Shown here piece by piece: positions 1 through 49,007 of a DNA stretch of 49,007 nucleotides (within the stretch, counting starts at the first letter, position 1; the number at the start of each line of letters is the position of its first letter). The position numbers and the translations under genes were made by a program. The notes under the pieces were generated by a model. That model had not been told where the DNA came from. It saw only the letters and a list, made by a program, of their open reading frames with translations, and ran no database searches. The stretch is from a virus. The stretch covers positions 1 through 49,007 of IMG/VR virus record IMGVR_UViG_3300044796_000187; one strand, written 5' to 3'.

Positions 1-2
1 CA

Positions 3-41
3 GAAACATGGTACTGGATAAAAGTTGCTGACGTGTTTTGA
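3..41 (+). CDS. C-terminal tail of an upstream gene (partial)
   Basis: One frame stays open from the left edge to a TGA and reads ETWYWIKVADVF. The other two forward frames close sooner. The aromatic-rich tail looks protein-like, and the next gene starts 27 nt later, as expected of this dense layout. Twelve residues are too few to assign a family, and the frame could be open by chance. Confidence 0.35.
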   Translation, partial: ETWYWIKVADVF

Positions 42-68
42 TGTTTGACATAATGAAAATCTAAAGCA

Positions 69-575
69 ATGTATATTGGTGTTATGTTCCGAACGAAGTT
101 TAACCGGCGCACCCGACGTCATAAGCCTGAAGATTGTCTAAAAACTAAGTATTATTATCGTCAGGGGGTGTTGACTGTTGAGCCAGTGGATAATTCCAGT
201 CTGGGACTTTACCTTGGGGTGTATGTAATGATCAAGCGATATAGCAAGGAACGGGATCAGTTCCTGATTGAGTATGCTGGCGGGGAACTGGCATGGACGG
301 ATCAGGTGGTGCCCGTCCGACCAATGATCAACGGTTATGAATTGTACCAAACGTGTTTTGAGTTGCTGGCTGAACGTAACGTCCGGGCAGGTCAGGCAAT
401 TTGTTACCGCACACAGCGAGGGTTTGCTTTCCTGCGTAAAGAGATTCAGACCTGCTGTTTTGAATACCGAATGTTCATTGGTGGTCATCTGAACGTAGAT
501 AACGTGCCAAAGAACTTTAATTTTGCACTTGGGTATAGTGATTCAGAAACGATACCTGTTTATGATATGATTTAA
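69..575 (+). CDS. Hypothetical phage protein, 168 aa
   Basis: An intact frame with a basic N-terminus (FRTKFNRRTRRHK) and a mixed alpha/beta-looking body containing several cysteines and aromatic residues. I do not recognise a family and see no membrane segment or signal peptide. The start could also be the ATG at 84, which would drop five residues. Its codon use resembles that of the recognisable genes. The next gene follows after a short gap holding a TTTGTATAATA promoter-like motif. Confidence 0.7.
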   Translation: MYIGVMFRTKFNRRTRRHKPEDCLKTKYYYRQGVLTVEPVDNSSLGLYLGVYVMIKRYSKERDQFLIEYAGGELAWTDQVVPVRPMINGYELYQTCFELLAERNVRAGQAICYRTQRGFAFLRKEIQTCCFEYRMFIGGHLNVDNVPKNFNFALGYSDSETIPVYDMI

Positions 576-582
576 AAAATTA

Positions 583-593
583 TTTGTATAATA
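583..593 (+). promoter_or_regulatory. Promoter-like motif TTTGTATAATA, copy 1
   Basis: This 11-mer is preceded by an A/T run and lies 25 nt before the ATG at 608. The same 11-mer occurs at 5742, 16022, 16562 and 18079, three of them 26 nt before a start codon. It contains a TATAAT-like core. The recurrence at fixed distance is observed; promoter function is inferred. Confidence 0.55.
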
Positions 594-607
594 GATAAAT
601 TTGAGTA

Positions 608-1084
608 ATGACAAAAGATTTGAAACTTTACATTCCCATCACGTGCATCAAGCCAGTGACACGAATTAAGTCAGGTTCATTTAATCATCGGAACACCGTA
701 ACTACCAATGAACGTCACACAACATACGTTGCTGTTCATAATACAACGCTGATACGATCATTAATGCCTGTTACAAAGGATATCACAATACATATGATGG
801 CTCAACAGATGATATTAAATAAAGGTGGTCATTATAGTTCAATCAAGATATCAGTAACACCTGAGCGGTTTAAACAGTGTTGTACTGAATTGGGTTGTAA
901 GATGGGTGGAGCGTACCGTTCCCCGGTGATTGATTTGGTGGTTCAATCAGGTCAGCTGCCCGTTATTCAGATAGTGGGTAACAAAGAAGAAGTTGTTAAA
1001 CCAAGGATGGTTATAGAACGCAGCAAGCCAGCAATGGTCATGGAACGTGCTAAGCCACCAATGAAAATGGAAAGAACTAAATAA
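608..1084 (+). CDS. Hypothetical protein with three C-terminal 9-residue repeats, 158 aa
   Basis: Residues 1-128 match nothing I know. The C-terminus consists of three back-to-back nonamers at residues 131-139, 140-148 and 149-157: KPRMVIERS, KPAMVMERA and KPPMKMERT. The consensus is KPxMxMERx, giving an alternating basic/hydrophobic tail. A promoter-like motif lies just upstream. The repeat tail could be a linker or a nucleic-acid-binding extension, but nothing here decides that. Confidence 0.7.
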   Translation: MTKDLKLYIPITCIKPVTRIKSGSFNHRNTVTTNERHTTYVAVHNTTLIRSLMPVTKDITIHMMAQQMILNKGGHYSSIKISVTPERFKQCCTELGCKMGGAYRSPVIDLVVQSGQLPVIQIVGNKEEVVKPRMVIERSKPAMVMERAKPPMKMERTK

Positions 1085-1100
1085 TAAAAATAAATTCGTT

Positions 1101-1409
1101 ATGAAAATTAAAATCATTAAATGTTCAAAAGAAACATACTGGTACAGTTCTCACGTGGGAGAGGCATTTGAAGTGACAGACAAACTTTCAAAAAATGATG
1201 AGTGGTACGGTGTATGGCGGGATAAAAAGCGGGATGCTGGTGGGTTTGTATTAAAGACGGATGTCGTGATGGTCGAAAATGAAGACACATTGAAATTGAC
1301 ATTGTTTTTGGAATGGTTTATGAAGAACGATATTGATATGACAGAGGTTAATCCAGAAGCAATTATAGAATGTTACCTGGAAGAACAAAAGGAATTAATG
1401 ATTAAATAA
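1101..1409 (+). CDS. Small hypothetical protein, SH3-like N-terminus, 102 aa
   Basis: The N-terminal half (about residues 1-58) has short beta-type segments with the pattern KIIKCS..YWYSSHVGEAFEV...GGFVLKTDVVMVE, reminiscent of small SH3-like proteins common in phage accessory regions. The C-terminal 40 residues are acidic and look helical. The frame begins after the leader TTCGTTATG, one of several GTTATG starts here. Function unknown. Confidence 0.65.
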   Translation: MKIKIIKCSKETYWYSSHVGEAFEVTDKLSKNDEWYGVWRDKKRDAGGFVLKTDVVMVENEDTLKLTLFLEWFMKNDIDMTEVNPEAIIECYLEEQKELMIK

Positions 1410-1422
1410 ATTAATTATAAAG

Positions 1423-1647
1423 ATGCTTACCAAAGAAGAAACATTGCTGATGTTAGGAAGAGAAATACGTTTTCTTCGCAATAGAAAAGGATTAACGCAG
1501 CGAGAACTTTCAGAGAAAGTGAAAGTATGTAGAACGTATATATCAGAATTAGAACACGGTAAAAAGAATATTGCTTATATTCTTTTATGCAAGATATTTA
1601 ATGAATTAGATTATGAGCCAATTTTTATAATTGAAAGAAATAATTAA
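1423..1647 (+). CDS. XRE/Cro-CI family helix-turn-helix regulator, 74 aa
   Basis: A compact HTH_3 domain fills residues 8-66. The helix-turn-helix reads LTQRELSEKVKVCRTYISEL followed by EHGKKN, the usual XRE signature (TQ-x-ELA, then I-S-x-x-E-x-G). At 74 aa it is a bare DNA-binding domain, the common size for small phage or plasmid regulators. It probably binds an operator as a dimer. It follows the preceding gene by 13 nt, so likely shares its transcript. I could not identify its operator. Confidence 0.88.
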   Translation: MLTKEETLLMLGREIRFLRNRKGLTQRELSEKVKVCRTYISELEHGKKNIAYILLCKIFNELDYEPIFIIERNN

Positions 1648-1672
1648 TTTTCTTAATAAGAAATAAATTAAT

Positions 1673-1879
1673 ATGAAAGACTTAGTGAATCTTTGGCCTA
1701 TTGGTTTGATAGTATTGATATTGATAATTACGTTGGTTTGGGGTTGGTTGGATGAAAAAGAGGCTAAGAAGGAAGTCAATTTTAAAAAAATATGGTATAA
1801 TAAGATTAATTACATACCGGAAGATAAATTGCTTGATGAAGGATTGTCACCAAAAGAAAAGAAGTCATTTAATAAATAA
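1673..1879 (+). CDS. Small single-pass membrane protein, 68 aa
   Basis: Residues 8-26 (WPIGLIVLILIITLVWGW) form one clear transmembrane helix. A lysine-rich soluble tail of about 40 residues follows. No lipobox or signal-peptidase site is visible, so it is probably anchored in the inner membrane with the tail cytoplasmic. Function unknown. The next gene, a lipoprotein, starts 8 nt after its stop. Confidence 0.6.
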   Translation: MKDLVNLWPIGLIVLILIITLVWGWLDEKEAKKEVNFKKIWYNKINYIPEDKLLDEGLSPKEKKSFNK

Positions 1880-1886
1880 ATTTGTT

Positions 1887-2660
1887 ATGAAAACACTAAT
1901 GTTCTTTTTACTTTTTTGCTTTGCCTGTACAAAGATAGAATACATCACAGAACAAGCTGCAACAACTGGGACAGCTACTGATTCTAGCAAGGTGGGAGAA
2001 ACAAAACCTGCCAAAGATACTGTGAAGAAACCAGTAAAACCTATTGATACAGTGATCGTGAAAAAGCCATATACCCTTCATGATTTTGACGGTAATGTCT
2101 ATGATTCTGTTATTTTAGGTACACAAATATGGTTGGTTGAAAATCTTAAGACAACTCATTACAATAATGGTACACCAATTCCTCTTATTATAGATAGGAG
2201 CATTTGGGCAAACTCATTAACACCTGCTATGTGTTGGTATGATAATGACCTAACTTATAAAAATATAAGTGGTGGCTTGTATAATTATTATTGTGTTAAC
2301 ACTGGTAATATTTGCCCAATAGGTTGGCATGTGTCAACAGATGGTGATTGGAAGATATTAGAAATGTCAATGGGTATGAGTTTTACTGTAACAGACAGTT
2401 TAGGCTGGCGAGGTAAAGGGTATGCTTTCATTTTAGAATCATCTAATTTCAAAGCATTATTTGCAGGTTTTAGAAGTGCATATAACGGCGATTATGGGGA
2501 TTATAGTCTAAGTACTGAATGGTGGACTAGTTCGAGGTATGACGAAACTACAGCATATACTAGAAGTATTGAAGCTCCTAGTAGTTATGTTAGTAGTTAT
2601 ATATATAGGGGATCAGCCACTGAATCAATGGGTGCTTCTGTCAGATGCGTAAAAAACTAA
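1887..2660 (+). CDS. FISUMP-domain lipoprotein (Fib_succ_major family), 257 aa
   Basis: I place the start at the ATG at 1887 because it gives a textbook lipoprotein signal: MKTLMFFLLFCFAC with the acylated cysteine at residue 14. A Thr/Lys/Pro linker of about 45 residues follows, then a domain with FISUMP (PF09603/TIGR02145) hallmarks: DFDGNVYDSVILGTQIWLVE, NLKTTHYNNGTPI, CWYDND, ICPIGWHVSTDGDW, EWWTSS, and terminal ASVRCVKN. This family is characteristic of Bacteroidota and Fibrobacteres surface proteins; its biochemical role is unknown. In a phage it may be displayed on the infected cell (for example against superinfection) or be captured host cargo. An upstream extension overlapping the preceding gene is unlikely. 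Confidence 0.85.
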   Translation: MKTLMFFLLFCFACTKIEYITEQAATTGTATDSSKVGETKPAKDTVKKPVKPIDTVIVKKPYTLHDFDGNVYDSVILGTQIWLVENLKTTHYNNGTPIPLIIDRSIWANSLTPAMCWYDNDLTYKNISGGLYNYYCVNTGNICPIGWHVSTDGDWKILEMSMGMSFTVTDSLGWRGKGYAFILESSNFKALFAGFRSAYNGDYGDYSLSTEWWTSSRYDETTAYTRSIEAPSSYVSSYIYRGSATESMGASVRCVKN

Positions 2661-2664
2661 TGAT

Positions 2665-2805
2665 ATGAAAAAACTAATAAAATTAATAATCCTTCCATTT
2701 GTACCCGTAGCATTTATTGTTATGTGTGCAATATTCTTTATTGCAGGATTAATCGGGTTAATTATTCCAAAATCAGGAATGATACCTCACTCCTTTGCCG
2801 AATGA
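2665..2805 (+). CDS. Small membrane peptide, 46 aa
   Basis: A short frame starts 4 nt after the preceding stop and reads MKKLIKLIILPFVPV, then a strongly hydrophobic run to about residue 35 (IVMCAIFFIAGLIGLII) and a short polar tail. It ends in an ATGA overlap with the next gene, which supports real translation. It has one or two membrane segments and no lipobox. Function unknown; a holin or spanin-like role cannot be argued from sequence alone. Confidence 0.5.
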   Translation: MKKLIKLIILPFVPVAFIVMCAIFFIAGLIGLIIPKSGMIPHSFAE

Positions 2806-2990
2806 ATGTAATTTCAACCACAATAGAATACAAGGGATGGCCTATTAAGATTGAAGATGGTAAAATATTTTTAAGGTCATTTGGAACGACAATCTATAAT
2901 CATTTGATGCACTGGGATTGGATGGAAGTAAAGCCTGAAAACTTGACTAAAGAATTGAAGAATTATCTTAAAGAAAATAAGTTAATATGA
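2802..2990 (+). CDS. Small hypothetical protein, 62 aa
   Basis: I start it at the ATG at 2802, which overlaps the upstream TGA as ATGA; the frame is open further upstream but that part overlaps the membrane peptide. The product (MNVISTTIEYKGWPI...) has a short beta-like segment followed by an acidic helical tail ending KNYLKENKLI. No family recognised. Confidence 0.5.
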   Translation: MNVISTTIEYKGWPIKIEDGKIFLRSFGTTIYNHLMHWDWMEVKPENLTKELKNYLKENKLI

Positions 2991-3133
2991 TAATCTGGAA
3001 TTTTAAAACACCATTAACATTTTTGGCTTCATGCCTTTGGAATTTCTTTGAATATTTTAATATTTCATGTGGTAATTTTGCACCTATATTGTTCGGATGG
3101 GCGATTGGATGTCGAAATAAAAAAATTAAATAA
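2987..3133 (+). CDS. Small hydrophobic peptide, 48 aa
   Basis: The frame begins with an ATGA overlap on the preceding stop and reads MIIWNFKTPLTFLASCLWNF, continuing to a Gly/Trp-containing hydrophobic segment and a basic C-terminus (CRNKKIK). It is probably membrane-associated. The chain of three coupled short genes (2665, 2802, 2987) argues for expression. Function unknown. Confidence 0.45.
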   Translation: MIIWNFKTPLTFLASCLWNFFEYFNISCGNFAPILFGWAIGCRNKKIK

Positions 3134-3150
3134 TTTAACAATAGAATACC

Positions 3151-4047
3151 ATGGAAACAACTGAACAATTTTATAAAACGATTTATATCCATTCTGAGGA
3201 TGATTTGCCAAAAGAAAAGGGTAGATATGCAGTCGGGATAAAAGGAACTATCTTGAGAGATTTATACATAAAGGCAAATGATTTTAATCCTAATGAAGAT
3301 ATTACAAAGGTAAAATGTAACTATCTGGCAAGTTCTAAATATTGGTTAGAATCATTTGATTGGTACTTACTACCGTTTAATTTTGATAATTCAAAATCAA
3401 AAACTAAGGAGACTATTGCGGATGAGAAAGCACAGATATTAGAAAACTTTGCAAATAATTTAATAAAGAATCAAAAAGATATTCCTTCAGACATTCAGAA
3501 AATCGTTAATAAATATTTCATGGATTTATGTGGTGAGCCAACCAATTCTTTTACTATTCCACAGAATAAGTTATCTCACCAACCAGCAATGACGGATGAA
3601 GTTTGTCCTAATTGCAAAGAAACAATAAGGCCCTGTGCCTGTATGCGGAATACTTGTTTCAGATGTGGTAAGCCTGTTGGAAATATAACTTTTACTGTTT
3701 GTGATGATTGTAAAGCTGAATCTTCCAAATCAAAAATGACGAAAATTGTTAAAGATGAAACAGGAAATGTATATACTCATATCTGCGAAAATTGTGGAAT
3801 ATTATTTTACGATACTAATCTTTGGTGTGATCCCAATGGAAAAATACTTTGTTCAAATTGTGCGAAGGATGTCAAACAAGCCAAATATGACATCAAGGCT
3901 GAAACACTGGAGAAGATAATAGCAAAACAAACGGAATTGATTATTAATCTTAAAACTGGTTTTGTTAATATAATAGGGGGGCAATTATCATGTCAGGAAA
4001 TAACACGACTCGAAACCGAACTAAAATCTTTAAAAAAAAATAAATGA
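3151..4047 (+). CDS. Multi-zinc-ribbon hypothetical protein, 298 aa
   Basis: Residues 1-75 look like a small beta-rich domain with GRYAVGIKGTIL and aromatic residues. The middle holds tandem zinc-ribbon knuckles: C152/C155, C162/C164, C169/C172, C184/C187, then C212/C215, C226 and C234/C237. The last 50 residues look coiled-coil (LEKIIAKQTELIINLKTG...ITRLETELKSL). The arrangement suggests a nucleic-acid or protein adaptor. No catalytic motif is visible and the exact role is unknown. Confidence 0.65.
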   Translation: METTEQFYKTIYIHSEDDLPKEKGRYAVGIKGTILRDLYIKANDFNPNEDITKVKCNYLASSKYWLESFDWYLLPFNFDNSKSKTKETIADEKAQILENFANNLIKNQKDIPSDIQKIVNKYFMDLCGEPTNSFTIPQNKLSHQPAMTDEVCPNCKETIRPCACMRNTCFRCGKPVGNITFTVCDDCKAESSKSKMTKIVKDETGNVYTHICENCGILFYDTNLWCDPNGKILCSNCAKDVKQAKYDIKAETLEKIIAKQTELIINLKTGFVNIIGGQLSCQEITRLETELKSLKKNK

Positions 4048-4086
4048 TATTGATTGCAATGAAATATTTACAAAAAAATAAATGAT

Positions 4087-4308
4087 ATGGAAAAGCTCAC
4101 AAACTTCAAAACTTATTTATCTGGATGTACTTGGTGTAATGGGAAAGGTTACGTCAATAGTCCCTATCCAACAACAAGTTCCAAAATTGAACAATGTCCT
4201 GTCTGTCATGGTACTAAAACCATTATAGTGACCGAAGTAACTGAAGTCAATGAAATAGATGAACACGGCATTCCTGGTAAGTCACTTGAAAATCCCCAAA
4301 TCCATTGA
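4087..4308 (+). CDS. DnaJ-type zinc-finger small protein, 73 aa
   Basis: Two CxxC knuckles, C14/C17 in CTWCNGKGY and C37/C40 in CPVCHGTK, match the CxxCxGxG zinc motif of the DnaJ cysteine-rich domain. The protein is too short to be a chaperone. Such mini-proteins are common in phages and usually unassigned. It lies 39 nt after the zinc-ribbon gene. Confidence 0.65.
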   Translation: MEKLTNFKTYLSGCTWCNGKGYVNSPYPTTSSKIEQCPVCHGTKTIIVTEVTEVNEIDEHGIPGKSLENPQIH

Positions 4309-4312
4309 TAAT

Positions 4313-4420
4313 ATGAAATACTCAATTAAAGATAGGGTAAAAAAAGTTCCATTAAGGATAAAAATAATAGTTCGTTTACATATGATTTGGATTGATTTAA
4401 AACATTTGATAAATAAATAA
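4313..4420 (+). CDS. Possible short basic peptide, 35 aa
   Basis: Starts 4 nt after the preceding stop with the same ATATGAAA context used by neighbouring genes. The product is Lys/Arg/Ile-rich (MKYSIKDRVKKVPLRIKIIV) and could be an amphipathic helix. Only spacing and start context support it; it may be chance. Confidence 0.3.
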   Translation: MKYSIKDRVKKVPLRIKIIVRLHMIWIDLKHLINK

Positions 4421-4421
4421 T

Positions 4422-4496
4422 ATGAATATTTGCCAGAAGGAGATAGACTTTATTAAAGAGTGCCATAAAACCCATCGGTCTTTAGCTTGTAGGTAG
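4422..4496 (+). CDS. Possible 24-aa peptide
   Basis: The ATG is 1 nt beyond the preceding stop and the frame ends in TAG. The peptide contains three cysteines (MNICQKEIDFIKECHKTHRS). Adjacency is the only support, and chance is likely. Confidence 0.2.
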   Translation: MNICQKEIDFIKECHKTHRSLACR

Positions 4497-4513
4497 TTCA
4501 CAAGGATTGAACT

Positions 4514-4579
4514 ATGAAAACCTTCTTAATTCTACTATTAATTTGTCTGTTATGTACAAAAGATAAAAACAATAAATAA
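4514..4579 (+). CDS. Mini-lipoprotein, 21 aa
   Basis: The whole product is MKTFLILLLICLLCTKDKNN plus one lysine. It is a charged start, a hydrophobic core, a lipobox (LLC) and a 7-residue polar tail after the cysteine. It closely resembles the signal of the FISUMP lipoprotein at 1887 (MKTLMFFLLFCFACTK). If expressed it would yield a tiny lipopeptide; small lysis lipoproteins and Rz1-like spanins are precedents, but no partner is identified. It could also be a truncated remnant. Confidence 0.4.
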   Translation: MKTFLILLLICLLCTKDKNNK

Positions 4580-4598
4580 AATATAAAGAGAGTATATA

Positions 4599-5741
4599 AT
4601 GAAAATAGAACGTTCTATAATTCCTATACCAATAGTTAATAAAGAGGGGTGGCGTGATGTAATCATCGAAGAAGATTTTATAATCCCTGCTGAAGTACAT
4701 GACCCCCAGGCATTTATAGAACGTGAAAAGATGATGCGTTATGTTAATACACATCCATTAAGGATTTATCACTATACTGTTGGAGATAATACATGGGAAG
4801 TGGATTGTAAACAGAATAGTCATTGGGTACACAAATGGATGGAAGCTAAGCAAGCTGATCAACGGGATATAGACGTAGCAATGGGAATCAGTTCACAGTT
4901 ACATTCTTTTTTTGGTAGAATAGGGGATCGAACGAAATATGCATATGGCAATAAGAATAGAGCTGGTGGGATATTAGAAAGTCATGCGGAAGACCTGTTG
5001 GATTTGTTCGGGCGGTTACACTCCATTGATGAAGTGCATAAGATGGTCGTGCAGGACTGGGGATTGTCATTAAACCGTCAAACATTGGTGCATTGGTACA
5101 GTCGTAACCTGAAGGAAATAGACCGTCTGAGAGATCAGTATGCCAGTGATTTCAGTGATGTGGCACTGACCAAGAAGCGTGCCCGGCTGGACAAGCGTTC
5201 AGTAATGTTTTACACGTATTACAATAAGTGGATGAACGACCCACGTATTGAGTATGCACGGTTGATGCTTCAGATACTGGATCAGATTGAGAAGGAAGTA
5301 GAGGGTGAGAATATTAACATCAACGTCCAGGGTCAAATCAACGTGGATATGACCATCGAGGTGAATAAGTCATTGTATGAAGCCCAGAAACGGGTGCCAA
5401 TGAATAATATGATACTGGCGATGGTAGCTGCTAAGCGTGGTATAGACCCTACACGGTTGATGGCACAGTTGACTACCAGTTATTACCGTAATATCACGGG
5501 GTTTGGTGTGTATGAGCCAGACAAGCAGTTGGTGCACCCGGTTGATCTGACCTATAACTGGAATGAGATTGAACGTAAGCACCGGACGAAGGATAAGAGT
5601 GTAGTCGTTGAAGATGCTCAGATTGTTGAAAGCACTGGACGGTTGGAAGGTGATGCTGCTATGAATACTATTAAAAACAAACTGTTGGAACTGTTGGAAA
5701 AGGATAAAACACAGAATGATAAACGTAAGAGTGGAAAATAA
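4599..5741 (+). CDS. Putative DNA-packaging/terminase small-subunit-like protein, 380 aa
   Basis: The central part (about residues 125-205) has a helix-turn-helix-like segment, SIDEVHKMVVQDWGLSLNRQ, then LVHWYSRNLKEIDRLRDQY and TKKRARLDKRSVMFYTYY. This resembles DNA-binding small terminases and packaging proteins I have seen in tailed phages. Later comes a repetitive NINVNVQGQINVDMTIEV-type strand region and a Lys-rich tail. No terminase large subunit is in the window, so context does not confirm the role. A phage transcription or replication protein is the main alternative. Confidence 0.5.
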   Translation: MKIERSIIPIPIVNKEGWRDVIIEEDFIIPAEVHDPQAFIEREKMMRYVNTHPLRIYHYTVGDNTWEVDCKQNSHWVHKWMEAKQADQRDIDVAMGISSQLHSFFGRIGDRTKYAYGNKNRAGGILESHAEDLLDLFGRLHSIDEVHKMVVQDWGLSLNRQTLVHWYSRNLKEIDRLRDQYASDFSDVALTKKRARLDKRSVMFYTYYNKWMNDPRIEYARLMLQILDQIEKEVEGENININVQGQINVDMTIEVNKSLYEAQKRVPMNNMILAMVAAKRGIDPTRLMAQLTTSYYRNITGFGVYEPDKQLVHPVDLTYNWNEIERKHRTKDKSVVVEDAQIVESTGRLEGDAAMNTIKNKLLELLEKDKTQNDKRKSGK

Positions 5742-5752
5742 TTTGTATAATA
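5742..5752 (+). promoter_or_regulatory. Promoter-like motif TTTGTATAATA, copy 2
   Basis: Begins directly after the preceding stop codon, 26 nt before the ATG at 5768. The upstream context AAAATAA matches the other copies. Part of a five-member family of exact 11-mers. Confidence 0.55.
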
Positions 5753-5767
5753 TATAAAAAGTTTGTT

Positions 5768-6427
5768 ATGAAAAGAGAATTATTTGGGCTCACTGATGAG
5801 CATGGTAATAAAGTTAGTATTGTATTGGATGGTGCACCTATGGATAAAGATGGAAAAGCATATTGGGATATAATACAGGTTAAAACATTAGCACCGGTTG
5901 AGAAAGAACCTAAATTTAAAGTTGGTGATTGGGTGATCAGAACTAGTGATGCATGTGGAATACATTTTTTAGGGAAAGTTTTTAGGATAGTAGAAATAGG
6001 TGAATCTCCTGAAGGAGAACTTAGAGAAAATAATGAGGCTGGTGATTATGTAGGAACACATTGTATTTCTTCATGTCGTTTAGCTACCTTACAACAAATA
6101 GAAGATCATCTCAAAAAGATTTGTGATGAAAAGTATATTGGGAAGAAAGTTAGGAGTATGGTAACAAAAGATAATATTGGAATAATTAGAAAGTCTCCTT
6201 TTATAAGATATTATGGAGGGGCAGATGAATTATGGTATGAAACTGAATGTAGTTGTAATGTTTGTGTATATAGGAAAGGACAATTTGCTGAAATAATTGA
6301 GGACAAAAAGAAACTGCCAAAGACAAAAGAAGAACTAGAAAATGCAATAGTTACTTTTTTAGATTTGAAACAGAAAATAGGAAGTGCTTATGCCTTTGAA
6401 CGATTTCTCGAACAATATAAAGACTAA
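5768..6427 (+). CDS. Hypothetical protein with SH3-like segment, 219 aa
   Basis: The start follows the leader AGTTTGTTATG. Around residues 45-100 the pattern KFKVGDWVIRTSDACGIHFL, later SCRLATLQQIE, resembles small KOW/SH3-like domains in Bacteroidota phage proteins where the segment ends in a helical E-x-x-L/I-K motif. The C-terminal 60 residues are charged and helical (LPKTKEELENAIVTFLDLK). A promoter-like motif is 26 nt upstream. Function unknown. Confidence 0.65.
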   Translation: MKRELFGLTDEHGNKVSIVLDGAPMDKDGKAYWDIIQVKTLAPVEKEPKFKVGDWVIRTSDACGIHFLGKVFRIVEIGESPEGELRENNEAGDYVGTHCISSCRLATLQQIEDHLKKICDEKYIGKKVRSMVTKDNIGIIRKSPFIRYYGGADELWYETECSCNVCVYRKGQFAEIIEDKKKLPKTKEELENAIVTFLDLKQKIGSAYAFERFLEQYKD

Positions 6428-6438
6428 CCTCAAAAAAC

Positions 6439-6469
6439 TTATTTTTAACTTAAATTAATTATTTTTATA
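6439..6469 (+). promoter_or_regulatory. Phage late-type promoter element, copy 1 (glycosyltransferase block)
   Basis: TTATTTTTAA at 6439 and TATTTTTATA at 6460, with box starts 21 bp apart, in the 58-nt gap before the glycosyltransferase block. It is one of seven similarly spaced elements. Conservation of both boxes and spacing is directly visible; promoter activity is inferred. Confidence 0.65.
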
Positions 6470-6485
6470 TCACTAAATCGTAGTG

Positions 6486-7112
6486 ATGATAATCAAAGGA
6501 TTCTGGCACATATATTGCATTTCACATTGGTACACTATAATCACAGATCAGTTGCGTATTATGCTGGACAGTGGGTTGTATGATGCCGTAGAGGAGATTA
6601 ACATTGGTTGCATTGGTGACGAGCAGCAATGTGCATTACTGGACAAACTTTTTATTAATCAGTACTCGAAGCTTAAAGTCCAGTACACTTCTACTAATCC
6701 CCTGGATTATGAATATCGTACACTTAAACTTATTGAAGCAGACAACAGTGAATACACAGGTTTTTACTTTCATACCAAAGCAGTCACTCAACCTGCTAAT
6801 ACTATTCAGAACCACTGGCGGGCATGGTTGAACGAAAGTGTGTTGAACGACTGGTATCATCACTTTCACAACATAGAGATTGGTTTCGATGTATCATCAG
6901 TCAATCATTGCACTCCACCGTTGCACCCGGAACACTTCTCAGGGAACTTCTGGTGGTTCAATCGTAAGTATATTAATAAACTTCCGGCTATTGACTCACT
7001 GAACTGGACAAATCGTTACAATGCAGAACAATGGATATGTAAAGGTCATGGACGGTTTTATGCTAATGAGTTTAAAGAACCTGGTCGTGACGTATTTTTA
7101 ATGAAACACTGA
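6486..7112 (+). CDS. Glycosyltransferase-like protein with HFSGNFWW motif, 208 aa
   Basis: Likely start is the ATG at 6486; a GTG three bases earlier is also possible. The motifs FYFHTKAVTQP, HWRAWLNESVLNDWYHHF and especially HFSGNFWWFNRKYINKLP are typical of an uncharacterised family found in glycan gene clusters of phages and giant viruses. Its place at the head of the glycosyltransferase block supports a sugar-transfer role. No donor or acceptor can be named. Confidence 0.65.
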   Translation: MIIKGFWHIYCISHWYTIITDQLRIMLDSGLYDAVEEINIGCIGDEQQCALLDKLFINQYSKLKVQYTSTNPLDYEYRTLKLIEADNSEYTGFYFHTKAVTQPANTIQNHWRAWLNESVLNDWYHHFHNIEIGFDVSSVNHCTPPLHPEHFSGNFWWFNRKYINKLPAIDSLNWTNRYNAEQWICKGHGRFYANEFKEPGRDVFLMKH

Positions 7113-7113
7113 T

Positions 7114-7854
7114 ATGTATGATATTTTAATTTTAGTTACTGAAAAGGATTTTGTTAAACTCGAGTATTGTGTTGATGCTATCAGAAGGAATCTTGAGGGA
7201 TTCAACAAGATTTACTGTGTATCTGATACGCCTGTTATAGATGTGATTCTGGGGCTTGAATATTTCTTAGACAGGGATGTTGTTAATTTTAATTTTGCCA
7301 GCCTTACGGGTGATCCCGGGCAACATAAAGGTTGGTATCGTCAGCAATTCATTAAGTTATTTCAGAATGTAACTTCAGATGATTACTTGGTAGTTGATTC
7401 TGATGTCATTATAAACAGGAAACTAGTTGTAGAAGAAAGCAATAAGCCCTGTTTTCTATTAGGTAATGATCAGTGTCATGGATATTATTTTGATCTGATG
7501 AAGAAGGTGTTTGATCTAGACAAGGTGTACCCACATTCATTTATTTGTGAGGTGATGTATATGAAGCGAGCTATTGTTCAGGAGATGCTTCATACATATA
7601 GTGTTGACAAGTATAGTTTTTTTGACAAGGTTGTGGGGGAGTTGAATGCTAGGAATTATTCACCTGCCTTTTCTGAATATGAGTTTTATGGGAACTTTGT
7701 AACAAAGTATTTTCCTGGTTCTTATATGTATAAGCATGTTGTATCATGTTTTGGTGCAAAGTTTGAGCTTTGGAAGGAGTCTGATATTATTGAATATCTC
7801 AATTCACTCAAAAATTCTGAGTATGATTTAATAACACTACACTCATGGATTTAG
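7114..7854 (+). CDS. DUF6492-like GT-A glycosyltransferase, 246 aa
   Basis: The motif GWYRQQFIKLF followed by DDYLVVDSDVIINR is the DUF6492 pattern: W-Y-x-Q-Q-x-x-K then a D-x-D metal/nucleotide-sugar motif in a GT-A fold. It starts 1 nt after the preceding stop and overlaps the next gene by 10 nt. It presumably transfers a sugar from a nucleotide donor in the cytoplasm; substrate unknown. Confidence 0.75.
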   Translation: MYDILILVTEKDFVKLEYCVDAIRRNLEGFNKIYCVSDTPVIDVILGLEYFLDRDVVNFNFASLTGDPGQHKGWYRQQFIKLFQNVTSDDYLVVDSDVIINRKLVVEESNKPCFLLGNDQCHGYYFDLMKKVFDLDKVYPHSFICEVMYMKRAIVQEMLHTYSVDKYSFFDKVVGELNARNYSPAFSEYEFYGNFVTKYFPGSYMYKHVVSCFGAKFELWKESDIIEYLNSLKNSEYDLITLHSWI

Positions 7855-8732
7855 TAATGTTTCATAGTGGAGGGACTTTGCCAGCGTTTCTGGAATGTAA
7901 TTTTAAACAGATTCGTCTATTTAATCCTGATATTAATGTGTTTTTCTTAACAGATAGTGGTTTGATGAATGATCCCCTGTTTGAGAAGTATGAAGTAAAA
8001 GCATTGAACAAAGATAATTATTATTCTGATAAAATCCGTCAATTTGAATTCGTGTTTACATATGATAGAAATGACTTGTGGTTCTTAGCAGCAGTAAGAT
8101 TGTTTTATATAGAAAACTTTTTAAAGAGTCAGGGATTAACGGATGTATATCATTTTGAGAATGATGTGTTGTTATATTATGATTTGAGTGAACATCATAG
8201 TAAGTTTCAACGTTTGTATCAGAACATAGCAATCACGCCCGGCGGCCCTGATAAGTCAATGACTGGCTTCATGTTTATCCGGTATAGTGAATCACTGGCT
8301 AGGATGACCCAGTTTTTTATTAGTGTTTTACACATCTATGGAATGCAGGGGATAATAGATGCTTATCATATGGATATGCTTAATGAGATGACGTTGATGA
8401 AGGCTTACCATCTGGATTTTGGAGATAAATATATAACCGATCTACCTATCTTACCTTTTGGGGAGCATTCAGAGAATTATTCAGAGTTTCATTCTGTGTT
8501 TGATCCAGCTAGCTGGGGTCAGTTCGTGGGTGGCACCCAGACGTGGGGGCCAGGTGCTACACCACCAGATCATTACATTGGACAGTTGCTGATGGCACAT
8601 CCTGAATATACAGTCACTTGGTACAGAGATGAGCAAGGAAGAAATATTCCATATTTTAAGTATGATGATGTTGAAGTAAAGATAAATAACTTACATATTC
8701 ATTCAAAGAATTTACATTTATATATCAGTTAA
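7845..8732 (+). CDS. Putative glycosyltransferase, 295 aa
   Basis: The N-terminal half has a GT-A-like layout: MFHSGGTLPAFLECNFKQIR, then INVFFLTDSG, and YHFENDVLLYYD, which sits where a DxD-type acidic motif is expected. The C-terminal half is rich in His, Tyr and Trp (WGPGATPPDHYIGQLL), resembling acceptor-side regions. It overlaps the gene before by 10 nt and the gene after by 1 nt (TAATG). I cannot give a numbered GT family. Confidence 0.65.
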   Translation: MDLVMFHSGGTLPAFLECNFKQIRLFNPDINVFFLTDSGLMNDPLFEKYEVKALNKDNYYSDKIRQFEFVFTYDRNDLWFLAAVRLFYIENFLKSQGLTDVYHFENDVLLYYDLSEHHSKFQRLYQNIAITPGGPDKSMTGFMFIRYSESLARMTQFFISVLHIYGMQGIIDAYHMDMLNEMTLMKAYHLDFGDKYITDLPILPFGEHSENYSEFHSVFDPASWGQFVGGTQTWGPGATPPDHYIGQLLMAHPEYTVTWYRDEQGRNIPYFKYDDVEVKINNLHIHSKNLHLYIS

Positions 8733-9322
8733 TGATAGATTTTAACATCATATCATTTGGGGAAATGTTACCATATGAACGGTATAAACTTTATACATGG
8801 GTTGTTGACATCAATCCAAAAAGCATATTGGAAGTTGGTTGTGGGGAAGGTGGTGCAACATACTGCATGGCGGAAGCTATTATGAAATTGAACTCTGAAG
8901 CAATGATACATGCTTGTGATCCCCGGCAGATGTTGGATGGGAAATTTTTTAAAACATATCCATTTGTTAATTATTATCAGATGGAGTCCCATGAATTCAT
9001 ACAACATATTATTAAGGAAAAAATAAGTGTTGATTTCATACTGTTTGATGGTCCAGAGGAGCTTGATGTAGCCCTGGAAGATATTATGGTGCTAGAACAA
9101 TATATTAAAGCAGGGACGTTCTTTTGTATGCATGATTGGGAATTACTCAGGCGAGGTTATGACGGGGGAATGTCTACTAAAGCTCAAAAGATACGTCCAT
9201 ACATAGAGCAATCTGAACGATGGGTGAAGAAAGAAGTGTTGAGTGGGGTGCACAAAAACAGCACAATTAATGATGAATGTTTTGATTCTGTTGGTTTATG
9301 TTTATATGAATTTATAAAATGA
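8732..9322 (+). CDS. Class I SAM-dependent methyltransferase, 196 aa
   Basis: Motif I is SILEVGCGEGGATYCMAEA at about residues 30-48. MIHACDP ends strand 2, and VDFILFDGPEELDVALEDI resembles the Methyltransf_24/CmcI-like group, whose motif near strand 4 carries an acidic DG. HDWE follows later. In a glycan block it most likely methylates a sugar hydroxyl or amine. Coupled to both neighbours by short overlaps. Confidence 0.75.
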   Translation: MIDFNIISFGEMLPYERYKLYTWVVDINPKSILEVGCGEGGATYCMAEAIMKLNSEAMIHACDPRQMLDGKFFKTYPFVNYYQMESHEFIQHIIKEKISVDFILFDGPEELDVALEDIMVLEQYIKAGTFFCMHDWELLRRGYDGGMSTKAQKIRPYIEQSERWVKKEVLSGVHKNSTINDECFDSVGLCLYEFIK

Positions 9323-10119
9323 CAGATTTTATACAGGGTGAACGGTTCATTGGATTAGCCAACAATATGGATATCTTTTATCGTCATACACATGATGTGA
9401 ATATGTTTTTTAAAAACCAACGGGTATTTAATGATTTTATACTGATCAGTCACAATAGTGATGGGTGTGTGACTGACAATTTAGAGAACCCTGATAGTGC
9501 AGATTCTAGATTAATACCTAGTAATCTCGTTCATTGGTATGCTCAGAATGTTAACGTGGTTAATGATAGGATAGAGTCTATTCCTATTGGCTTAGAAAAC
9601 TCTCAGTGGTTCCCTGAAGTGCAGAAGCGACAGAAGATGATAACGAAACTCACTCAACTACGCAACATTAAAAATTTAGTATATGTTAATCATAACATAG
9701 GAACTAACATGGGGGAACGGTTGGTGGCTTATCAATTGTTAGAGGGCAAGCCATGGGCAACTATAGGTAGGGGTGCTAATGGTTGTGGGTTTGATGAGTA
9801 TCTTGATAACATATACCATCATCAGTTTGTTGTATGTCCAGATGGTCATGGTATTGACACACATCGGGTGTGGGAGACTCTGTATATGGGGTCTATACCT
9901 GTTCAGCGTCGTGGAATTAATAATCAGTTTTACAAGGATCTGCCTATTTGTTTTGTGAATAGTTGGGAAGAAGTGACTGAGGACTTTTTAAATGTTGAAT
10001 ACAAACGTATTTCAGAACAGTTATGGAATTTAGAGAAGTTAAATTTTAGTTATTGGAGCAATAAAATATTAAATTATGATAAATCTAAAGTTATTAATTT
10101 GGGTGACCAGTGTTTGTAA
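9319..10119 (+). CDS. Exostosin-like glycosyltransferase, 266 aa
   Basis: The C-terminal half shows the exostosin/GT47-like signature: FVVCPDGHGIDTHRVWETLY, then MGSIPVQRRG and LPICFVNSWEEVT. In this pattern a conserved R/E pair and the GSIPV turn line the donor site of a GT-B-like fold. The N-terminus (FIGLANNMDIFYRHTHDV) is less conserved. The next gene overlaps its end by 44 nt, the largest overlap in this block. Confidence 0.75.
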   Translation: MTDFIQGERFIGLANNMDIFYRHTHDVNMFFKNQRVFNDFILISHNSDGCVTDNLENPDSADSRLIPSNLVHWYAQNVNVVNDRIESIPIGLENSQWFPEVQKRQKMITKLTQLRNIKNLVYVNHNIGTNMGERLVAYQLLEGKPWATIGRGANGCGFDEYLDNIYHHQFVVCPDGHGIDTHRVWETLYMGSIPVQRRGINNQFYKDLPICFVNSWEEVTEDFLNVEYKRISEQLWNLEKLNFSYWSNKILNYDKSKVINLGDQCL

Positions 10120-10756
10120 TCTGACTTGTCCACTTTGTAACCAGAGTTATTCTATGACTCTCAACCCTGATTATCAAATGGGAATGGATGAATTAAAGAA
10201 TATTATTAGTTCTTGTAAACGTCGTGGAATTCATTTTAGTATTATTGAATTAATAGGTGGGGAACCTACTTTATGGGTTAATCTCCAGGAAGGCGTTGAA
10301 GCATTAAAGGAAATTACAGATGATTTGTTCTTTGTAACGAATGGAAACAACCCTGAGTTGGTTATGAGTTTAGGATTGAAGCATTGGATTGTTTCAACAA
10401 GTCAGGCTTCTCCTGAACAGGTTAAAAAGTATGAATGTTGTAGTTCACAGTTCTTACGTAATGATCATCACCATAAAAAAGTGCCAACAGTGCCAGTTCC
10501 TAATTCATTACCGGCTGATTGTGTAGTAGATAGGGATCCTTTCAATCCTGTTCAATTAGAAAATGGAATGGCTTATTTGAAAGGAAATGTTTATTATTGT
10601 AACCTTGGTTTTGCTTTGAGTGACAGGGTGCCGTTGACAAGTGATATGATTTGTAACTTCGAAGATGATTTTGTAACGAAATTTTCAAACAAGAAATTTG
10701 ATAAAAAAATATGTCAGTATTGTTTATGCAATGGTAATGTTTGGCGTGCAATATAA
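10076..10756 (+). CDS. Radical SAM protein, 226 aa
   Basis: The N-terminus carries the CxxxCxxC 4Fe-4S motif as C14-N-L-T-C18-P-L-C21. IIELIGGEPTLW is the GGE motif that contacts S-adenosylmethionine, and FFVTNGN is the following strand. The C-terminus has more cysteines (CQYCLCNGNVW), reminiscent of a reduced auxiliary-cluster or SPASM-like tail. At 226 aa it is short for a full enzyme. In a glycan block it may rearrange, epimerise or dehydrate a sugar or modify a peptide. The substrate cannot be read from sequence. Confidence 0.85.
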   Translation: MINLKLLIWVTSVCNLTCPLCNQSYSMTLNPDYQMGMDELKNIISSCKRRGIHFSIIELIGGEPTLWVNLQEGVEALKEITDDLFFVTNGNNPELVMSLGLKHWIVSTSQASPEQVKKYECCSSQFLRNDHHHKKVPTVPVPNSLPADCVVDRDPFNPVQLENGMAYLKGNVYYCNLGFALSDRVPLTSDMICNFEDDFVTKFSNKKFDKKICQYCLCNGNVWRAI

Positions 10757-10762
10757 TGATTT

Positions 10763-11281
10763 ATGAAGCTTGTAGAGTTGTTTAAAACAGGAATCTATCA
10801 TACTGATAAGGGCTATCCCCATCATTATCTGGAATTGTATGATGAATTATTTGCACCGTTTCAGGATAAACCTATTAATGTTTTTGAAGTGGGTTATTAT
10901 TTGGGAGGTAGTTGTAAGTTATGGGAGGATTATTTCACAAAAGCAAATATTAGATTTATTGATATTAGAAAACCTTTAACATCTCCAAGATGGGGTGTGC
11001 TCACACTGATGAATAGTAAAGATTTGACAACTGAATATTTTAAAGATTTTCCACCAGATATTGCCATTGATGATAGTACACATTACTTGAGTGATCAGAT
11101 TCATTTCATTAAAGTAACTTATCCAGCTGTACGTACAGGAGGTATATTGATTGTTGAGGATGTTATTGACTTAGAAAAATATAGACCTTCTTTCGAGGTA
11201 TTGGGTATTCCTTTTGAAGTTGTTGACCAGAGAAAAGAATCAATGCAACCAGCAGATGTCTTATTAATTTTTAGAAAATGA
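10763..11281 (+). CDS. SAM-dependent methyltransferase-fold protein, 172 aa
   Basis: DKGYPHHYLELYDELF then INVFEVGYYLGGSCKLWEDY gives the N-terminal helix and Gly-rich loop of small class I methyltransferases related to MycE/cephalosporin hydroxylase-like proteins. DIAIDDSTHYLSDQIHFI and GGILIVEDVIDL supply the metal/acid region (D-D-x-x-H) and strand 5. It probably acts on a sugar or sugar nucleotide. It ends in an ATGA overlap with the next gene. Confidence 0.7.
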   Translation: MKLVELFKTGIYHTDKGYPHHYLELYDELFAPFQDKPINVFEVGYYLGGSCKLWEDYFTKANIRFIDIRKPLTSPRWGVLTLMNSKDLTTEYFKDFPPDIAIDDSTHYLSDQIHFIKVTYPAVRTGGILIVEDVIDLEKYRPSFEVLGIPFEVVDQRKESMQPADVLLIFRK

Positions 11282-12096
11282 TTCCAAAGAAATGTCATTT
11301 GTATTGGGATAAGTCCCCGATGGCTCAGTTGAATGTTTTAACAGTAGTGTCATTTCATAAATATAATCCTGATTGGGAAATTGTGATTTATCTTACTAAA
11401 CAACCTTATTATGAACTTGGTAAGAATATATATGTACCGAATTATACTGGGAAGGATTATTTCTATAAGTTATCAACATTGGATTATGTTAAAATTGTAG
11501 AAATTGATCTTACAGAATGGGGAATTAATAAAGATATTCCTGCTTGTATGAGTTCTGATATATTTCGTAGGAAAATATTGTATGAGCAGGGTGGAGTGTA
11601 TTCTGATTTTGATACCGTATGGTTACGTCCGATTGAATATTTAAGTAATGTGGATTGTATTGGAAATCCTATAGATTTTGAGAGTCTTGTTTGTTTTTAT
11701 GAGTTTACTCACGGGTTTCACAATGTATCAAACCTGATCTCAGAAGTGAGTAGTTTGTACGTAGCATCACTGATTGAAGAAGAAAAAAAGGTGCAACCGC
11801 CATACGGTCATCAGGATTTTGGATGTGATCTTTTATGTAGAAAATATCCTGACTGGGAATCTGTTGTATCAAGGTTTCCACGAATGTTGGCTATTAAGTA
11901 TGAGACATTTTATCCATATTCAACGTATCATATGGAGAGATTGTTTATAGAAAATGATTTAACCCCACTTAAAAACAAGAATGTGATGGGTATTCATTGG
12001 TTTAATGGTAATGATAAAAGTGTTAATTATGTTAATCAGGATAAATTCACTGATTGTAGTATGACATCAATATTAAAAGTAGAAGGATACATATGA
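11278..12096 (+). CDS. GT32-like glycosyltransferase (DxD sugar-binding), 272 aa
   Basis: IPKKCHLYWDKSPMAQLN at the N-terminus, then SSDIFRRKILYEQGGVYSDF ending with DTVWLRP, is the GT32/Gly_transf_sug signature. The D-F-D in YSDFDTVW is the metal-binding DxD motif, and the R-x-x-L-x-x-x-G-G-x-Y helix precedes it. Members include mannosyltransferases and capsule enzymes. ATGA overlaps at both ends tie it to its neighbours. Donor sugar unknown. Confidence 0.85.
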   Translation: MIPKKCHLYWDKSPMAQLNVLTVVSFHKYNPDWEIVIYLTKQPYYELGKNIYVPNYTGKDYFYKLSTLDYVKIVEIDLTEWGINKDIPACMSSDIFRRKILYEQGGVYSDFDTVWLRPIEYLSNVDCIGNPIDFESLVCFYEFTHGFHNVSNLISEVSSLYVASLIEEEKKVQPPYGHQDFGCDLLCRKYPDWESVVSRFPRMLAIKYETFYPYSTYHMERLFIENDLTPLKNKNVMGIHWFNGNDKSVNYVNQDKFTDCSMTSILKVEGYI

Positions 12097-12869
12097 TTTC
12101 AATCGTAACAGCTTATTACAACAGGAAAAGTTTGTTTTTGGCAACTTTGCAATCAATAGCAAGAACAGTGTATAAGGACTTTGAGGTTATTGCTGTTGAT
12201 GATGCAAGCCGGGAAGAAGAGAGATTAGAGGATTTATTACCAAAGTTTCCTTTCTTACGAGTTATTCGGGTAGAAGAAAAGGATAAATGGTATGCTAACT
12301 CATGTATTCCTTATAATATGGGTGTTGCTAAGGCTATTGGTAATATTATTGTGCTTCAGAATCCTGAATGTTTACACGTACACGATGTTTTAAGTTATGT
12401 AGCACAGGCAGTTCATAATGATAATTATATATCAATGTCAACATACTCTATTGATGCTAATTTAACACAGAGTGTTTTATTATCTACTGAACCACTTACA
12501 TTTTTAAAGACTTTGCCTCAACGGCATGTTGACGGTTATGTGGGCTGGTATAATCATTCAGTGTACAACCCATGTGAATTTCATTTCTGTTCAGCAGTTT
12601 CAATGGTTAATATAATAAAGCTAGGAGGGTTTGATGAACGTTTTGCCAATGGAATCGGTTATGAAGACAATGAGTTTCTTGATCGAGTTAATAGATTAGG
12701 GTTGCATAAGATTATTAACGATGATGTTTCAGTAATTCACCAATGGCATCCAAAGGTGTATGACCTTAGCACTTCCACCTACCTATGGGATTTATATATT
12801 ATGAATGGTAATTTGCATTTAAAAACACAGAATGAAACTATAATTCATGTTAAAAATAGTTACGTATGA
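12093..12869 (+). CDS. GT2-family glycosyltransferase, 258 aa
   Basis: A classical GT-A start, ISIVTAYYNRKSLFLATLQS, with FEVIAVDDASREEE providing the nucleotide-binding DD. IIVLQNPECLHV stands at the usual DxD position as QNPE, a variant seen in one GT2 subgroup. GGFDERFANGIGYEDNEFLD is the acceptor loop with the catalytic ED. It resembles galactosyl- and related transferases. Coupled to both neighbours by ATGA. Confidence 0.85.
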   Translation: MISIVTAYYNRKSLFLATLQSIARTVYKDFEVIAVDDASREEERLEDLLPKFPFLRVIRVEEKDKWYANSCIPYNMGVAKAIGNIIVLQNPECLHVHDVLSYVAQAVHNDNYISMSTYSIDANLTQSVLLSTEPLTFLKTLPQRHVDGYVGWYNHSVYNPCEFHFCSAVSMVNIIKLGGFDERFANGIGYEDNEFLDRVNRLGLHKIINDDVSVIHQWHPKVYDLSTSTYLWDLYIMNGNLHLKTQNETIIHVKNSYV

Positions 12870-13594
12870 TAACGTTCCGAAATAAGTTTTTTGGTCACCG
12901 TCCGACGATTGATCATACAGAAGCATTTGATACAGGCTTTGGTAATCTGCTGTTCTGGATTGCTGGTACTATTGGTATTGCAGTAAAGAATGGTTATGAG
13001 TATACGTTTCCAGCATGGAACAACAGACAATTCTTTACACACCCCCTACCGGAGAGTGTGATTGATGAAAGCAGGTATCAGGAGTTTGACATTCCTTGGG
13101 GGTTTCATGGTTTTGATGTTCCTGATAACGTTACTATTTTTGGTTTCATGCAGACAGATAAATATTTTGCTCATTGTGGGGATTTGATACGTTATTATTT
13201 TGAGTTGAAGCCACCAGTGGGTATAAAACCGTACGAAGATTGTATATTAATGCATTATCGGAATTATAAACATCCGTGGTTCGTTGATCTGGGGCGGGAA
13301 TATTATCTGGAGGCATTAAAACATCTGCCTGACCGTCATGTGGTAATTGTCACCGATAATATTACTGAGGCAAGAAAAGCAATTGGTGGAGACTTTGAAT
13401 ATGTTAGTAATACTCCTTGGGTAGATTTTTATCTATTGTCAAAGGCTGATTATATTGTGATAGGCAATAGTTCGTTCTCATGGTGGGGTGCCTGGTTATC
13501 CCGGGCTGTTACTGTGGCACCATCTCGTTGGTTTACGGATGAGTTACCACAATCAACTGAAGATTTTTATTGTGAGAATTGGTTAAAAGTATAA
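12866..13594 (+). CDS. GT11-like (alpha-1,2-fucosyltransferase-type) protein, 242 aa
   Basis: GNSSFSWWGAWLSR is the very distinctive C-terminal motif of family GT11. CILMHYRNYKHPWF occupies the position of the HxRxGDY motif but has N-Y-K where GDY is usual. The N-terminus lacks the full GGLGNQMFQ motif, showing TGFGNLLFWIAG instead. It is probably a GT-B-fold enzyme using GDP-fucose or a related donor. The altered motifs mean donor specificity may differ. Confidence 0.75.
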   Translation: MITFRNKFFGHRPTIDHTEAFDTGFGNLLFWIAGTIGIAVKNGYEYTFPAWNNRQFFTHPLPESVIDESRYQEFDIPWGFHGFDVPDNVTIFGFMQTDKYFAHCGDLIRYYFELKPPVGIKPYEDCILMHYRNYKHPWFVDLGREYYLEALKHLPDRHVVIVTDNITEARKAIGGDFEYVSNTPWVDFYLLSKADYIVIGNSSFSWWGAWLSRAVTVAPSRWFTDELPQSTEDFYCENWLKV

Positions 13595-13597
13595 AAT

Positions 13598-14194
13598 ATG
13601 AAGATAGTTATTGACGAAGGTTCTGGGACTATTTTTGATGATGATCGTCCCTGGTTAGGGGGTAATATTCGTGGTGGGGATACTCACTGTGAGGATCCAG
13701 TAGTATGGGATTATTTAATTAGTAGGTTTAAACCTCAGAATATTATTGACATTGGTTGTGGTGAAGGACAGTTAATGAAATATTTTTATAATCACAATAT
13801 TTTGGTTTTGGGTGTTGATGGGTTAGAAATAAACAAAGAAAATGCAGATTTGTCTATTGCTGATATGATTGTTGTACACGATTATCAGAATGGGGCTTTG
13901 ATTATTCCAGCGGATATGGTTTTATCATGTGAATTTGTTGAGCATGTTGATGTGAGGTATATGGTTAACTTCCTTCCACAGTTTTGTGCTTGTAAAACCT
14001 TGATATTTACTCATGCTGTACCAGATCAATTAGGTTATCATCATGTCAACTGTCAAACAGATGAGTACTGGGTCACGTTGATGACTACTTTAGGACTGAC
14101 ATTTAAAGAAGAAGAGACTGCTTATGCCCGGTCATTAGTGAAAGATAGTTTTTGGAAAACATTACTAATTTTTGAACAACTTATTATAATTTGA
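13598..14194 (+). CDS. Class I SAM-dependent methyltransferase, 198 aa
   Basis: IIDIGCGEGQLMKYFYNH is motif I, VLGVDGLEIN is strand 2 with the acidic ribose-binding D, and ADMVLSCEFVEHVD is the strand 4 region typical of Methyltransf_11/23 enzymes. The N-terminus (GGNIRGGDTHCEDP) is conserved-looking but unassigned. It is likely a sugar or nucleotide-sugar methyltransferase, given the gene block. Confidence 0.75.
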   Translation: MKIVIDEGSGTIFDDDRPWLGGNIRGGDTHCEDPVVWDYLISRFKPQNIIDIGCGEGQLMKYFYNHNILVLGVDGLEINKENADLSIADMIVVHDYQNGALIIPADMVLSCEFVEHVDVRYMVNFLPQFCACKTLIFTHAVPDQLGYHHVNCQTDEYWVTLMTTLGLTFKEEETAYARSLVKDSFWKTLLIFEQLIII

Positions 14195-14198
14195 AAAT

Positions 14199-14900
14199 AT
14201 GAAAATAGAAGTCTATGCCCTTACAAACAATGAAGAACGGATAATGCCATATTTTATGCGTCATTACATACAATTTGCCCATGTTATCCTGTTGGAAAAC
14301 AATTCTACAGATCGAACGGTCGAGATAGCTCAGTCAATGGGTGCCGAGATTTGGCGGTATGATGTACCAGATGAGATCAATGATGCATGGTATCTAGAGG
14401 TCAAGAATAACTGTTGGAAGAACAGCAAGGCTGATTGGGTAATAATTTGTGATGCTGATGAGTTTATATACCATTCACATATCGTTGAATATCTTGAAAA
14501 GACAGATGCAACAATTTTTCTGCCAGGGTTATGGAATATGTTTTCTGAGAAGTTTCCTACTACTGCAGGTCAGATTTATGAGGAAGTTACTGGTGGACGT
14601 CCGGGTGGACCAAAGATGAATCTATTTCGTCCCTCAGAGATCAAGGAAATAAATTATGATGCTGGTTGTCACATGGCACATCCGACGGGGAATGTCCATT
14701 TGAATGCCAATTCTGAGATAATGACTTTTCACATGCGTCATCTGTCAAAGGAGTATGTTAATGAGCGCAATGCAAGGAATTTTGCACGTCTGAGTGAAGT
14801 CAACAAAAAGAACAACTGGGGGTATCATTTTGGTAGTTCCTCAGAAGAAGTCAGCCAATTTATGGATAATGAGATGACTGTATTAATAAAAGTTATATAA
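14199..14900 (+). CDS. Glycosyltransferase family 2-type (Glyco_tranf_2_4), 233 aa
   Basis: EVYALTNNEERIMPYFMRHY, then VILLENNSTDRTVEIA and ADWVIICDADEFIY give the Glyco_tranf_2_4 pattern with the D-A-D metal motif followed by E-F. FHMRHLSKEYVNERNARN is typical of the C-terminal part of this family. Neighbours are 4 nt and 1 nt away. A GT-A enzyme of unknown specificity. Confidence 0.85.
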   Translation: MKIEVYALTNNEERIMPYFMRHYIQFAHVILLENNSTDRTVEIAQSMGAEIWRYDVPDEINDAWYLEVKNNCWKNSKADWVIICDADEFIYHSHIVEYLEKTDATIFLPGLWNMFSEKFPTTAGQIYEEVTGGRPGGPKMNLFRPSEIKEINYDAGCHMAHPTGNVHLNANSEIMTFHMRHLSKEYVNERNARNFARLSEVNKKNNWGYHFGSSSEEVSQFMDNEMTVLIKVI

Positions 14901-14901
14901 T

Positions 14902-15495
14902 ATGGTACTTCATGTGCTTTGTGTAGCTTATAACCGAGTGTTACCCCTACGTGGGTTGATAGATTCTTTTATGAACCAGACAGATGCCCGGTGGTCATTG
15001 TATATTATGCATGACGGACCAGCACCAGAAGGAGTGCTTAGGGTAGTCAATGATCCATTTTATACCACTGATGGACGGGTGCATTATAAAGAAACACCTC
15101 AGTGCAATGGTGAGTTTGGTCACCCTAACCGTCGAATGATGCTGGAGAACCTGGCTGGTGCCTGTGATGATATGGTGTTGATTACTAATGATGATAATTA
15201 TTATGTACCGGCTTTTGTAGAGGTTTTTCTTAAAGAATGCCGAGCAGATGTTGGGATGGTATATTGTAATACACTTCATAGTTATATGCAATATACGGTG
15301 ATGTACACCCGTGTTAAAGAGAATTATATTGATATGGGATGTTTTATTGTGCGTTCTGACGTAGCAAAGTCAGTAGGGTTTAATCAGACTAATCATTCAG
15401 CTGATGGGGCGTATGCCGAGGCGTGTGCCCGGCGTTGTGCAGAACGACATCTGAGAGTTATCTATATTGACAAGCCCTTGTTTGTCCATAATTAG
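14902..15495 (+). CDS. GT2-like glycosyltransferase, 197 aa
   Basis: HVLCVAYNRVLPLRGLIDSF, WSLYIMHDGPAPEGVL and MVLITNDDNYYVPAFVEVF form a short GT-A core; N-D-D is the DxD equivalent. Fewer than 200 residues is small for GT2, so it may be a minimal catalytic domain. It is the last gene of the block; an unrelated M15 peptidase follows with its own promoter-like element. Confidence 0.75.
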   Translation: MVLHVLCVAYNRVLPLRGLIDSFMNQTDARWSLYIMHDGPAPEGVLRVVNDPFYTTDGRVHYKETPQCNGEFGHPNRRMMLENLAGACDDMVLITNDDNYYVPAFVEVFLKECRADVGMVYCNTLHSYMQYTVMYTRVKENYIDMGCFIVRSDVAKSVGFNQTNHSADGAYAEACARRCAERHLRVIYIDKPLFVHN

Positions 15496-15523
15496 TTAAT
15501 AATGTGATAGTTAGTCAAATAAG

Positions 15524-15553
15524 TTAATTTTTAAAAAATTTTATATATTTTTA
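15524..15553 (+). promoter_or_regulatory. Phage late-type promoter element, copy 2
   Basis: TTAATTTTTAA at 15524 and TATTTTTA at 15546, box starts 22 bp apart, in the intergenic gap before the M15 peptidase at 15570. Six other copies have a 21-22 bp spacing. Confidence 0.6.
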
Positions 15554-15569
15554 ACCGAATTTTTAAGCA

Positions 15570-16010
15570 GTGATATTTGAATCTATATATTTTACTTTAC
15601 CGGAACTTGTTTGTTCTGAGGTTTATGATAAATATGGGGATACAGCATGGCAGTTCTTTGATATTCGTTTACTTTTAACTATTGAAAAGATTCGGGAAGT
15701 TTTAAATAAACCGATGATTATTAATAACTGGCAGGCTCACGGGCAATTTTCACAACGTGGATTACGCTGTGTTCAGTGTGATTTAATGAAGTCAGTTTAT
15801 CAGGCAGGCACTTTATTTGTTGATCCTCATGCAATGGGGCAGGCAATTGATTTTGATGTTCTTGGTCTGGTTGCTGAGGAAGTTCGACAATGGATTGTCA
15901 AGAATCAGAATATATTACCATACGCAGTAAGATTAGAAGCAAATGTCAGTTGGGTACATCTGGATATTCGGGATGCTAGTAAAGGAAAAGTTTACATATT
16001 TAATGCTTAA
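15570..16010 (+). CDS. M15-type peptidase (endolysin-like), 146 aa
   Basis: The product contains DPHAMGQAIDFDVLGL and later LPYAVRLEANVSWVHLDIRD. These correspond to the zinc-binding H..(x6)..D and the late E..WxHxD motif of Peptidase_M15 D-Ala-D-Ala carboxypeptidases and L-Ala-D-Glu endolysins. The size of about 146 aa is usual for single-domain phage endolysins. No signal peptide, so export would need a holin or other route. The start is GTG; no ATG fits the motif spacing. It likely cleaves host peptidoglycan crosslinks or stems at lysis. Confidence 0.8.
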   Translation: MIFESIYFTLPELVCSEVYDKYGDTAWQFFDIRLLLTIEKIREVLNKPMIINNWQAHGQFSQRGLRCVQCDLMKSVYQAGTLFVDPHAMGQAIDFDVLGLVAEEVRQWIVKNQNILPYAVRLEANVSWVHLDIRDASKGKVYIFNA

Positions 16011-16021
16011 TATAAAAATTA

Positions 16022-16032
16022 TTTGTATAATA
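16022..16032 (+). promoter_or_regulatory. Promoter-like motif TTTGTATAATA, copy 3
   Basis: Exact 11-mer, 26 nt before the ATG at 16048, preceded by TATAAAAATTA as at copies 1 and 4. Confidence 0.55.
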
Positions 16033-16047
16033 TAGTAAATTGAAATC

Positions 16048-16350
16048 ATGAAATGTCCATACGCAAATATTGAATGTGATTATCTGGATACTGCTTTTAT
16101 GATCCGAGAGCGGGATATTGAATGTGAACAGTGCTCACATTATAATAAAGGTGTTCAATTTACTGACGTGTCACCAAAGTTAAGTAAGACCAGCAAAGTG
16201 GTTTTATCTGTTGCAATATTACTAGGGTTCGGAGCACTGATGGTTCGGGCTGCTGTTGTAGGTTCTCTTTTTAGTTTGGTAATCTTGGGAATTGTATTCC
16301 TGGTAGATGCCTGTTGGCTGATTGATCTAACGGTTAATAAAGAGTTATGA
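16048..16350 (+). CDS. Two-helix membrane protein with cysteine-rich N-terminus, 100 aa
   Basis: The first 35 residues hold a C-x-x-x-x-x-C and a C-x-x-C (MKCPYANIECDY..., IECEQCSHY), possibly a small zinc site. Residues 51-70 and 72-93 form two transmembrane helices (VVLSVAILLGFGALMV; SLVILGIVFLVDACWLI). Position next to a peptidoglycan hydrolase would suit a holin or lysis accessory, but the cysteine head is atypical and function remains unknown. It ends in an ATGA overlap. Confidence 0.6.
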   Translation: MKCPYANIECDYLDTAFMIRERDIECEQCSHYNKGVQFTDVSPKLSKTSKVVLSVAILLGFGALMVRAAVVGSLFSLVILGIVFLVDACWLIDLTVNKEL

Positions 16351-16550
16351 CAGCAAGTATAACCAATTGGGTGAGTAGTGAGACTAACGTGGGTGCTGTG
16401 CAGAGTGCTCAGACGGTGTTGGAACGGGTTAAAAAGGAACGTTATACTAAGCGTAAGCAATATCAGTTAGTGAAAATAGGGGATCATCCCTTGACGTTTA
16501 AAGAAGTGTTAGTAGAGGATAAAAAAATAAAACCCTCAATTGAACGTTAA
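16347..16550 (+). CDS. Small hypothetical protein, 67 aa
   Basis: Starts at an ATGA overlap with the membrane protein, which supports translation. The middle is basic and helical (VLERVKKERYTKRKQYQLVK) and the tail ends EDKKIKPSIER. No domain recognised. Coupling suggests it works with, or is dosed like, the upstream membrane protein. Confidence 0.55.
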   Translation: MTASITNWVSSETNVGAVQSAQTVLERVKKERYTKRKQYQLVKIGDHPLTFKEVLVEDKKIKPSIER

Positions 16551-16561
16551 TATAAAAATAA

Positions 16562-16572
16562 TTTGTATAATA
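16562..16572 (+). promoter_or_regulatory. Promoter-like motif TTTGTATAATA, copy 4
   Basis: Exact 11-mer after ATAAAAATAA. It is 48 nt, not 26 nt, from the ATG at 16610, so this gene would have a longer leader than the others. Confidence 0.5.
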
Positions 16573-16609
16573 GGTTATAAAGGATATAAACAATTAAAAA
16601 CTCACTATT

Positions 16610-16843
16610 ATGGAAAAGATTTTTGTTCACGGAAAAGGTTTGGTTGACAAATCAAGTGCAAATAACGAAAAGTTTAATCTCTTTGGTCAGTTACCGGGAG
16701 ATGCTAACAAGACTCTGATTGCTAATGTTAAAACAATGAGTGAACTCAAAATAGCAAAAGCTGAGTGGAATGATGTTTTTGAAAAGGAAGGCATTGTTCT
16801 GACCGTCGGAACGAATAAAGAAGTTGCCACAGTAGGCAAATAA
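16610..16843 (+). CDS. Small hypothetical protein, 77 aa
   Basis: A Lys/Gly-containing protein (MEKIFVHGKGLVDKSSANNE...) with no signal, membrane segment or motif that I recognise. The C-terminal part looks like alternating strands and a helix. It has its own promoter-like motif and is followed by a long hairpin ending in six T. Last protein gene before the tmRNA-like locus. Confidence 0.6.
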   Translation: MEKIFVHGKGLVDKSSANNEKFNLFGQLPGDANKTLIANVKTMSELKIAKAEWNDVFEKEGIVLTVGTNKEVATVGK

Positions 16844-16862
16844 AAAACAGGTGAGTTGAACT

Positions 16863-16946
16863 GGCAGGGTGGTTCCTTTTACATAATCAGGATTTTAGTT
16901 TAATAACCAGTACTTACATACTTCCAATAATCACCCTGCCTTTTTT
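16863..16946 (+). terminator. Long-stem hairpin followed by T6
   Basis: Positions 16863-16874 (GGCAGGGTGGTT) pair with 16929-16940 (AATCACCCTGCC), 12 bp with one G-U, and TTTTTT follows at 16941-16946. The loop is 54 nt, long for a simple terminator, so a small structured RNA that ends in a terminator is also possible. It would separate the upstream gene from the tmRNA locus. Confidence 0.55.
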
Positions 16947-16965
16947 GAAAGTTCTTTGAAGACAG

Positions 16966-17026
16966 TTGTTACTAGAGGTCTGTAGAGTAGTCTGTTTGGA
17001 CACGGGTTCAATTCCCGTCAGCTCCA
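16966..17026 (+). ncRNA. tmRNA acceptor piece (P2 3' strand, T arm, acceptor 3' strand)
   Basis: The T stem is ACGGG 17002-17006 with CCCGT 17014-17018 around the loop TTCAATT 17007-17013, which keeps the invariant T54-T55-C56-R57-A58. CAGCTCC is the acceptor strand and A17026 the discriminator. The following bases are CAAC, so CCA is not encoded and would have to be added. No D arm or anticodon arm lies upstream, which excludes an ordinary tRNA. The true 5' end may lie somewhat upstream, after 16946. Confidence 0.8.
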
Positions 17027-17224
17027 CAACTAGGATTAATAGAAGTAATACTCTGATTGATTGTGATAGAGTGCTTGATGTAAAATCAGTAAGACAAGCA
17101 AGAGTGCTTAATAAGACTAAAGCAATACTCTTTATTAATGTTGCTCTTCAGAGAGTTTACAGATGTCGGTTATATCCTGTAAATGAAAGACAATCCTATT
17201 AATCCTTCGCCTTATTAAAAATAA
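17027..17224 (+). other. Structured spacer between the two tmRNA halves
   Basis: 198 nt lie between the acceptor 3' strand and the acceptor 5' strand. A perfect 11-bp inverted repeat (17032-17042 and 17196-17206) nearly closes it. Inside are a 7-bp hairpin TTTACAG/CTGTAAA (17156-17162 with 17177-17183) and a repeated AGAGTGCTT near 17068 and 17101. In known permuted tmRNAs an intervening segment is excised; this one is comparatively long. Confidence 0.65.
17032..17206 (+). repeat. Perfect 11-bp inverted repeat in the tmRNA spacer
   Basis: AGGATTAATAG at 17032-17042 is the exact reverse complement of CTATTAATCCT at 17196-17206. It starts 6 nt beyond the discriminator base and its partner ends 18 nt before the GGGGCTG strand. 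In the precursor it would stack on or near the acceptor stem and hold the two halves together for processing. Confidence 0.85.
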
Positions 17225-17362
17225 GGGGCTGATCTGGTTTTGACAGCAGAGGAGTGTAACAGATCAATGAAGGTAACAAGCATGCCAATTAAATGGCAAA
17301 ACAATTCAAATGCCTGAAAGGGCACAGGTTAACATGGCCGCATAGGCTGAAGACGACCGACT
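17225..17362 (+). ncRNA. tmRNA coding piece (acceptor 5' strand, D-loop, P2 5' strand, tag frame)
   Basis: Begins GGGGCTGATCTGGTTTTGAC, which resembles Bacteroidota tmRNA 5' ends as I recall them. After the P2 strand, a TGCCA/TGGCA hairpin (17283-17287 with 17294-17298) stands where pseudoknot PK1 is expected. The frame ending ATG GCC GCA TAG (17334-17345) gives Met-Ala-Ala-stop. The stop lies in the loop of a 4-bp stem GGCC/GGCT (17336-17339 with 17345-17348), like helix P5 of one-piece tmRNAs. The resume codon is uncertain: GGC 17295 (16 codons) or GCA 17322 (7 codons). The conventional PK2-PK4 are not seen. Confidence 0.7.
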
Positions 17363-17400
17363 GAGGGGAAAGTACTCAGTGCATTCCCCTCTTTTATTTT
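17363..17400 (+). terminator. Intrinsic terminator after the tmRNA coding piece
   Basis: GAGGGGAA 17363-17370 pairs with TTCCCCTC 17384-17391 (8 bp, 13-nt loop) and TTTTATTTT follows. An overlapping alternative stem, ACTGAG 17360-17365 with CTCAGT 17375-17380, could compete. Its placement at the end of the coding piece defines the 3' boundary of the precursor. Confidence 0.8.
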
Positions 17401-17461
17401 AAAATTATAAATATGATGATACGAACTGAACAAATACGTTAATTAATACCACTTTTGAAGG

Positions 17462-17488
17462 GTCTATAAATTTGATTTGTAGACTTTT
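17462..17488 (+). terminator. Weak terminator-like hairpin upstream of the transglycosylase gene
   Basis: GTCTATAAA 17462-17470 pairs with TTTGTAGAC 17476-17484 (9 bp, one G-U, 5-nt loop), followed by TTTTAT. It could be a back-up terminator or an attenuator in the leader of the next gene. Confidence 0.4.
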
Positions 17489-17526
17489 ATCGTTTTAAAT
17501 TAGAAGTATTAACGAAAACAAGTGAG

Positions 17527-18075
17527 ATGAAACAATTAATTTTAATTCTTTTGCTACTGAGTATTTCTCTGGCAAGTGGGTCTTCTGATCATGTGACTTT
17601 ATATATTGAGCAGGTTCATCCCATAGTTAAGCCTCCTGAACGAGTAGACATACAGTTCCGGTTGTTCATTGAACATCTAGGACTGATTGAGAGTTCTAAT
17701 CAATGGAAGGTGATAAATAGCATTGGGTGTATGGGTAAGTATCAATTTACTGCTACTACATTGGAGTTGTTAGGATATCATGGTATTACGCCTGAGCGAT
17801 TCCGGGCTGATCCTAGCGTGTTTCCTGAACAGATGCAGGAACGAGCATTAAAGGATTTAATCGCTCACAATCTACATTATTTAAGTAAATTCACACAGTA
17901 TATTGGTCATGTAGTGAATGGTGTACAGATTACACGGGCGGGGTTGATTGCTGCTAGTCATCTGGGGGGTGTGGGTGGAGTGCAACGGTTTTTAACTTCT
18001 AATCATAATGCAACAGATATGAATGGAAGTTCTATTCAGACGTATTTAAAGGAGTTCCAGGGATATAGTGTTTAG
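17527..18075 (+). CDS. Secreted lytic-transglycosylase-like peptidoglycan hydrolase, 182 aa
   Basis: The N-terminus MKQLILILLLLSISLASG is a Sec signal peptide. Then IEHLGLIESSNQWKVINS and GCMGKYQFTATTLELLGYHG form a lysozyme-like/SLT core. The catalytic Glu is probably E55 in the LIESSNQW segment, and G-x-M-G-K-Y-Q-F is the conserved substrate strand. ITRAGLIAASHLGGVGGVQR and later YLKEFQGYS complete the family pattern. It would act in the periplasm on glycan strands and, unlike the M15 peptidase, can export itself. It ends in TAG. Confidence 0.8.
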   Translation: MKQLILILLLLSISLASGSSDHVTLYIEQVHPIVKPPERVDIQFRLFIEHLGLIESSNQWKVINSIGCMGKYQFTATTLELLGYHGITPERFRADPSVFPEQMQERALKDLIAHNLHYLSKFTQYIGHVVNGVQITRAGLIAASHLGGVGGVQRFLTSNHNATDMNGSSIQTYLKEFQGYSV

Positions 18076-18078
18076 TTT

Positions 18079-18089
18079 TTTGTATAATA
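18079..18089 (+). promoter_or_regulatory. Promoter-like motif TTTGTATAATA, copy 5
   Basis: Exact 11-mer 26 nt before the ATG at 18105, a few nt after the upstream TAG stop. Confidence 0.55.
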
Positions 18090-18104
18090 AATAAATTTGT
18101 TACT

Positions 18105-18515
18105 ATGAAAAAATTGACAATTCTTTGTTTTCTACTTTTTACTTTTGCATGTGCTGATTTGACACAAAACAAAGACATTGAGAAAGTCAAAAACTCATCA
18201 TTAAATTTAGGAGAATTAGGGATAGGGTTTGGATTATCTAATCCATGTGTAGTTGGTGATATAGTAAAGCATATTACAGGTCTTAAGGGATTTGTCCAGT
18301 GGGAATCATTTAGACCAACAGGTTATGAGAACAATCCAAATGTTGTTTGTGTTCAGGTTGATATTACACGGAATTTGCCTAAAAACAATTTAGTAAAGAT
18401 GCAATTTTTATTAAACAGAGAAACTGGCTTTGTTGAAATAAAATACTTAGCAATAGATAGTTTAAAAAAATCATTGACAGATTGGTATGAAATCTTTCCA
18501 GGTGAGTGGCATTAA
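18105..18515 (+). CDS. Lipoprotein of unknown function, 136 aa
   Basis: MKKLTILCFLLFTFAC has a typical lipobox with the acylated cysteine at residue 16, followed by a short polar linker. The mature part has two further cysteines (NPCVVGD, VVCVQVD) and ends DWYEIFPGEWH. No family recognised. With the FISUMP lipoprotein and the secreted hydrolase it makes a set of exported phage proteins. It has its own promoter-like motif. Confidence 0.65.
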   Translation: MKKLTILCFLLFTFACADLTQNKDIEKVKNSSLNLGELGIGFGLSNPCVVGDIVKHITGLKGFVQWESFRPTGYENNPNVVCVQVDITRNLPKNNLVKMQFLLNRETGFVEIKYLAIDSLKKSLTDWYEIFPGEWH

Positions 18516-18554
18516 ATTAACAATCTTGGAATTATTAAAAATTATATAAATTCC

Positions 18555-18583
18555 TTAATTTTAAAAAAACTATTTTATTTTTA
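18555..18583 (+). promoter_or_regulatory. Phage late-type promoter element, copy 3
   Basis: TTAATTTTAAA at 18555 and TATTTTTA at 18576, box starts 21 bp apart. No convincing protein gene follows for over 500 nt, so its product is probably the structured RNA region. Confidence 0.55.
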
Positions 18584-18674
18584 CGCCTGGTTAATAGATC
18601 AATCATGTGTAAAATAAAGGAATATAATAAGCAAAGTAAATTTATAATTCTCTACCAGAGGATTACATCATTGC

Positions 18675-18745
18675 CCCTATGTTCTGGTTGGAACCATTTT
18701 TCTATCTTACACATGGTTGATTGGTTTACCAGACATAGGGTTTTT
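18675..18745 (+). terminator. Two-stage long hairpin with T5
   Basis: CCCTATGT 18675-18682 pairs with ACATAGGG 18733-18740; after a one-base bulge CTGGT 18684-18688 pairs with ACCAG 18728-18732. Inside, AACCAT 18692-18697 pairs with ATGGTT 18713-18718. TTTTT follows at 18741. The fold is far more elaborate than a plain terminator and may be a functional small RNA. Confidence 0.5.
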
Positions 18746-18811
18746 GACACAGTTTTTCCCACGTCTGATTATATCGAGACAAATCCAAAACAGAGGTAGT
18801 TATAGTACTTT

Positions 18812-18950
18812 AGGCACAAAACAGCGAGTTTACTCGCCTTGCATGAGAGACATAGTGCCTGGGGCGTAATGATAAAACGGTAGTCATTGGGAATATGAAG
18901 GGTTGCAAATCCGTCTGGAACGAAATAACAGTTAGGGGTCATTATTATAA
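18812..18950 (+). ncRNA. Structured, partly tRNA-like RNA candidate
   Basis: AGGCAC 18812-18817 pairs with GTGCCT 18855-18860, enclosing GCGAG/CTCGC (18824-18828 with 18833-18837, TTTA loop). Directly after comes GGGGCGTAATGATAAAACGG, then TAGTCATT, giving a D-arm-like hairpin with a GG-containing loop, and a TTGCAAA loop resembling a tRNA-Cys (GCA) anticodon loop. The anticodon stem is poor and no T arm (TTCRA) follows. It may be a decayed tRNA-Cys, a tRNA mimic or an unrelated RNA. Confidence 0.35.
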
Positions 18951-19069
18951 TTACAGGGATTTTAAATTAGATTTATTTTTCTAAATACTATTTCTATAAA
19001 TCTAATAAATCTAATAACGACTCATCTATGCAAGGGGTTTAGTTTTTATTATGTAGAATAGTGAAAAAC

Positions 19070-19100
19070 TTAATTTTTAAAAACTTTTAATATTTTTATA
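19070..19100 (+). promoter_or_regulatory. Phage late-type promoter element, copy 4 (portal module)
   Basis: TTAATTTTTAA at 19070 and TATTTTTATA at 19091, 21 bp apart. The leader downstream carries AAATTTGATCAG (19108-19119) and ends TTCAATG. Nearly the same leader occurs at copy 5 (35495), so control element and leader are shared by two virion gene blocks. Confidence 0.7.
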
Positions 19101-19136
19101 CCAAAATAAATTTGATCAGGTATAAAGATATATTCA

Positions 19137-19829
19137 ATGAATACAATCACAAAGGATGACTTCCTTACGATGGTGAAGTTGCAACACCTGGAAGTTCTCA
19201 CCCAGGCTCAATTGAGTCAAAACACAAAAGTTATAAACGGTTATATGCAAAAGGCACTCACAGCGGAGCTTTCCGATGGTGAAATTGCCGTGAGTAATGC
19301 TATGATCACTGACGTCGGGTCGTTGCAACAATGGGAAGTATTACGCAATGATTTCACTAAGGCGGTAGTTTATACTCGTCACGAACAGGTTGAGTGGGAG
19401 GATGCTGAACGGGGTGAATTAGGAGAGATTATAAAAGCCAAAGGTGGAATCTATAAACTCACTAGTGAAAATAAGAAACTGGGCAGGGTTGGTCAGAAGT
19501 ATGGTGAAAAGAAAGAAACTTTGTCTGATTTAGATACTCCTATTGCTGGTATGTTAAAGAGGGTTAAGGAAGAAAAAGAGGGTAATGAGAAGAAAACTAA
19601 AAAGTACGATTTTGCAATGGCTAATGAAAAAGTTGTTAATGAATATAAACGAGGAAAATTTAATATTAAGATTGCAAAAATGAATTCTCCTAGATTTGGA
19701 GATATGTATTATGGTATTTCTGATACTGGAGAACCTTTAATGACAACTCCTAATTTTTATTTGAGTGAAAAAGATGCTAAAAAGGAAATTGAAACTTTTG
19801 TAGATCAATATATAAAAGAACAAGAATAA
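19137..19829 (+). CDS. Hypothetical protein, first gene of the portal module, 230 aa
   Basis: The N-terminal 110 residues are mostly helical (DDFLTMVKLQHLEVLTQAQL). A Lys/Glu-rich linker follows, then a C-terminal part (FNIKIAKMNSPRFGDMYYGI) that looks like a short beta domain. Directly behind a late-type promoter, so probably a virion or assembly protein. No family recognised. Confidence 0.65.
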   Translation: MNTITKDDFLTMVKLQHLEVLTQAQLSQNTKVINGYMQKALTAELSDGEIAVSNAMITDVGSLQQWEVLRNDFTKAVVYTRHEQVEWEDAERGELGEIIKAKGGIYKLTSENKKLGRVGQKYGEKKETLSDLDTPIAGMLKRVKEEKEGNEKKTKKYDFAMANEKVVNEYKRGKFNIKIAKMNSPRFGDMYYGISDTGEPLMTTPNFYLSEKDAKKEIETFVDQYIKEQE

Positions 19830-19870
19830 TAAATATACAAATTTGATACAATATAAACTTTTTATAAAGC

Positions 19871-20203
19871 ATGAAAACATTAGTATTTAATAATAGTTCA
19901 GGATTAATGGTAGAACTCTTAACTGACCTGATAGGTGACAACCAACAATTTACTGTTTTCCAGATAAAGGAACGTATTTTGTCCACTGGTAAGTTCCAGA
20001 TTGGTTTTCAGGATGCAACGATAGCAGCCGGGTGGGATTTTAAAATATTGGAATATGATCTGGGTACAATGATTGCCTGGGCAATAACAAAGGCTTGCAC
20101 CCTCACAGCGGTAGAGACTGGTAAAGCGGACGTGGTGTTGCATCAGGGGACTTATTACGGTGGTGCCATAGGTGTAGATATACTGGATACGTATATTTAT
20201 TAA
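19871..20203 (+). CDS. Hypothetical protein, 110 aa
   Basis: Begins MKTLVFNNSSGLMVELLTDL with a short hydrophobic pattern, then ITKACTLTAVETGKADVVLH and a Gly-rich end. Its leader contains AAATTTGAT (19839-19847), as in the late leaders, but no good promoter boxes. A glycosyltransferase gene starts 6 nt after its stop. Function unknown. Confidence 0.55.
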   Translation: MKTLVFNNSSGLMVELLTDLIGDNQQFTVFQIKERILSTGKFQIGFQDATIAAGWDFKILEYDLGTMIAWAITKACTLTAVETGKADVVLHQGTYYGGAIGVDILDTYIY

Positions 20204-20208
20204 ACTCA

Positions 20209-21126
20209 ATGATCACTCGGGCTGTTTTTTCATACTTCAATGCTGATGATTCATTTAGCAATAAAGCTGGTTACATGTTTTATTCTGACTTTTTGTATAC
20301 CATGGCATTAGCTACTCATTGGGCTATGCAAAATTTTAAGTCAGTACACGTGGTAACCACCCAGTGGGGTGAACGTGTGTTAAGAACAGCAGGAATAGAG
20401 GTAACTGAATATTCTACAGAACTAGACACTATGAAAAATATTCCACGATGGTTCTGGGCGTATGGTAAGATGATAGCTTATACGTTACAGACGCAACCGT
20501 TTGTCCACGTGGATAATGATATGATTATCCGACAACCACTGCCAGAAAGGGTATTGAATGCCCGACTGTGTTTCCAGAGTAAAGAACAGATGGTAGTGCC
20601 AGAATATAGGTGGTACGATGTTCTAAGACCTTGTTGGAACAGTGCTGTGGTACGTCCACAGATTATTGTGAATAATGAAGTCACTGATTTTACTTATAAC
20701 TGTGGCATCTGTGGTGGTCATGACCTGGAGTTTTTTAAGGAATGGATTAAGACCAGTGCTGAATATATTTTTGCTCCAGAGAACCAGAAGGTGTTTTTTG
20801 AAGACTTCCGTCCTGTTCAGATGCATCAGAACTTGTGGCACGAACAATATTTTGCTGCTGCACTGATTAAGGCACATCACCTGAGAGATCAGGTAGAGTT
20901 AATCACAGATGATATCAATGATCCATCATGGATATTAGATAATAAGAAGAATTTGAGGTATGCCCATCTGTGGGGAGCAACCAAGACTGATCAACACATT
21001 ATGAAACGGGTGCGAGCTGGGTTGCAAACGTTTGCCCCAGCGTTATATGAACGGGTAACTGATTTTGTTAATAATTATCTTTTTAGTGAATGTCCAAACG
21101 ACGTGCGAGTAGGAGCAACATTGTAA
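20209..21126 (+). CDS. DUF6734-like glycosyltransferase, 305 aa
   Basis: WFWAYGKMIAYTLQTQPFVH followed by VDNDMIIRQPLPE matches the DUF6734 pattern: a K-x-x-A-Y-x-L-Q-T-x-P-F helix and a D-N-D metal motif of a GT-A fold. TYNCGICGGHDLEFFKEW and HEQYFAAALIK are acceptor-side elements of the same family. It overlaps the portal start by 37 nt, so it is embedded in the structural module. Confidence 0.75.
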   Translation: MITRAVFSYFNADDSFSNKAGYMFYSDFLYTMALATHWAMQNFKSVHVVTTQWGERVLRTAGIEVTEYSTELDTMKNIPRWFWAYGKMIAYTLQTQPFVHVDNDMIIRQPLPERVLNARLCFQSKEQMVVPEYRWYDVLRPCWNSAVVRPQIIVNNEVTDFTYNCGICGGHDLEFFKEWIKTSAEYIFAPENQKVFFEDFRPVQMHQNLWHEQYFAAALIKAHHLRDQVELITDDINDPSWILDNKKNLRYAHLWGATKTDQHIMKRVRAGLQTFAPALYERVTDFVNNYLFSECPNDVRVGATL

Positions 21127-22802
21127 GATTGCCACAATCATTGGCACAGATAGATACTCAGATTGAAAAACTGAATATCCATAAGTCTTTGACGTATCAG
21201 CGATTGTTGGAGTCAAACAAGCCGGATGATATCATGAAGGCTTTAAAGTACCAGCAGGACGTTCAGAAAGCTAATAGTGTGATTGCCGACAACCAGCGGG
21301 CATTCTTGTACGCACCAGACAATGAGTTTTACACTGGTCTGGGATACAAGACGGCTATCAAGGTTGTGCCGTTTGAGTTCTTGCGTTCAATGGGTGGTAC
21401 ACCGATGATCTTCTCAGTGATCAGCACCCGTATAAATCAGATACTGGATTTTGCTAATTTCTCCACGGATGCTGACCGTCCAGGCTGGACAATCCGTAAA
21501 CGTCTGGGACGGTTTGAGACCGAGTATGAAAACACTGATCAGGATAAACGTGAGATTGAGAAGATAGTAGATTTTCTGGAGAACGGTGGAATGGATGCCA
21601 AGTTTACTATTCATAATGATTTTCATGACTTTTTGAAAATATTCCCTAAGGATATGTTGGAACTGGATCAGGGCTGTTTTGAAGTACAGCGTACCCGTGG
21701 GGGTGATCCAGTATCGTATGATTGTGTAGACTCATCAACAGTGCGCTTATTAGAAACTATTGATCCCAATTATGATCAGCAAAACGAGAAGTACGAACCA
21801 CTGACCTTTCAGGATCATTCGTACCTTCCACATTATTGTCAGGTATGGCGTGAACGCATACTGATCAATCCTAAGACTAAGCAGGAAGTGGTGTGGTATC
21901 CCTGGGAGATGTGCTTTGCTGTGCGTAATAAGACTAGTAACATCATGCAGAATGGTTACGGTCAGAGTGAACTGGAGGTGCTGATGCGAGTGGTGACATG
22001 GTTACTAGAGTCTATGGAATACAATGGACGGTTCTTTACTAATGGGTCAAATCCACGGGGATTTTTTACTATGAAAGGTGGTGTTGATCCCCGGATGTTG
22101 AACGACTTTCGTATGGCATGGCGGTCAATGGTGACCGGTTGGCAGAATGCTCATAAAGTACCGATCTTTGAGGCTGACAAAATAGATTGGGTTGACATGC
22201 AACAGACCAATAAGGAGATGGAATTCAGTCAATGGATGGAGTTTCTGACCCTGGTAACTTGTTCAGTATTCAAGGTAGACCCCTCAGAATTAGGGTTCAA
22301 ATTCTGTCAGCAGCATACTCTTTTTGGTGAAGGTGGACAGAAGCAACGTACAGAACATAGTAAGGATAAAGGATTAAAACCTTTATTAAAAGTGATTCAG
22401 AAGAATATTGACAAGTTTATTGTCAGTGAATTAAATTCGAACTATGAATTTGTATGGACTGGTGTGGATATTGAAGACGAAACAACTAAGCTAGACAACG
22501 ATGTAAAGAAACTTGCTAGTGGGATGGTTTCAATGAAAGACAAATTTAAGGAATATACAGGACGGGAATTTGATGAAAATGAAGATATAATATTGAGCCC
22601 GGTTTATAATCAGATAAAACAGATGCAAGCTTATGGCGGAAATAGTATGAATGATTTAGTTAACAAAGAATCTGGAGGGGGTGATATTGGACAAAAAAAT
22701 CCATTTTCAACTTTTGAAAGTGATATGGTAAAGGGTAAATCCAGTGATCCTATTACTCAGAATTTAATAGACTACATAAATACCGAACTTGTGACAAAGT
22801 GA
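21090..22802 (+). CDS. Portal protein, 570 aa
   Basis: The clip/stem region is recognisable: NGYGQSELEVLMRVVTWLLE then YNGRFFTNGSNPRGFF, FRMAWRSMVTGWQNAHKVPI and MEFSQWMEFLTLVTCSVFKV with DPSELGF. This is the phage portal (PF04860-type) pattern, where the F-x-x-G-x-x-P-x-G-x-x loop precedes the stem helices. The length is normal for a myovirus portal. It forms the dodecameric ring at the capsid vertex for DNA passage. It starts inside the upstream glycosyltransferase gene, and its TGA overlaps the GTG of the sigma factor. Confidence 0.88.
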   Translation: MSKRRASRSNIVRLPQSLAQIDTQIEKLNIHKSLTYQRLLESNKPDDIMKALKYQQDVQKANSVIADNQRAFLYAPDNEFYTGLGYKTAIKVVPFEFLRSMGGTPMIFSVISTRINQILDFANFSTDADRPGWTIRKRLGRFETEYENTDQDKREIEKIVDFLENGGMDAKFTIHNDFHDFLKIFPKDMLELDQGCFEVQRTRGGDPVSYDCVDSSTVRLLETIDPNYDQQNEKYEPLTFQDHSYLPHYCQVWRERILINPKTKQEVVWYPWEMCFAVRNKTSNIMQNGYGQSELEVLMRVVTWLLESMEYNGRFFTNGSNPRGFFTMKGGVDPRMLNDFRMAWRSMVTGWQNAHKVPIFEADKIDWVDMQQTNKEMEFSQWMEFLTLVTCSVFKVDPSELGFKFCQQHTLFGEGGQKQRTEHSKDKGLKPLLKVIQKNIDKFIVSELNSNYEFVWTGVDIEDETTKLDNDVKKLASGMVSMKDKFKEYTGREFDENEDIILSPVYNQIKQMQAYGGNSMNDLVNKESGGGDIGQKNPFSTFESDMVKGKSSDPITQNLIDYINTELVTK

Positions 22803-23359
22803 TAATACATAAACAAAATATTGATTTTCAGCTCATCCGAGAAGCTAAGCAGGGCAGCCAACAGGCTTTTACCACTTTGTTTACACATTATCATAAACGG
22901 ATTTTTAATTTCATCCGTGCTATCATTAAGGACACAACGGATACAGAAGATTTGACGATGTTGACTTTCGAGAAGGCATTTGCAAAGATTACTGAATACG
23001 AACCGTTATTTGAATTTCAGACATGGTTGTTTAAGATAGCAAAAAACGCCTGTTTTGATTTCATTTTGTATAAAAAACGTAGACCTATCAATGTGGACAT
23101 AACGGATTTGCATTACCTGGAAAGTTCTGTACAAACGCCTGAACAACTATTGATAAGTGCTCAAACGGTGAGTATCATAGAAGATTCTATACGTGAAATG
23201 CCTTTGAGACATCAGCGTATAATAGACCTGCGAGATCAGGGGTTGTTATGTCGTCAGATTGCTGAGTTGTTAAATATAAGTATCAGCACAGTAGTGGGGC
23301 AGATACGGTATGCCCGGTTGTGGTTAAATAGAATGTTAATTAAAAGACAGATAGCATGA
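22799..23359 (+). CDS. ECF-type RNA polymerase sigma factor, 186 aa
   Basis: Region 2 spans about residues 12-85: QQAFTTLFTHYHKRIFNFIR, DTEDLTMLTFEKAFAKI and FEFQTWLFKIAKNACFDFIL, the polymerase- and -10-binding helices. Region 4 spans residues 128-182: REMPLRHQRIIDLRDQGLL and RQIAELLNISISTVVGQIRY, a helix-turn-helix for the upstream box. Regions 1 and 3 are absent, as in the ECF group. The start is GTG in a GTGA overlap with the portal stop, coupling it to the virion operon. It is a candidate to recognise the repeated late-type promoter. Confidence 0.88.
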   Translation: MIIHKQNIDFQLIREAKQGSQQAFTTLFTHYHKRIFNFIRAIIKDTTDTEDLTMLTFEKAFAKITEYEPLFEFQTWLFKIAKNACFDFILYKKRRPINVDITDLHYLESSVQTPEQLLISAQTVSIIEDSIREMPLRHQRIIDLRDQGLLCRQIAELLNISISTVVGQIRYARLWLNRMLIKRQIA

Positions 23360-24132
23360 GCAATTTAATGTTTGGTCGGTTACCACGAAGGGAAGATCCA
23401 CAAGGGCGAACTTTACTGATGTCAAATTATGTAAAAGCTGTAGCTGATCCTCCTTTAGAAGTGGACAATCTCAATAGAGTGTATACAAAACTTGGCATAA
23501 ACGATCCTACAGTGCTGTTTCCAATGTTAGGAAATAATAATGCAGGAGATTGTACCATAGCTGGTTTTGGTCATTTTAAATCACTTATTTTGGGGCTTAG
23601 TGGTACTAAATACATCCCAACAGATCAGGAGATACTTGATTTTTATTTTGCTATGACAGGTGGTCAGGATACAGGTTGTAATGAGTTGGATGTATTAAAG
23701 AAATGTCATAAAAAGGGTTGTCTGGGTGATAAATTACCATATTACGTGGCACTCAACCCAAAGGATTTGCGGGAAGTACGTCAGACTATCTGGTTGTTTG
23801 GGGCTTGTTACATTGGTTTTAATGTGCAACAAAATGCTATTGACGATTTTAATAATCATGTACCATGGACGCCGGGGGTTTTGACTGGGGATGGTCACTG
23901 TGTTATCACCCCGGATTATACCCAGGATATGTTTACTAACCTGACATGGGGTGATAAACAAGATGGAACAGTTCCTTGGTGGAATCAGACCGTTGATGAA
24001 GCATGGTTACTGGTATTCCCAGAAGAGCAACAACCTGAGTATTTAAAGGATTTAGGTTTTGACTGGGATACTTTAATGGCAGATGCTCAGGCTATTGCGA
24101 CTACAAATAAAAAGAAATGTTGGTTTTTTTAA
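23356..24132 (+). CDS. Papain-like cysteine peptidase-fold protein, 258 aa
   Basis: GNNNAGDCTIAGFGHF holds the probable catalytic C66, GVLTGDGHCVIT the histidine H181, and NLTWGD (W198) the aromatic/polar end of the active site. The order C..H matches papain-fold peptidases and related amidotransferases seen in phages. No signal peptide. It may process virion proteins or a host target; the substrate is unknown. Coupled to the sigma gene by ATGA. Confidence 0.65.
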   Translation: MSNLMFGRLPRREDPQGRTLLMSNYVKAVADPPLEVDNLNRVYTKLGINDPTVLFPMLGNNNAGDCTIAGFGHFKSLILGLSGTKYIPTDQEILDFYFAMTGGQDTGCNELDVLKKCHKKGCLGDKLPYYVALNPKDLREVRQTIWLFGACYIGFNVQQNAIDDFNNHVPWTPGVLTGDGHCVITPDYTQDMFTNLTWGDKQDGTVPWWNQTVDEAWLLVFPEEQQPEYLKDLGFDWDTLMADAQAIATTNKKKCWFF

Positions 24133-24152
24133 TAATTTAATACTTGAAAATT

Positions 24153-24374
24153 ATGTTAAATTTTTTACTTACACTCTTGGTTGCCCTTCTAATTGGAGGG
24201 ATCATTGTTGGTATATGCTTTTGGCTTATCAACTATTTTGTAACTAATCCACAGTTCAATAAAGGACTTAAAGGTGTTATCGTTCTGATTGTTCTTATTG
24301 TTATCCTTATCTATCTTTTTGGGGGTGGTGATATAGGAACTATCCATACAGGTACTCACAGGTTTTTAAACTAA
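24153..24374 (+). CDS. Small two-helix membrane protein, 73 aa
   Basis: I use the ATG at 24153; a TTG at 24144 would add three residues. Residues 3-27 (LLTLLVALLIGGIIVGICFW) and 43-59 (VIVLIVLIVILIYLF) are two membrane helices separated by a short basic loop. The size and topology fit a class II holin, but the position inside the structural module is not diagnostic. Confidence 0.55.
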   Translation: MLNFLLTLLVALLIGGIIVGICFWLINYFVTNPQFNKGLKGVIVLIVLIVILIYLFGGGDIGTIHTGTHRFLN

Positions 24375-24386
24375 AAATTATTCGTT

Positions 24387-24761
24387 ATGACGACACAACA
24401 ATTTTTGAAGGGATTACTTATGACGCTTGTTGCATTGTTTATTTCAATGTGGACAACAACAATTAACTGGGTTTTATTGGGGATAAATGTAGTAAGTACT
24501 ATACTAAGTTACTTTGGTAAGAATTTAATTCCCTGGCTTCACTCTGATTCACCTGCAGGACAATTGAGTTTAATCAATATTGTCTCAGGTATATGTGTGG
24601 CTCTTGGAACAGGACTACTGGATGGTCTTGGTCAATATTTTATTACTGGTCAGATTGTCTGGCTGGCTCTTGGTAAACTCGTTTTATCTATTACGTTCAC
24701 TTATCTGGGAGGCACTGCATTTCTGCCAGCCTATAATACAACAACATTTAAATTTAAGTAA
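24387..24761 (+). CDS. Multi-spanning membrane protein, possible holin, 124 aa
   Basis: At least three hydrophobic helices are visible: FLKGLLMTLVALFISMW, INIVSGICVALGTGLLDGLG and VWLALGKLVLSITFTYLGG. A Pro/Asp-containing loop separates helices one and two. It starts with the GTTATG leader and lies 12 nt after another small membrane gene, so the pair may form a holin/antiholin set. Evidence is topology only. Confidence 0.5.
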   Translation: MTTQQFLKGLLMTLVALFISMWTTTINWVLLGINVVSTILSYFGKNLIPWLHSDSPAGQLSLINIVSGICVALGTGLLDGLGQYFITGQIVWLALGKLVLSITFTYLGGTAFLPAYNTTTFKFK

Positions 24762-24762
24762 T

Positions 24763-25269
24763 ATGAAAAAAAGAATTGTTATTTTATTTGCATTTTTGCT
24801 TTTTGCCTTCAGTGCCATTCAGGCACAGAGTGCTTGGAAAGGGTTTTTTAAACCCGTGAATAGTAGTATTTTTGATCAACCCCATCAGATGATGATAAAG
24901 ATAGGTAGTAATCTGAAATTGGTAGATACTACAATAGTAATGCCATCTGCTTGGAAAGTTCGTCCGGCTGTGAATTTATCAGGAGTCGAGTTGTCTTATA
25001 ATAAGTCAACAGCAAAGATTGAGTCGGTAGCAAGAAGTTTTGGGGGAGGTATAGGTATAACTTATAACTATTATATTAATGATAATGGTGTACCTTACAG
25101 TCCATTTGGTGCTGGTGCTTCTGTATTTTTTGATCCGACCGGAGTTTGTACCATTGGTACTATTACAGCACTTCAATATTTAAACTTCGGAGGTGGTTTT
25201 AATTGGACAACTAAGCATGGTTTATTCTTAATAGGGGTATTGTATAGTTTCACACTAGGTGGTTTGTAA
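24763..25269 (+). CDS. Exported outer-membrane-type protein, 168 aa
   Basis: I choose the ATG at 24763 because it gives a signal peptide, MKKRIVILFAFLLFAFSAIQ followed by AQ, cut by signal peptidase I. An ORF start further upstream would overlap the holin-like gene. The mature part alternates polar and aromatic residues with Gly turns (GGGIGITYNYYIND, PFGAGASVFFDP, LNFGGGFNWTTKHGLFLIG) and ends in a hydrophobic strand, as in small beta-barrels. It may change the host surface during infection. Confidence 0.65.
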   Translation: MKKRIVILFAFLLFAFSAIQAQSAWKGFFKPVNSSIFDQPHQMMIKIGSNLKLVDTTIVMPSAWKVRPAVNLSGVELSYNKSTAKIESVARSFGGGIGITYNYYINDNGVPYSPFGAGASVFFDPTGVCTIGTITALQYLNFGGGFNWTTKHGLFLIGVLYSFTLGGL

Positions 25270-25300
25270 TAAATTCGAGAGTTTTTAACAACATGACAAA

Positions 25301-25834
25301 ATGGTAGCAATAGTAGTATCAATAGGACAGGTCACTGTAGGGGGTGTCGTCTATAATTCGCTTAAATATAAAGCAAGTATAGACGGTTCAGGTTTAATTA
25401 CCATTCATAGTGATCCTGTAGGGGAGGATGTCTTACTGTATGGAGCAGCAGCCGGGGATGTGAGTCTAAATGGTACTACTTACGGTAGTGTGACGGCATT
25501 CGTTGCTGCCTTCAATACAGCTATTCAAAATGCTAATTTAGGAGTGAATGTCGGGCGTAATACCAGTTATCCCGACACTCCTTTTTCAGCACATATAACA
25601 GCAAACACTATCGCATGGGTTGCTAATTATGTCAAGCCTGGCTGGGTGACTATTAAAGCACTAAGTACTAACGGTGGTAATGTTTATGTTGGCCCAACAG
25701 GATTAACTGCTGGTAGTGGTGAACTTGAACCAGGGGAGAGTGTCACATATGAAGTGGCTGATTTGAGTACTGTCTGGGCTTTGAATATTACAGTTGGATA
25801 TATTATTAATGTATTTGGGGCATATAAAAATTAA
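25301..25834 (+). CDS. Putative virion surface/decoration protein, 177 aa
   Basis: A Gly/Val/Thr-rich, beta-type protein without signal peptide. SVTAFVAAFNTAIQNANLGV is a motif I associate with phage structural proteins, and KALSTNGGNVYVGPTGLTAG with LEPGESVTYEVADLS forms a jelly-roll-like C-terminal domain resembling decoration or fibre domains. It lies immediately before two fibre-like proteins. Confidence 0.55.
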   Translation: MVAIVVSIGQVTVGGVVYNSLKYKASIDGSGLITIHSDPVGEDVLLYGAAAGDVSLNGTTYGSVTAFVAAFNTAIQNANLGVNVGRNTSYPDTPFSAHITANTIAWVANYVKPGWVTIKALSTNGGNVYVGPTGLTAGSGELEPGESVTYEVADLSTVWALNITVGYIINVFGAYKN

Positions 25835-25837
25835 AAT

Positions 25838-26986
25838 ATGCAAAGTCGTTTACGACATAGTGCAAAACGTTTCAATGAGGGACAGCAATCGTTGAGCAGC
25901 AAATACAAACCTACGAATGTTGTTGTTATTCAAATTTCTGGTGGAATAAGAATTACATGGAATGCATTGGCTAATATTGATAATTATGAGGTTTGGGTGT
26001 CTATAAACAGTGCGCCATTTGTTATATTAGCAATTATAACAAGCGGGACTACTTATTATGATGACTTGACATATTATGCAGGAGTTCCAATTGCTTATAA
26101 AATAAGGGCAATTACCGGGAGTATTTATTCTGACTTTTCAGCAGAAGCAATAATTCAATTAAGTTATGTGCCTGCCTTTTTATTGGGAATGCATACTTTT
26201 GCAATTTATGAACCGTTAGCAACAAATGGACGTTTGGCTGCATCAGGAATAGAGAGTATTTATTGGGATCAAAAAATTGCTTACGGAACATTAGGTGCAG
26301 AACAGAATAGCGGTGTAATAGTTTTGTATGCAGTTTATAAGATAACGGCCTGTCAGACTAATTTCTTTTATACAGGATGTACGGTTGGGGATACATTTGT
26401 TTGTGGAACAGTTAAAACCTGTGATTCAAATAATAAGGTACAACTATATACTGGCAATCACTTAACGCAACCAGTAGTAGCTAGAAGACCGACAAATCAG
26501 GTTTTTAATGGTGTACATGGTGCTTCAGGTAGTTTTATGAAAACTGCACCATTCACGTTAACTCAACCATTTTTCATATATATAGTTTTTAACCCTGTTT
26601 CATGGGCTAGTCTTGATGTGATTTTTGATGGTAGTGCTGATTTTGCGGCAGCACTTATACAACATACGGCAACCCCTCAGGTTCAAACATTTGCAGGTAG
26701 TTATATTGGAACATCCGTAAATCCTACTGTTGGTCAATCCTGTATCATGCGTTGTTTATTTAATAATACAAATTCAAAAATGATCTTAGCAAATGGTATA
26801 CCAGTAACAGGTACTGTAGGAAATACCGCTAATAGTGGATTTACTCTTGGTAATGGCGGCGGAGGAGGTACCTCTTATTCTGCAAATATTGGATTTTCCT
26901 ATGCTGCAATTACTGATGGATCGGAGGCAGGAGGATCAAATGAGACAGCAATATATAATTATTTAACAGCAAAATACTCCTTATAA
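25838..26986 (+). CDS. Tail-fibre/adhesin-like protein: FN3 plus LamG-like domain, 382 aa
   Basis: Residues 27-108 form a fibronectin type III domain (GGIRITWNALANIDNYEVWV ... YKIRAITGSIYSDFS). The rest looks like a concanavalin/LamG carbohydrate-binding domain: SFMKTAPFTLTQPFFIYIVF, a run NGGGGGTSYSANIG, and the typical ending ETAIYNYLTAKYSL. Probably a receptor-binding or glycan-binding virion protein. The next gene begins with a related FN3 domain, suggesting duplication. Confidence 0.7.
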   Translation: MQSRLRHSAKRFNEGQQSLSSKYKPTNVVVIQISGGIRITWNALANIDNYEVWVSINSAPFVILAIITSGTTYYDDLTYYAGVPIAYKIRAITGSIYSDFSAEAIIQLSYVPAFLLGMHTFAIYEPLATNGRLAASGIESIYWDQKIAYGTLGAEQNSGVIVLYAVYKITACQTNFFYTGCTVGDTFVCGTVKTCDSNNKVQLYTGNHLTQPVVARRPTNQVFNGVHGASGSFMKTAPFTLTQPFFIYIVFNPVSWASLDVIFDGSADFAAALIQHTATPQVQTFAGSYIGTSVNPTVGQSCIMRCLFNNTNSKMILANGIPVTGTVGNTANSGFTLGNGGGGGTSYSANIGFSYAAITDGSEAGGSNETAIYNYLTAKYSL

Positions 26987-28865
26987 TGACTATACCAACT
27001 AATCCACAATGCACACAAATAACCGGGGCAATCCAAGTAACTTGGGTAGAAGGTGCTAATCCCGCTGATCAATACCAGGTATGGAAGTCTGTGAATAGTG
27101 GAACATATTCATTATTAACAACTATCCTGAGTGGCATTCAATTATATAATGATACGGCAGCGACTAATCTTGGTGATTTAATAAAATATAAAATCAGGGG
27201 AAAGAATGGATTAACGGTTTCTAATTTTTCAAGCCCTAAACAAATTACCAGTAGAACATGGAGTGAATTGATGCAATATAGTTATACTGATGTAATTAAT
27301 ACTCATGTAACATGGACTTACGGCACAAAAACGTTAATACTTGGCAGGTTACAGGAACAATACATAATTGATACATTCGGCCCGGCAGGACAAAATAAAA
27401 CTGTTTGTGATTTCTTTATATTTTTACAGGTTAATCCTGCATATTTAACGCATATTGCCAGGACGATAACAAAATCTGGTGCAACATTACGATGGAATTT
27501 TGGAGGTGGAAATATTTATTCTCAAAATAATTTACCTGCACAGACAAGTACTACTGAAGTTTCTTTTACATCAACTGATGGATTTTCTGGTGTAACGGCA
27601 CTTTCATTGAATCCAAATGGATTTATAAATAATATATTTAAGATTACATATTATTTTCCAAATGCTACCACTATAATAATAGCTGGTGATGCTAATGGTA
27701 AAATGTCGGGTAATATTTCTTCATTTAATTTTATAAATACTGCTGCATATATTAATCTCTCCAATAATCTTTTTATTGGCGATTTGTCTGCAATGACAAT
27801 ACCGGATAGTTGTGGTTATTTTGATTTGAATAGTAATTTATTTACTGGTACCGCTCCTTCTATATCAGCTAATCATCTTGGGGGCGGAGCACTTCTATAT
27901 TATTGTTATAGTAATAAATTTACAGGATTTGGAGGTTCATTGGTAAGTAGAAACACGTGGGATTTTCAACTTGGAAATAATCAAATAAACACTACGGGCA
28001 TTACATCAATAATTACAAAATTTAATAATTATTTCTCAGCACATGCACCTACGCATAATTTAAGTATAACTTTAACTACCGGGGCACATACCACTAATGG
28101 GACAATTACAGGTGGAGAAACAAATTCCGATTTGGTTAATTTAAAAGCTGTTTTTGTTAATGCAGGATACACCTGTACTGTTACATATAATGCAGTTTCA
28201 TTTTTAGCATTGCCTCTTAATGTTCCATTTATGGCAATCACTTTTGATGATGAATATATTACTCAATTTACTACACTCTATCCGGTGCTGGCAGCGAGGG
28301 GATTAGTAGGAACACTTTATGTCACTGCCTATCATGTCGGAACAGCAGGGTATATGACTGTCTCTAATTTACAGGCTCTTTATGCTGCTGGATGGGATAT
28401 TCAATGTCATACATACGATCATATTGATATGACAACTTTAACACAGGCACAACAAGAAGATCAATATGCGAGATTAAATACATTTTTAACAACAAATAGT
28501 ATTCCTTCTCCAAATCATACAGCCTATCCATATGGTACTTTGAATGCATTAGTGGAACAAGTAGCTGCTGAATACAGACTGACTGGACGTGGTGTTGACT
28601 GGCAAACACTTAATGGCTTAATATATAAGTTATAACCTGGGGAACACTTAATGCAACCACCGATACTGTTGTCCGAATAGAATCAGTAATAGATTTAGCA
28701 GTAATAGCAAAAGCAGGGATGATAAGTTATCTTCATACATTTGTAACTAATGCAACAGGAAGTGATACGGATATAGATATGTTTGCATCATTTATAGATT
28801 ATGCAATAAGTCAAGGAGTTACTGTTGGTACAATATCACAACTATATGCAAAATTAATTGCTTAG
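26986..28865 (+). pseudogene. Fibre-like protein: FN3, LRR-like and NodB polysaccharide deacetylase, frameshifted near its end
   Basis: Zero frame runs to the TAA at 28633-28635 (549 aa). Residues 8-90 are FN3 and about 205-330 hold LRR-like repeats (AAYINLSNNLFIGDLS, GYFDLNSNLFTGTAP). The NodB metal motifs are TFDD (D421-D422) and HTYDH (H475, H479), with YPYG at 514-517. The -1 frame then continues from 28629 for 78 codons with a plausible NodB C-terminus (MISYLHTFVT ... GVTVGTISQLYAKLI). So one gene is split by a frameshift near 28629. The truncated product keeps the metal site but loses the last motifs. It may deacetylate host surface glycan at attachment. Confidence 0.8.
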
Positions 28866-28892
28866 ATATGCAATTCAACGAAATGAAATGAT

Positions 28893-29465
28893 ATGACAGC
28901 AAAACTTAAACTTGCTATTCGGAAACAGGATCATTACTGCACTCAGGAAGATAATATTAAACATCTTATTGAGAATAATAATAAGTTATCAGTTATTATC
29001 ACAGGGAATAATCACCCGGAAAATGGTATAATGCACCAGGTGGCAATAATAGGGGAACGTCAGGCAGGAGTACTAACTAAATTGGATAATATAAATAAAG
29101 AGTTAAAAGGCGTTAATGAAAACCATAATGTTCTGCTCGGTGAGATAACGAGGGTGGGGGCTAAGGTTAATGGTTTTGAAAAACAGGGTGAAAAAGATCA
29201 GATTGCTGCGGACTTGGCAGAAAAGAAGCGTCAGGATAGATGGCAACGGTGGGTATGGATAGTAACAACATTGTTAATGATGACAGGGATACTTCTTAGT
29301 AATATACATACCAGTAGGAATAGCAGGAAGATAGATAATTTAGGAACTCCAGTTATAATGAATCCTAGAGGAACAGTTGTACCACTTCAACGAGGAGAAG
29401 TTCTGAAAATGTATCCAAGGGATTTCACGGGTGATACAATGAAGAAAGTAGATGTAAAGAAATGA
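28893..29465 (+). CDS. Coiled-coil membrane protein, 190 aa
   Basis: Residues 55-115 are heptad-like (GVLTKLDNINKELKGVNENH, EKKRQDRWQRW). A single transmembrane helix follows at about residues 118-137 (WVWIVTTLLMMTGILLSNI), with a C-terminal domain of about 50 residues outside. The layout resembles spanin or membrane-anchored accessory proteins. No family recognised. It overlaps the next gene by 4 nt (ATGA). Confidence 0.6.
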   Translation: MTAKLKLAIRKQDHYCTQEDNIKHLIENNNKLSVIITGNNHPENGIMHQVAIIGERQAGVLTKLDNINKELKGVNENHNVLLGEITRVGAKVNGFEKQGEKDQIAADLAEKKRQDRWQRWVWIVTTLLMMTGILLSNIHTSRNSRKIDNLGTPVIMNPRGTVVPLQRGEVLKMYPRDFTGDTMKKVDVKK

Positions 29466-30487
29466 AACGAATACTTTTTATATTAAAAGAAAAGCAATAC
29501 AGTCTGTCCCTGACATCTTATGGACTTATTAACTCAGCAAATCATATTGCACATTACCTGGAAAGCAAACATTACCAGTGCAAAATAGTACAGGTTGTTG
29601 ATGCAAACGGTATTGACAAGGAGGTACATGACTATAATCCTGATATTGTTATCATTGAAGCCCTGTGGGTAACTGCACCTAAGTTATCAGAGATAATGTC
29701 TTTGTGGTGGTATAAACATATCAAATGGGTAGTACGCATTCATAGTGACATAGGATTCCTGAGTACAGAGGGGTGGGGTGTGAAATTGATCAATGATTAT
29801 ATTGAATTGAAAAGAGATAATTTGATAATAGCTTTTAATAACCATGGTTTTGTAAAAGCATTATCTAATGTGATGGAATATGATTTTACATATCTACCAA
29901 ACGTAATGACTGTTCTTGAACCGGAGGATAATGATTCTGAAGAAAAATCATACATGAAGATTGGTTGTTTTGGTGCGTTGAGGTTACTTAAAAATCAGTG
30001 TTTCCAGGCTGTATGTGCAATAATGGCAGCAAATAAACTCAACAAGAAACTATTTTTTCATATAACACCTAATCTGGCTATCCAGGATGATTCAGTATTG
30101 AAGAATCTTAGGGAGTTGTTTAAAAACATTGGGCATGAATTAATGGTTCATAACTGGATGCCTAATCATACGTTTCAAAGTCTTATAGGAAAGATGGATC
30201 TGGGATTACAACTTTCCTATACAGAAAGTTTTAATATTGTCACAGCAGATTTTATCAACAACAATAAACTTATTATTGTTAGTGATGCTATTGTATGGAT
30301 GCCCCCTTCGATGCGAGTTTCTACAACAGATTATGAAGAGGTTGTTGATAAGATTGTTCACATTTATAAACATCGTAATAGTAATCTTATTAAAAGTTTG
30401 GTGAGGAGGCACTTGAGGGAATATAATGAAGGGGCAGAGAAAGTATGGGATGATTTTTTAAAGCAGCATCATGGAAGTAAAAAGTGA
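29462..30487 (+). CDS. GT4-like GT-B glycosyltransferase, 341 aa
   Basis: The C-terminal half carries the GT4 pattern: KIGCFGALRLLKNQCFQAVC (start of the donor domain), ELMVHNWMPNHTFQSLIGKM, and LQLSYTESFNIVTADFINNN with the E-S-F-x-x-x-x-x-(E/D) donor site. It then reads KLIIVSDAI. The N-terminal domain has the Rossmann start RILFILKEKQYSLSLTS. It is an isolated glycosyltransferase between fibre and head genes, which fits modification of virion proteins. Confidence 0.8.
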   Translation: MKRILFILKEKQYSLSLTSYGLINSANHIAHYLESKHYQCKIVQVVDANGIDKEVHDYNPDIVIIEALWVTAPKLSEIMSLWWYKHIKWVVRIHSDIGFLSTEGWGVKLINDYIELKRDNLIIAFNNHGFVKALSNVMEYDFTYLPNVMTVLEPEDNDSEEKSYMKIGCFGALRLLKNQCFQAVCAIMAANKLNKKLFFHITPNLAIQDDSVLKNLRELFKNIGHELMVHNWMPNHTFQSLIGKMDLGLQLSYTESFNIVTADFINNNKLIIVSDAIVWMPPSMRVSTTDYEEVVDKIVHIYKHRNSNLIKSLVRRHLREYNEGAEKVWDDFLKQHHGSKK

Positions 30488-30623
30488 ACATTTTGATCCA
30501 CCACGTTATCCGAAGCTCATTGTGCCGATAGAGGATGAGATGAAACATTCGTTTGACGTTACAGTAAAGAAAATAATGATTGACGTTACTAAACAACTTA
30601 CTCAAGCAGTTAAAACAAAATGA
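30471..30623 (+). CDS. Short hypothetical protein bridging two genes, 50 aa
   Basis: Starts inside the end of the glycosyltransferase gene and ends in an ATGA overlap with the MuF-like gene. It reads MEVKSEHFDPPRYPKLIVPI with a helical tail (VKKIMIDVTKQLTQAVKTK). The gap between the two larger genes would otherwise be empty. No family recognised. Confidence 0.55.
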   Translation: MEVKSEHFDPPRYPKLIVPIEDEMKHSFDVTVKKIMIDVTKQLTQAVKTK

Positions 30624-31564
30624 TACTTAACACCCAACAGATAGAACGAGTATTGCAGCAAATCAGCAAAAACATACTACTGTATATTGGTGTGAACTTA
30701 GGGGAAGCAGTGCTGACTGAGGTTGACCGGGCATTGCTGACTTCTCTGGGGTTGAACCTGGCTGGTCTGGGTGGATTATTTCCACCTTATTATAGGATGT
30801 ACCTTTTGGGACGGTTAACACAGGTCATTGGTGATTATAATTCTGGTCGGTTAGCATACAATGATTTTGAAGAGTATCTACGAAGGGAACAATATCAACC
30901 CCTGACACCGTTTGAAGAGATTCAATACACTCTGGCACGTCAGGCAACATATCACCACCTGAAGAACTTGGAGAACCGGGTGCGTCAGGATGTAGAAACA
31001 GGTATAACCGAGGAGTTGACCCGGAGTGAGTATGAAAACATATTTAAAGAGGAAATTGCTACTGGAGTGAAGGAACGTAAGTCTGTGACTAATATTATAA
31101 GTGATATTGGTCATCGAACGCAGGATTGGTCTAAGGACTTAGGACGCATAGTAGATACTGAGATGAATAATATTTTTCAGCGTGGACGGGTGGTAGAGAT
31201 AATGCGTCAGAATCCTGGTAGTGATCCCCTAGTGTATAAGGATGTGTATGCTGGTGCCTGCCGTCATTGTATTGCTTTGTACCTGACCGATGGGTTGGGC
31301 AGTGCTCCACGATTGTTTAAACTGAGTGTTTTGGTGGCAAACGGCAGTAACATTGGTCGTAAGGTTAAAGACTGGCGTGCCACGGTGGATGGTTGTCATC
31401 CATTTTGTCGCTGTCTTTTGAGAACCCATACGGAAGGTACAATTTGGGACAAAAAGAAAAAACAGTTTGTTTATGATACAGAGGCTTTGAGACGTGAAGA
31501 AAAACGGTTGGGGATAAAAGGAACTGTGAAGGTTACTGTGGGTGAAAAAGTTTACATCGTATAA
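30620..31564 (+). CDS. MuF-like minor head (head morphogenesis) protein, 314 aa
   Basis: The C-terminal zinc-type motif C214-R-H-C217 and G-C259-H260-P-F-C263-R-C265, with a D-W-x-A-x-V-D-G-C-H-P-F-C-R-C context, is typical of phage Mu gpF-like head proteins. The N-terminal two thirds are helical (FPPYYRMYLLGRLTQVIGDY). Such proteins sit near the portal inside the capsid. It lies 7.8 kb downstream of the portal, further than usual, because fibre and glycosyltransferase genes intervene. Confidence 0.8.
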   Translation: MILNTQQIERVLQQISKNILLYIGVNLGEAVLTEVDRALLTSLGLNLAGLGGLFPPYYRMYLLGRLTQVIGDYNSGRLAYNDFEEYLRREQYQPLTPFEEIQYTLARQATYHHLKNLENRVRQDVETGITEELTRSEYENIFKEEIATGVKERKSVTNIISDIGHRTQDWSKDLGRIVDTEMNNIFQRGRVVEIMRQNPGSDPLVYKDVYAGACRHCIALYLTDGLGSAPRLFKLSVLVANGSNIGRKVKDWRATVDGCHPFCRCLLRTHTEGTIWDKKKKQFVYDTEALRREEKRLGIKGTVKVTVGEKVYIV

Positions 31565-31581
31565 ATTTAATATAAAGTATA

Positions 31582-32082
31582 ATGGAACGTAATGAAAATG
31601 TAAAAATAACAGATAAGATGAGTTTTGGATTAGATAAAAGAATCAAAGACGAATTATCTATGAAAACAAATCTGAAGATAGAACTTTGGGATGCTGATGG
31701 TCATCTTAAAGAAGTCCGTGAAGTTCATAATACAACTACATCAGCGGCATTGGCTGGGTTGATGGATCAGATATTAGCTAGTCCAACGTTGGCAAAGCCA
31801 GGGTGGATAGAACTTGGTACAGGTTCTCCAGCAGCCACTTTGTTAGGTGCTTATATTGTAGGATCACGTGTCGCTGTTACAACTAAAACTCGGGTGACTA
31901 ATGTAGTTACGTTAGTTGGTGATTGGGGTGCCGGAGTTGGTACCGGGTCAATAACTGAAGCCGGTATATTTGATGTGGTAACAGCCAATACTGTTAACAT
32001 GTGGTGTAGTGCTTCATTCGGAGTGGTTACAAAAGGGGTAAATGATGTACTTAAACTCACATGGACTTTGACACAGAATTGA
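31582..32082 (+). CDS. Putative virion structural protein, 166 aa
   Basis: The N-terminal part reads LKIELWDADGHLKEVREVHN followed by Thr residues and a helix (AALAGLMDQILASPT), then IELGTGSPAATLLGAYIVGS. The pattern E-x-x-D-x-x-G-x-x-x-x-x-x-x-x-H-N recurs in small phage structural proteins of Bacteroidota and Firmicutes phages. Beta-rich C-terminus. Likely decoration or base of a fibre. Confidence 0.6.
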   Translation: MERNENVKITDKMSFGLDKRIKDELSMKTNLKIELWDADGHLKEVREVHNTTTSAALAGLMDQILASPTLAKPGWIELGTGSPAATLLGAYIVGSRVAVTTKTRVTNVVTLVGDWGAGVGTGSITEAGIFDVVTANTVNMWCSASFGVVTKGVNDVLKLTWTLTQN

Positions 32083-32096
32083 TAATAAATAGTTAA

Positions 32097-33281
32097 ATGG
32101 CTGATAATATTGTATTACCGGGTACTGGTCAGAATGTTGCTACTAAAGATGACGGAACCGGACGAGAGTTTCAGGAAGTCATATTAGTTGAGACTGCTGG
32201 TTATACTCCTGTTAACCCGGCTACTAATGAAAAACTGGATGAGGTATTGGATAATCTTGGTACATCCGGCCCATTACAGCAGCATGAACCAGAGGGAGGG
32301 TCAAATTATCCTGACAGGGAATTACTTACATTAGATGCTAATCTTCAGGATATATTTGGTAGTCAGAATTTATTAACTCCTGATGGACGGTTGAAAGTTG
32401 CGGATAACCCAGCAATAGATAGTATTGTATATGGTAGGATGGCTGCTGTCAACCAGGAAGTAATAATGCCATTACAGGGACAGGGAACAGTTTCTGTTCA
32501 ACTTATTGGAACATGGGCAGGAACTATTAGTTTCTTTGGTAGCAATGACGGTCAGGGATGGAATGCCATTGGAGGTAATCCCTTGAGTGCAGGTGCATTT
32601 GTTACTACTACTACGGCAAATGGACTTTGGCGTATGGGAGCAATGGGGTTGAAATATTTTAAAGTTGCGTTTACAAGTTATACATCTGGTATTTGTCAGG
32701 CTTTAATAACAAGCAGTCCGATAACGCTTGGCGTGGGTGCAATCCCGGCAGCAGTAACAATGTCAGGTTCAGTTGGTACAGTTTCGCAGAAAGCATCAAC
32801 GAGTGAATTGAATACGTTTGATACTAATATGAACCCAAATAATGCTGTAATAAAAGATGCTTTACAATATCCTGACCCGTGGAATCCTTTACAGGCAAAC
32901 TATTATATTGGAGATACTTGTTTTTATAACAATCAGATTTACATTTGTATTTTAGCACATTCAGCATTAACAGCCAATCAGACCCCGGCAAATACAACAT
33001 ATTGGATTGTTGATAAACGACAGAATAAATCAACTATTGCTAATCAATATTGTTCTCCTCCAGCAGCAGCAAGGGTAAGAGTGGAAATAGACCTGGATGC
33101 GTATCAATACCGTCTTGCAGAAAACACACTTATAATTCAAACACAGCAATTTATAAGTAATTTATTGCTTGAAGATTATATTTTAACATTGGAACAATCT
33201 GGTATTGGTGGACAGATGGGTAAGCAATATGCAATAGGGCAATCAGGAATGGGAGTTTATAATTTTGACGAGATACGATAA
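32097..33281 (+). CDS. Putative virion structural protein, 394 aa
   Basis: Starts MADNIVLPGTGQNVATKDDG, a form common in phage decoration or fibre-base proteins. A central beta-sandwich (about residues 120-215) is marked by TVSVQLIGTWAGTISFFGSN and WRMGAMGLKYFKVAFTSYTS. The C-terminal third contains a chitin-binding-like stretch (NYYIGDTCFYNNQIYICILA with TANQTPANTTYW), typical of carbohydrate-binding V/XII-type modules on phage fibres. Confidence 0.6.
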   Translation: MADNIVLPGTGQNVATKDDGTGREFQEVILVETAGYTPVNPATNEKLDEVLDNLGTSGPLQQHEPEGGSNYPDRELLTLDANLQDIFGSQNLLTPDGRLKVADNPAIDSIVYGRMAAVNQEVIMPLQGQGTVSVQLIGTWAGTISFFGSNDGQGWNAIGGNPLSAGAFVTTTTANGLWRMGAMGLKYFKVAFTSYTSGICQALITSSPITLGVGAIPAAVTMSGSVGTVSQKASTSELNTFDTNMNPNNAVIKDALQYPDPWNPLQANYYIGDTCFYNNQIYICILAHSALTANQTPANTTYWIVDKRQNKSTIANQYCSPPAAARVRVEIDLDAYQYRLAENTLIIQTQQFISNLLLEDYILTLEQSGIGGQMGKQYAIGQSGMGVYNFDEIR

Positions 33282-33310
33282 ATTTTATTAATAATTAAAA
33301 ACGAAATTAA

Positions 33311-33964
33311 ATGTTAGCAGAAGTAAGAGCAGGTATGACATTATTGTCAGATGGCACAGTAGCACCGGCAAGAGCATCCCGTCTTGGTGCGATAGTTACG
33401 GGAGACGCACAGGGGAGATATTATGAACAGGCTTCACGTGGACTGATATTTTCCCTTATTCTTTCAGCATGGTCTTCAACGATCAATGCTGGTAATATTG
33501 TAGGGGCAGCAGCAGGAGCAACTACACAGTTTGCCCTATGGAATCCAAGTGGAAGTGGTAAAAACTTATCACTCTTGAAATTTGGTGTATGGCCTATTTC
33601 AGGAACGGCACCTGTGCCACCGGTAATTCATAGCTTTTCGGTAACAGCACCGTCAATAGCTACATCAGTAGTTACACCAATAGCTTGTAATAACGTTGGT
33701 ATGGCAGCTTCGTCAGTGGCACGTGCTTTGACATCAGCAGCTGGTGCAGCATTGACCGGGTCTAGTATTCTTCAGTATCTCCGGGCAGCTGACCTGTTTA
33801 TCACAGCAGGTGCTGCAGCAAACCTTCAGGGTATGAAATGTATTGAATACATTGATGGTGATATAGTGATCCCCCCAGGAACATGTTGGGTGCCTACCTG
33901 GATGGCAGCTGGTACCACTTTCTTAGGTGGTTACAGTGTTGAATGGGAAGAAATACCTTGCTAA
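33311..33964 (+). CDS. Putative virion structural protein, 217 aa
   Basis: Ala/Gly/Ser/Thr-rich and beta-looking, no signal peptide (MLAEVRAGMTLLSDGTVAPA, DGDIVIPPGTCWVPTWMAAG). The composition and neighbours point to a decoration or baseplate-fibre protein. No specific family recognised. Confidence 0.55.
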   Translation: MLAEVRAGMTLLSDGTVAPARASRLGAIVTGDAQGRYYEQASRGLIFSLILSAWSSTINAGNIVGAAAGATTQFALWNPSGSGKNLSLLKFGVWPISGTAPVPPVIHSFSVTAPSIATSVVTPIACNNVGMAASSVARALTSAAGAALTGSSILQYLRAADLFITAGAAANLQGMKCIEYIDGDIVIPPGTCWVPTWMAAGTTFLGGYSVEWEEIPC

Positions 33965-33976
33965 TAATTAAAAACT

Positions 33977-34014
33977 AATATAGTGGGTAGTCGGATAAGA
34001 TTACTCACTATATT
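33977..34014 (+). repeat. 14-bp intergenic hairpin
   Basis: Positions 33977-33990 pair with 34001-34014 (nine contiguous Watson-Crick pairs, then five including G-U), with a 10-nt loop. No T run follows on the + strand, so it is not a standard terminator there; on the minus strand a T run would follow. It could be an mRNA processing or stability element between two structural genes. Confidence 0.5.
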
Positions 34015-34028
34015 AAAAATTTGTTAAT

Positions 34029-34268
34029 ATGAATAATAGATTAGAAATTGCATCAAGAATGCTTCCTGAACTTATGAGATCGGGTGAGAGTCAGACCTAT
34101 GTTGATAAAGACGAAACGATTCATTATCTTGTTAGGTTAGCTTATCGTTATGCTGATAAGTTATTGGAATTTGAAAATACTAAGTTGGAGGATATTGAAA
34201 ATATCTTACCGGCAGTCCCCGGGATTAGTCAGATTATACCTGGGCAAAGGATTAGAAAAGTAAATTAA
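34029..34268 (+). CDS. Small hypothetical protein, 79 aa
   Basis: A mostly helical acidic protein (NNRLEIASRMLPELMRSGES, IHYLVRLAYRYADKLLEFEN) with a basic tail. It starts with the TTTGTTAATATG leader after the hairpin. No family recognised; it is probably a virion-block accessory protein. Confidence 0.55.
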   Translation: MNNRLEIASRMLPELMRSGESQTYVDKDETIHYLVRLAYRYADKLLEFENTKLEDIENILPAVPGISQIIPGQRIRKVN

Positions 34269-34278
34269 TTGAATTAAT

Positions 34279-35202
34279 GTGAGTCTATTATTACTTTTTA
34301 ATCAACCGAGTGGGCAGACATATAATCAATTATGTGCTGATAGTTTTGCTTTGAGTGATGCTTTGGTAAAAGATATCAGACCTAACTTTGCAGATTCATT
34401 TGCCTTGAGTGATGCATTGACAAAACAATTCTCTTTATCTCCTGCGGATGTATTTTCATTAGTTGATACCGTAATAAAAAATTATCAGACAACAGCAAGT
34501 GATTTATTTGCATTGACGGATGGACTCAGTAAGACTTTTACAAAATCATTAGCTGATACCGTGACTTTGTCAGATGCTTTGGTAAGACAGTTCTCTTTAT
34601 CCCGGGCTGATAGTTTTACATTAGCAGACATCATAGTAAAACAATTTACATCCTTACGGGGGGATAGTTTTACGTTGACAGATACATTGATAAAAGATAT
34701 AATATCTATTTTATCAATAGTGCTTTCTGATTCATTCATGCTTACTGATAATCTGATAAAAGGAGTTTATAAGCCCGTAGCAGACAATTTTATTTTAACA
34801 GATGTCGTTAGTAAATCTTTTAACAAACGTCTTTCTGATACTCTGACACTTGCTGATGCTCTGGTAAAGGAATGTCATATAAACCGTAGTGATGCTTTTG
34901 TATTCATAGATGTAGTTGGTAAGAGTATTGAAACGTCAGTGTTTGATGCTTTTACTATTGCTGATGCTATACAACATGGGTTGGCTCGGAGTTTTTCTGA
35001 TTTATTCACACTGACAGACTTTCAGACGCTTGATAAGGAACAGGTGATAATAGTAAGTTTACAACTGAGTGATGCTCCAATAACACTTTTATTAGAAAGA
35101 ACAAGCGCATTGCCACAGGCCCCGGTAATATTGAGTGTTGTAACATTAAACAGTACTATAACAACAAAATTGATATTTTTAAGTAAAATCAGACATGGGT
35201 AA
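34279..35202 (+). CDS. Repeat protein with about thirteen 18-residue repeats, 307 aa
   Basis: GTG start. From residue 15 the protein is built of consecutive repeats with the consensus D-[ST]-F-x-L-x-D-x-[LI]-x-K-x-F-x-x-x-x-[AS], for example DSFALSDALVKDIRPNFA, DSFALSDALTKQFSLSPA and DTVTLSDALVRQFSLSRA. Most are exactly 18 residues; one is 22. The regular spacing suggests a beta-solenoid or stacked-strand fibre. The tail after residue 255 is different. Likely an elongated virion component whose length could vary by repeat number. Confidence 0.7.
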   Translation: MSLLLLFNQPSGQTYNQLCADSFALSDALVKDIRPNFADSFALSDALTKQFSLSPADVFSLVDTVIKNYQTTASDLFALTDGLSKTFTKSLADTVTLSDALVRQFSLSRADSFTLADIIVKQFTSLRGDSFTLTDTLIKDIISILSIVLSDSFMLTDNLIKGVYKPVADNFILTDVVSKSFNKRLSDTLTLADALVKECHINRSDAFVFIDVVGKSIETSVFDAFTIADAIQHGLARSFSDLFTLTDFQTLDKEQVIIVSLQLSDAPITLLLERTSALPQAPVILSVVTLNSTITTKLIFLSKIRHG

Positions 35203-35488
35203 GATATATGTCAACCAGAGTGAATTACGTCTCCAGTTAAATACTACAATAGATTTGACACAGGCAGCGTTGATAAAAATTAAATATATTAAACCAGGAT
35301 CAACTGTTGTTAATGAAGTTGTGGCAGGAGTGTTTGATGTTGCTAAAGGTATTATTATTTATGATTTTCATAACGGGGAATTGGATACTGTTGGTAACTG
35401 GACATTCTGGGCTGATGTTACTTTTAGTGATGGGCGTAATGCACCGAGTGAACCAGTGAAACTCAGAATTTGGGTTGAGGGAACCTAG
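35195..35488 (+). CDS. Small beta-sandwich virion protein, 97 aa
   Basis: KIYVNQSELRLQLNTTIDLT ... TVGNWTFWADVTFSDGRNAP ... VKLRIWVEG is the pattern of a BppU-like or Ig-like N-terminal fibre/baseplate module. It overlaps the repeat protein by 8 nt. It probably partners the repeat fibre. Confidence 0.6.
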   Translation: MGKIYVNQSELRLQLNTTIDLTQAALIKIKYIKPGSTVVNEVVAGVFDVAKGIIIYDFHNGELDTVGNWTFWADVTFSDGRNAPSEPVKLRIWVEGT

Positions 35489-35494
35489 TGATGC

Positions 35495-35525
35495 TTAATT
35501 TTTAAAAACTATATATAATTTTATA
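35495..35525 (+). promoter_or_regulatory. Phage late-type promoter element, copy 5
   Basis: TTAATTTTTAA at 35495 and TAATTTTATA at 35516, 21 bp apart. AAATTTGATCAG follows at 35531-35542, 15 nt from the second box, and the leader runs through GTTCAATGAA to the ATG at 35561. It matches copy 4 over box 1, spacing and leader. Confidence 0.7.
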
Positions 35526-35560
35526 ACATCAAATTTGATCAGATTAATACGTTCAATGAA

Positions 35561-36157
35561 ATGAATTGGGAAGATGACATTCGATTAAAAAACGCAGAAA
35601 GAGTTTTATCCCTAGCTTACCAGGTGGCTAATGTTAATGAGTTTGAAAAAGCTATTGTTGATGACCTGAGTTACTCGGAGGACTTTCGCATAGAAAAAAC
35701 TGGAAAAGAGGTGAAAGAAAAACTCCAGTTAGAACTTTTAACATTAGCTAGTCAGAAGATTGCTGCTGTAGTTAAGATGGAATCCTTAGTTAAGGATATT
35801 AATCAGTTACCAAGTGGCAAACCGGATCAATGGCAGATACGAGGATTTGAAAAATATCTTGGTGAAGTGCCACGTCAGTATAGTTATGCTCAGATTTATC
35901 CGAATGAGAAAAATCCTGCCGAAGCAAAGTGTGAACCAATGTACGATAATGATCTCAACCCAACTAGTTTCCCTGGTGGTATCACTCCAACTGTTACAAA
36001 AGAGATAATAGACAAAATGAGGGAATATAATCAGGTGGCTGGTGATTACATCCGGGGTTGCATTGATGAAATTAAACTCAAGACAGTTATTGATAATCTA
36101 CAAGATGGCAAGAAGATAAAACTGGCTCCACAATTAGCTAGCCAACTTGGTTTTTAA
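35561..36157 (+). CDS. Hypothetical protein, head-block, 198 aa
   Basis: A helical N-terminal part (NAERVLSLAYQVANVNEFEK) precedes a segment FPGGITPTVTKEIIDKMREY that looks conserved. Basic C-terminus. It is the first gene behind a late-type promoter, just before the protease region. An earlier ATG at 35555 is followed at once by a stop. No family recognised. Confidence 0.6.
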   Translation: MNWEDDIRLKNAERVLSLAYQVANVNEFEKAIVDDLSYSEDFRIEKTGKEVKEKLQLELLTLASQKIAAVVKMESLVKDINQLPSGKPDQWQIRGFEKYLGEVPRQYSYAQIYPNEKNPAEAKCEPMYDNDLNPTSFPGGITPTVTKEIIDKMREYNQVAGDYIRGCIDEIKLKTVIDNLQDGKKIKLAPQLASQLGF

Positions 36158-36167
36158 CTTTGCTTCA

Positions 36168-38216
36168 ATGATACAAAAACTCAGACGGTTATTACATTTG
36201 GAAACTACGGAGGAAGCCCTGCGGGACTTTGCCGGTATAATAGAACAGGGTGGGGTGTTTAAGTCAGAGATAGATACTATGGCTCGTGAATACTTAGGCA
36301 GTCGGGGTGAACTAGATAAATGGGCTGTGAGTGAACATGAACCTGATGTACAGGAATTGATTAAAGCACAGCAGGATGGTTTGACAAGTCGTTACCTGGC
36401 ATTCCTGGCTGATAAACAAACGGAATATTTCCGGTTGGAAGAGCGTAAACAATTCTATACAGCTAAGTATCCTGATTTTGAAAAGGCATTGAGTGATTTA
36501 AAGAAGAATGATTTCATTGAACATATATTAACAAGTTATCGCAATACAGCATTATCACTGGAAGAAAGTAATACACTGATCAAAGCTGTTACAAAAAGTA
36601 AGGTGCAATATGCTGACAATATAGTTTTCAACCAGAAAGGAGAATTGCTGATTGTTCAGCGTCAACCACTGGGTGGTGAGAAGGAAGGAGCAAACCTGTG
36701 GGTGTTGCCTGGTGGACACGTTAAGATGGGGGAGAAGTTTGATGCGGCTGCTCAACGGGAACTGCTGGAAGAAACGGGTTACACCGCAGAGGATATTTAT
36801 CACGTGGGGGATTACGATGATGACACTGTTCATATTGAATACTACTGTTCAATGATTGATACTGATGAACAGAGTCCTGTAGTGGATGCTGCTGAAACAC
36901 GTGCAACAGAATTTATTCACATCAAAGATTTATATAAACATCCTACTATACATAATATGTGGGATAAAGTTTATGAGATACTGGGTATTGAAGAACATGT
37001 GGTTAAGATTAAGAAGGCTATCGCTGAAGGGATTGTTAAGAATGAACGGGCAGAGGTAGTGGTTGATGATAAAATCAGTGAACTGATTAAAGGTTGTGGT
37101 GGCAGTGGAGTCAAAGCCAAGTTCAAAAAAGTGATGGACAAGTGGAAAGCCGGTAAACTCAAAAGTGGAGAGAGTGATGAAACTGTGACTAGTCAGAAGC
37201 AAGCTATTGCTATTGCACTGAGTGAAACAGGTCAGAGTAAGGAGAAAGCTATTGATGGGGAATTTGAAAAGGCACAAAAAGATATATTAAAGACTAATGA
37301 AGGAGAATCTGTCAAAGTTAAATCAACAGAATCTGTTAAATGGACTCGTGATGATAAAACCGATCCTTTTGATAGATTATTAAAAAATAAGAAAGACCTG
37401 CCCACTAATGTTAGAAATCGTTTAGATATTGGAGTAACTGATTTAACCAGTAGAGAGTTAAAGAAAGTTGTACGTACTCCATACAAAGGATTGCCTGTAT
37501 TGTCAGACGGAACATTAATAATGACAGTTGATGAGTTATATGTTCAGAAACATTTATCTGATGATTTTGTTAACGGTGGTAATGGTTATGCATACCCTAA
37601 TTTTATACCAGAGGATGAACGTTGGATTTCCGATGATCAGCCAGAGGATGAAGAGAAAAAAACTTTAATACATGAAGTGACAGAACCAGAATTAATGCGG
37701 TTAAATCCTGATTTACCTTACTCAACTGATAAAGGAATTAATGCACATGACCTTGCTAAAATGGTAGATGGATTTTTAAGTGGTCAGGATGCAAAAACTT
37801 TAAACGAGAATGAGAAATTTGATGATAAGGAAATGAAGCGATATGTGGAAACGATTTTAACAAATAGTGTAATTAAAGAGGTATTTGATTTTGCTAAGGG
37901 AAAAAGGAAGATTAATAAATCAGTTGAGGGTGATCTTGAAAAGGCTATTGCATTAAAGGATATGGATGATAAGGGCATTCTCCGGGAAGCTATCACGGCT
38001 GAATATGATGCTATAAATCTTTATGAACAGATAGCTGAAACGGTTAAAGACGAAAAACTTAAAAAACTCTTTTTAGACATAGCAAAAGAGGAAAAGGTTC
38101 ATGTGGGAGAATTTGAAGCACTTTTGCTTAAAATTGACAAAGAGCAAACGAGTGGTTTAGAAGTGGGGAAGAAAGAGGAAGCAAAGACGGAACTCAAAAT
38201 GTTTAGGACAAAGTAA
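36168..38216 (+). CDS. Multidomain protein: Nudix hydrolase, DUF6496-like, ferritin-like, 682 aa
   Basis: I use the ATG at 36168; a TTG at 36147 would add seven residues. Residues 150-265 are a Nudix domain: the Nudix box is GGHVKMGEKFDAAAQREL then LEETGY (about 182-205), matching GX5EX7REUXEEXGU. Residues about 305-360 (KAKFKKVMDKWKAGKLKSGE, TSQKQAIAIALSETG) resemble DUF6496. A region near 440-560 is unassigned. Residues about 595-665 form a ferritin/rubrerythrin-like helical pair (LREAITAEYDAINLYEQIAE, EEKVHVGEFEALL). Located between head genes, it may be packaged in the virion. Ends in a TAATG overlap with a homing endonuclease. Confidence 0.75.
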   Translation: MIQKLRRLLHLETTEEALRDFAGIIEQGGVFKSEIDTMAREYLGSRGELDKWAVSEHEPDVQELIKAQQDGLTSRYLAFLADKQTEYFRLEERKQFYTAKYPDFEKALSDLKKNDFIEHILTSYRNTALSLEESNTLIKAVTKSKVQYADNIVFNQKGELLIVQRQPLGGEKEGANLWVLPGGHVKMGEKFDAAAQRELLEETGYTAEDIYHVGDYDDDTVHIEYYCSMIDTDEQSPVVDAAETRATEFIHIKDLYKHPTIHNMWDKVYEILGIEEHVVKIKKAIAEGIVKNERAEVVVDDKISELIKGCGGSGVKAKFKKVMDKWKAGKLKSGESDETVTSQKQAIAIALSETGQSKEKAIDGEFEKAQKDILKTNEGESVKVKSTESVKWTRDDKTDPFDRLLKNKKDLPTNVRNRLDIGVTDLTSRELKKVVRTPYKGLPVLSDGTLIMTVDELYVQKHLSDDFVNGGNGYAYPNFIPEDERWISDDQPEDEEKKTLIHEVTEPELMRLNPDLPYSTDKGINAHDLAKMVDGFLSGQDAKTLNENEKFDDKEMKRYVETILTNSVIKEVFDFAKGKRKINKSVEGDLEKAIALKDMDDKGILREAITAEYDAINLYEQIAETVKDEKLKKLFLDIAKEEKVHVGEFEALLLKIDKEQTSGLEVGKKEEAKTELKMFRTK

Positions 38217-39037
38217 TGAGTGAAGTTCAGGAAATATTATACAATACTGATATTGCTATTAAAGATAGGATTGATAAAACAATAGTTTTATTAGATGACT
38301 TTGAAAGATATCGTTGTCTTGATAGTAAATTTCGCATTGTTTACTTAACAGTAAATTGTATTAATGGTAAAAAATATATAGGGCAACACACTACTATAAA
38401 ATTAAATGATACTTATTTTGGTTCTGGTGCAGTATTGTTGAAAGCGTTAAAAAAGTATGGTAAGGAGAATTTTGAAAAGGGAATTCTTGATTATGCTACT
38501 GATCAAGATGATTTAAACAAAAAAGAACTTTACTGGATTTTGTTTATGCAAGAACGATATGATTGTTATAATTTGACAACAGAACCATATAAAAAAATAA
38601 CAACTGAGGAAGAAAAAAGAAAAAGTAGTGAACGACAAAAAGGGGGAACTCCTTGGAATAAAGGTTTAACTGGTATTTATTCTGAATATACTTTAGATAG
38701 AATACGTCAGTCTAAATTAGGTACTATTCAAACGGAAGAATCAAATCAAAAACGAAGTGCTAAACTTTTAGGTAAAACTTTTTCTAAGGAACATAATGAT
38801 AAAATTAGCATAGCTTTCACAGGACGTTCTATAACATGGGGAGATAAAATAAGTAAAACTCTTACAGGAGTTGATCAGCCTAAAGAAGTAACAGAAAAAC
38901 GAATAAATACTCTTTTGAATTTGCCTAAAATCATTTGTCCTAATTGTGGTTATGTAGGAAAGTATATGAAAAATATGCAAAAGTGGCATTTTGATAATTG
39001 TAAGAAGAAGCCTAGATATTTTAGAACAATATTTTAG
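38216..39037 (+). CDS. Free-standing GIY-YIG homing endonuclease, 273 aa
   Basis: IVYLTVNCINGKKYIGQHTT carries the GIY-YIG signature (Y-L ... K-Y-I-G), with FGSGAVLLKALKKYGKENFE as the next helix. NUMOD3-type repeats follow (EEEKRKSSERQKGGTPWNKG, KLGTIQTEES, LLGKTFSKEHNDKIS). A C-terminal zinc finger, ICPNCGYVGKYMKNMQKWHF with DNC, probably aids DNA binding. It is inserted between two intact head genes and coupled by TAATG to the first, so it is a selfish element without an intron. A paralogue lies at 43823. Confidence 0.88.
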   Translation: MSEVQEILYNTDIAIKDRIDKTIVLLDDFERYRCLDSKFRIVYLTVNCINGKKYIGQHTTIKLNDTYFGSGAVLLKALKKYGKENFEKGILDYATDQDDLNKKELYWILFMQERYDCYNLTTEPYKKITTEEEKRKSSERQKGGTPWNKGLTGIYSEYTLDRIRQSKLGTIQTEESNQKRSAKLLGKTFSKEHNDKISIAFTGRSITWGDKISKTLTGVDQPKEVTEKRINTLLNLPKIICPNCGYVGKYMKNMQKWHFDNCKKKPRYFRTIF

Positions 39038-39057
39038 GATAAATAAAATACAATAAT

Positions 39058-39882
39058 ATGAGAAACAATCATTTTAATTTTTTTATGCCTGTTGAATTTG
39101 AAAAGGCAGGTACTGGAGAAACCCGGTATAAAAACATGATTATAGGTGGTGTTGCATCAACAAATGATATAGATTTAGATTCAGAAATTCTTGAACCTAA
39201 TGGATTTGATCTTAGTCTTTTGAAAGTTAAAGGAACGATTAACTGGGAACATCAGGCAAAGCATTCAGCATTAAATATAATTGGGGAACCTATTGAAGCT
39301 GAAGTGAAAAATAATAAACTACTTCTCAAAGCAAAGTTATATGAAAAGATGGCAAAAGCTCGGGATGCTTATGATACCATGGAAGCTATGAAGGAATCTG
39401 GAGCCACTCGTGGTTTTGGTTTTTCTATTGAAGGTACTCCTTTACAGCGTGATCCTAACAATCCAAAACGTATTACTAAAGCATTAGTTACAAATATTGC
39501 ACTTTGCATGATCCCAAAAAATTCAAATACATGGGCTTCTATAATAAAAGGTACTCAACAAGAGGATTTTATTGAACAAACTTATGACATTCCACAGGAT
39601 GTACCTTATTTATATAAAGGTACGTTTGGTAACAATGAGTACACGTTGAATAAAGATTTTACTATCACCAAGGCAATGTGTGCTACATCAGAGACTGGTC
39701 AACAGTTGGTTGGTAAGAATACCAGTGGAGCAGCACTGAAAAAGGAATCATTAGATGAGGATTTAAAAATACTCACAATCCCAATTTCTACTATTCACTG
39801 GGCTGCTGATAACTGGGAGAATTTCAAAAAAGATACCCGTAAAGCATTGAGGAAAGCTTTGCATGATGCATTGAAAAATTAA
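39058..39882 (+). CDS. Prohead maturation protease (S78/U35-like), 274 aa
   Basis: GTINWEHQAKHS provides the catalytic H65 and GFGFSIEGTPL the nucleophile S123, in the order of phage prohead proteases. The fold-specific segment DLDSEILEPNGFDLSLL matches N-terminal strands of that family. Residues 205-240 are 25/36 identical to capsid residues 33-68, which is unusual. The C-terminus is basic and helical (NFKKDTRKALRKALHDALKN). It cleaves scaffold and capsid proteins during head maturation. Confidence 0.8.
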   Translation: MRNNHFNFFMPVEFEKAGTGETRYKNMIIGGVASTNDIDLDSEILEPNGFDLSLLKVKGTINWEHQAKHSALNIIGEPIEAEVKNNKLLLKAKLYEKMAKARDAYDTMEAMKESGATRGFGFSIEGTPLQRDPNNPKRITKALVTNIALCMIPKNSNTWASIIKGTQQEDFIEQTYDIPQDVPYLYKGTFGNNEYTLNKDFTITKAMCATSETGQQLVGKNTSGAALKKESLDEDLKILTIPISTIHWAADNWENFKKDTRKALRKALHDALKN

Positions 39883-39910
39883 ATTTTTCTAAAAAATCAC
39901 TGAATAAAAA

Positions 39911-39942
39911 TTATTTTAACTCATTCATACATTAATTTTATA
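39911..39942 (+). promoter_or_regulatory. Phage late-type promoter element, copy 6 (scaffold/capsid)
   Basis: TTATTTTAAC at 39911 and TAATTTTATA at 39933, 22 bp apart, then AAATTTGAT at 39949-39957, 16 nt from the second box. It is somewhat weaker than copies 4 and 5 in the first box but shares the leader element. It gives scaffold and capsid their own start. Confidence 0.6.
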
Positions 39943-39980
39943 GTCTGAAAATTTGATAATAAACAATTAAAGATAATACA

Positions 39981-40760
39981 ATGGATGGAAAAATAGCTCT
40001 CGAAACAATACAATCCTTTAAGACATTACTTTCCCCGGAAGATTATGGGGAGTTTCTGAAAGGAGAGGATTCTGCTAAGCTTCGGGCATTCCCTGAAGTG
40101 GCTGAATTTATTAAAGCTAAACCGGCTGAGGAAAAAGAAGAGAAGGAAGAAACGGAAGAAGAAAAATTAGCCAGGGAGAAAGAAGAAAAGGAAGAGAAGG
40201 AAGAAAAACCTGAACTCAAGAAAGCACAGGATGATGTTACATTAGCAGAAACTGCTCTGGCAGAAAAGAAAGCTGCTCTGGAGGCTTTGCAACCTGCTCC
40301 CGCAGTCACTCCGGTTACAAGTGAGATGTTCAAAGGTCTTCAGTCAGAGATCAACACCAAGTTTTCTGAGGTTACCAAACTGATAACCAAGTCAATTGGC
40401 CCATCGGATGAAGTCACTGAACTGAAAAAGTCAGTGGACAACATCGTGGGGATAGTTGAAAAGATTGCCAAGATGCCACTGGGTACCAAGGCAATTAAAG
40501 AGGGTGTTGCAGCTAACTACTTTGAAAAAGCACTGGCTGGGGAGTCTCAGGATGAAACTGGCAAGCAGGTATTGAGTGTTAACATCAATAAAGATCAGGT
40601 GTTGAAAGCAATGGTTGACGTTGGTGAAAAGGTCACTGACCCGGAACTGAAGAAAGCCTATGAAGATTCTATAATGCGTTATAATGCTGGCGGTGGCACG
40701 ATTGAAAAAGCTGTTGCTGTTGACCTGCATGATAACCATGATATACGTTTGGTTAAGTAA
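39981..40760 (+). CDS. Capsid scaffolding protein, 259 aa
   Basis: Located between protease and capsid genes. Residues 50-110 are a highly charged Glu/Lys coiled coil (EEKEEKEETEEEKLAREKEE, then ELKKAQDDVTLAETALAEKK). The C-terminal half has heptad patterns (EVTELKKSVDNIVGIVEKIA) and ends with an Asp/His-rich tail. Composition and position fit a scaffold or internal core that is removed by the protease. Confidence 0.75.
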   Translation: MDGKIALETIQSFKTLLSPEDYGEFLKGEDSAKLRAFPEVAEFIKAKPAEEKEEKEETEEEKLAREKEEKEEKEEKPELKKAQDDVTLAETALAEKKAALEALQPAPAVTPVTSEMFKGLQSEINTKFSEVTKLITKSIGPSDEVTELKKSVDNIVGIVEKIAKMPLGTKAIKEGVAANYFEKALAGESQDETGKQVLSVNINKDQVLKAMVDVGEKVTDPELKKAYEDSIMRYNAGGGTIEKAVAVDLHDNHDIRLVK

Positions 40761-40796
40761 GAAATTTGAGCATAAACGATAATATAAATTGAAACG

Positions 40797-42344
40797 ATGA
40801 ATCCGATAACTGCAGATTTATACAATTATGGTGGTCTTGAGACCGGGGTGTTTCCCGGACTTGACTCGCCAGACAAAATTTACGAGCTTGCCAAGGCAAT
40901 GTCCGCTGGTGATACCACCGGCCAGGGTCTTATAGGTACGCTCACGAGTGGTGCTGCTCTGAAAACAGAATCACTTGACCCGATGCTGAAGATTTTAACA
41001 TCTCAGGATAAGCACATCGTGTTGCATAAGATTCTGCCCAAGCAGAATGCTTATAACACCGTGGAAGAATTTAACCAGTTGGTTGATTACGGTCTGAACA
41101 TAGGGATTTTCAACGATGAAGGTGAGACTCCCCAGTTTACAGACTCGATCTACAGACGTGAATCTGTACTGATCAAGTATAGTGGTGTCAGTGGTGAAGT
41201 CACCCATCCATTTACATTGGTCCGTCTTGGTTCAGGCGTGGGGGATGCCCTGGCTCAGGAAGTCAAGAACAAAACACAGTTCCTGATCCGTGCTCTGGAT
41301 AAAGCATATCCGGTAGCAAACAGCCGTCTGGTGTCTAATGAATTTGACGGAATATTTAAACAACATTATTCCGGTGTTACCGGGGAGACTACCCCGACTG
41401 TAGCTGGCTTGAATAAGTTTTTTGCAGACTCTTCAATAGTTGATGCCCGTGGTTATATCCTTTCAGACAAGATGGTTGAGGATGCTGCTCACGCAGTGGT
41501 TAACGATAACTTCGGGATGGTGAGTTCAATAATTGGTCCACCGATAGTATTCTCGAATTACGTCAGCCAGTTCCACGAAAGTAAACGTATCATTATTGGT
41601 AGTCCTAATGGAGTTGAAGGGGCTACAATGGGTCAGTCGGTCAATGATATTATGACTCAGTTCGGTAAGATCGGGGTCATCAGTGATATCTTCTTTGATT
41701 ACAAGACCTCCAAGGCATACAACGAAGCTACTACCAGTGCCAAGGCACCTGCTGCTCCTGTTGCTGCTGGTAACCTGACAAACAACGTTACGGATACTAA
41801 TACATCATTTACTGATTCAGCAGGTAATTACTGGTACGGTGTAACGGCTAAGAACCGTTACGGAGAATCAGCACTGACGCTGCTCGACACTGCTGTACAG
41901 GCTATTGCAGCTACTGAGGCTTGTGATCTGACATTCACTCATACCGATGGGGCTTATGCAGCTGAATGCTTTGTAATATATCGTACCGAGAAAAGTCCGG
42001 CTGCTTACGCTTCAGCTAAGTTTTACCCAATATTCGCAGTCACCCGTGGTGACTTTGGAACAGGTTATGACGGTGCTGCTGCTGGCAGTGTGAGGGATAA
42101 AAACCGCTTCATTGCCAACACTCACAGTGCTATTGTTCTGGACAACTCACTGGACGTTTGGGCATTGAAACAACTGGCTCCGATAATGCGTATGGACTTG
42201 GCACGTACCAGCCCATCGTTTCGTTTCATGATTCTGGCTTACCTGACGATGGTGTTGTTTGCACCGAAGAAGTTAAGCAGGATTGTAAACATTGGGGCAT
42301 CATTCCCAACCAGTGCAGTCATAGGGACATATTTGAACTATTAA
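40797..42344 (+). CDS. Major capsid protein, HK97-like, with FN3-like insertion, 515 aa
   Basis: Residues 33-70 are an N-terminal segment shared with the protease. The capsid core shows the E-loop/P-domain style (NTVEEFNQLVDYGLNIGIFN, VVNDNFGMVSSIIGPPIVFS, KRIIIGSPNGVEGATMG). Residues about 325-420 look like an inserted Ig/FN3-like domain: GNYWYGVTAKNRYGESALTL and CDLTFTHTDGAYAAECFVIY. The last 70 residues return to capsid-like sequence. The size is normal for a capsid with an insertion. A strong terminator follows, so it is the last gene of its transcript. Confidence 0.8.
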   Translation: MNPITADLYNYGGLETGVFPGLDSPDKIYELAKAMSAGDTTGQGLIGTLTSGAALKTESLDPMLKILTSQDKHIVLHKILPKQNAYNTVEEFNQLVDYGLNIGIFNDEGETPQFTDSIYRRESVLIKYSGVSGEVTHPFTLVRLGSGVGDALAQEVKNKTQFLIRALDKAYPVANSRLVSNEFDGIFKQHYSGVTGETTPTVAGLNKFFADSSIVDARGYILSDKMVEDAAHAVVNDNFGMVSSIIGPPIVFSNYVSQFHESKRIIIGSPNGVEGATMGQSVNDIMTQFGKIGVISDIFFDYKTSKAYNEATTSAKAPAAPVAAGNLTNNVTDTNTSFTDSAGNYWYGVTAKNRYGESALTLLDTAVQAIAATEACDLTFTHTDGAYAAECFVIYRTEKSPAAYASAKFYPIFAVTRGDFGTGYDGAAAGSVRDKNRFIANTHSAIVLDNSLDVWALKQLAPIMRMDLARTSPSFRFMILAYLTMVLFAPKKLSRIVNIGASFPTSAVIGTYLNY

Positions 42345-42372
42345 AGGTAAATAACCTTAACGAATAAGCATC

Positions 42373-42405
42373 AGGGCGAGCATGTAAAAACGCTCGCCCT
42401 TTTTT
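42373..42405 (+). terminator. Intrinsic terminator after the capsid gene
   Basis: AGGGCGAGC 42373-42381 pairs with GCTCGCCCT 42392-42400 (9 bp, 10-nt loop ATGTAAAAAC) followed by TTTTT. This is the cleanest terminator in the window. Confidence 0.92.
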
Positions 42406-42431
42406 AATATTAATTAAAATTTTGTTACATT

Positions 42432-43034
42432 ATGAAAATTGAAACAATTGTTAAGTCCTGTGCCAATAATACCGTCAAGTACGGTAATGGTATTCGTGTT
42501 GTGTATGATGGCAATGCCGTAGCAGAAGTCAGTAAAGCAGATGGGGAGTTTCTGCTAGAAACATATGCTGGTGTGATCTTTCCAGAAGGTAAAGTGGTTC
42601 AGCCTGTTCAACACCTGGCACCTGTTGGAAAAGCCGGTGGTGAAGAAGTGGGAGCATTGAAAGAATCTCTGCAGCGAGCTAATTTATTATTGAATGATTA
42701 CAAGGCACAGACCAATACTGCCAAGGCAAACGAACGTGTATGGCGTCAGAAGTGTGAAGAATTGATAGCAGAGAACCTGTCATTGAAAAGTCAACTGGGC
42801 CAACCCATCGAGACGGTTAAACCTGTTGGGGGTAAAACAGTGATTGAACGGGATAAAACCCCGGAGCAGAAAACTGCTGCTGATGCAGAAGCTCTGAGAG
42901 TAAAACTCGGTGAGAAGACTGTTAAGGAACTGATCAGTATTGCTGAGGAACTCAAGTTGGACAAAACGGAATACCAGAAGCTGACCAAAATAAAATTGAT
43001 AGAATATATTATAGCTAAATCAAATAATGGGTAA
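42432..43034 (+). CDS. Putative head accessory protein with coiled coil and HeH-like C-terminus, 200 aa
   Basis: The first 70 residues look beta-type (VKYGNGIRVVYDGNAVAEVS). A coiled coil spans about residues 78-125 (LKESLQRANLLLNDYKAQTN, VWRQKCEELIAENLSLKSQL). The end, TVKELISIAEELKLDKTEYQ then KLTKIKLIEYIIAKS, resembles SAP/HeH-type mini-domains of phage head proteins. It has the GTTACATTATG leader after the terminator. Probably a head decoration or fibre protein. Confidence 0.6.
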   Translation: MKIETIVKSCANNTVKYGNGIRVVYDGNAVAEVSKADGEFLLETYAGVIFPEGKVVQPVQHLAPVGKAGGEEVGALKESLQRANLLLNDYKAQTNTAKANERVWRQKCEELIAENLSLKSQLGQPIETVKPVGGKTVIERDKTPEQKTAADAEALRVKLGEKTVKELISIAEELKLDKTEYQKLTKIKLIEYIIAKSNNG

Positions 43035-43821
43035 CGTTGTTTATTCTACAAAATATAAAAAGAATACTGGTGCTGTTTTATCTCCTACGGAGTTAAAAGA
43101 ACTTTTTTTGTATGGGATAAACCCCCTAAGTAGGGATGGATCAGTGATTCCTGTTTCTGTTTGGGAGCAAAAAATACGGGTGTCTCAGGATAGGATAGAA
43201 AAGTTTCTGGCTATTAAATTGTGTAGGCAGTTAGTGATGGAAACGTTAAATTATTTCCGTGATGACTATTTATTTAATCTTCCGATTTTAAATACACAGT
43301 GGCCTGTTTATAAACCAGTGCGATTACTCGGACTTTTGAACAATACTGAGCAAGTGAAATATCCGACAGAGTGGCTCAACAATTATATTGGTTCCGATGA
43401 TATGTCTACACGACGTATTAACTTAGTTCCTAGTGGAGCTAGTGTAGGCACATCGTCAAATATTTTATTAATTGGAATAATGGCTCAACTCGGAATCAGA
43501 AGTTTAAACTTGGTTCCGAATTACTGGACGGCTCAATATTTAACAGGATGGTCTCCGAATAAAATGCCTTCAGAGATTGTTGATATTATAGGAAAACTTG
43601 CGGCTATTCAAATATTGGCAATTTGGGGGGACATCATACTCCCGCCTGGTTTGTCAGGAAGTTCTTTAAGCATTGATGGGTTGAGTCAGAATATTACAAC
43701 ACCTATTTCAAGTAAAAATTCTGCTTTTGGGGGACGCATCTCTCAATATACTCAAGATATTAAAGACACATTACAACAACTTGAACGTACTTATAAAGGC
43801 CTAAATTTCGTAGTGCTTTGA
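43027..43821 (+). CDS. Putative head-tail connector/neck protein, 264 aa
   Basis: The C-terminal motif LSGSSLSIDGLSQNITTPIS with NSAFGGRISQYTQDI recurs in neck or adaptor proteins of Bacteroidota myoviruses as I remember them. The middle is helical with P-x-N-Y-W-T-A-Q-Y-L-T-G-W. Its position after the capsid and before tail-completion-type genes supports the call. Overlaps the preceding gene by 8 nt. Confidence 0.6.
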   Translation: MGNVVYSTKYKKNTGAVLSPTELKELFLYGINPLSRDGSVIPVSVWEQKIRVSQDRIEKFLAIKLCRQLVMETLNYFRDDYLFNLPILNTQWPVYKPVRLLGLLNNTEQVKYPTEWLNNYIGSDDMSTRRINLVPSGASVGTSSNILLIGIMAQLGIRSLNLVPNYWTAQYLTGWSPNKMPSEIVDIIGKLAAIQILAIWGDIILPPGLSGSSLSIDGLSQNITTPISSKNSAFGGRISQYTQDIKDTLQQLERTYKGLNFVVL

Positions 43822-43822
43822 G

Positions 43823-44611
43823 ATGATAATATTTAGAACTAAATATAATGATCAATATTATCTTGTTTACAAGACCACGAATCTTATAAATGGTAAAATA
43901 TATATAGGGTATCACAAGACTAAAAAATTAAAGGATTCTTATTTAGGTTCAGGAATTGAAATTACCCCTGCTATAAAAAAATATGGTCGTAAGAATTTCA
44001 AACGTGAAATTATTGAATTTTGTACTTCTTTAGAACATATGGCTGAACGGGAAATTTGGTGGGTTGCTGAATTAGATGCTACAAATCCTGAAATCGGTTA
44101 TAATCTTCATGAAGGTGGATGTGGTGGAGATATTTATAATTCATTGCCTATTAATACACAGAATAAAATAAAAAAAGCAGTTAGTGTTGCTCATAAAGGC
44201 ATACGACCTTCTGAAGAATCTATAAGAAGTGGAACTGAAAAACGTAGAGGAAAACCTTCTGGAAATACTGGTAAAAAACATATTGCTACTACAGAAAGAA
44301 AAAATAGTATTAGTATTGCTTTAACAGGAAAGTCAAAATCTGAAACACATAAACAGCATCTAAGAGAAGCAAATTTAGGCAAAACACAAACTCAAGAAAC
44401 AAAAGATAAACATAGTGAGACCTGTACTAAACAGGTGTATAAAGATAAAATAAAAATAGCATGGGACAATATGTCTGTTAAAATCTGTCCTCATTGTGGA
44501 TTTCAAAGTAAGAATATGCCTGATATGCTTCGTTGGCATTTTAATAACTGCAAACACAACCCAACTAGGAATATATTACAAGAACAGCAGCAAAAGCAAC
44601 AGGTATCATGA
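43823..44611 (+). CDS. Free-standing GIY-YIG homing endonuclease, 262 aa
   Basis: YLVYKTTNLINGKIYIGYHK is the GIY-YIG core, with YLGSGIEITPAIKKYGRKNF as the next helix. NUMOD3-like repeats follow (GKSKSETHKQHLREANLGKT) and a C-terminal zinc finger, ICPHCGFQSKNMPDMLRWHF with NNC, similar to the endonuclease at 38216. It sits between two intact neck genes: it starts 1 nt after the previous stop and ends in an ATGA overlap with the next start. Confidence 0.88.
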   Translation: MIIFRTKYNDQYYLVYKTTNLINGKIYIGYHKTKKLKDSYLGSGIEITPAIKKYGRKNFKREIIEFCTSLEHMAEREIWWVAELDATNPEIGYNLHEGGCGGDIYNSLPINTQNKIKKAVSVAHKGIRPSEESIRSGTEKRRGKPSGNTGKKHIATTERKNSISIALTGKSKSETHKQHLREANLGKTQTQETKDKHSETCTKQVYKDKIKIAWDNMSVKICPHCGFQSKNMPDMLRWHFNNCKHNPTRNILQEQQQKQQVS

Positions 44612-45387
44612 CAATCAGGACGCAAGCACCTCCGCCATTAGCTGGTCAACCCAAAGCCTCATTTATGAATGAGTCATTTGATGCTTTGCTATTTCAGCAG
44701 GGGTATAGGATTCTTTTAGAGGAAGCCCGGATTTGTCCGTGCCGTAGTCGAGAGTCTGGTTCGCCCTTAGCAACTTGTCAGTCGTGCAGAGGTTACGGCA
44801 CATTATTTATTAACCCTATTGAGACCCGTGCTATCATTAGTGGTATCAATAAAAAAACCAAATATGGAGAGGAGTGGAGCGAATCTTCAATCGGTACTAT
44901 TTCAGCAACGCTGATGAACGTCAATAAGTTAGCAGAGATGGATCGTGTGACATTCCTAGATGTAGTCAGCAAGCGGTCAGAAACCCTGCATGTACGTACA
45001 ATTGATGGTCAGATGTTCTGTTTTTTGACTTACAAGCCTGTGGAACTATTGGACGTGTTCTATTTTGAGTCTGCTGCATTGCCATTAGTCAAATTGACTG
45101 CCGGAATGGATTATGAATTGAGTCCAACGAATGAATACGTGGTTATGTTGAATTTTACGCCACCTGATCAGTTTAATAATACAGTAGTGGTAACGTATAA
45201 TAATAACGCTCAGTATAACATTATAGACCTTCCGCATGACTTACGGGCTGGTACAATAATAAATCCTAATGGACAATTAGTAAAGACAGATTTACCTGTT
45301 CAGGCAATTTTGCGCAAGTCTCATTTGTGCTTTACTCTTGGTGACTATGATGGGGGTGTGGAAGTAATAGACAATTCATATAAATAA
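44608..45387 (+). CDS. Putative neck/head-completion protein with zinc knuckle, 259 aa
   Basis: Residues 43-62 carry CPCRSRESGSPLATCQSCRG, a CxC..CxxC zinc-like site. The rest is beta-rich (ETRAIISGINKKTKYGEEWS, MDYELSPTNEYVVMLNF). Proteins with this cysteine knuckle before a beta domain are common in this position in large myoviruses. Function inferred from position. Confidence 0.55.
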   Translation: MTIRTQAPPPLAGQPKASFMNESFDALLFQQGYRILLEEARICPCRSRESGSPLATCQSCRGYGTLFINPIETRAIISGINKKTKYGEEWSESSIGTISATLMNVNKLAEMDRVTFLDVVSKRSETLHVRTIDGQMFCFLTYKPVELLDVFYFESAALPLVKLTAGMDYELSPTNEYVVMLNFTPPDQFNNTVVVTYNNNAQYNIIDLPHDLRAGTIINPNGQLVKTDLPVQAILRKSHLCFTLGDYDGGVEVIDNSYK

Positions 45388-45388
45388 T

Positions 45389-46153
45389 ATGCCACTCCAG
45401 ATAAATATTGATGCAAGTGATTATATTGAACAGAGTTCATTAAGCCCTGATGATATATTTGGATTCCATGCTTTGCTACTTGACAGGCTTGCTGATGGGT
45501 TTAAGGAGCAATGGATTGATGAAGTTAATCAGACATTGCATAGCACTCGTCCAGAGTACATGCGAGGGATGTTTGTGAGCCGTCCTGATGATAATACAGT
45601 CGTGATGGGAGTGACTGCCCGAAAGTCCCAGTTGAGTGTTGATCTAGAATTAGGAAAAAATGCATTCGATGAAAAGCAGGGTTTTGCTCAAAGCCCAAAA
45701 CGGACTATTAAACGGAATGGTGGATGGTTTTTAACAATTCCTTTCAGGTTTTCTGCACCAACGTCGTTAGGAGAGAGTGCTGCATTTACAAACACTTTAC
45801 CACTGGCAGTTTATAAAATAGCTAAGACACAACCTATACCAGTACGTAAGAGTCAGTTACCTGCCGGGTTACAACAACCCACTACACGTGCAGGATTTAA
45901 TTCAGGTGGGGTATCTTATAAAGCATATACTCATAAGGCAAGTATTTATGAAAGTTTAATCCGGGTAAAGGATAAAGATGAAAATCGGGGACAATATATG
46001 ACGTTCAGAAGGGTAAGTGATTTATCTGATGTAAACAGTTGGATCCACCCGGGATTTTTGCCATATAATTTACTAGGCAAGGCGTTGCAGCGTACTGATG
46101 TGCCTAATATTGTTAGGAAGGCCAAAATTGAGTTTTTTAAAAATACAACATAA
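45389..46153 (+). CDS. Putative tail-completion/neck protein, 254 aa
   Basis: The N-terminal segment SPDDIFGFHALLLDRLADGF then EYMRGMFVSRPDDNTVVMGV resembles gp10/minor tail-type completion proteins: a helix followed by a strand pair. AVDLELGKNAFDEKQGF-like text (actual SVDLELGKNAFDEKQGFAQS) fits their loop region. It starts 1 nt after the previous stop, and its TAA overlaps the next ATG (TAATG). Role inferred from position between neck and tail genes. Confidence 0.55.
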   Translation: MPLQINIDASDYIEQSSLSPDDIFGFHALLLDRLADGFKEQWIDEVNQTLHSTRPEYMRGMFVSRPDDNTVVMGVTARKSQLSVDLELGKNAFDEKQGFAQSPKRTIKRNGGWFLTIPFRFSAPTSLGESAAFTNTLPLAVYKIAKTQPIPVRKSQLPAGLQQPTTRAGFNSGGVSYKAYTHKASIYESLIRVKDKDENRGQYMTFRRVSDLSDVNSWIHPGFLPYNLLGKALQRTDVPNIVRKAKIEFFKNTT

Positions 46154-47394
46154 TGGAACCCTTTGAAAAAGCAATTAAATTACATAATCTACAGCAATTA
46201 TTGCATGTAGAAACTGATTATGATAAACCAGTTGAAGAAATAGTCAAAGCAGAATTTTCTACTGATCAGCGTGAAAAACTGGCTGACAAGAAGGAAGCCC
46301 TGCCAGACGGCAGTTATCCTATCAGGAATTTAAGTGACTTAAAAAATGCTATTCAGGCATACGGACGTGCTAAGGATAAAGTGAAGGCAAAAGCATGGAT
46401 TAAACGCAGGGCCAAGGAACTAGGTAAGGAAGGTGAATTACCTGAAGGTTGGGATTGTTCCGAGAGTACTAAGACTGAAAAAGCACTAGAGGATGAACTG
46501 GAGAAAGCCCGCAGTGGGACGTATGCTAATAATGTTCAGAATAAAAAACAAGCCAGGGTCGGGGAAAGATATGGTGCTGCCATTCACGGAGGACAGACTC
46601 ACGGGGTTGATGAAGAAGGCAAGTTGAGTGAGGATGATCTGAAGGAACATGCCAAGAATGCCAGTGAACAGGCGTTAGCTAATGCTATTAAGACCAGTCC
46701 TGATCCGACGGTGCGTCAGGTGGCTCATGCTGAGATGAAACGTCGTCAGTCAGAGGAAAAAACAGGTGCTGGGGATTCATTTCCGGGGAAACAATCAGAA
46801 GGGGAGAAAAAAGATATTCTACCAAATCAAAAAGAGAATAAAAGGGATGAGGATGATGCTTCTGAATACAGAAAAACAAAGGAATATACAGACAGTAAAA
46901 ATGCCCATCAAAAGGATTTAGATGAGCATAATGACAAAAAGAAAAAACAAGATGAAGAGGATAAATATTTGGTTGAAACTAAAGCTGGTCATGTAGACCT
47001 TCGTTGGGATAAAAGTTATCATAAAAAAGATTTTGATAAGTTAACAAAAGAAGACCACAAAAAATTATCAGAAGCTCATGCAAAAGCTGAAAAAGAAACA
47101 GATGATGCAAGTCAAAAAGGACACCATGCTGATATGAAAGATTGGCATAAAAAGGAAACTGAAAAGAAAGATGATAGTTATAAAAAGATAAAAGAGTTAA
47201 GACCATTACTTCAACATTTTGAAGAAAAATATGGAAAAGATTGGATAAATAAATTGACAAAGGAAGAAGAAGAATATCATGGTAAGATTGTAGATAAAGA
47301 TTTTGGTGAATTTGACAAATATATAAATAGCAAACACAGAGAAACTGTAGGAAAGAAAATAGAAAAATCTATACAAGGCATTCGTTATTTTTAA
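46153..47394 (+). CDS. DUF6582-like domain protein with charged coiled-coil tail, 413 aa
   Basis: Residues 32-100 read REKLADKKEALPDGSYPIRN, LSDLKNAIQAYGRAKDKVKA, then RAKELG...LPEGW, the DUF6582 pattern found in many phage proteins near head genes. Residues about 170-200 (NASEQALANAIKTSPDPTVR) are a short helical segment. Residues 205-400 are extremely Lys/Glu/Asp/His-rich and probably an extended coiled coil. It may be an internal virion or assembly protein. It starts in TAATG overlap with the preceding gene. Confidence 0.6.
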   Translation: MEPFEKAIKLHNLQQLLHVETDYDKPVEEIVKAEFSTDQREKLADKKEALPDGSYPIRNLSDLKNAIQAYGRAKDKVKAKAWIKRRAKELGKEGELPEGWDCSESTKTEKALEDELEKARSGTYANNVQNKKQARVGERYGAAIHGGQTHGVDEEGKLSEDDLKEHAKNASEQALANAIKTSPDPTVRQVAHAEMKRRQSEEKTGAGDSFPGKQSEGEKKDILPNQKENKRDEDDASEYRKTKEYTDSKNAHQKDLDEHNDKKKKQDEEDKYLVETKAGHVDLRWDKSYHKKDFDKLTKEDHKKLSEAHAKAEKETDDASQKGHHADMKDWHKKETEKKDDSYKKIKELRPLLQHFEEKYGKDWINKLTKEEEEYHGKIVDKDFGEFDKYINSKHRETVGKKIEKSIQGIRYF

Positions 47395-47397
47395 ACA

Positions 47398-48087
47398 ATG
47401 TTCATACCAGTCACTAAAATAAAAGCAATTCTGGACGCTCTGATCACAATGATCCGGGATGATTACTCGTCAGCACTGCTGAATAGTGTAGAAACAGAAT
47501 CATTCCTGTACCGGGTGTTGTATGGTAACGCTCTAGGAGATTATGACTTTTATGTCAACGGTGTTGATATATTTACCCGGACGGATGCATCAGCCCGCCA
47601 GATTCAGACACGTATGGGTTTTGACCTGGGAATAACCACTTTGCCTACAATATATGTACACCAGCCGAATGAAGTGATGAAAGGTGTCAATACCATTGGT
47701 TGGGGTTATGATACCAATGGGTTTTTTGACAATACTGACGGTTCACAGACGGATAAACTGTTCCGGGGGTTTGGTTCGGTGTTTGAATATGTTATAACGA
47801 GCCCTAACGTGTTAGAGACAGTAGTAGTGTACGAAGTACTTCATGCTGCCCTGAGTGCCTGTATAGACACGTTTAACGAGTGGTTTAACAATATTTCGTT
47901 CACTGGTAAGGAACTTATTGCAAAGAATGAATCAATGCCTGAACCGCTGTTTATTAAATCCATCCAGTTGGATGTTGATTATACTAAGGAAGTTCCCCGG
48001 TTGGGTACACCCCAACAACTAGTCTCACTGGTGGAATTCTACCCGGCTACGATATATGGTGAAGCAATTGGTGATAAAATAATTTGA
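47398..48087 (+). CDS. Putative tail terminator/connector protein, 229 aa
   Basis: A mixed alpha/beta protein starting FIPVTKIKAILDALITMIRD, with GNALGDYDFYVNGVDIFTRT and a C-terminal QLVSLVEFYPATIYGEAIGD. Its position, two genes before the tail sheath, suits a tail terminator or sheath initiator. No decisive motif; the assignment is positional. Confidence 0.5.
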   Translation: MFIPVTKIKAILDALITMIRDDYSSALLNSVETESFLYRVLYGNALGDYDFYVNGVDIFTRTDASARQIQTRMGFDLGITTLPTIYVHQPNEVMKGVNTIGWGYDTNGFFDNTDGSQTDKLFRGFGSVFEYVITSPNVLETVVVYEVLHAALSACIDTFNEWFNNISFTGKELIAKNESMPEPLFIKSIQLDVDYTKEVPRLGTPQQLVSLVEFYPATIYGEAIGDKII

Positions 48088-48088
48088 T

Positions 48089-48280
48089 ATGGAACGTAAA
48101 AAGAAATTAATTGAACGCTCAGACGTTATACCTTCAACAGTAATAAATGCTGAACAGGCATGTAACGAGTTTCAGCTCACAGGGACAACCCGTACTCATG
48201 TGTTAAAGAAGTTCCGTAATAAAACATATTCAGTCAATGACTGGACACGTATTTTCAGGGAACAAAAAGTCATTAATTAA
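48089..48280 (+). CDS. Small hypothetical protein, 63 aa
   Basis: A basic helical protein (ERKKKLIERSDVIPSTVINA, HVLKKFRNKTYSVNDWTRIF). It starts 1 nt after the previous stop, and its stop lies within the first box of the next promoter element. Size and composition would suit a chaperone or regulatory peptide, but nothing specific is visible. Confidence 0.55.
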   Translation: MERKKKLIERSDVIPSTVINAEQACNEFQLTGTTRTHVLKKFRNKTYSVNDWTRIFREQKVIN

Positions 48281-48307
48281 TTTTTAAAACTATTATATAT
48301 TTTTATA
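48277..48307 (+). promoter_or_regulatory. Phage late-type promoter element, copy 7 (tail sheath)
   Basis: TTAATTTTTAA at 48277 and TATTTTTATA at 48298, 21 bp apart. It overlaps the stop codon of the previous gene and lies 34 nt before the sheath ATG at 48341. Confidence 0.7.
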
Positions 48308-48340
48308 CTCATATTTGGTCTCAAATAATACTCGCAAATA

Positions 48341-49007
48341 ATGGCTACAAGTTATATTTTTAATGGTCGAAAAGAGATGCTGCCTGGTGTGTATGCTACC
48401 ATCAAAAGTGGGATACAGAATCAACCTATCTCAGCAGATTATGGTACGGTTTTAATCATAGACAATGGACTGGGTGCTTTGTGGGGTGGTGGAGCTGGTA
48501 TAGATGGTACGTTGGCTAGTGCCGGGGATGCTGTTTATGTATTTTACAACCTGTTGGATTATCGTGCATTCCTTAAAGGTGGTAAGTTCTGGAAGTTGGC
48601 TGAACCACTGTTCCGTCCTCGTAAGACTGAACCAGGTGTCAGTAAGGTGTATCATGTTAAGGCAGCTACAACCACGCCTGCCCTGTTAACCTTCTCTACC
48701 GTCAGTGGTGGGTCATTCAAGGCATGGGTCAGAGATGAAGGTCAGATTGGTAATGGTAGTCAAACATCAAATCACCTGGATAAAGGTTATGGTTACACAC
48801 TGGAGACTGGTGTCGTTGACGCTGCTAAGTGGATAATGAAATTCTGGGCAGGAACGTATAAAGGAGCATACCCTACTGATGCTACATATTACGGTGAAGC
48901 TATTGGTGCAGAAGTTATATACGATGAAGTGCTGGCTGAGGATGCTGATGCCATGTTACTAGCTAAGTCACCTGAGTTTGATAACATACAGGACTTAATT
49001 GATTGGG
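48341..49007 (+). CDS. Tail sheath protein, N-terminal part (runs off the window)
   Basis: The frame is open from the ATG at 48341 to the window end, 222 codons without a stop. MATSYIFNGRKEMLPGVYAT then IKSGIQNQPISADYGTVLII matches the start of contractile-tail sheath proteins, where a P-G-V-Y motif precedes a beta-strand and a D-x-G loop (IIDNGLGALWGGGAG). FDNIQDLIDW near the end suits the next sheath domain. Sheath identity is the main evidence that this is a contractile-tail phage. The C-terminal conserved part is outside the window. Confidence 0.7.
   Translation, partial: MATSYIFNGRKEMLPGVYATIKSGIQNQPISADYGTVLIIDNGLGALWGGGAGIDGTLASAGDAVYVFYNLLDYRAFLKGGKFWKLAEPLFRPRKTEPGVSKVYHVKAATTTPALLTFSTVSGGSFKAWVRDEGQIGNGSQTSNHLDKGYGYTLETGVVDAAKWIMKFWAGTYKGAYPTDATYYGEAIGAEVIYDEVLAEDADAMLLAKSPEFDNIQDLIDW

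Follow-up and report, generated by a model that had tools for sequence, protein, structure and literature searches.

A copy of the capsid protein N-arm in the C-terminal tail of SPO1-type prohead proteases and its possible role in protease docking

The head module and its shared segment

How the prohead protease enters the shell, and how it is held there until the head has finished assembling, is a long-standing question about phage assembly. The locus described here bears on it because the protease and the major capsid protein (MCP) contain a common segment, and we asked what a piece of coat protein may be doing in the tail of the protease. The window analyzed was a stretch of 49,007 nucleotides (positions 1 to 49,007 of IMG/VR virus record IMGVR_UViG_3300044796_000187), and its head module includes three genes:

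39058..39882, + strand: prohead (head maturation) protease, 274 aa; catalytic domain at about residues 1-166, followed by a C-terminal tail
39981..40760, + strand: probable scaffold protein, 259 aa, located between protease and MCP like SPO1 gp3.3
40797..42344, + strand: MCP, 515 aa, with the SPO1-type HK97 fold

The gene order is that of the SPO1 (Herelleviridae) head module, which encodes the gp3.2 protease, the gp3.3 scaffold and the gp6.1 MCP. Unlike SPO1, the window virus is an uncultured record and has GIY-YIG endonuclease genes inserted among its head genes. Its nearest relatives are viral contigs with MCP identities of up to 88%, followed by an unannotated faecal phage, Bacteroides phages and Chryseobacterium phages.

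The protease is of the phrog_1028/Peptidase S78 type, with a profile match that covers the catalytic domain (phrog_1028, E 2.4e-37 over residues 2-266). The match to Pfam Peptidase_S78 had an E of 0.0018, under the curated cut-off, and T4 gp21 was the best Foldseek match to its fold (E 1.2e-4). Invariant columns in an alignment of 63 proteases included H65 and S123, which we take to be catalytic; a conserved histidine and serine would suit the active site of a serine protease. The MCP is an SPO1-type HK97-fold major capsid protein by both sequence and fold. It matched the phrog_752 profile (E 1.1e-65) and SPO1 gp6.1 (9vel), a member of the same family (E 1.7e-57 by sequence), which was also the top fold match (VIA Z 33.3, 395 residues, rmsd 3.6). 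The probable scaffold had no confident family match among Pfam or phrog profiles.

The two copies of the segment are located as follows:

39670..39777, + strand: shared segment, protease copy, residues 205-240; cleavage-like site K205-A206, then the copy of the MCP N-arm
40893..41000, + strand: shared segment, MCP copy, residues 33-68; P1 lysine K33, then 35 residues from the start of the predicted mature N-arm

A preliminary description of this DNA had reported 25 of 36 identities between these residues in a gap-free alignment, and the match was confirmed as real and beyond chance: the best ungapped BLOSUM62 block was slightly longer (protease 198-240, MCP 26-68) and scored 112, far above the highest score (57) obtained in 1000 shuffles of the protease. 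When the MCP was used as the query against the window, the protease stretch was also recovered (E 2e-8). Six-frame translation of the window contained no third copy, the runner-up being a scaffold region at 40533 with a score of 27. The same description had noted divergence at the DNA level, correctly, since the two copies were identical at 63 of 108 nucleotides, at 13 of 36 third codon positions and in codon choice at 11 of the 25 identical residues. Among the papers listed on this theme, titles and opening lines of abstracts contained no report of the segment. In AlphaFold monomer models of the two proteins, confidence was below 50 for protease residues 210-218 and 220-242 and for MCP residues 36-63; since both segments were of low confidence, a docking site was not seen.

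Occurrence among SPO1-type head modules

Relatives were all found through the MCP or as named phage records, because viral contigs gave no match when the protease alone was the query. The preliminary description had proposed aligning both proteins from related phages, and across SPO1-type head modules the post-catalytic stretch of the protease resembled the start of its own MCP in 58 of 76 representatives with split genes and in four of 11 with a fused protease-scaffold gene (p <= 0.01, equal-length comparison). A stricter location rule gave lower counts (55/76 and 0/11) because long tails raise the null. In SPO1 the copy is as in the window, with K-S-L-E-A-G... in gp3.2 and K-A-L-E-A-G... in gp6.1. 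The copy was not significant in the other 18 split and seven fused representatives, several of which keep a shortened form, K-A-L...P-E-S-L. Two (L023 and L049) appear to have no segment, which suggests that it is dispensable in some phages. The rigid pattern used for the motif listing misplaces or misses some rows (L055, L059, L147, and L219); the copy counts and the swap counts given below are independent of it.

Beyond the SPO1 type, none of eight protease-capsid comparisons in seven phages reached p <= 0.01 (HK97, p 0.047; D3; T4, gp21 against gp23 and gp24; phiC31; Felix O1; P2; and lambda). Phage 80alpha was left out, its stretch being without a protease gene.

Match of the copy to its own genome

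Protease tails matched the MCP of their own genome better than an MCP swapped in from another. With no preselection of genomes, own exceeded swapped in 1438 of 1457 genome pairs with MCP identity below 30%, in 1261 of 1392 and 433 of 523 pairs in the successive intermediate identity bands, and in 268 of 369 pairs at 55-80% identity. Among 29 genomes with equal spacing, none of 2000 within-clade permutations matched the own-genome value. Positions 2 and 4 past the lysine co-varied with the own MCP, and similarity and co-variation reached about 20-30 residues beyond the cut.

Likeness within a genome could also arise by copying of DNA. Ongoing gene conversion between the two genes would keep the copies alike, as would fit the observation that in distant pairs likeness within genomes exceeds that between genomes. 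Identical residues used the same codon at the expected rate (472 of 1156 against 468.8 expected, sd 15.7, in 62 genomes; 11 against 8.4 expected in the window), so recent conversion appears to be absent. With the codon identity test giving no sign of it, gene conversion was rejected and we consider it exceedingly improbable. The tail could instead be a functionless relic, copied from the start of the MCP or left from an ancestral fused head polyprotein, as the preliminary description had suggested. The common stretch is unbroken, and the genes, two positions apart, keep a conserved order, as a relic would predict. The polyprotein relic was rejected because at every level of divergence a tail agrees better with its own MCP than with one swapped in, a tracking that would need conversion at the DNA level, of which codon use shows none; moreover, the protease-scaffold fusions have weaker copies. 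A relic is thus very unlikely. The copy is maintained at the protein rather than the DNA level, and the companion suggestion of preserved function, not recent duplication, was supported.

The maturation cut and the cleavage motif

The segment begins at a lysine that fits the maturation cut of the MCP, judged by analogy with the chain lengths of phi812 and SPO1. All 54 MCPs of one alignment had K33, and K33, S59 and L60 were invariant in a set of 43 aligned MCPs. The phi812 MCP has 463 residues and a deposited chain of 439, equivalent to a cut after K24 (a position read from the equal-length MCPs L145 and L146). SPO1 gp6.1 (468 aa) has the lysine at 23, and the longest modelled chain listed has 445 residues, so that the argument for SPO1 is one of chain length. 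N-terminal processing near a lysine is known for the capsid protein of A511. The predicted products of cleavage and one candidate site in the scaffold are:

40797..40895, + strand: predicted MCP propeptide, residues 1-33, which would be removed by a cut after K33, by analogy with phi812 and SPO1
39673..39879, + strand: predicted protease C-terminal propeptide, 69 aa, residues 206-274, which would be released by self-cleavage after K205
40527..40535, + strand: candidate cleavage site K183-A-L in the scaffold, with the K[SA][FLMYW] motif

Phage K virions contain the peptide (K)SFQTGYGITPDTQIDAGALR (PMC5258805). As this peptide comes after a lysine and is a product of trypsin digestion, it indicates retention of the segment rather than the maturation cut. 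The preliminary description had implied that the segment is removed, which these data do not support: only the propeptide before K33 would be lost, and the segment would remain as the mature N-terminus of the MCP.

The predicted cleavage rule of SPO1-type proteases is hydrophobic-x-K-[SA]-hydrophobic, cut after the lysine, and the K205 site of the protease fits it. The probable scaffold of the window has three K-A-hydrophobic sites, after K183, K209 and K225. Among 73 scaffolds, K[SA][FLMYW] was sixfold enriched (291 observed, 49 expected), and it was likewise frequent in the scaffold part of the 11 fusions (43 against 8 expected) and depleted in MCP bodies (27 against 46). The control motif R[SA][FLMYW] was observed 14 times against 12 expected. 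The arm itself was absent from scaffolds, whose match to their own MCP was significant in two of 73 (p <= 0.01), about the chance level. The ESL motif occurred in one of 73 scaffolds, compared with 66 of 87 MCPs and 46 of 87 protease tails. Cutting is therefore separable from the extended copy, because scaffolds have the cut motif without the arm. The spacing of K-[SA]-hydrophobic in scaffolds could in part come from amphipathic helices, although the arginine control speaks against this.

These results bear on the possibility that the segment is an extended protease recognition sequence and nothing else. Both copies would bind one active-site groove and would co-vary as targets of a single enzyme, with the copy in the protease serving as a self-cleavage site or a pseudo-substrate inhibitor. 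The start of the segment, which in both proteins is the lysine predicted to be scissile, and the co-variation of positions 2 and 4 agree with this. However, similarity and co-variation extend past the usual size of a protease substrate groove, and scaffolds, the presumed substrates, have the short motif only. We regard this explanation as unlikely.

The docking partner and the proposed mechanism

The preliminary description had offered a docking or cleavage signal that brings both proteins to the scaffold. Cleavage stood for the first residues, with the invariant K33, the two solved MCPs and the scaffold motif in its favor; the 30 or so further residues fit docking, although what they bind may be the shell instead of the scaffold. 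Binding to the scaffold would bring protease and MCP to the core, and the copy was weaker in protease-scaffold fusions (mean own-MCP score 40.6, compared with 72.7 for split genes), as would follow if a covalent link took the place of a scaffold tag. But the fused set is small and comes from few related lineages, and a shell tag, too, would become dispensable upon fusion. In addition, the MCP segment stays in the virion, as judged by chain lengths and the phage K peptide, and its end enters the HK97 fold, which suggests a shell contact. A scaffold tag is possible but doubtful.

The explanation that we favor, and consider probable, is that the first residues of the segment are a cleavage site and that the rest, a copy of the mature MCP N-arm, anchors the protease within the prohead until the enzyme cuts itself free. 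The role in cleavage has good support, and sequence analysis shows the copy, its match to its own genome and the enrichment of the cleavage-like motif; the self-cleavage, the docking and the docking partner we infer. The protease would recognize hydrophobic-x-K-[SA]-hydrophobic at the start of the segment and would cut the MCP after K33 and the scaffold at a number of such sites. It would also, most likely, cut itself after K205 and lose its 69-residue C-terminal propeptide. The next 30 or so residues, a copy of the mature N-arm of the MCP that ends in G-x-A-L-[RK]-x-E-S-L-[DE] plus a few more, would occupy a prohead site that normally receives an MCP N-arm, most likely at the shell's inner surface and less likely on the scaffold. 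The protease would thereby enter the prohead in the manner of a coat subunit. Self-cleavage would leave the arm copy behind and would free the catalytic domain to digest the scaffold and the MCP propeptides. A more specific version, which is plausible although we hold it with less than even confidence, is that SPO1-type proteases insert the arm copy into the shell lattice as a capsid-mimic tether and then cut themselves at the bond that is cut in the coat protein.

Comparison with known systems

Self-cleavage of an SPO1-type protease was not seen in this analysis; C-terminal autocleavage of prohead proteases at the substrate motif is described for SPN3US gp245 and phiKZ (PMC5694885, PMC10052503). 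SPN3US gp245 sheds a propeptide of 64 residues, compared with the 69 expected here, at the same motif as on its substrates, but cuts after A-x-E rather than, as predicted here, after lysine (PMC10052503). The passages cited for gp245 mention no copy of a capsid protein in its propeptide. The capsid targeting sequence (CTS) of T4 is a short tag that directs internal proteins into the prohead and that the prohead protease cuts off (PMC5694885). It is an N-terminal propeptide of 10-20 residues, whereas the element found here has about 35, copies the mature MCP arm and is C-terminal in the protease, so it is not a CTS of the T4 type.

Encapsulin cargo-loading peptides are C-terminal tags that bind the inner face of an HK97-fold shell. 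To our knowledge they do not copy the shell protein, and they are set beside the segment by description rather than by sequence.

Implications for SPO1-type phages

Five Bacillus phage records (H79-H83) label the protease as "major capsid protein," and such annotations should be treated with caution. Among the members of the SPO1-type family are relatives of phages that serve in therapy and in food protection, and the segment is a possible tag for loading proteins into SPO1-type capsids. As a conserved, genome-specific peptide, it points to an answer to the question of protease entry and retention that is testable in SPO1, a laboratory phage of Bacillus subtilis. If the tether is true, one peptide that co-evolves in both partners would encode both the placement of the protease and the timing of its action.

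Segment shared by the prohead protease and the major capsid protein

A gap-free match of 36 residues, 25 of them identical, between the prohead protease (residues 205-240) and the major capsid protein (MCP; residues 33-68) had been noted in the preliminary description and was borne out by translation of the two open reading frames and ungapped alignment:

39058-39882, + strand, prohead protease (274 residues)
40797-42344, + strand, MCP (515 residues)

The ungapped segment scored 112 against a maximum of 57 among 1000 shuffles. Its two copies have 63 of 108 DNA bases and 13 of 36 third positions in common, and a search of the whole window, a virus record of 49,007 bases, revealed no further copy. 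The protease matched the profile phrog_1028 and the fold of T4 gp21, and the MCP matched phrog_752 and SPO1 gp6.1; between them, at the position of the SPO1 scaffold gp3.3, is an E- and K-rich protein of 259 residues. The closest relatives of the window were viral contigs (MCP identity up to 88%), followed by an unannotated faecal phage sequence, Bacteroides phages and a Chryseobacterium phage, and then by SPO1-like phages.

The head gene block also contains two GIY-YIG homing endonuclease genes (phrog_314; 38216-39037 and 43823-44611), one of them immediately upstream of the protease gene, and encodes a 689-residue protein (36147-38216) composed of a NUDIX hydrolase domain, DUF6496 and a rubrerythrin/ferritin-like domain. 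The protein encoded at 26986-28635 has a C-terminal polysaccharide deacetylase domain (Pfam E 1.6e-20), whose target is possibly a sugar of the host surface.

Distribution among SPO1-type phages

The survey drew on 218 sources (the window, 43 loci, 14 phage-record stretches and 160 further loci); 15 without a protease in the stretch, two without an MCP start and one with an incomplete protease domain were left out, and the 200 genomes kept gave 87 representatives at 80% MCP identity. The first 100 residues past the catalytic domain (the protease tail) were compared with the MCP start of the same genome (500 shuffles, p <= 0.01). A significant tail copy was detected in 58 of the 76 representatives with separate protease and scaffold proteins (split) and in 4 of the 11 with a single protease-scaffold polypeptide (fused). 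Clear copies were present in SPO1, Exiguobacterium phage EalM-132, Lysinibacillus phage LysYB1, Brochothrix phage A9, staphylococcal phage SAP6, Thermus phage Cumys and Pseudomonas phage Touem01. None of eight comparisons in seven phages with other head types reached p <= 0.01. The tail copy is a real and widespread trait of the family.

The MCP reading frames of contigs L025 and L113 are broken, which an intron or a fault in assembly might explain. The protease of Bacillus phages such as 278BB001 (H79-H83) is labelled 'major capsid protein', a mislabelling that the shared segment may have caused.

Correspondence of each tail to its own MCP

For each genome pair, without preselection, the two scores of the tails against their own MCP arms (the mature N-terminal stretch after the segment lysine) were compared with the two swapped scores. 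Own scores were higher in 1438 of 1457 pairs with MCP identity under 30%, 1261 of 1392 at 30-40%, 433 of 523 at 40-55% and 268 of 369 at 55-80%, pairs that are not independent because every genome enters many. In a subset of 29 genomes whose spacing is uniformly 19 residues, linker identity was 65% to the own MCP vs. 32% to others, and none of 2000 within-clade shuffles of the partners attained the own total, a test that carries selection because these genomes were picked for equal spacing. Identical residues used the same codon in 472 of 1156 cases vs. 468.8 expected (62 genomes with a significant copy), which speaks against recent DNA copying between tail and MCP and indicates that the likeness is kept at the protein level.

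Predicted cleavage site and cutting motif

Chain lengths in relatives and an invariant lysine provide good support for the segment starting at the predicted MCP cleavage site, with the cut after the lysine. The solved phi812 MCP has a 463-residue sequence and a 439-residue sequence without the first 24, and in two MCPs of exactly 463 residues (loci L145 and L146) the segment lysine is at position 24. In SPO1 gp6.1 (468 residues) it is at position 23, and the longest chain listed for the SPO1 capsid model has 445 residues, exactly the length left by a cut after K23. All 54 aligned MCPs have this lysine. In a study of phage K virions, the peptide after this lysine gave one of three intense capsid peaks, which shows that the segment is retained in the virion; the cut is unproven by this peak because trypsin also cleaves at lysine (PMC5258805). 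A second invariant lysine, protease residue 164 (39547-39549), ends the catalytic domain in 63 aligned proteases and in many of them has S-F after it, which makes it a possible second processing site.

The motif K-[SA]-[FLMYW] occurred 291 times in 73 scaffolds (the 76 split representatives minus three without a scaffold open reading frame by the rule used) vs. 49 from shuffles, and 43 times vs. 8 expected in the scaffold part of the 11 fusions. It was rarer than expected in MCP bodies (27 vs. 46) and close to expectation in catalytic domains (36 vs. 28); the arginine version, used as a control, was at expectation (14 vs. 12). Among MCPs, 82 of 87 have a hydrophobic residue two positions upstream of the lysine, as do 43 of 55 protease tails. 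Protease K205, MCP K33 and scaffold K183 and K209 in the window all conform to this pattern. Judged from sequence, the motif is a mark of protease substrates.

Proposed role of the arm copy

Scaffolds carry the cutting motif of MCPs and tails and lack the arm, with 2 of 73 matching their own MCP arm; the ESL motif was found in 1 of 73 scaffolds vs. 66 of 87 MCPs and 46 of 87 protease tails. An arm needed for cutting would be expected in scaffolds; the probable function of the arm copy is therefore binding, to a partner that the mature MCP arm would also bind. The scaffold is a less likely partner than the shell, because the arm stays in the virion and the scaffold is presumably gone. The mean own score was 40.6 in the small fused set vs. 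72.7 in the split set; weaker fused copies are compatible with either partner, since a protease tied to its scaffold needs no tag.

We propose that the tail would act as a counterfeit coat arm that carries the protease into the prohead, and that self-cleavage after K205 (K169 of 256 residues in SPO1) would leave the arm behind and free the enzyme. Published accounts of the SPN3US and phiKZ prohead proteases describe a C-terminal propeptide shed by autocleavage (PMC5694885, PMC10052503), which by analogy makes self-cleavage after K205 plausible. That the segment starts at a cleavage site is well supported, and docking by the arm copy is what we infer. Counting against the mechanism are the low confidence of the segment in the AlphaFold monomers of both proteins and the 18 of 76 split genomes without a significant copy (p <= 0.01); of these, L004, L005, L117, L119, L128, L129, L132 and L137 retain an abbreviated copy that includes the lysine and the ESL motif, and even this form was apparently absent from L023 and L049. 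Text searches of an open-access library found no earlier report of a co-evolving peptide that a viral protease shares with its main substrate.
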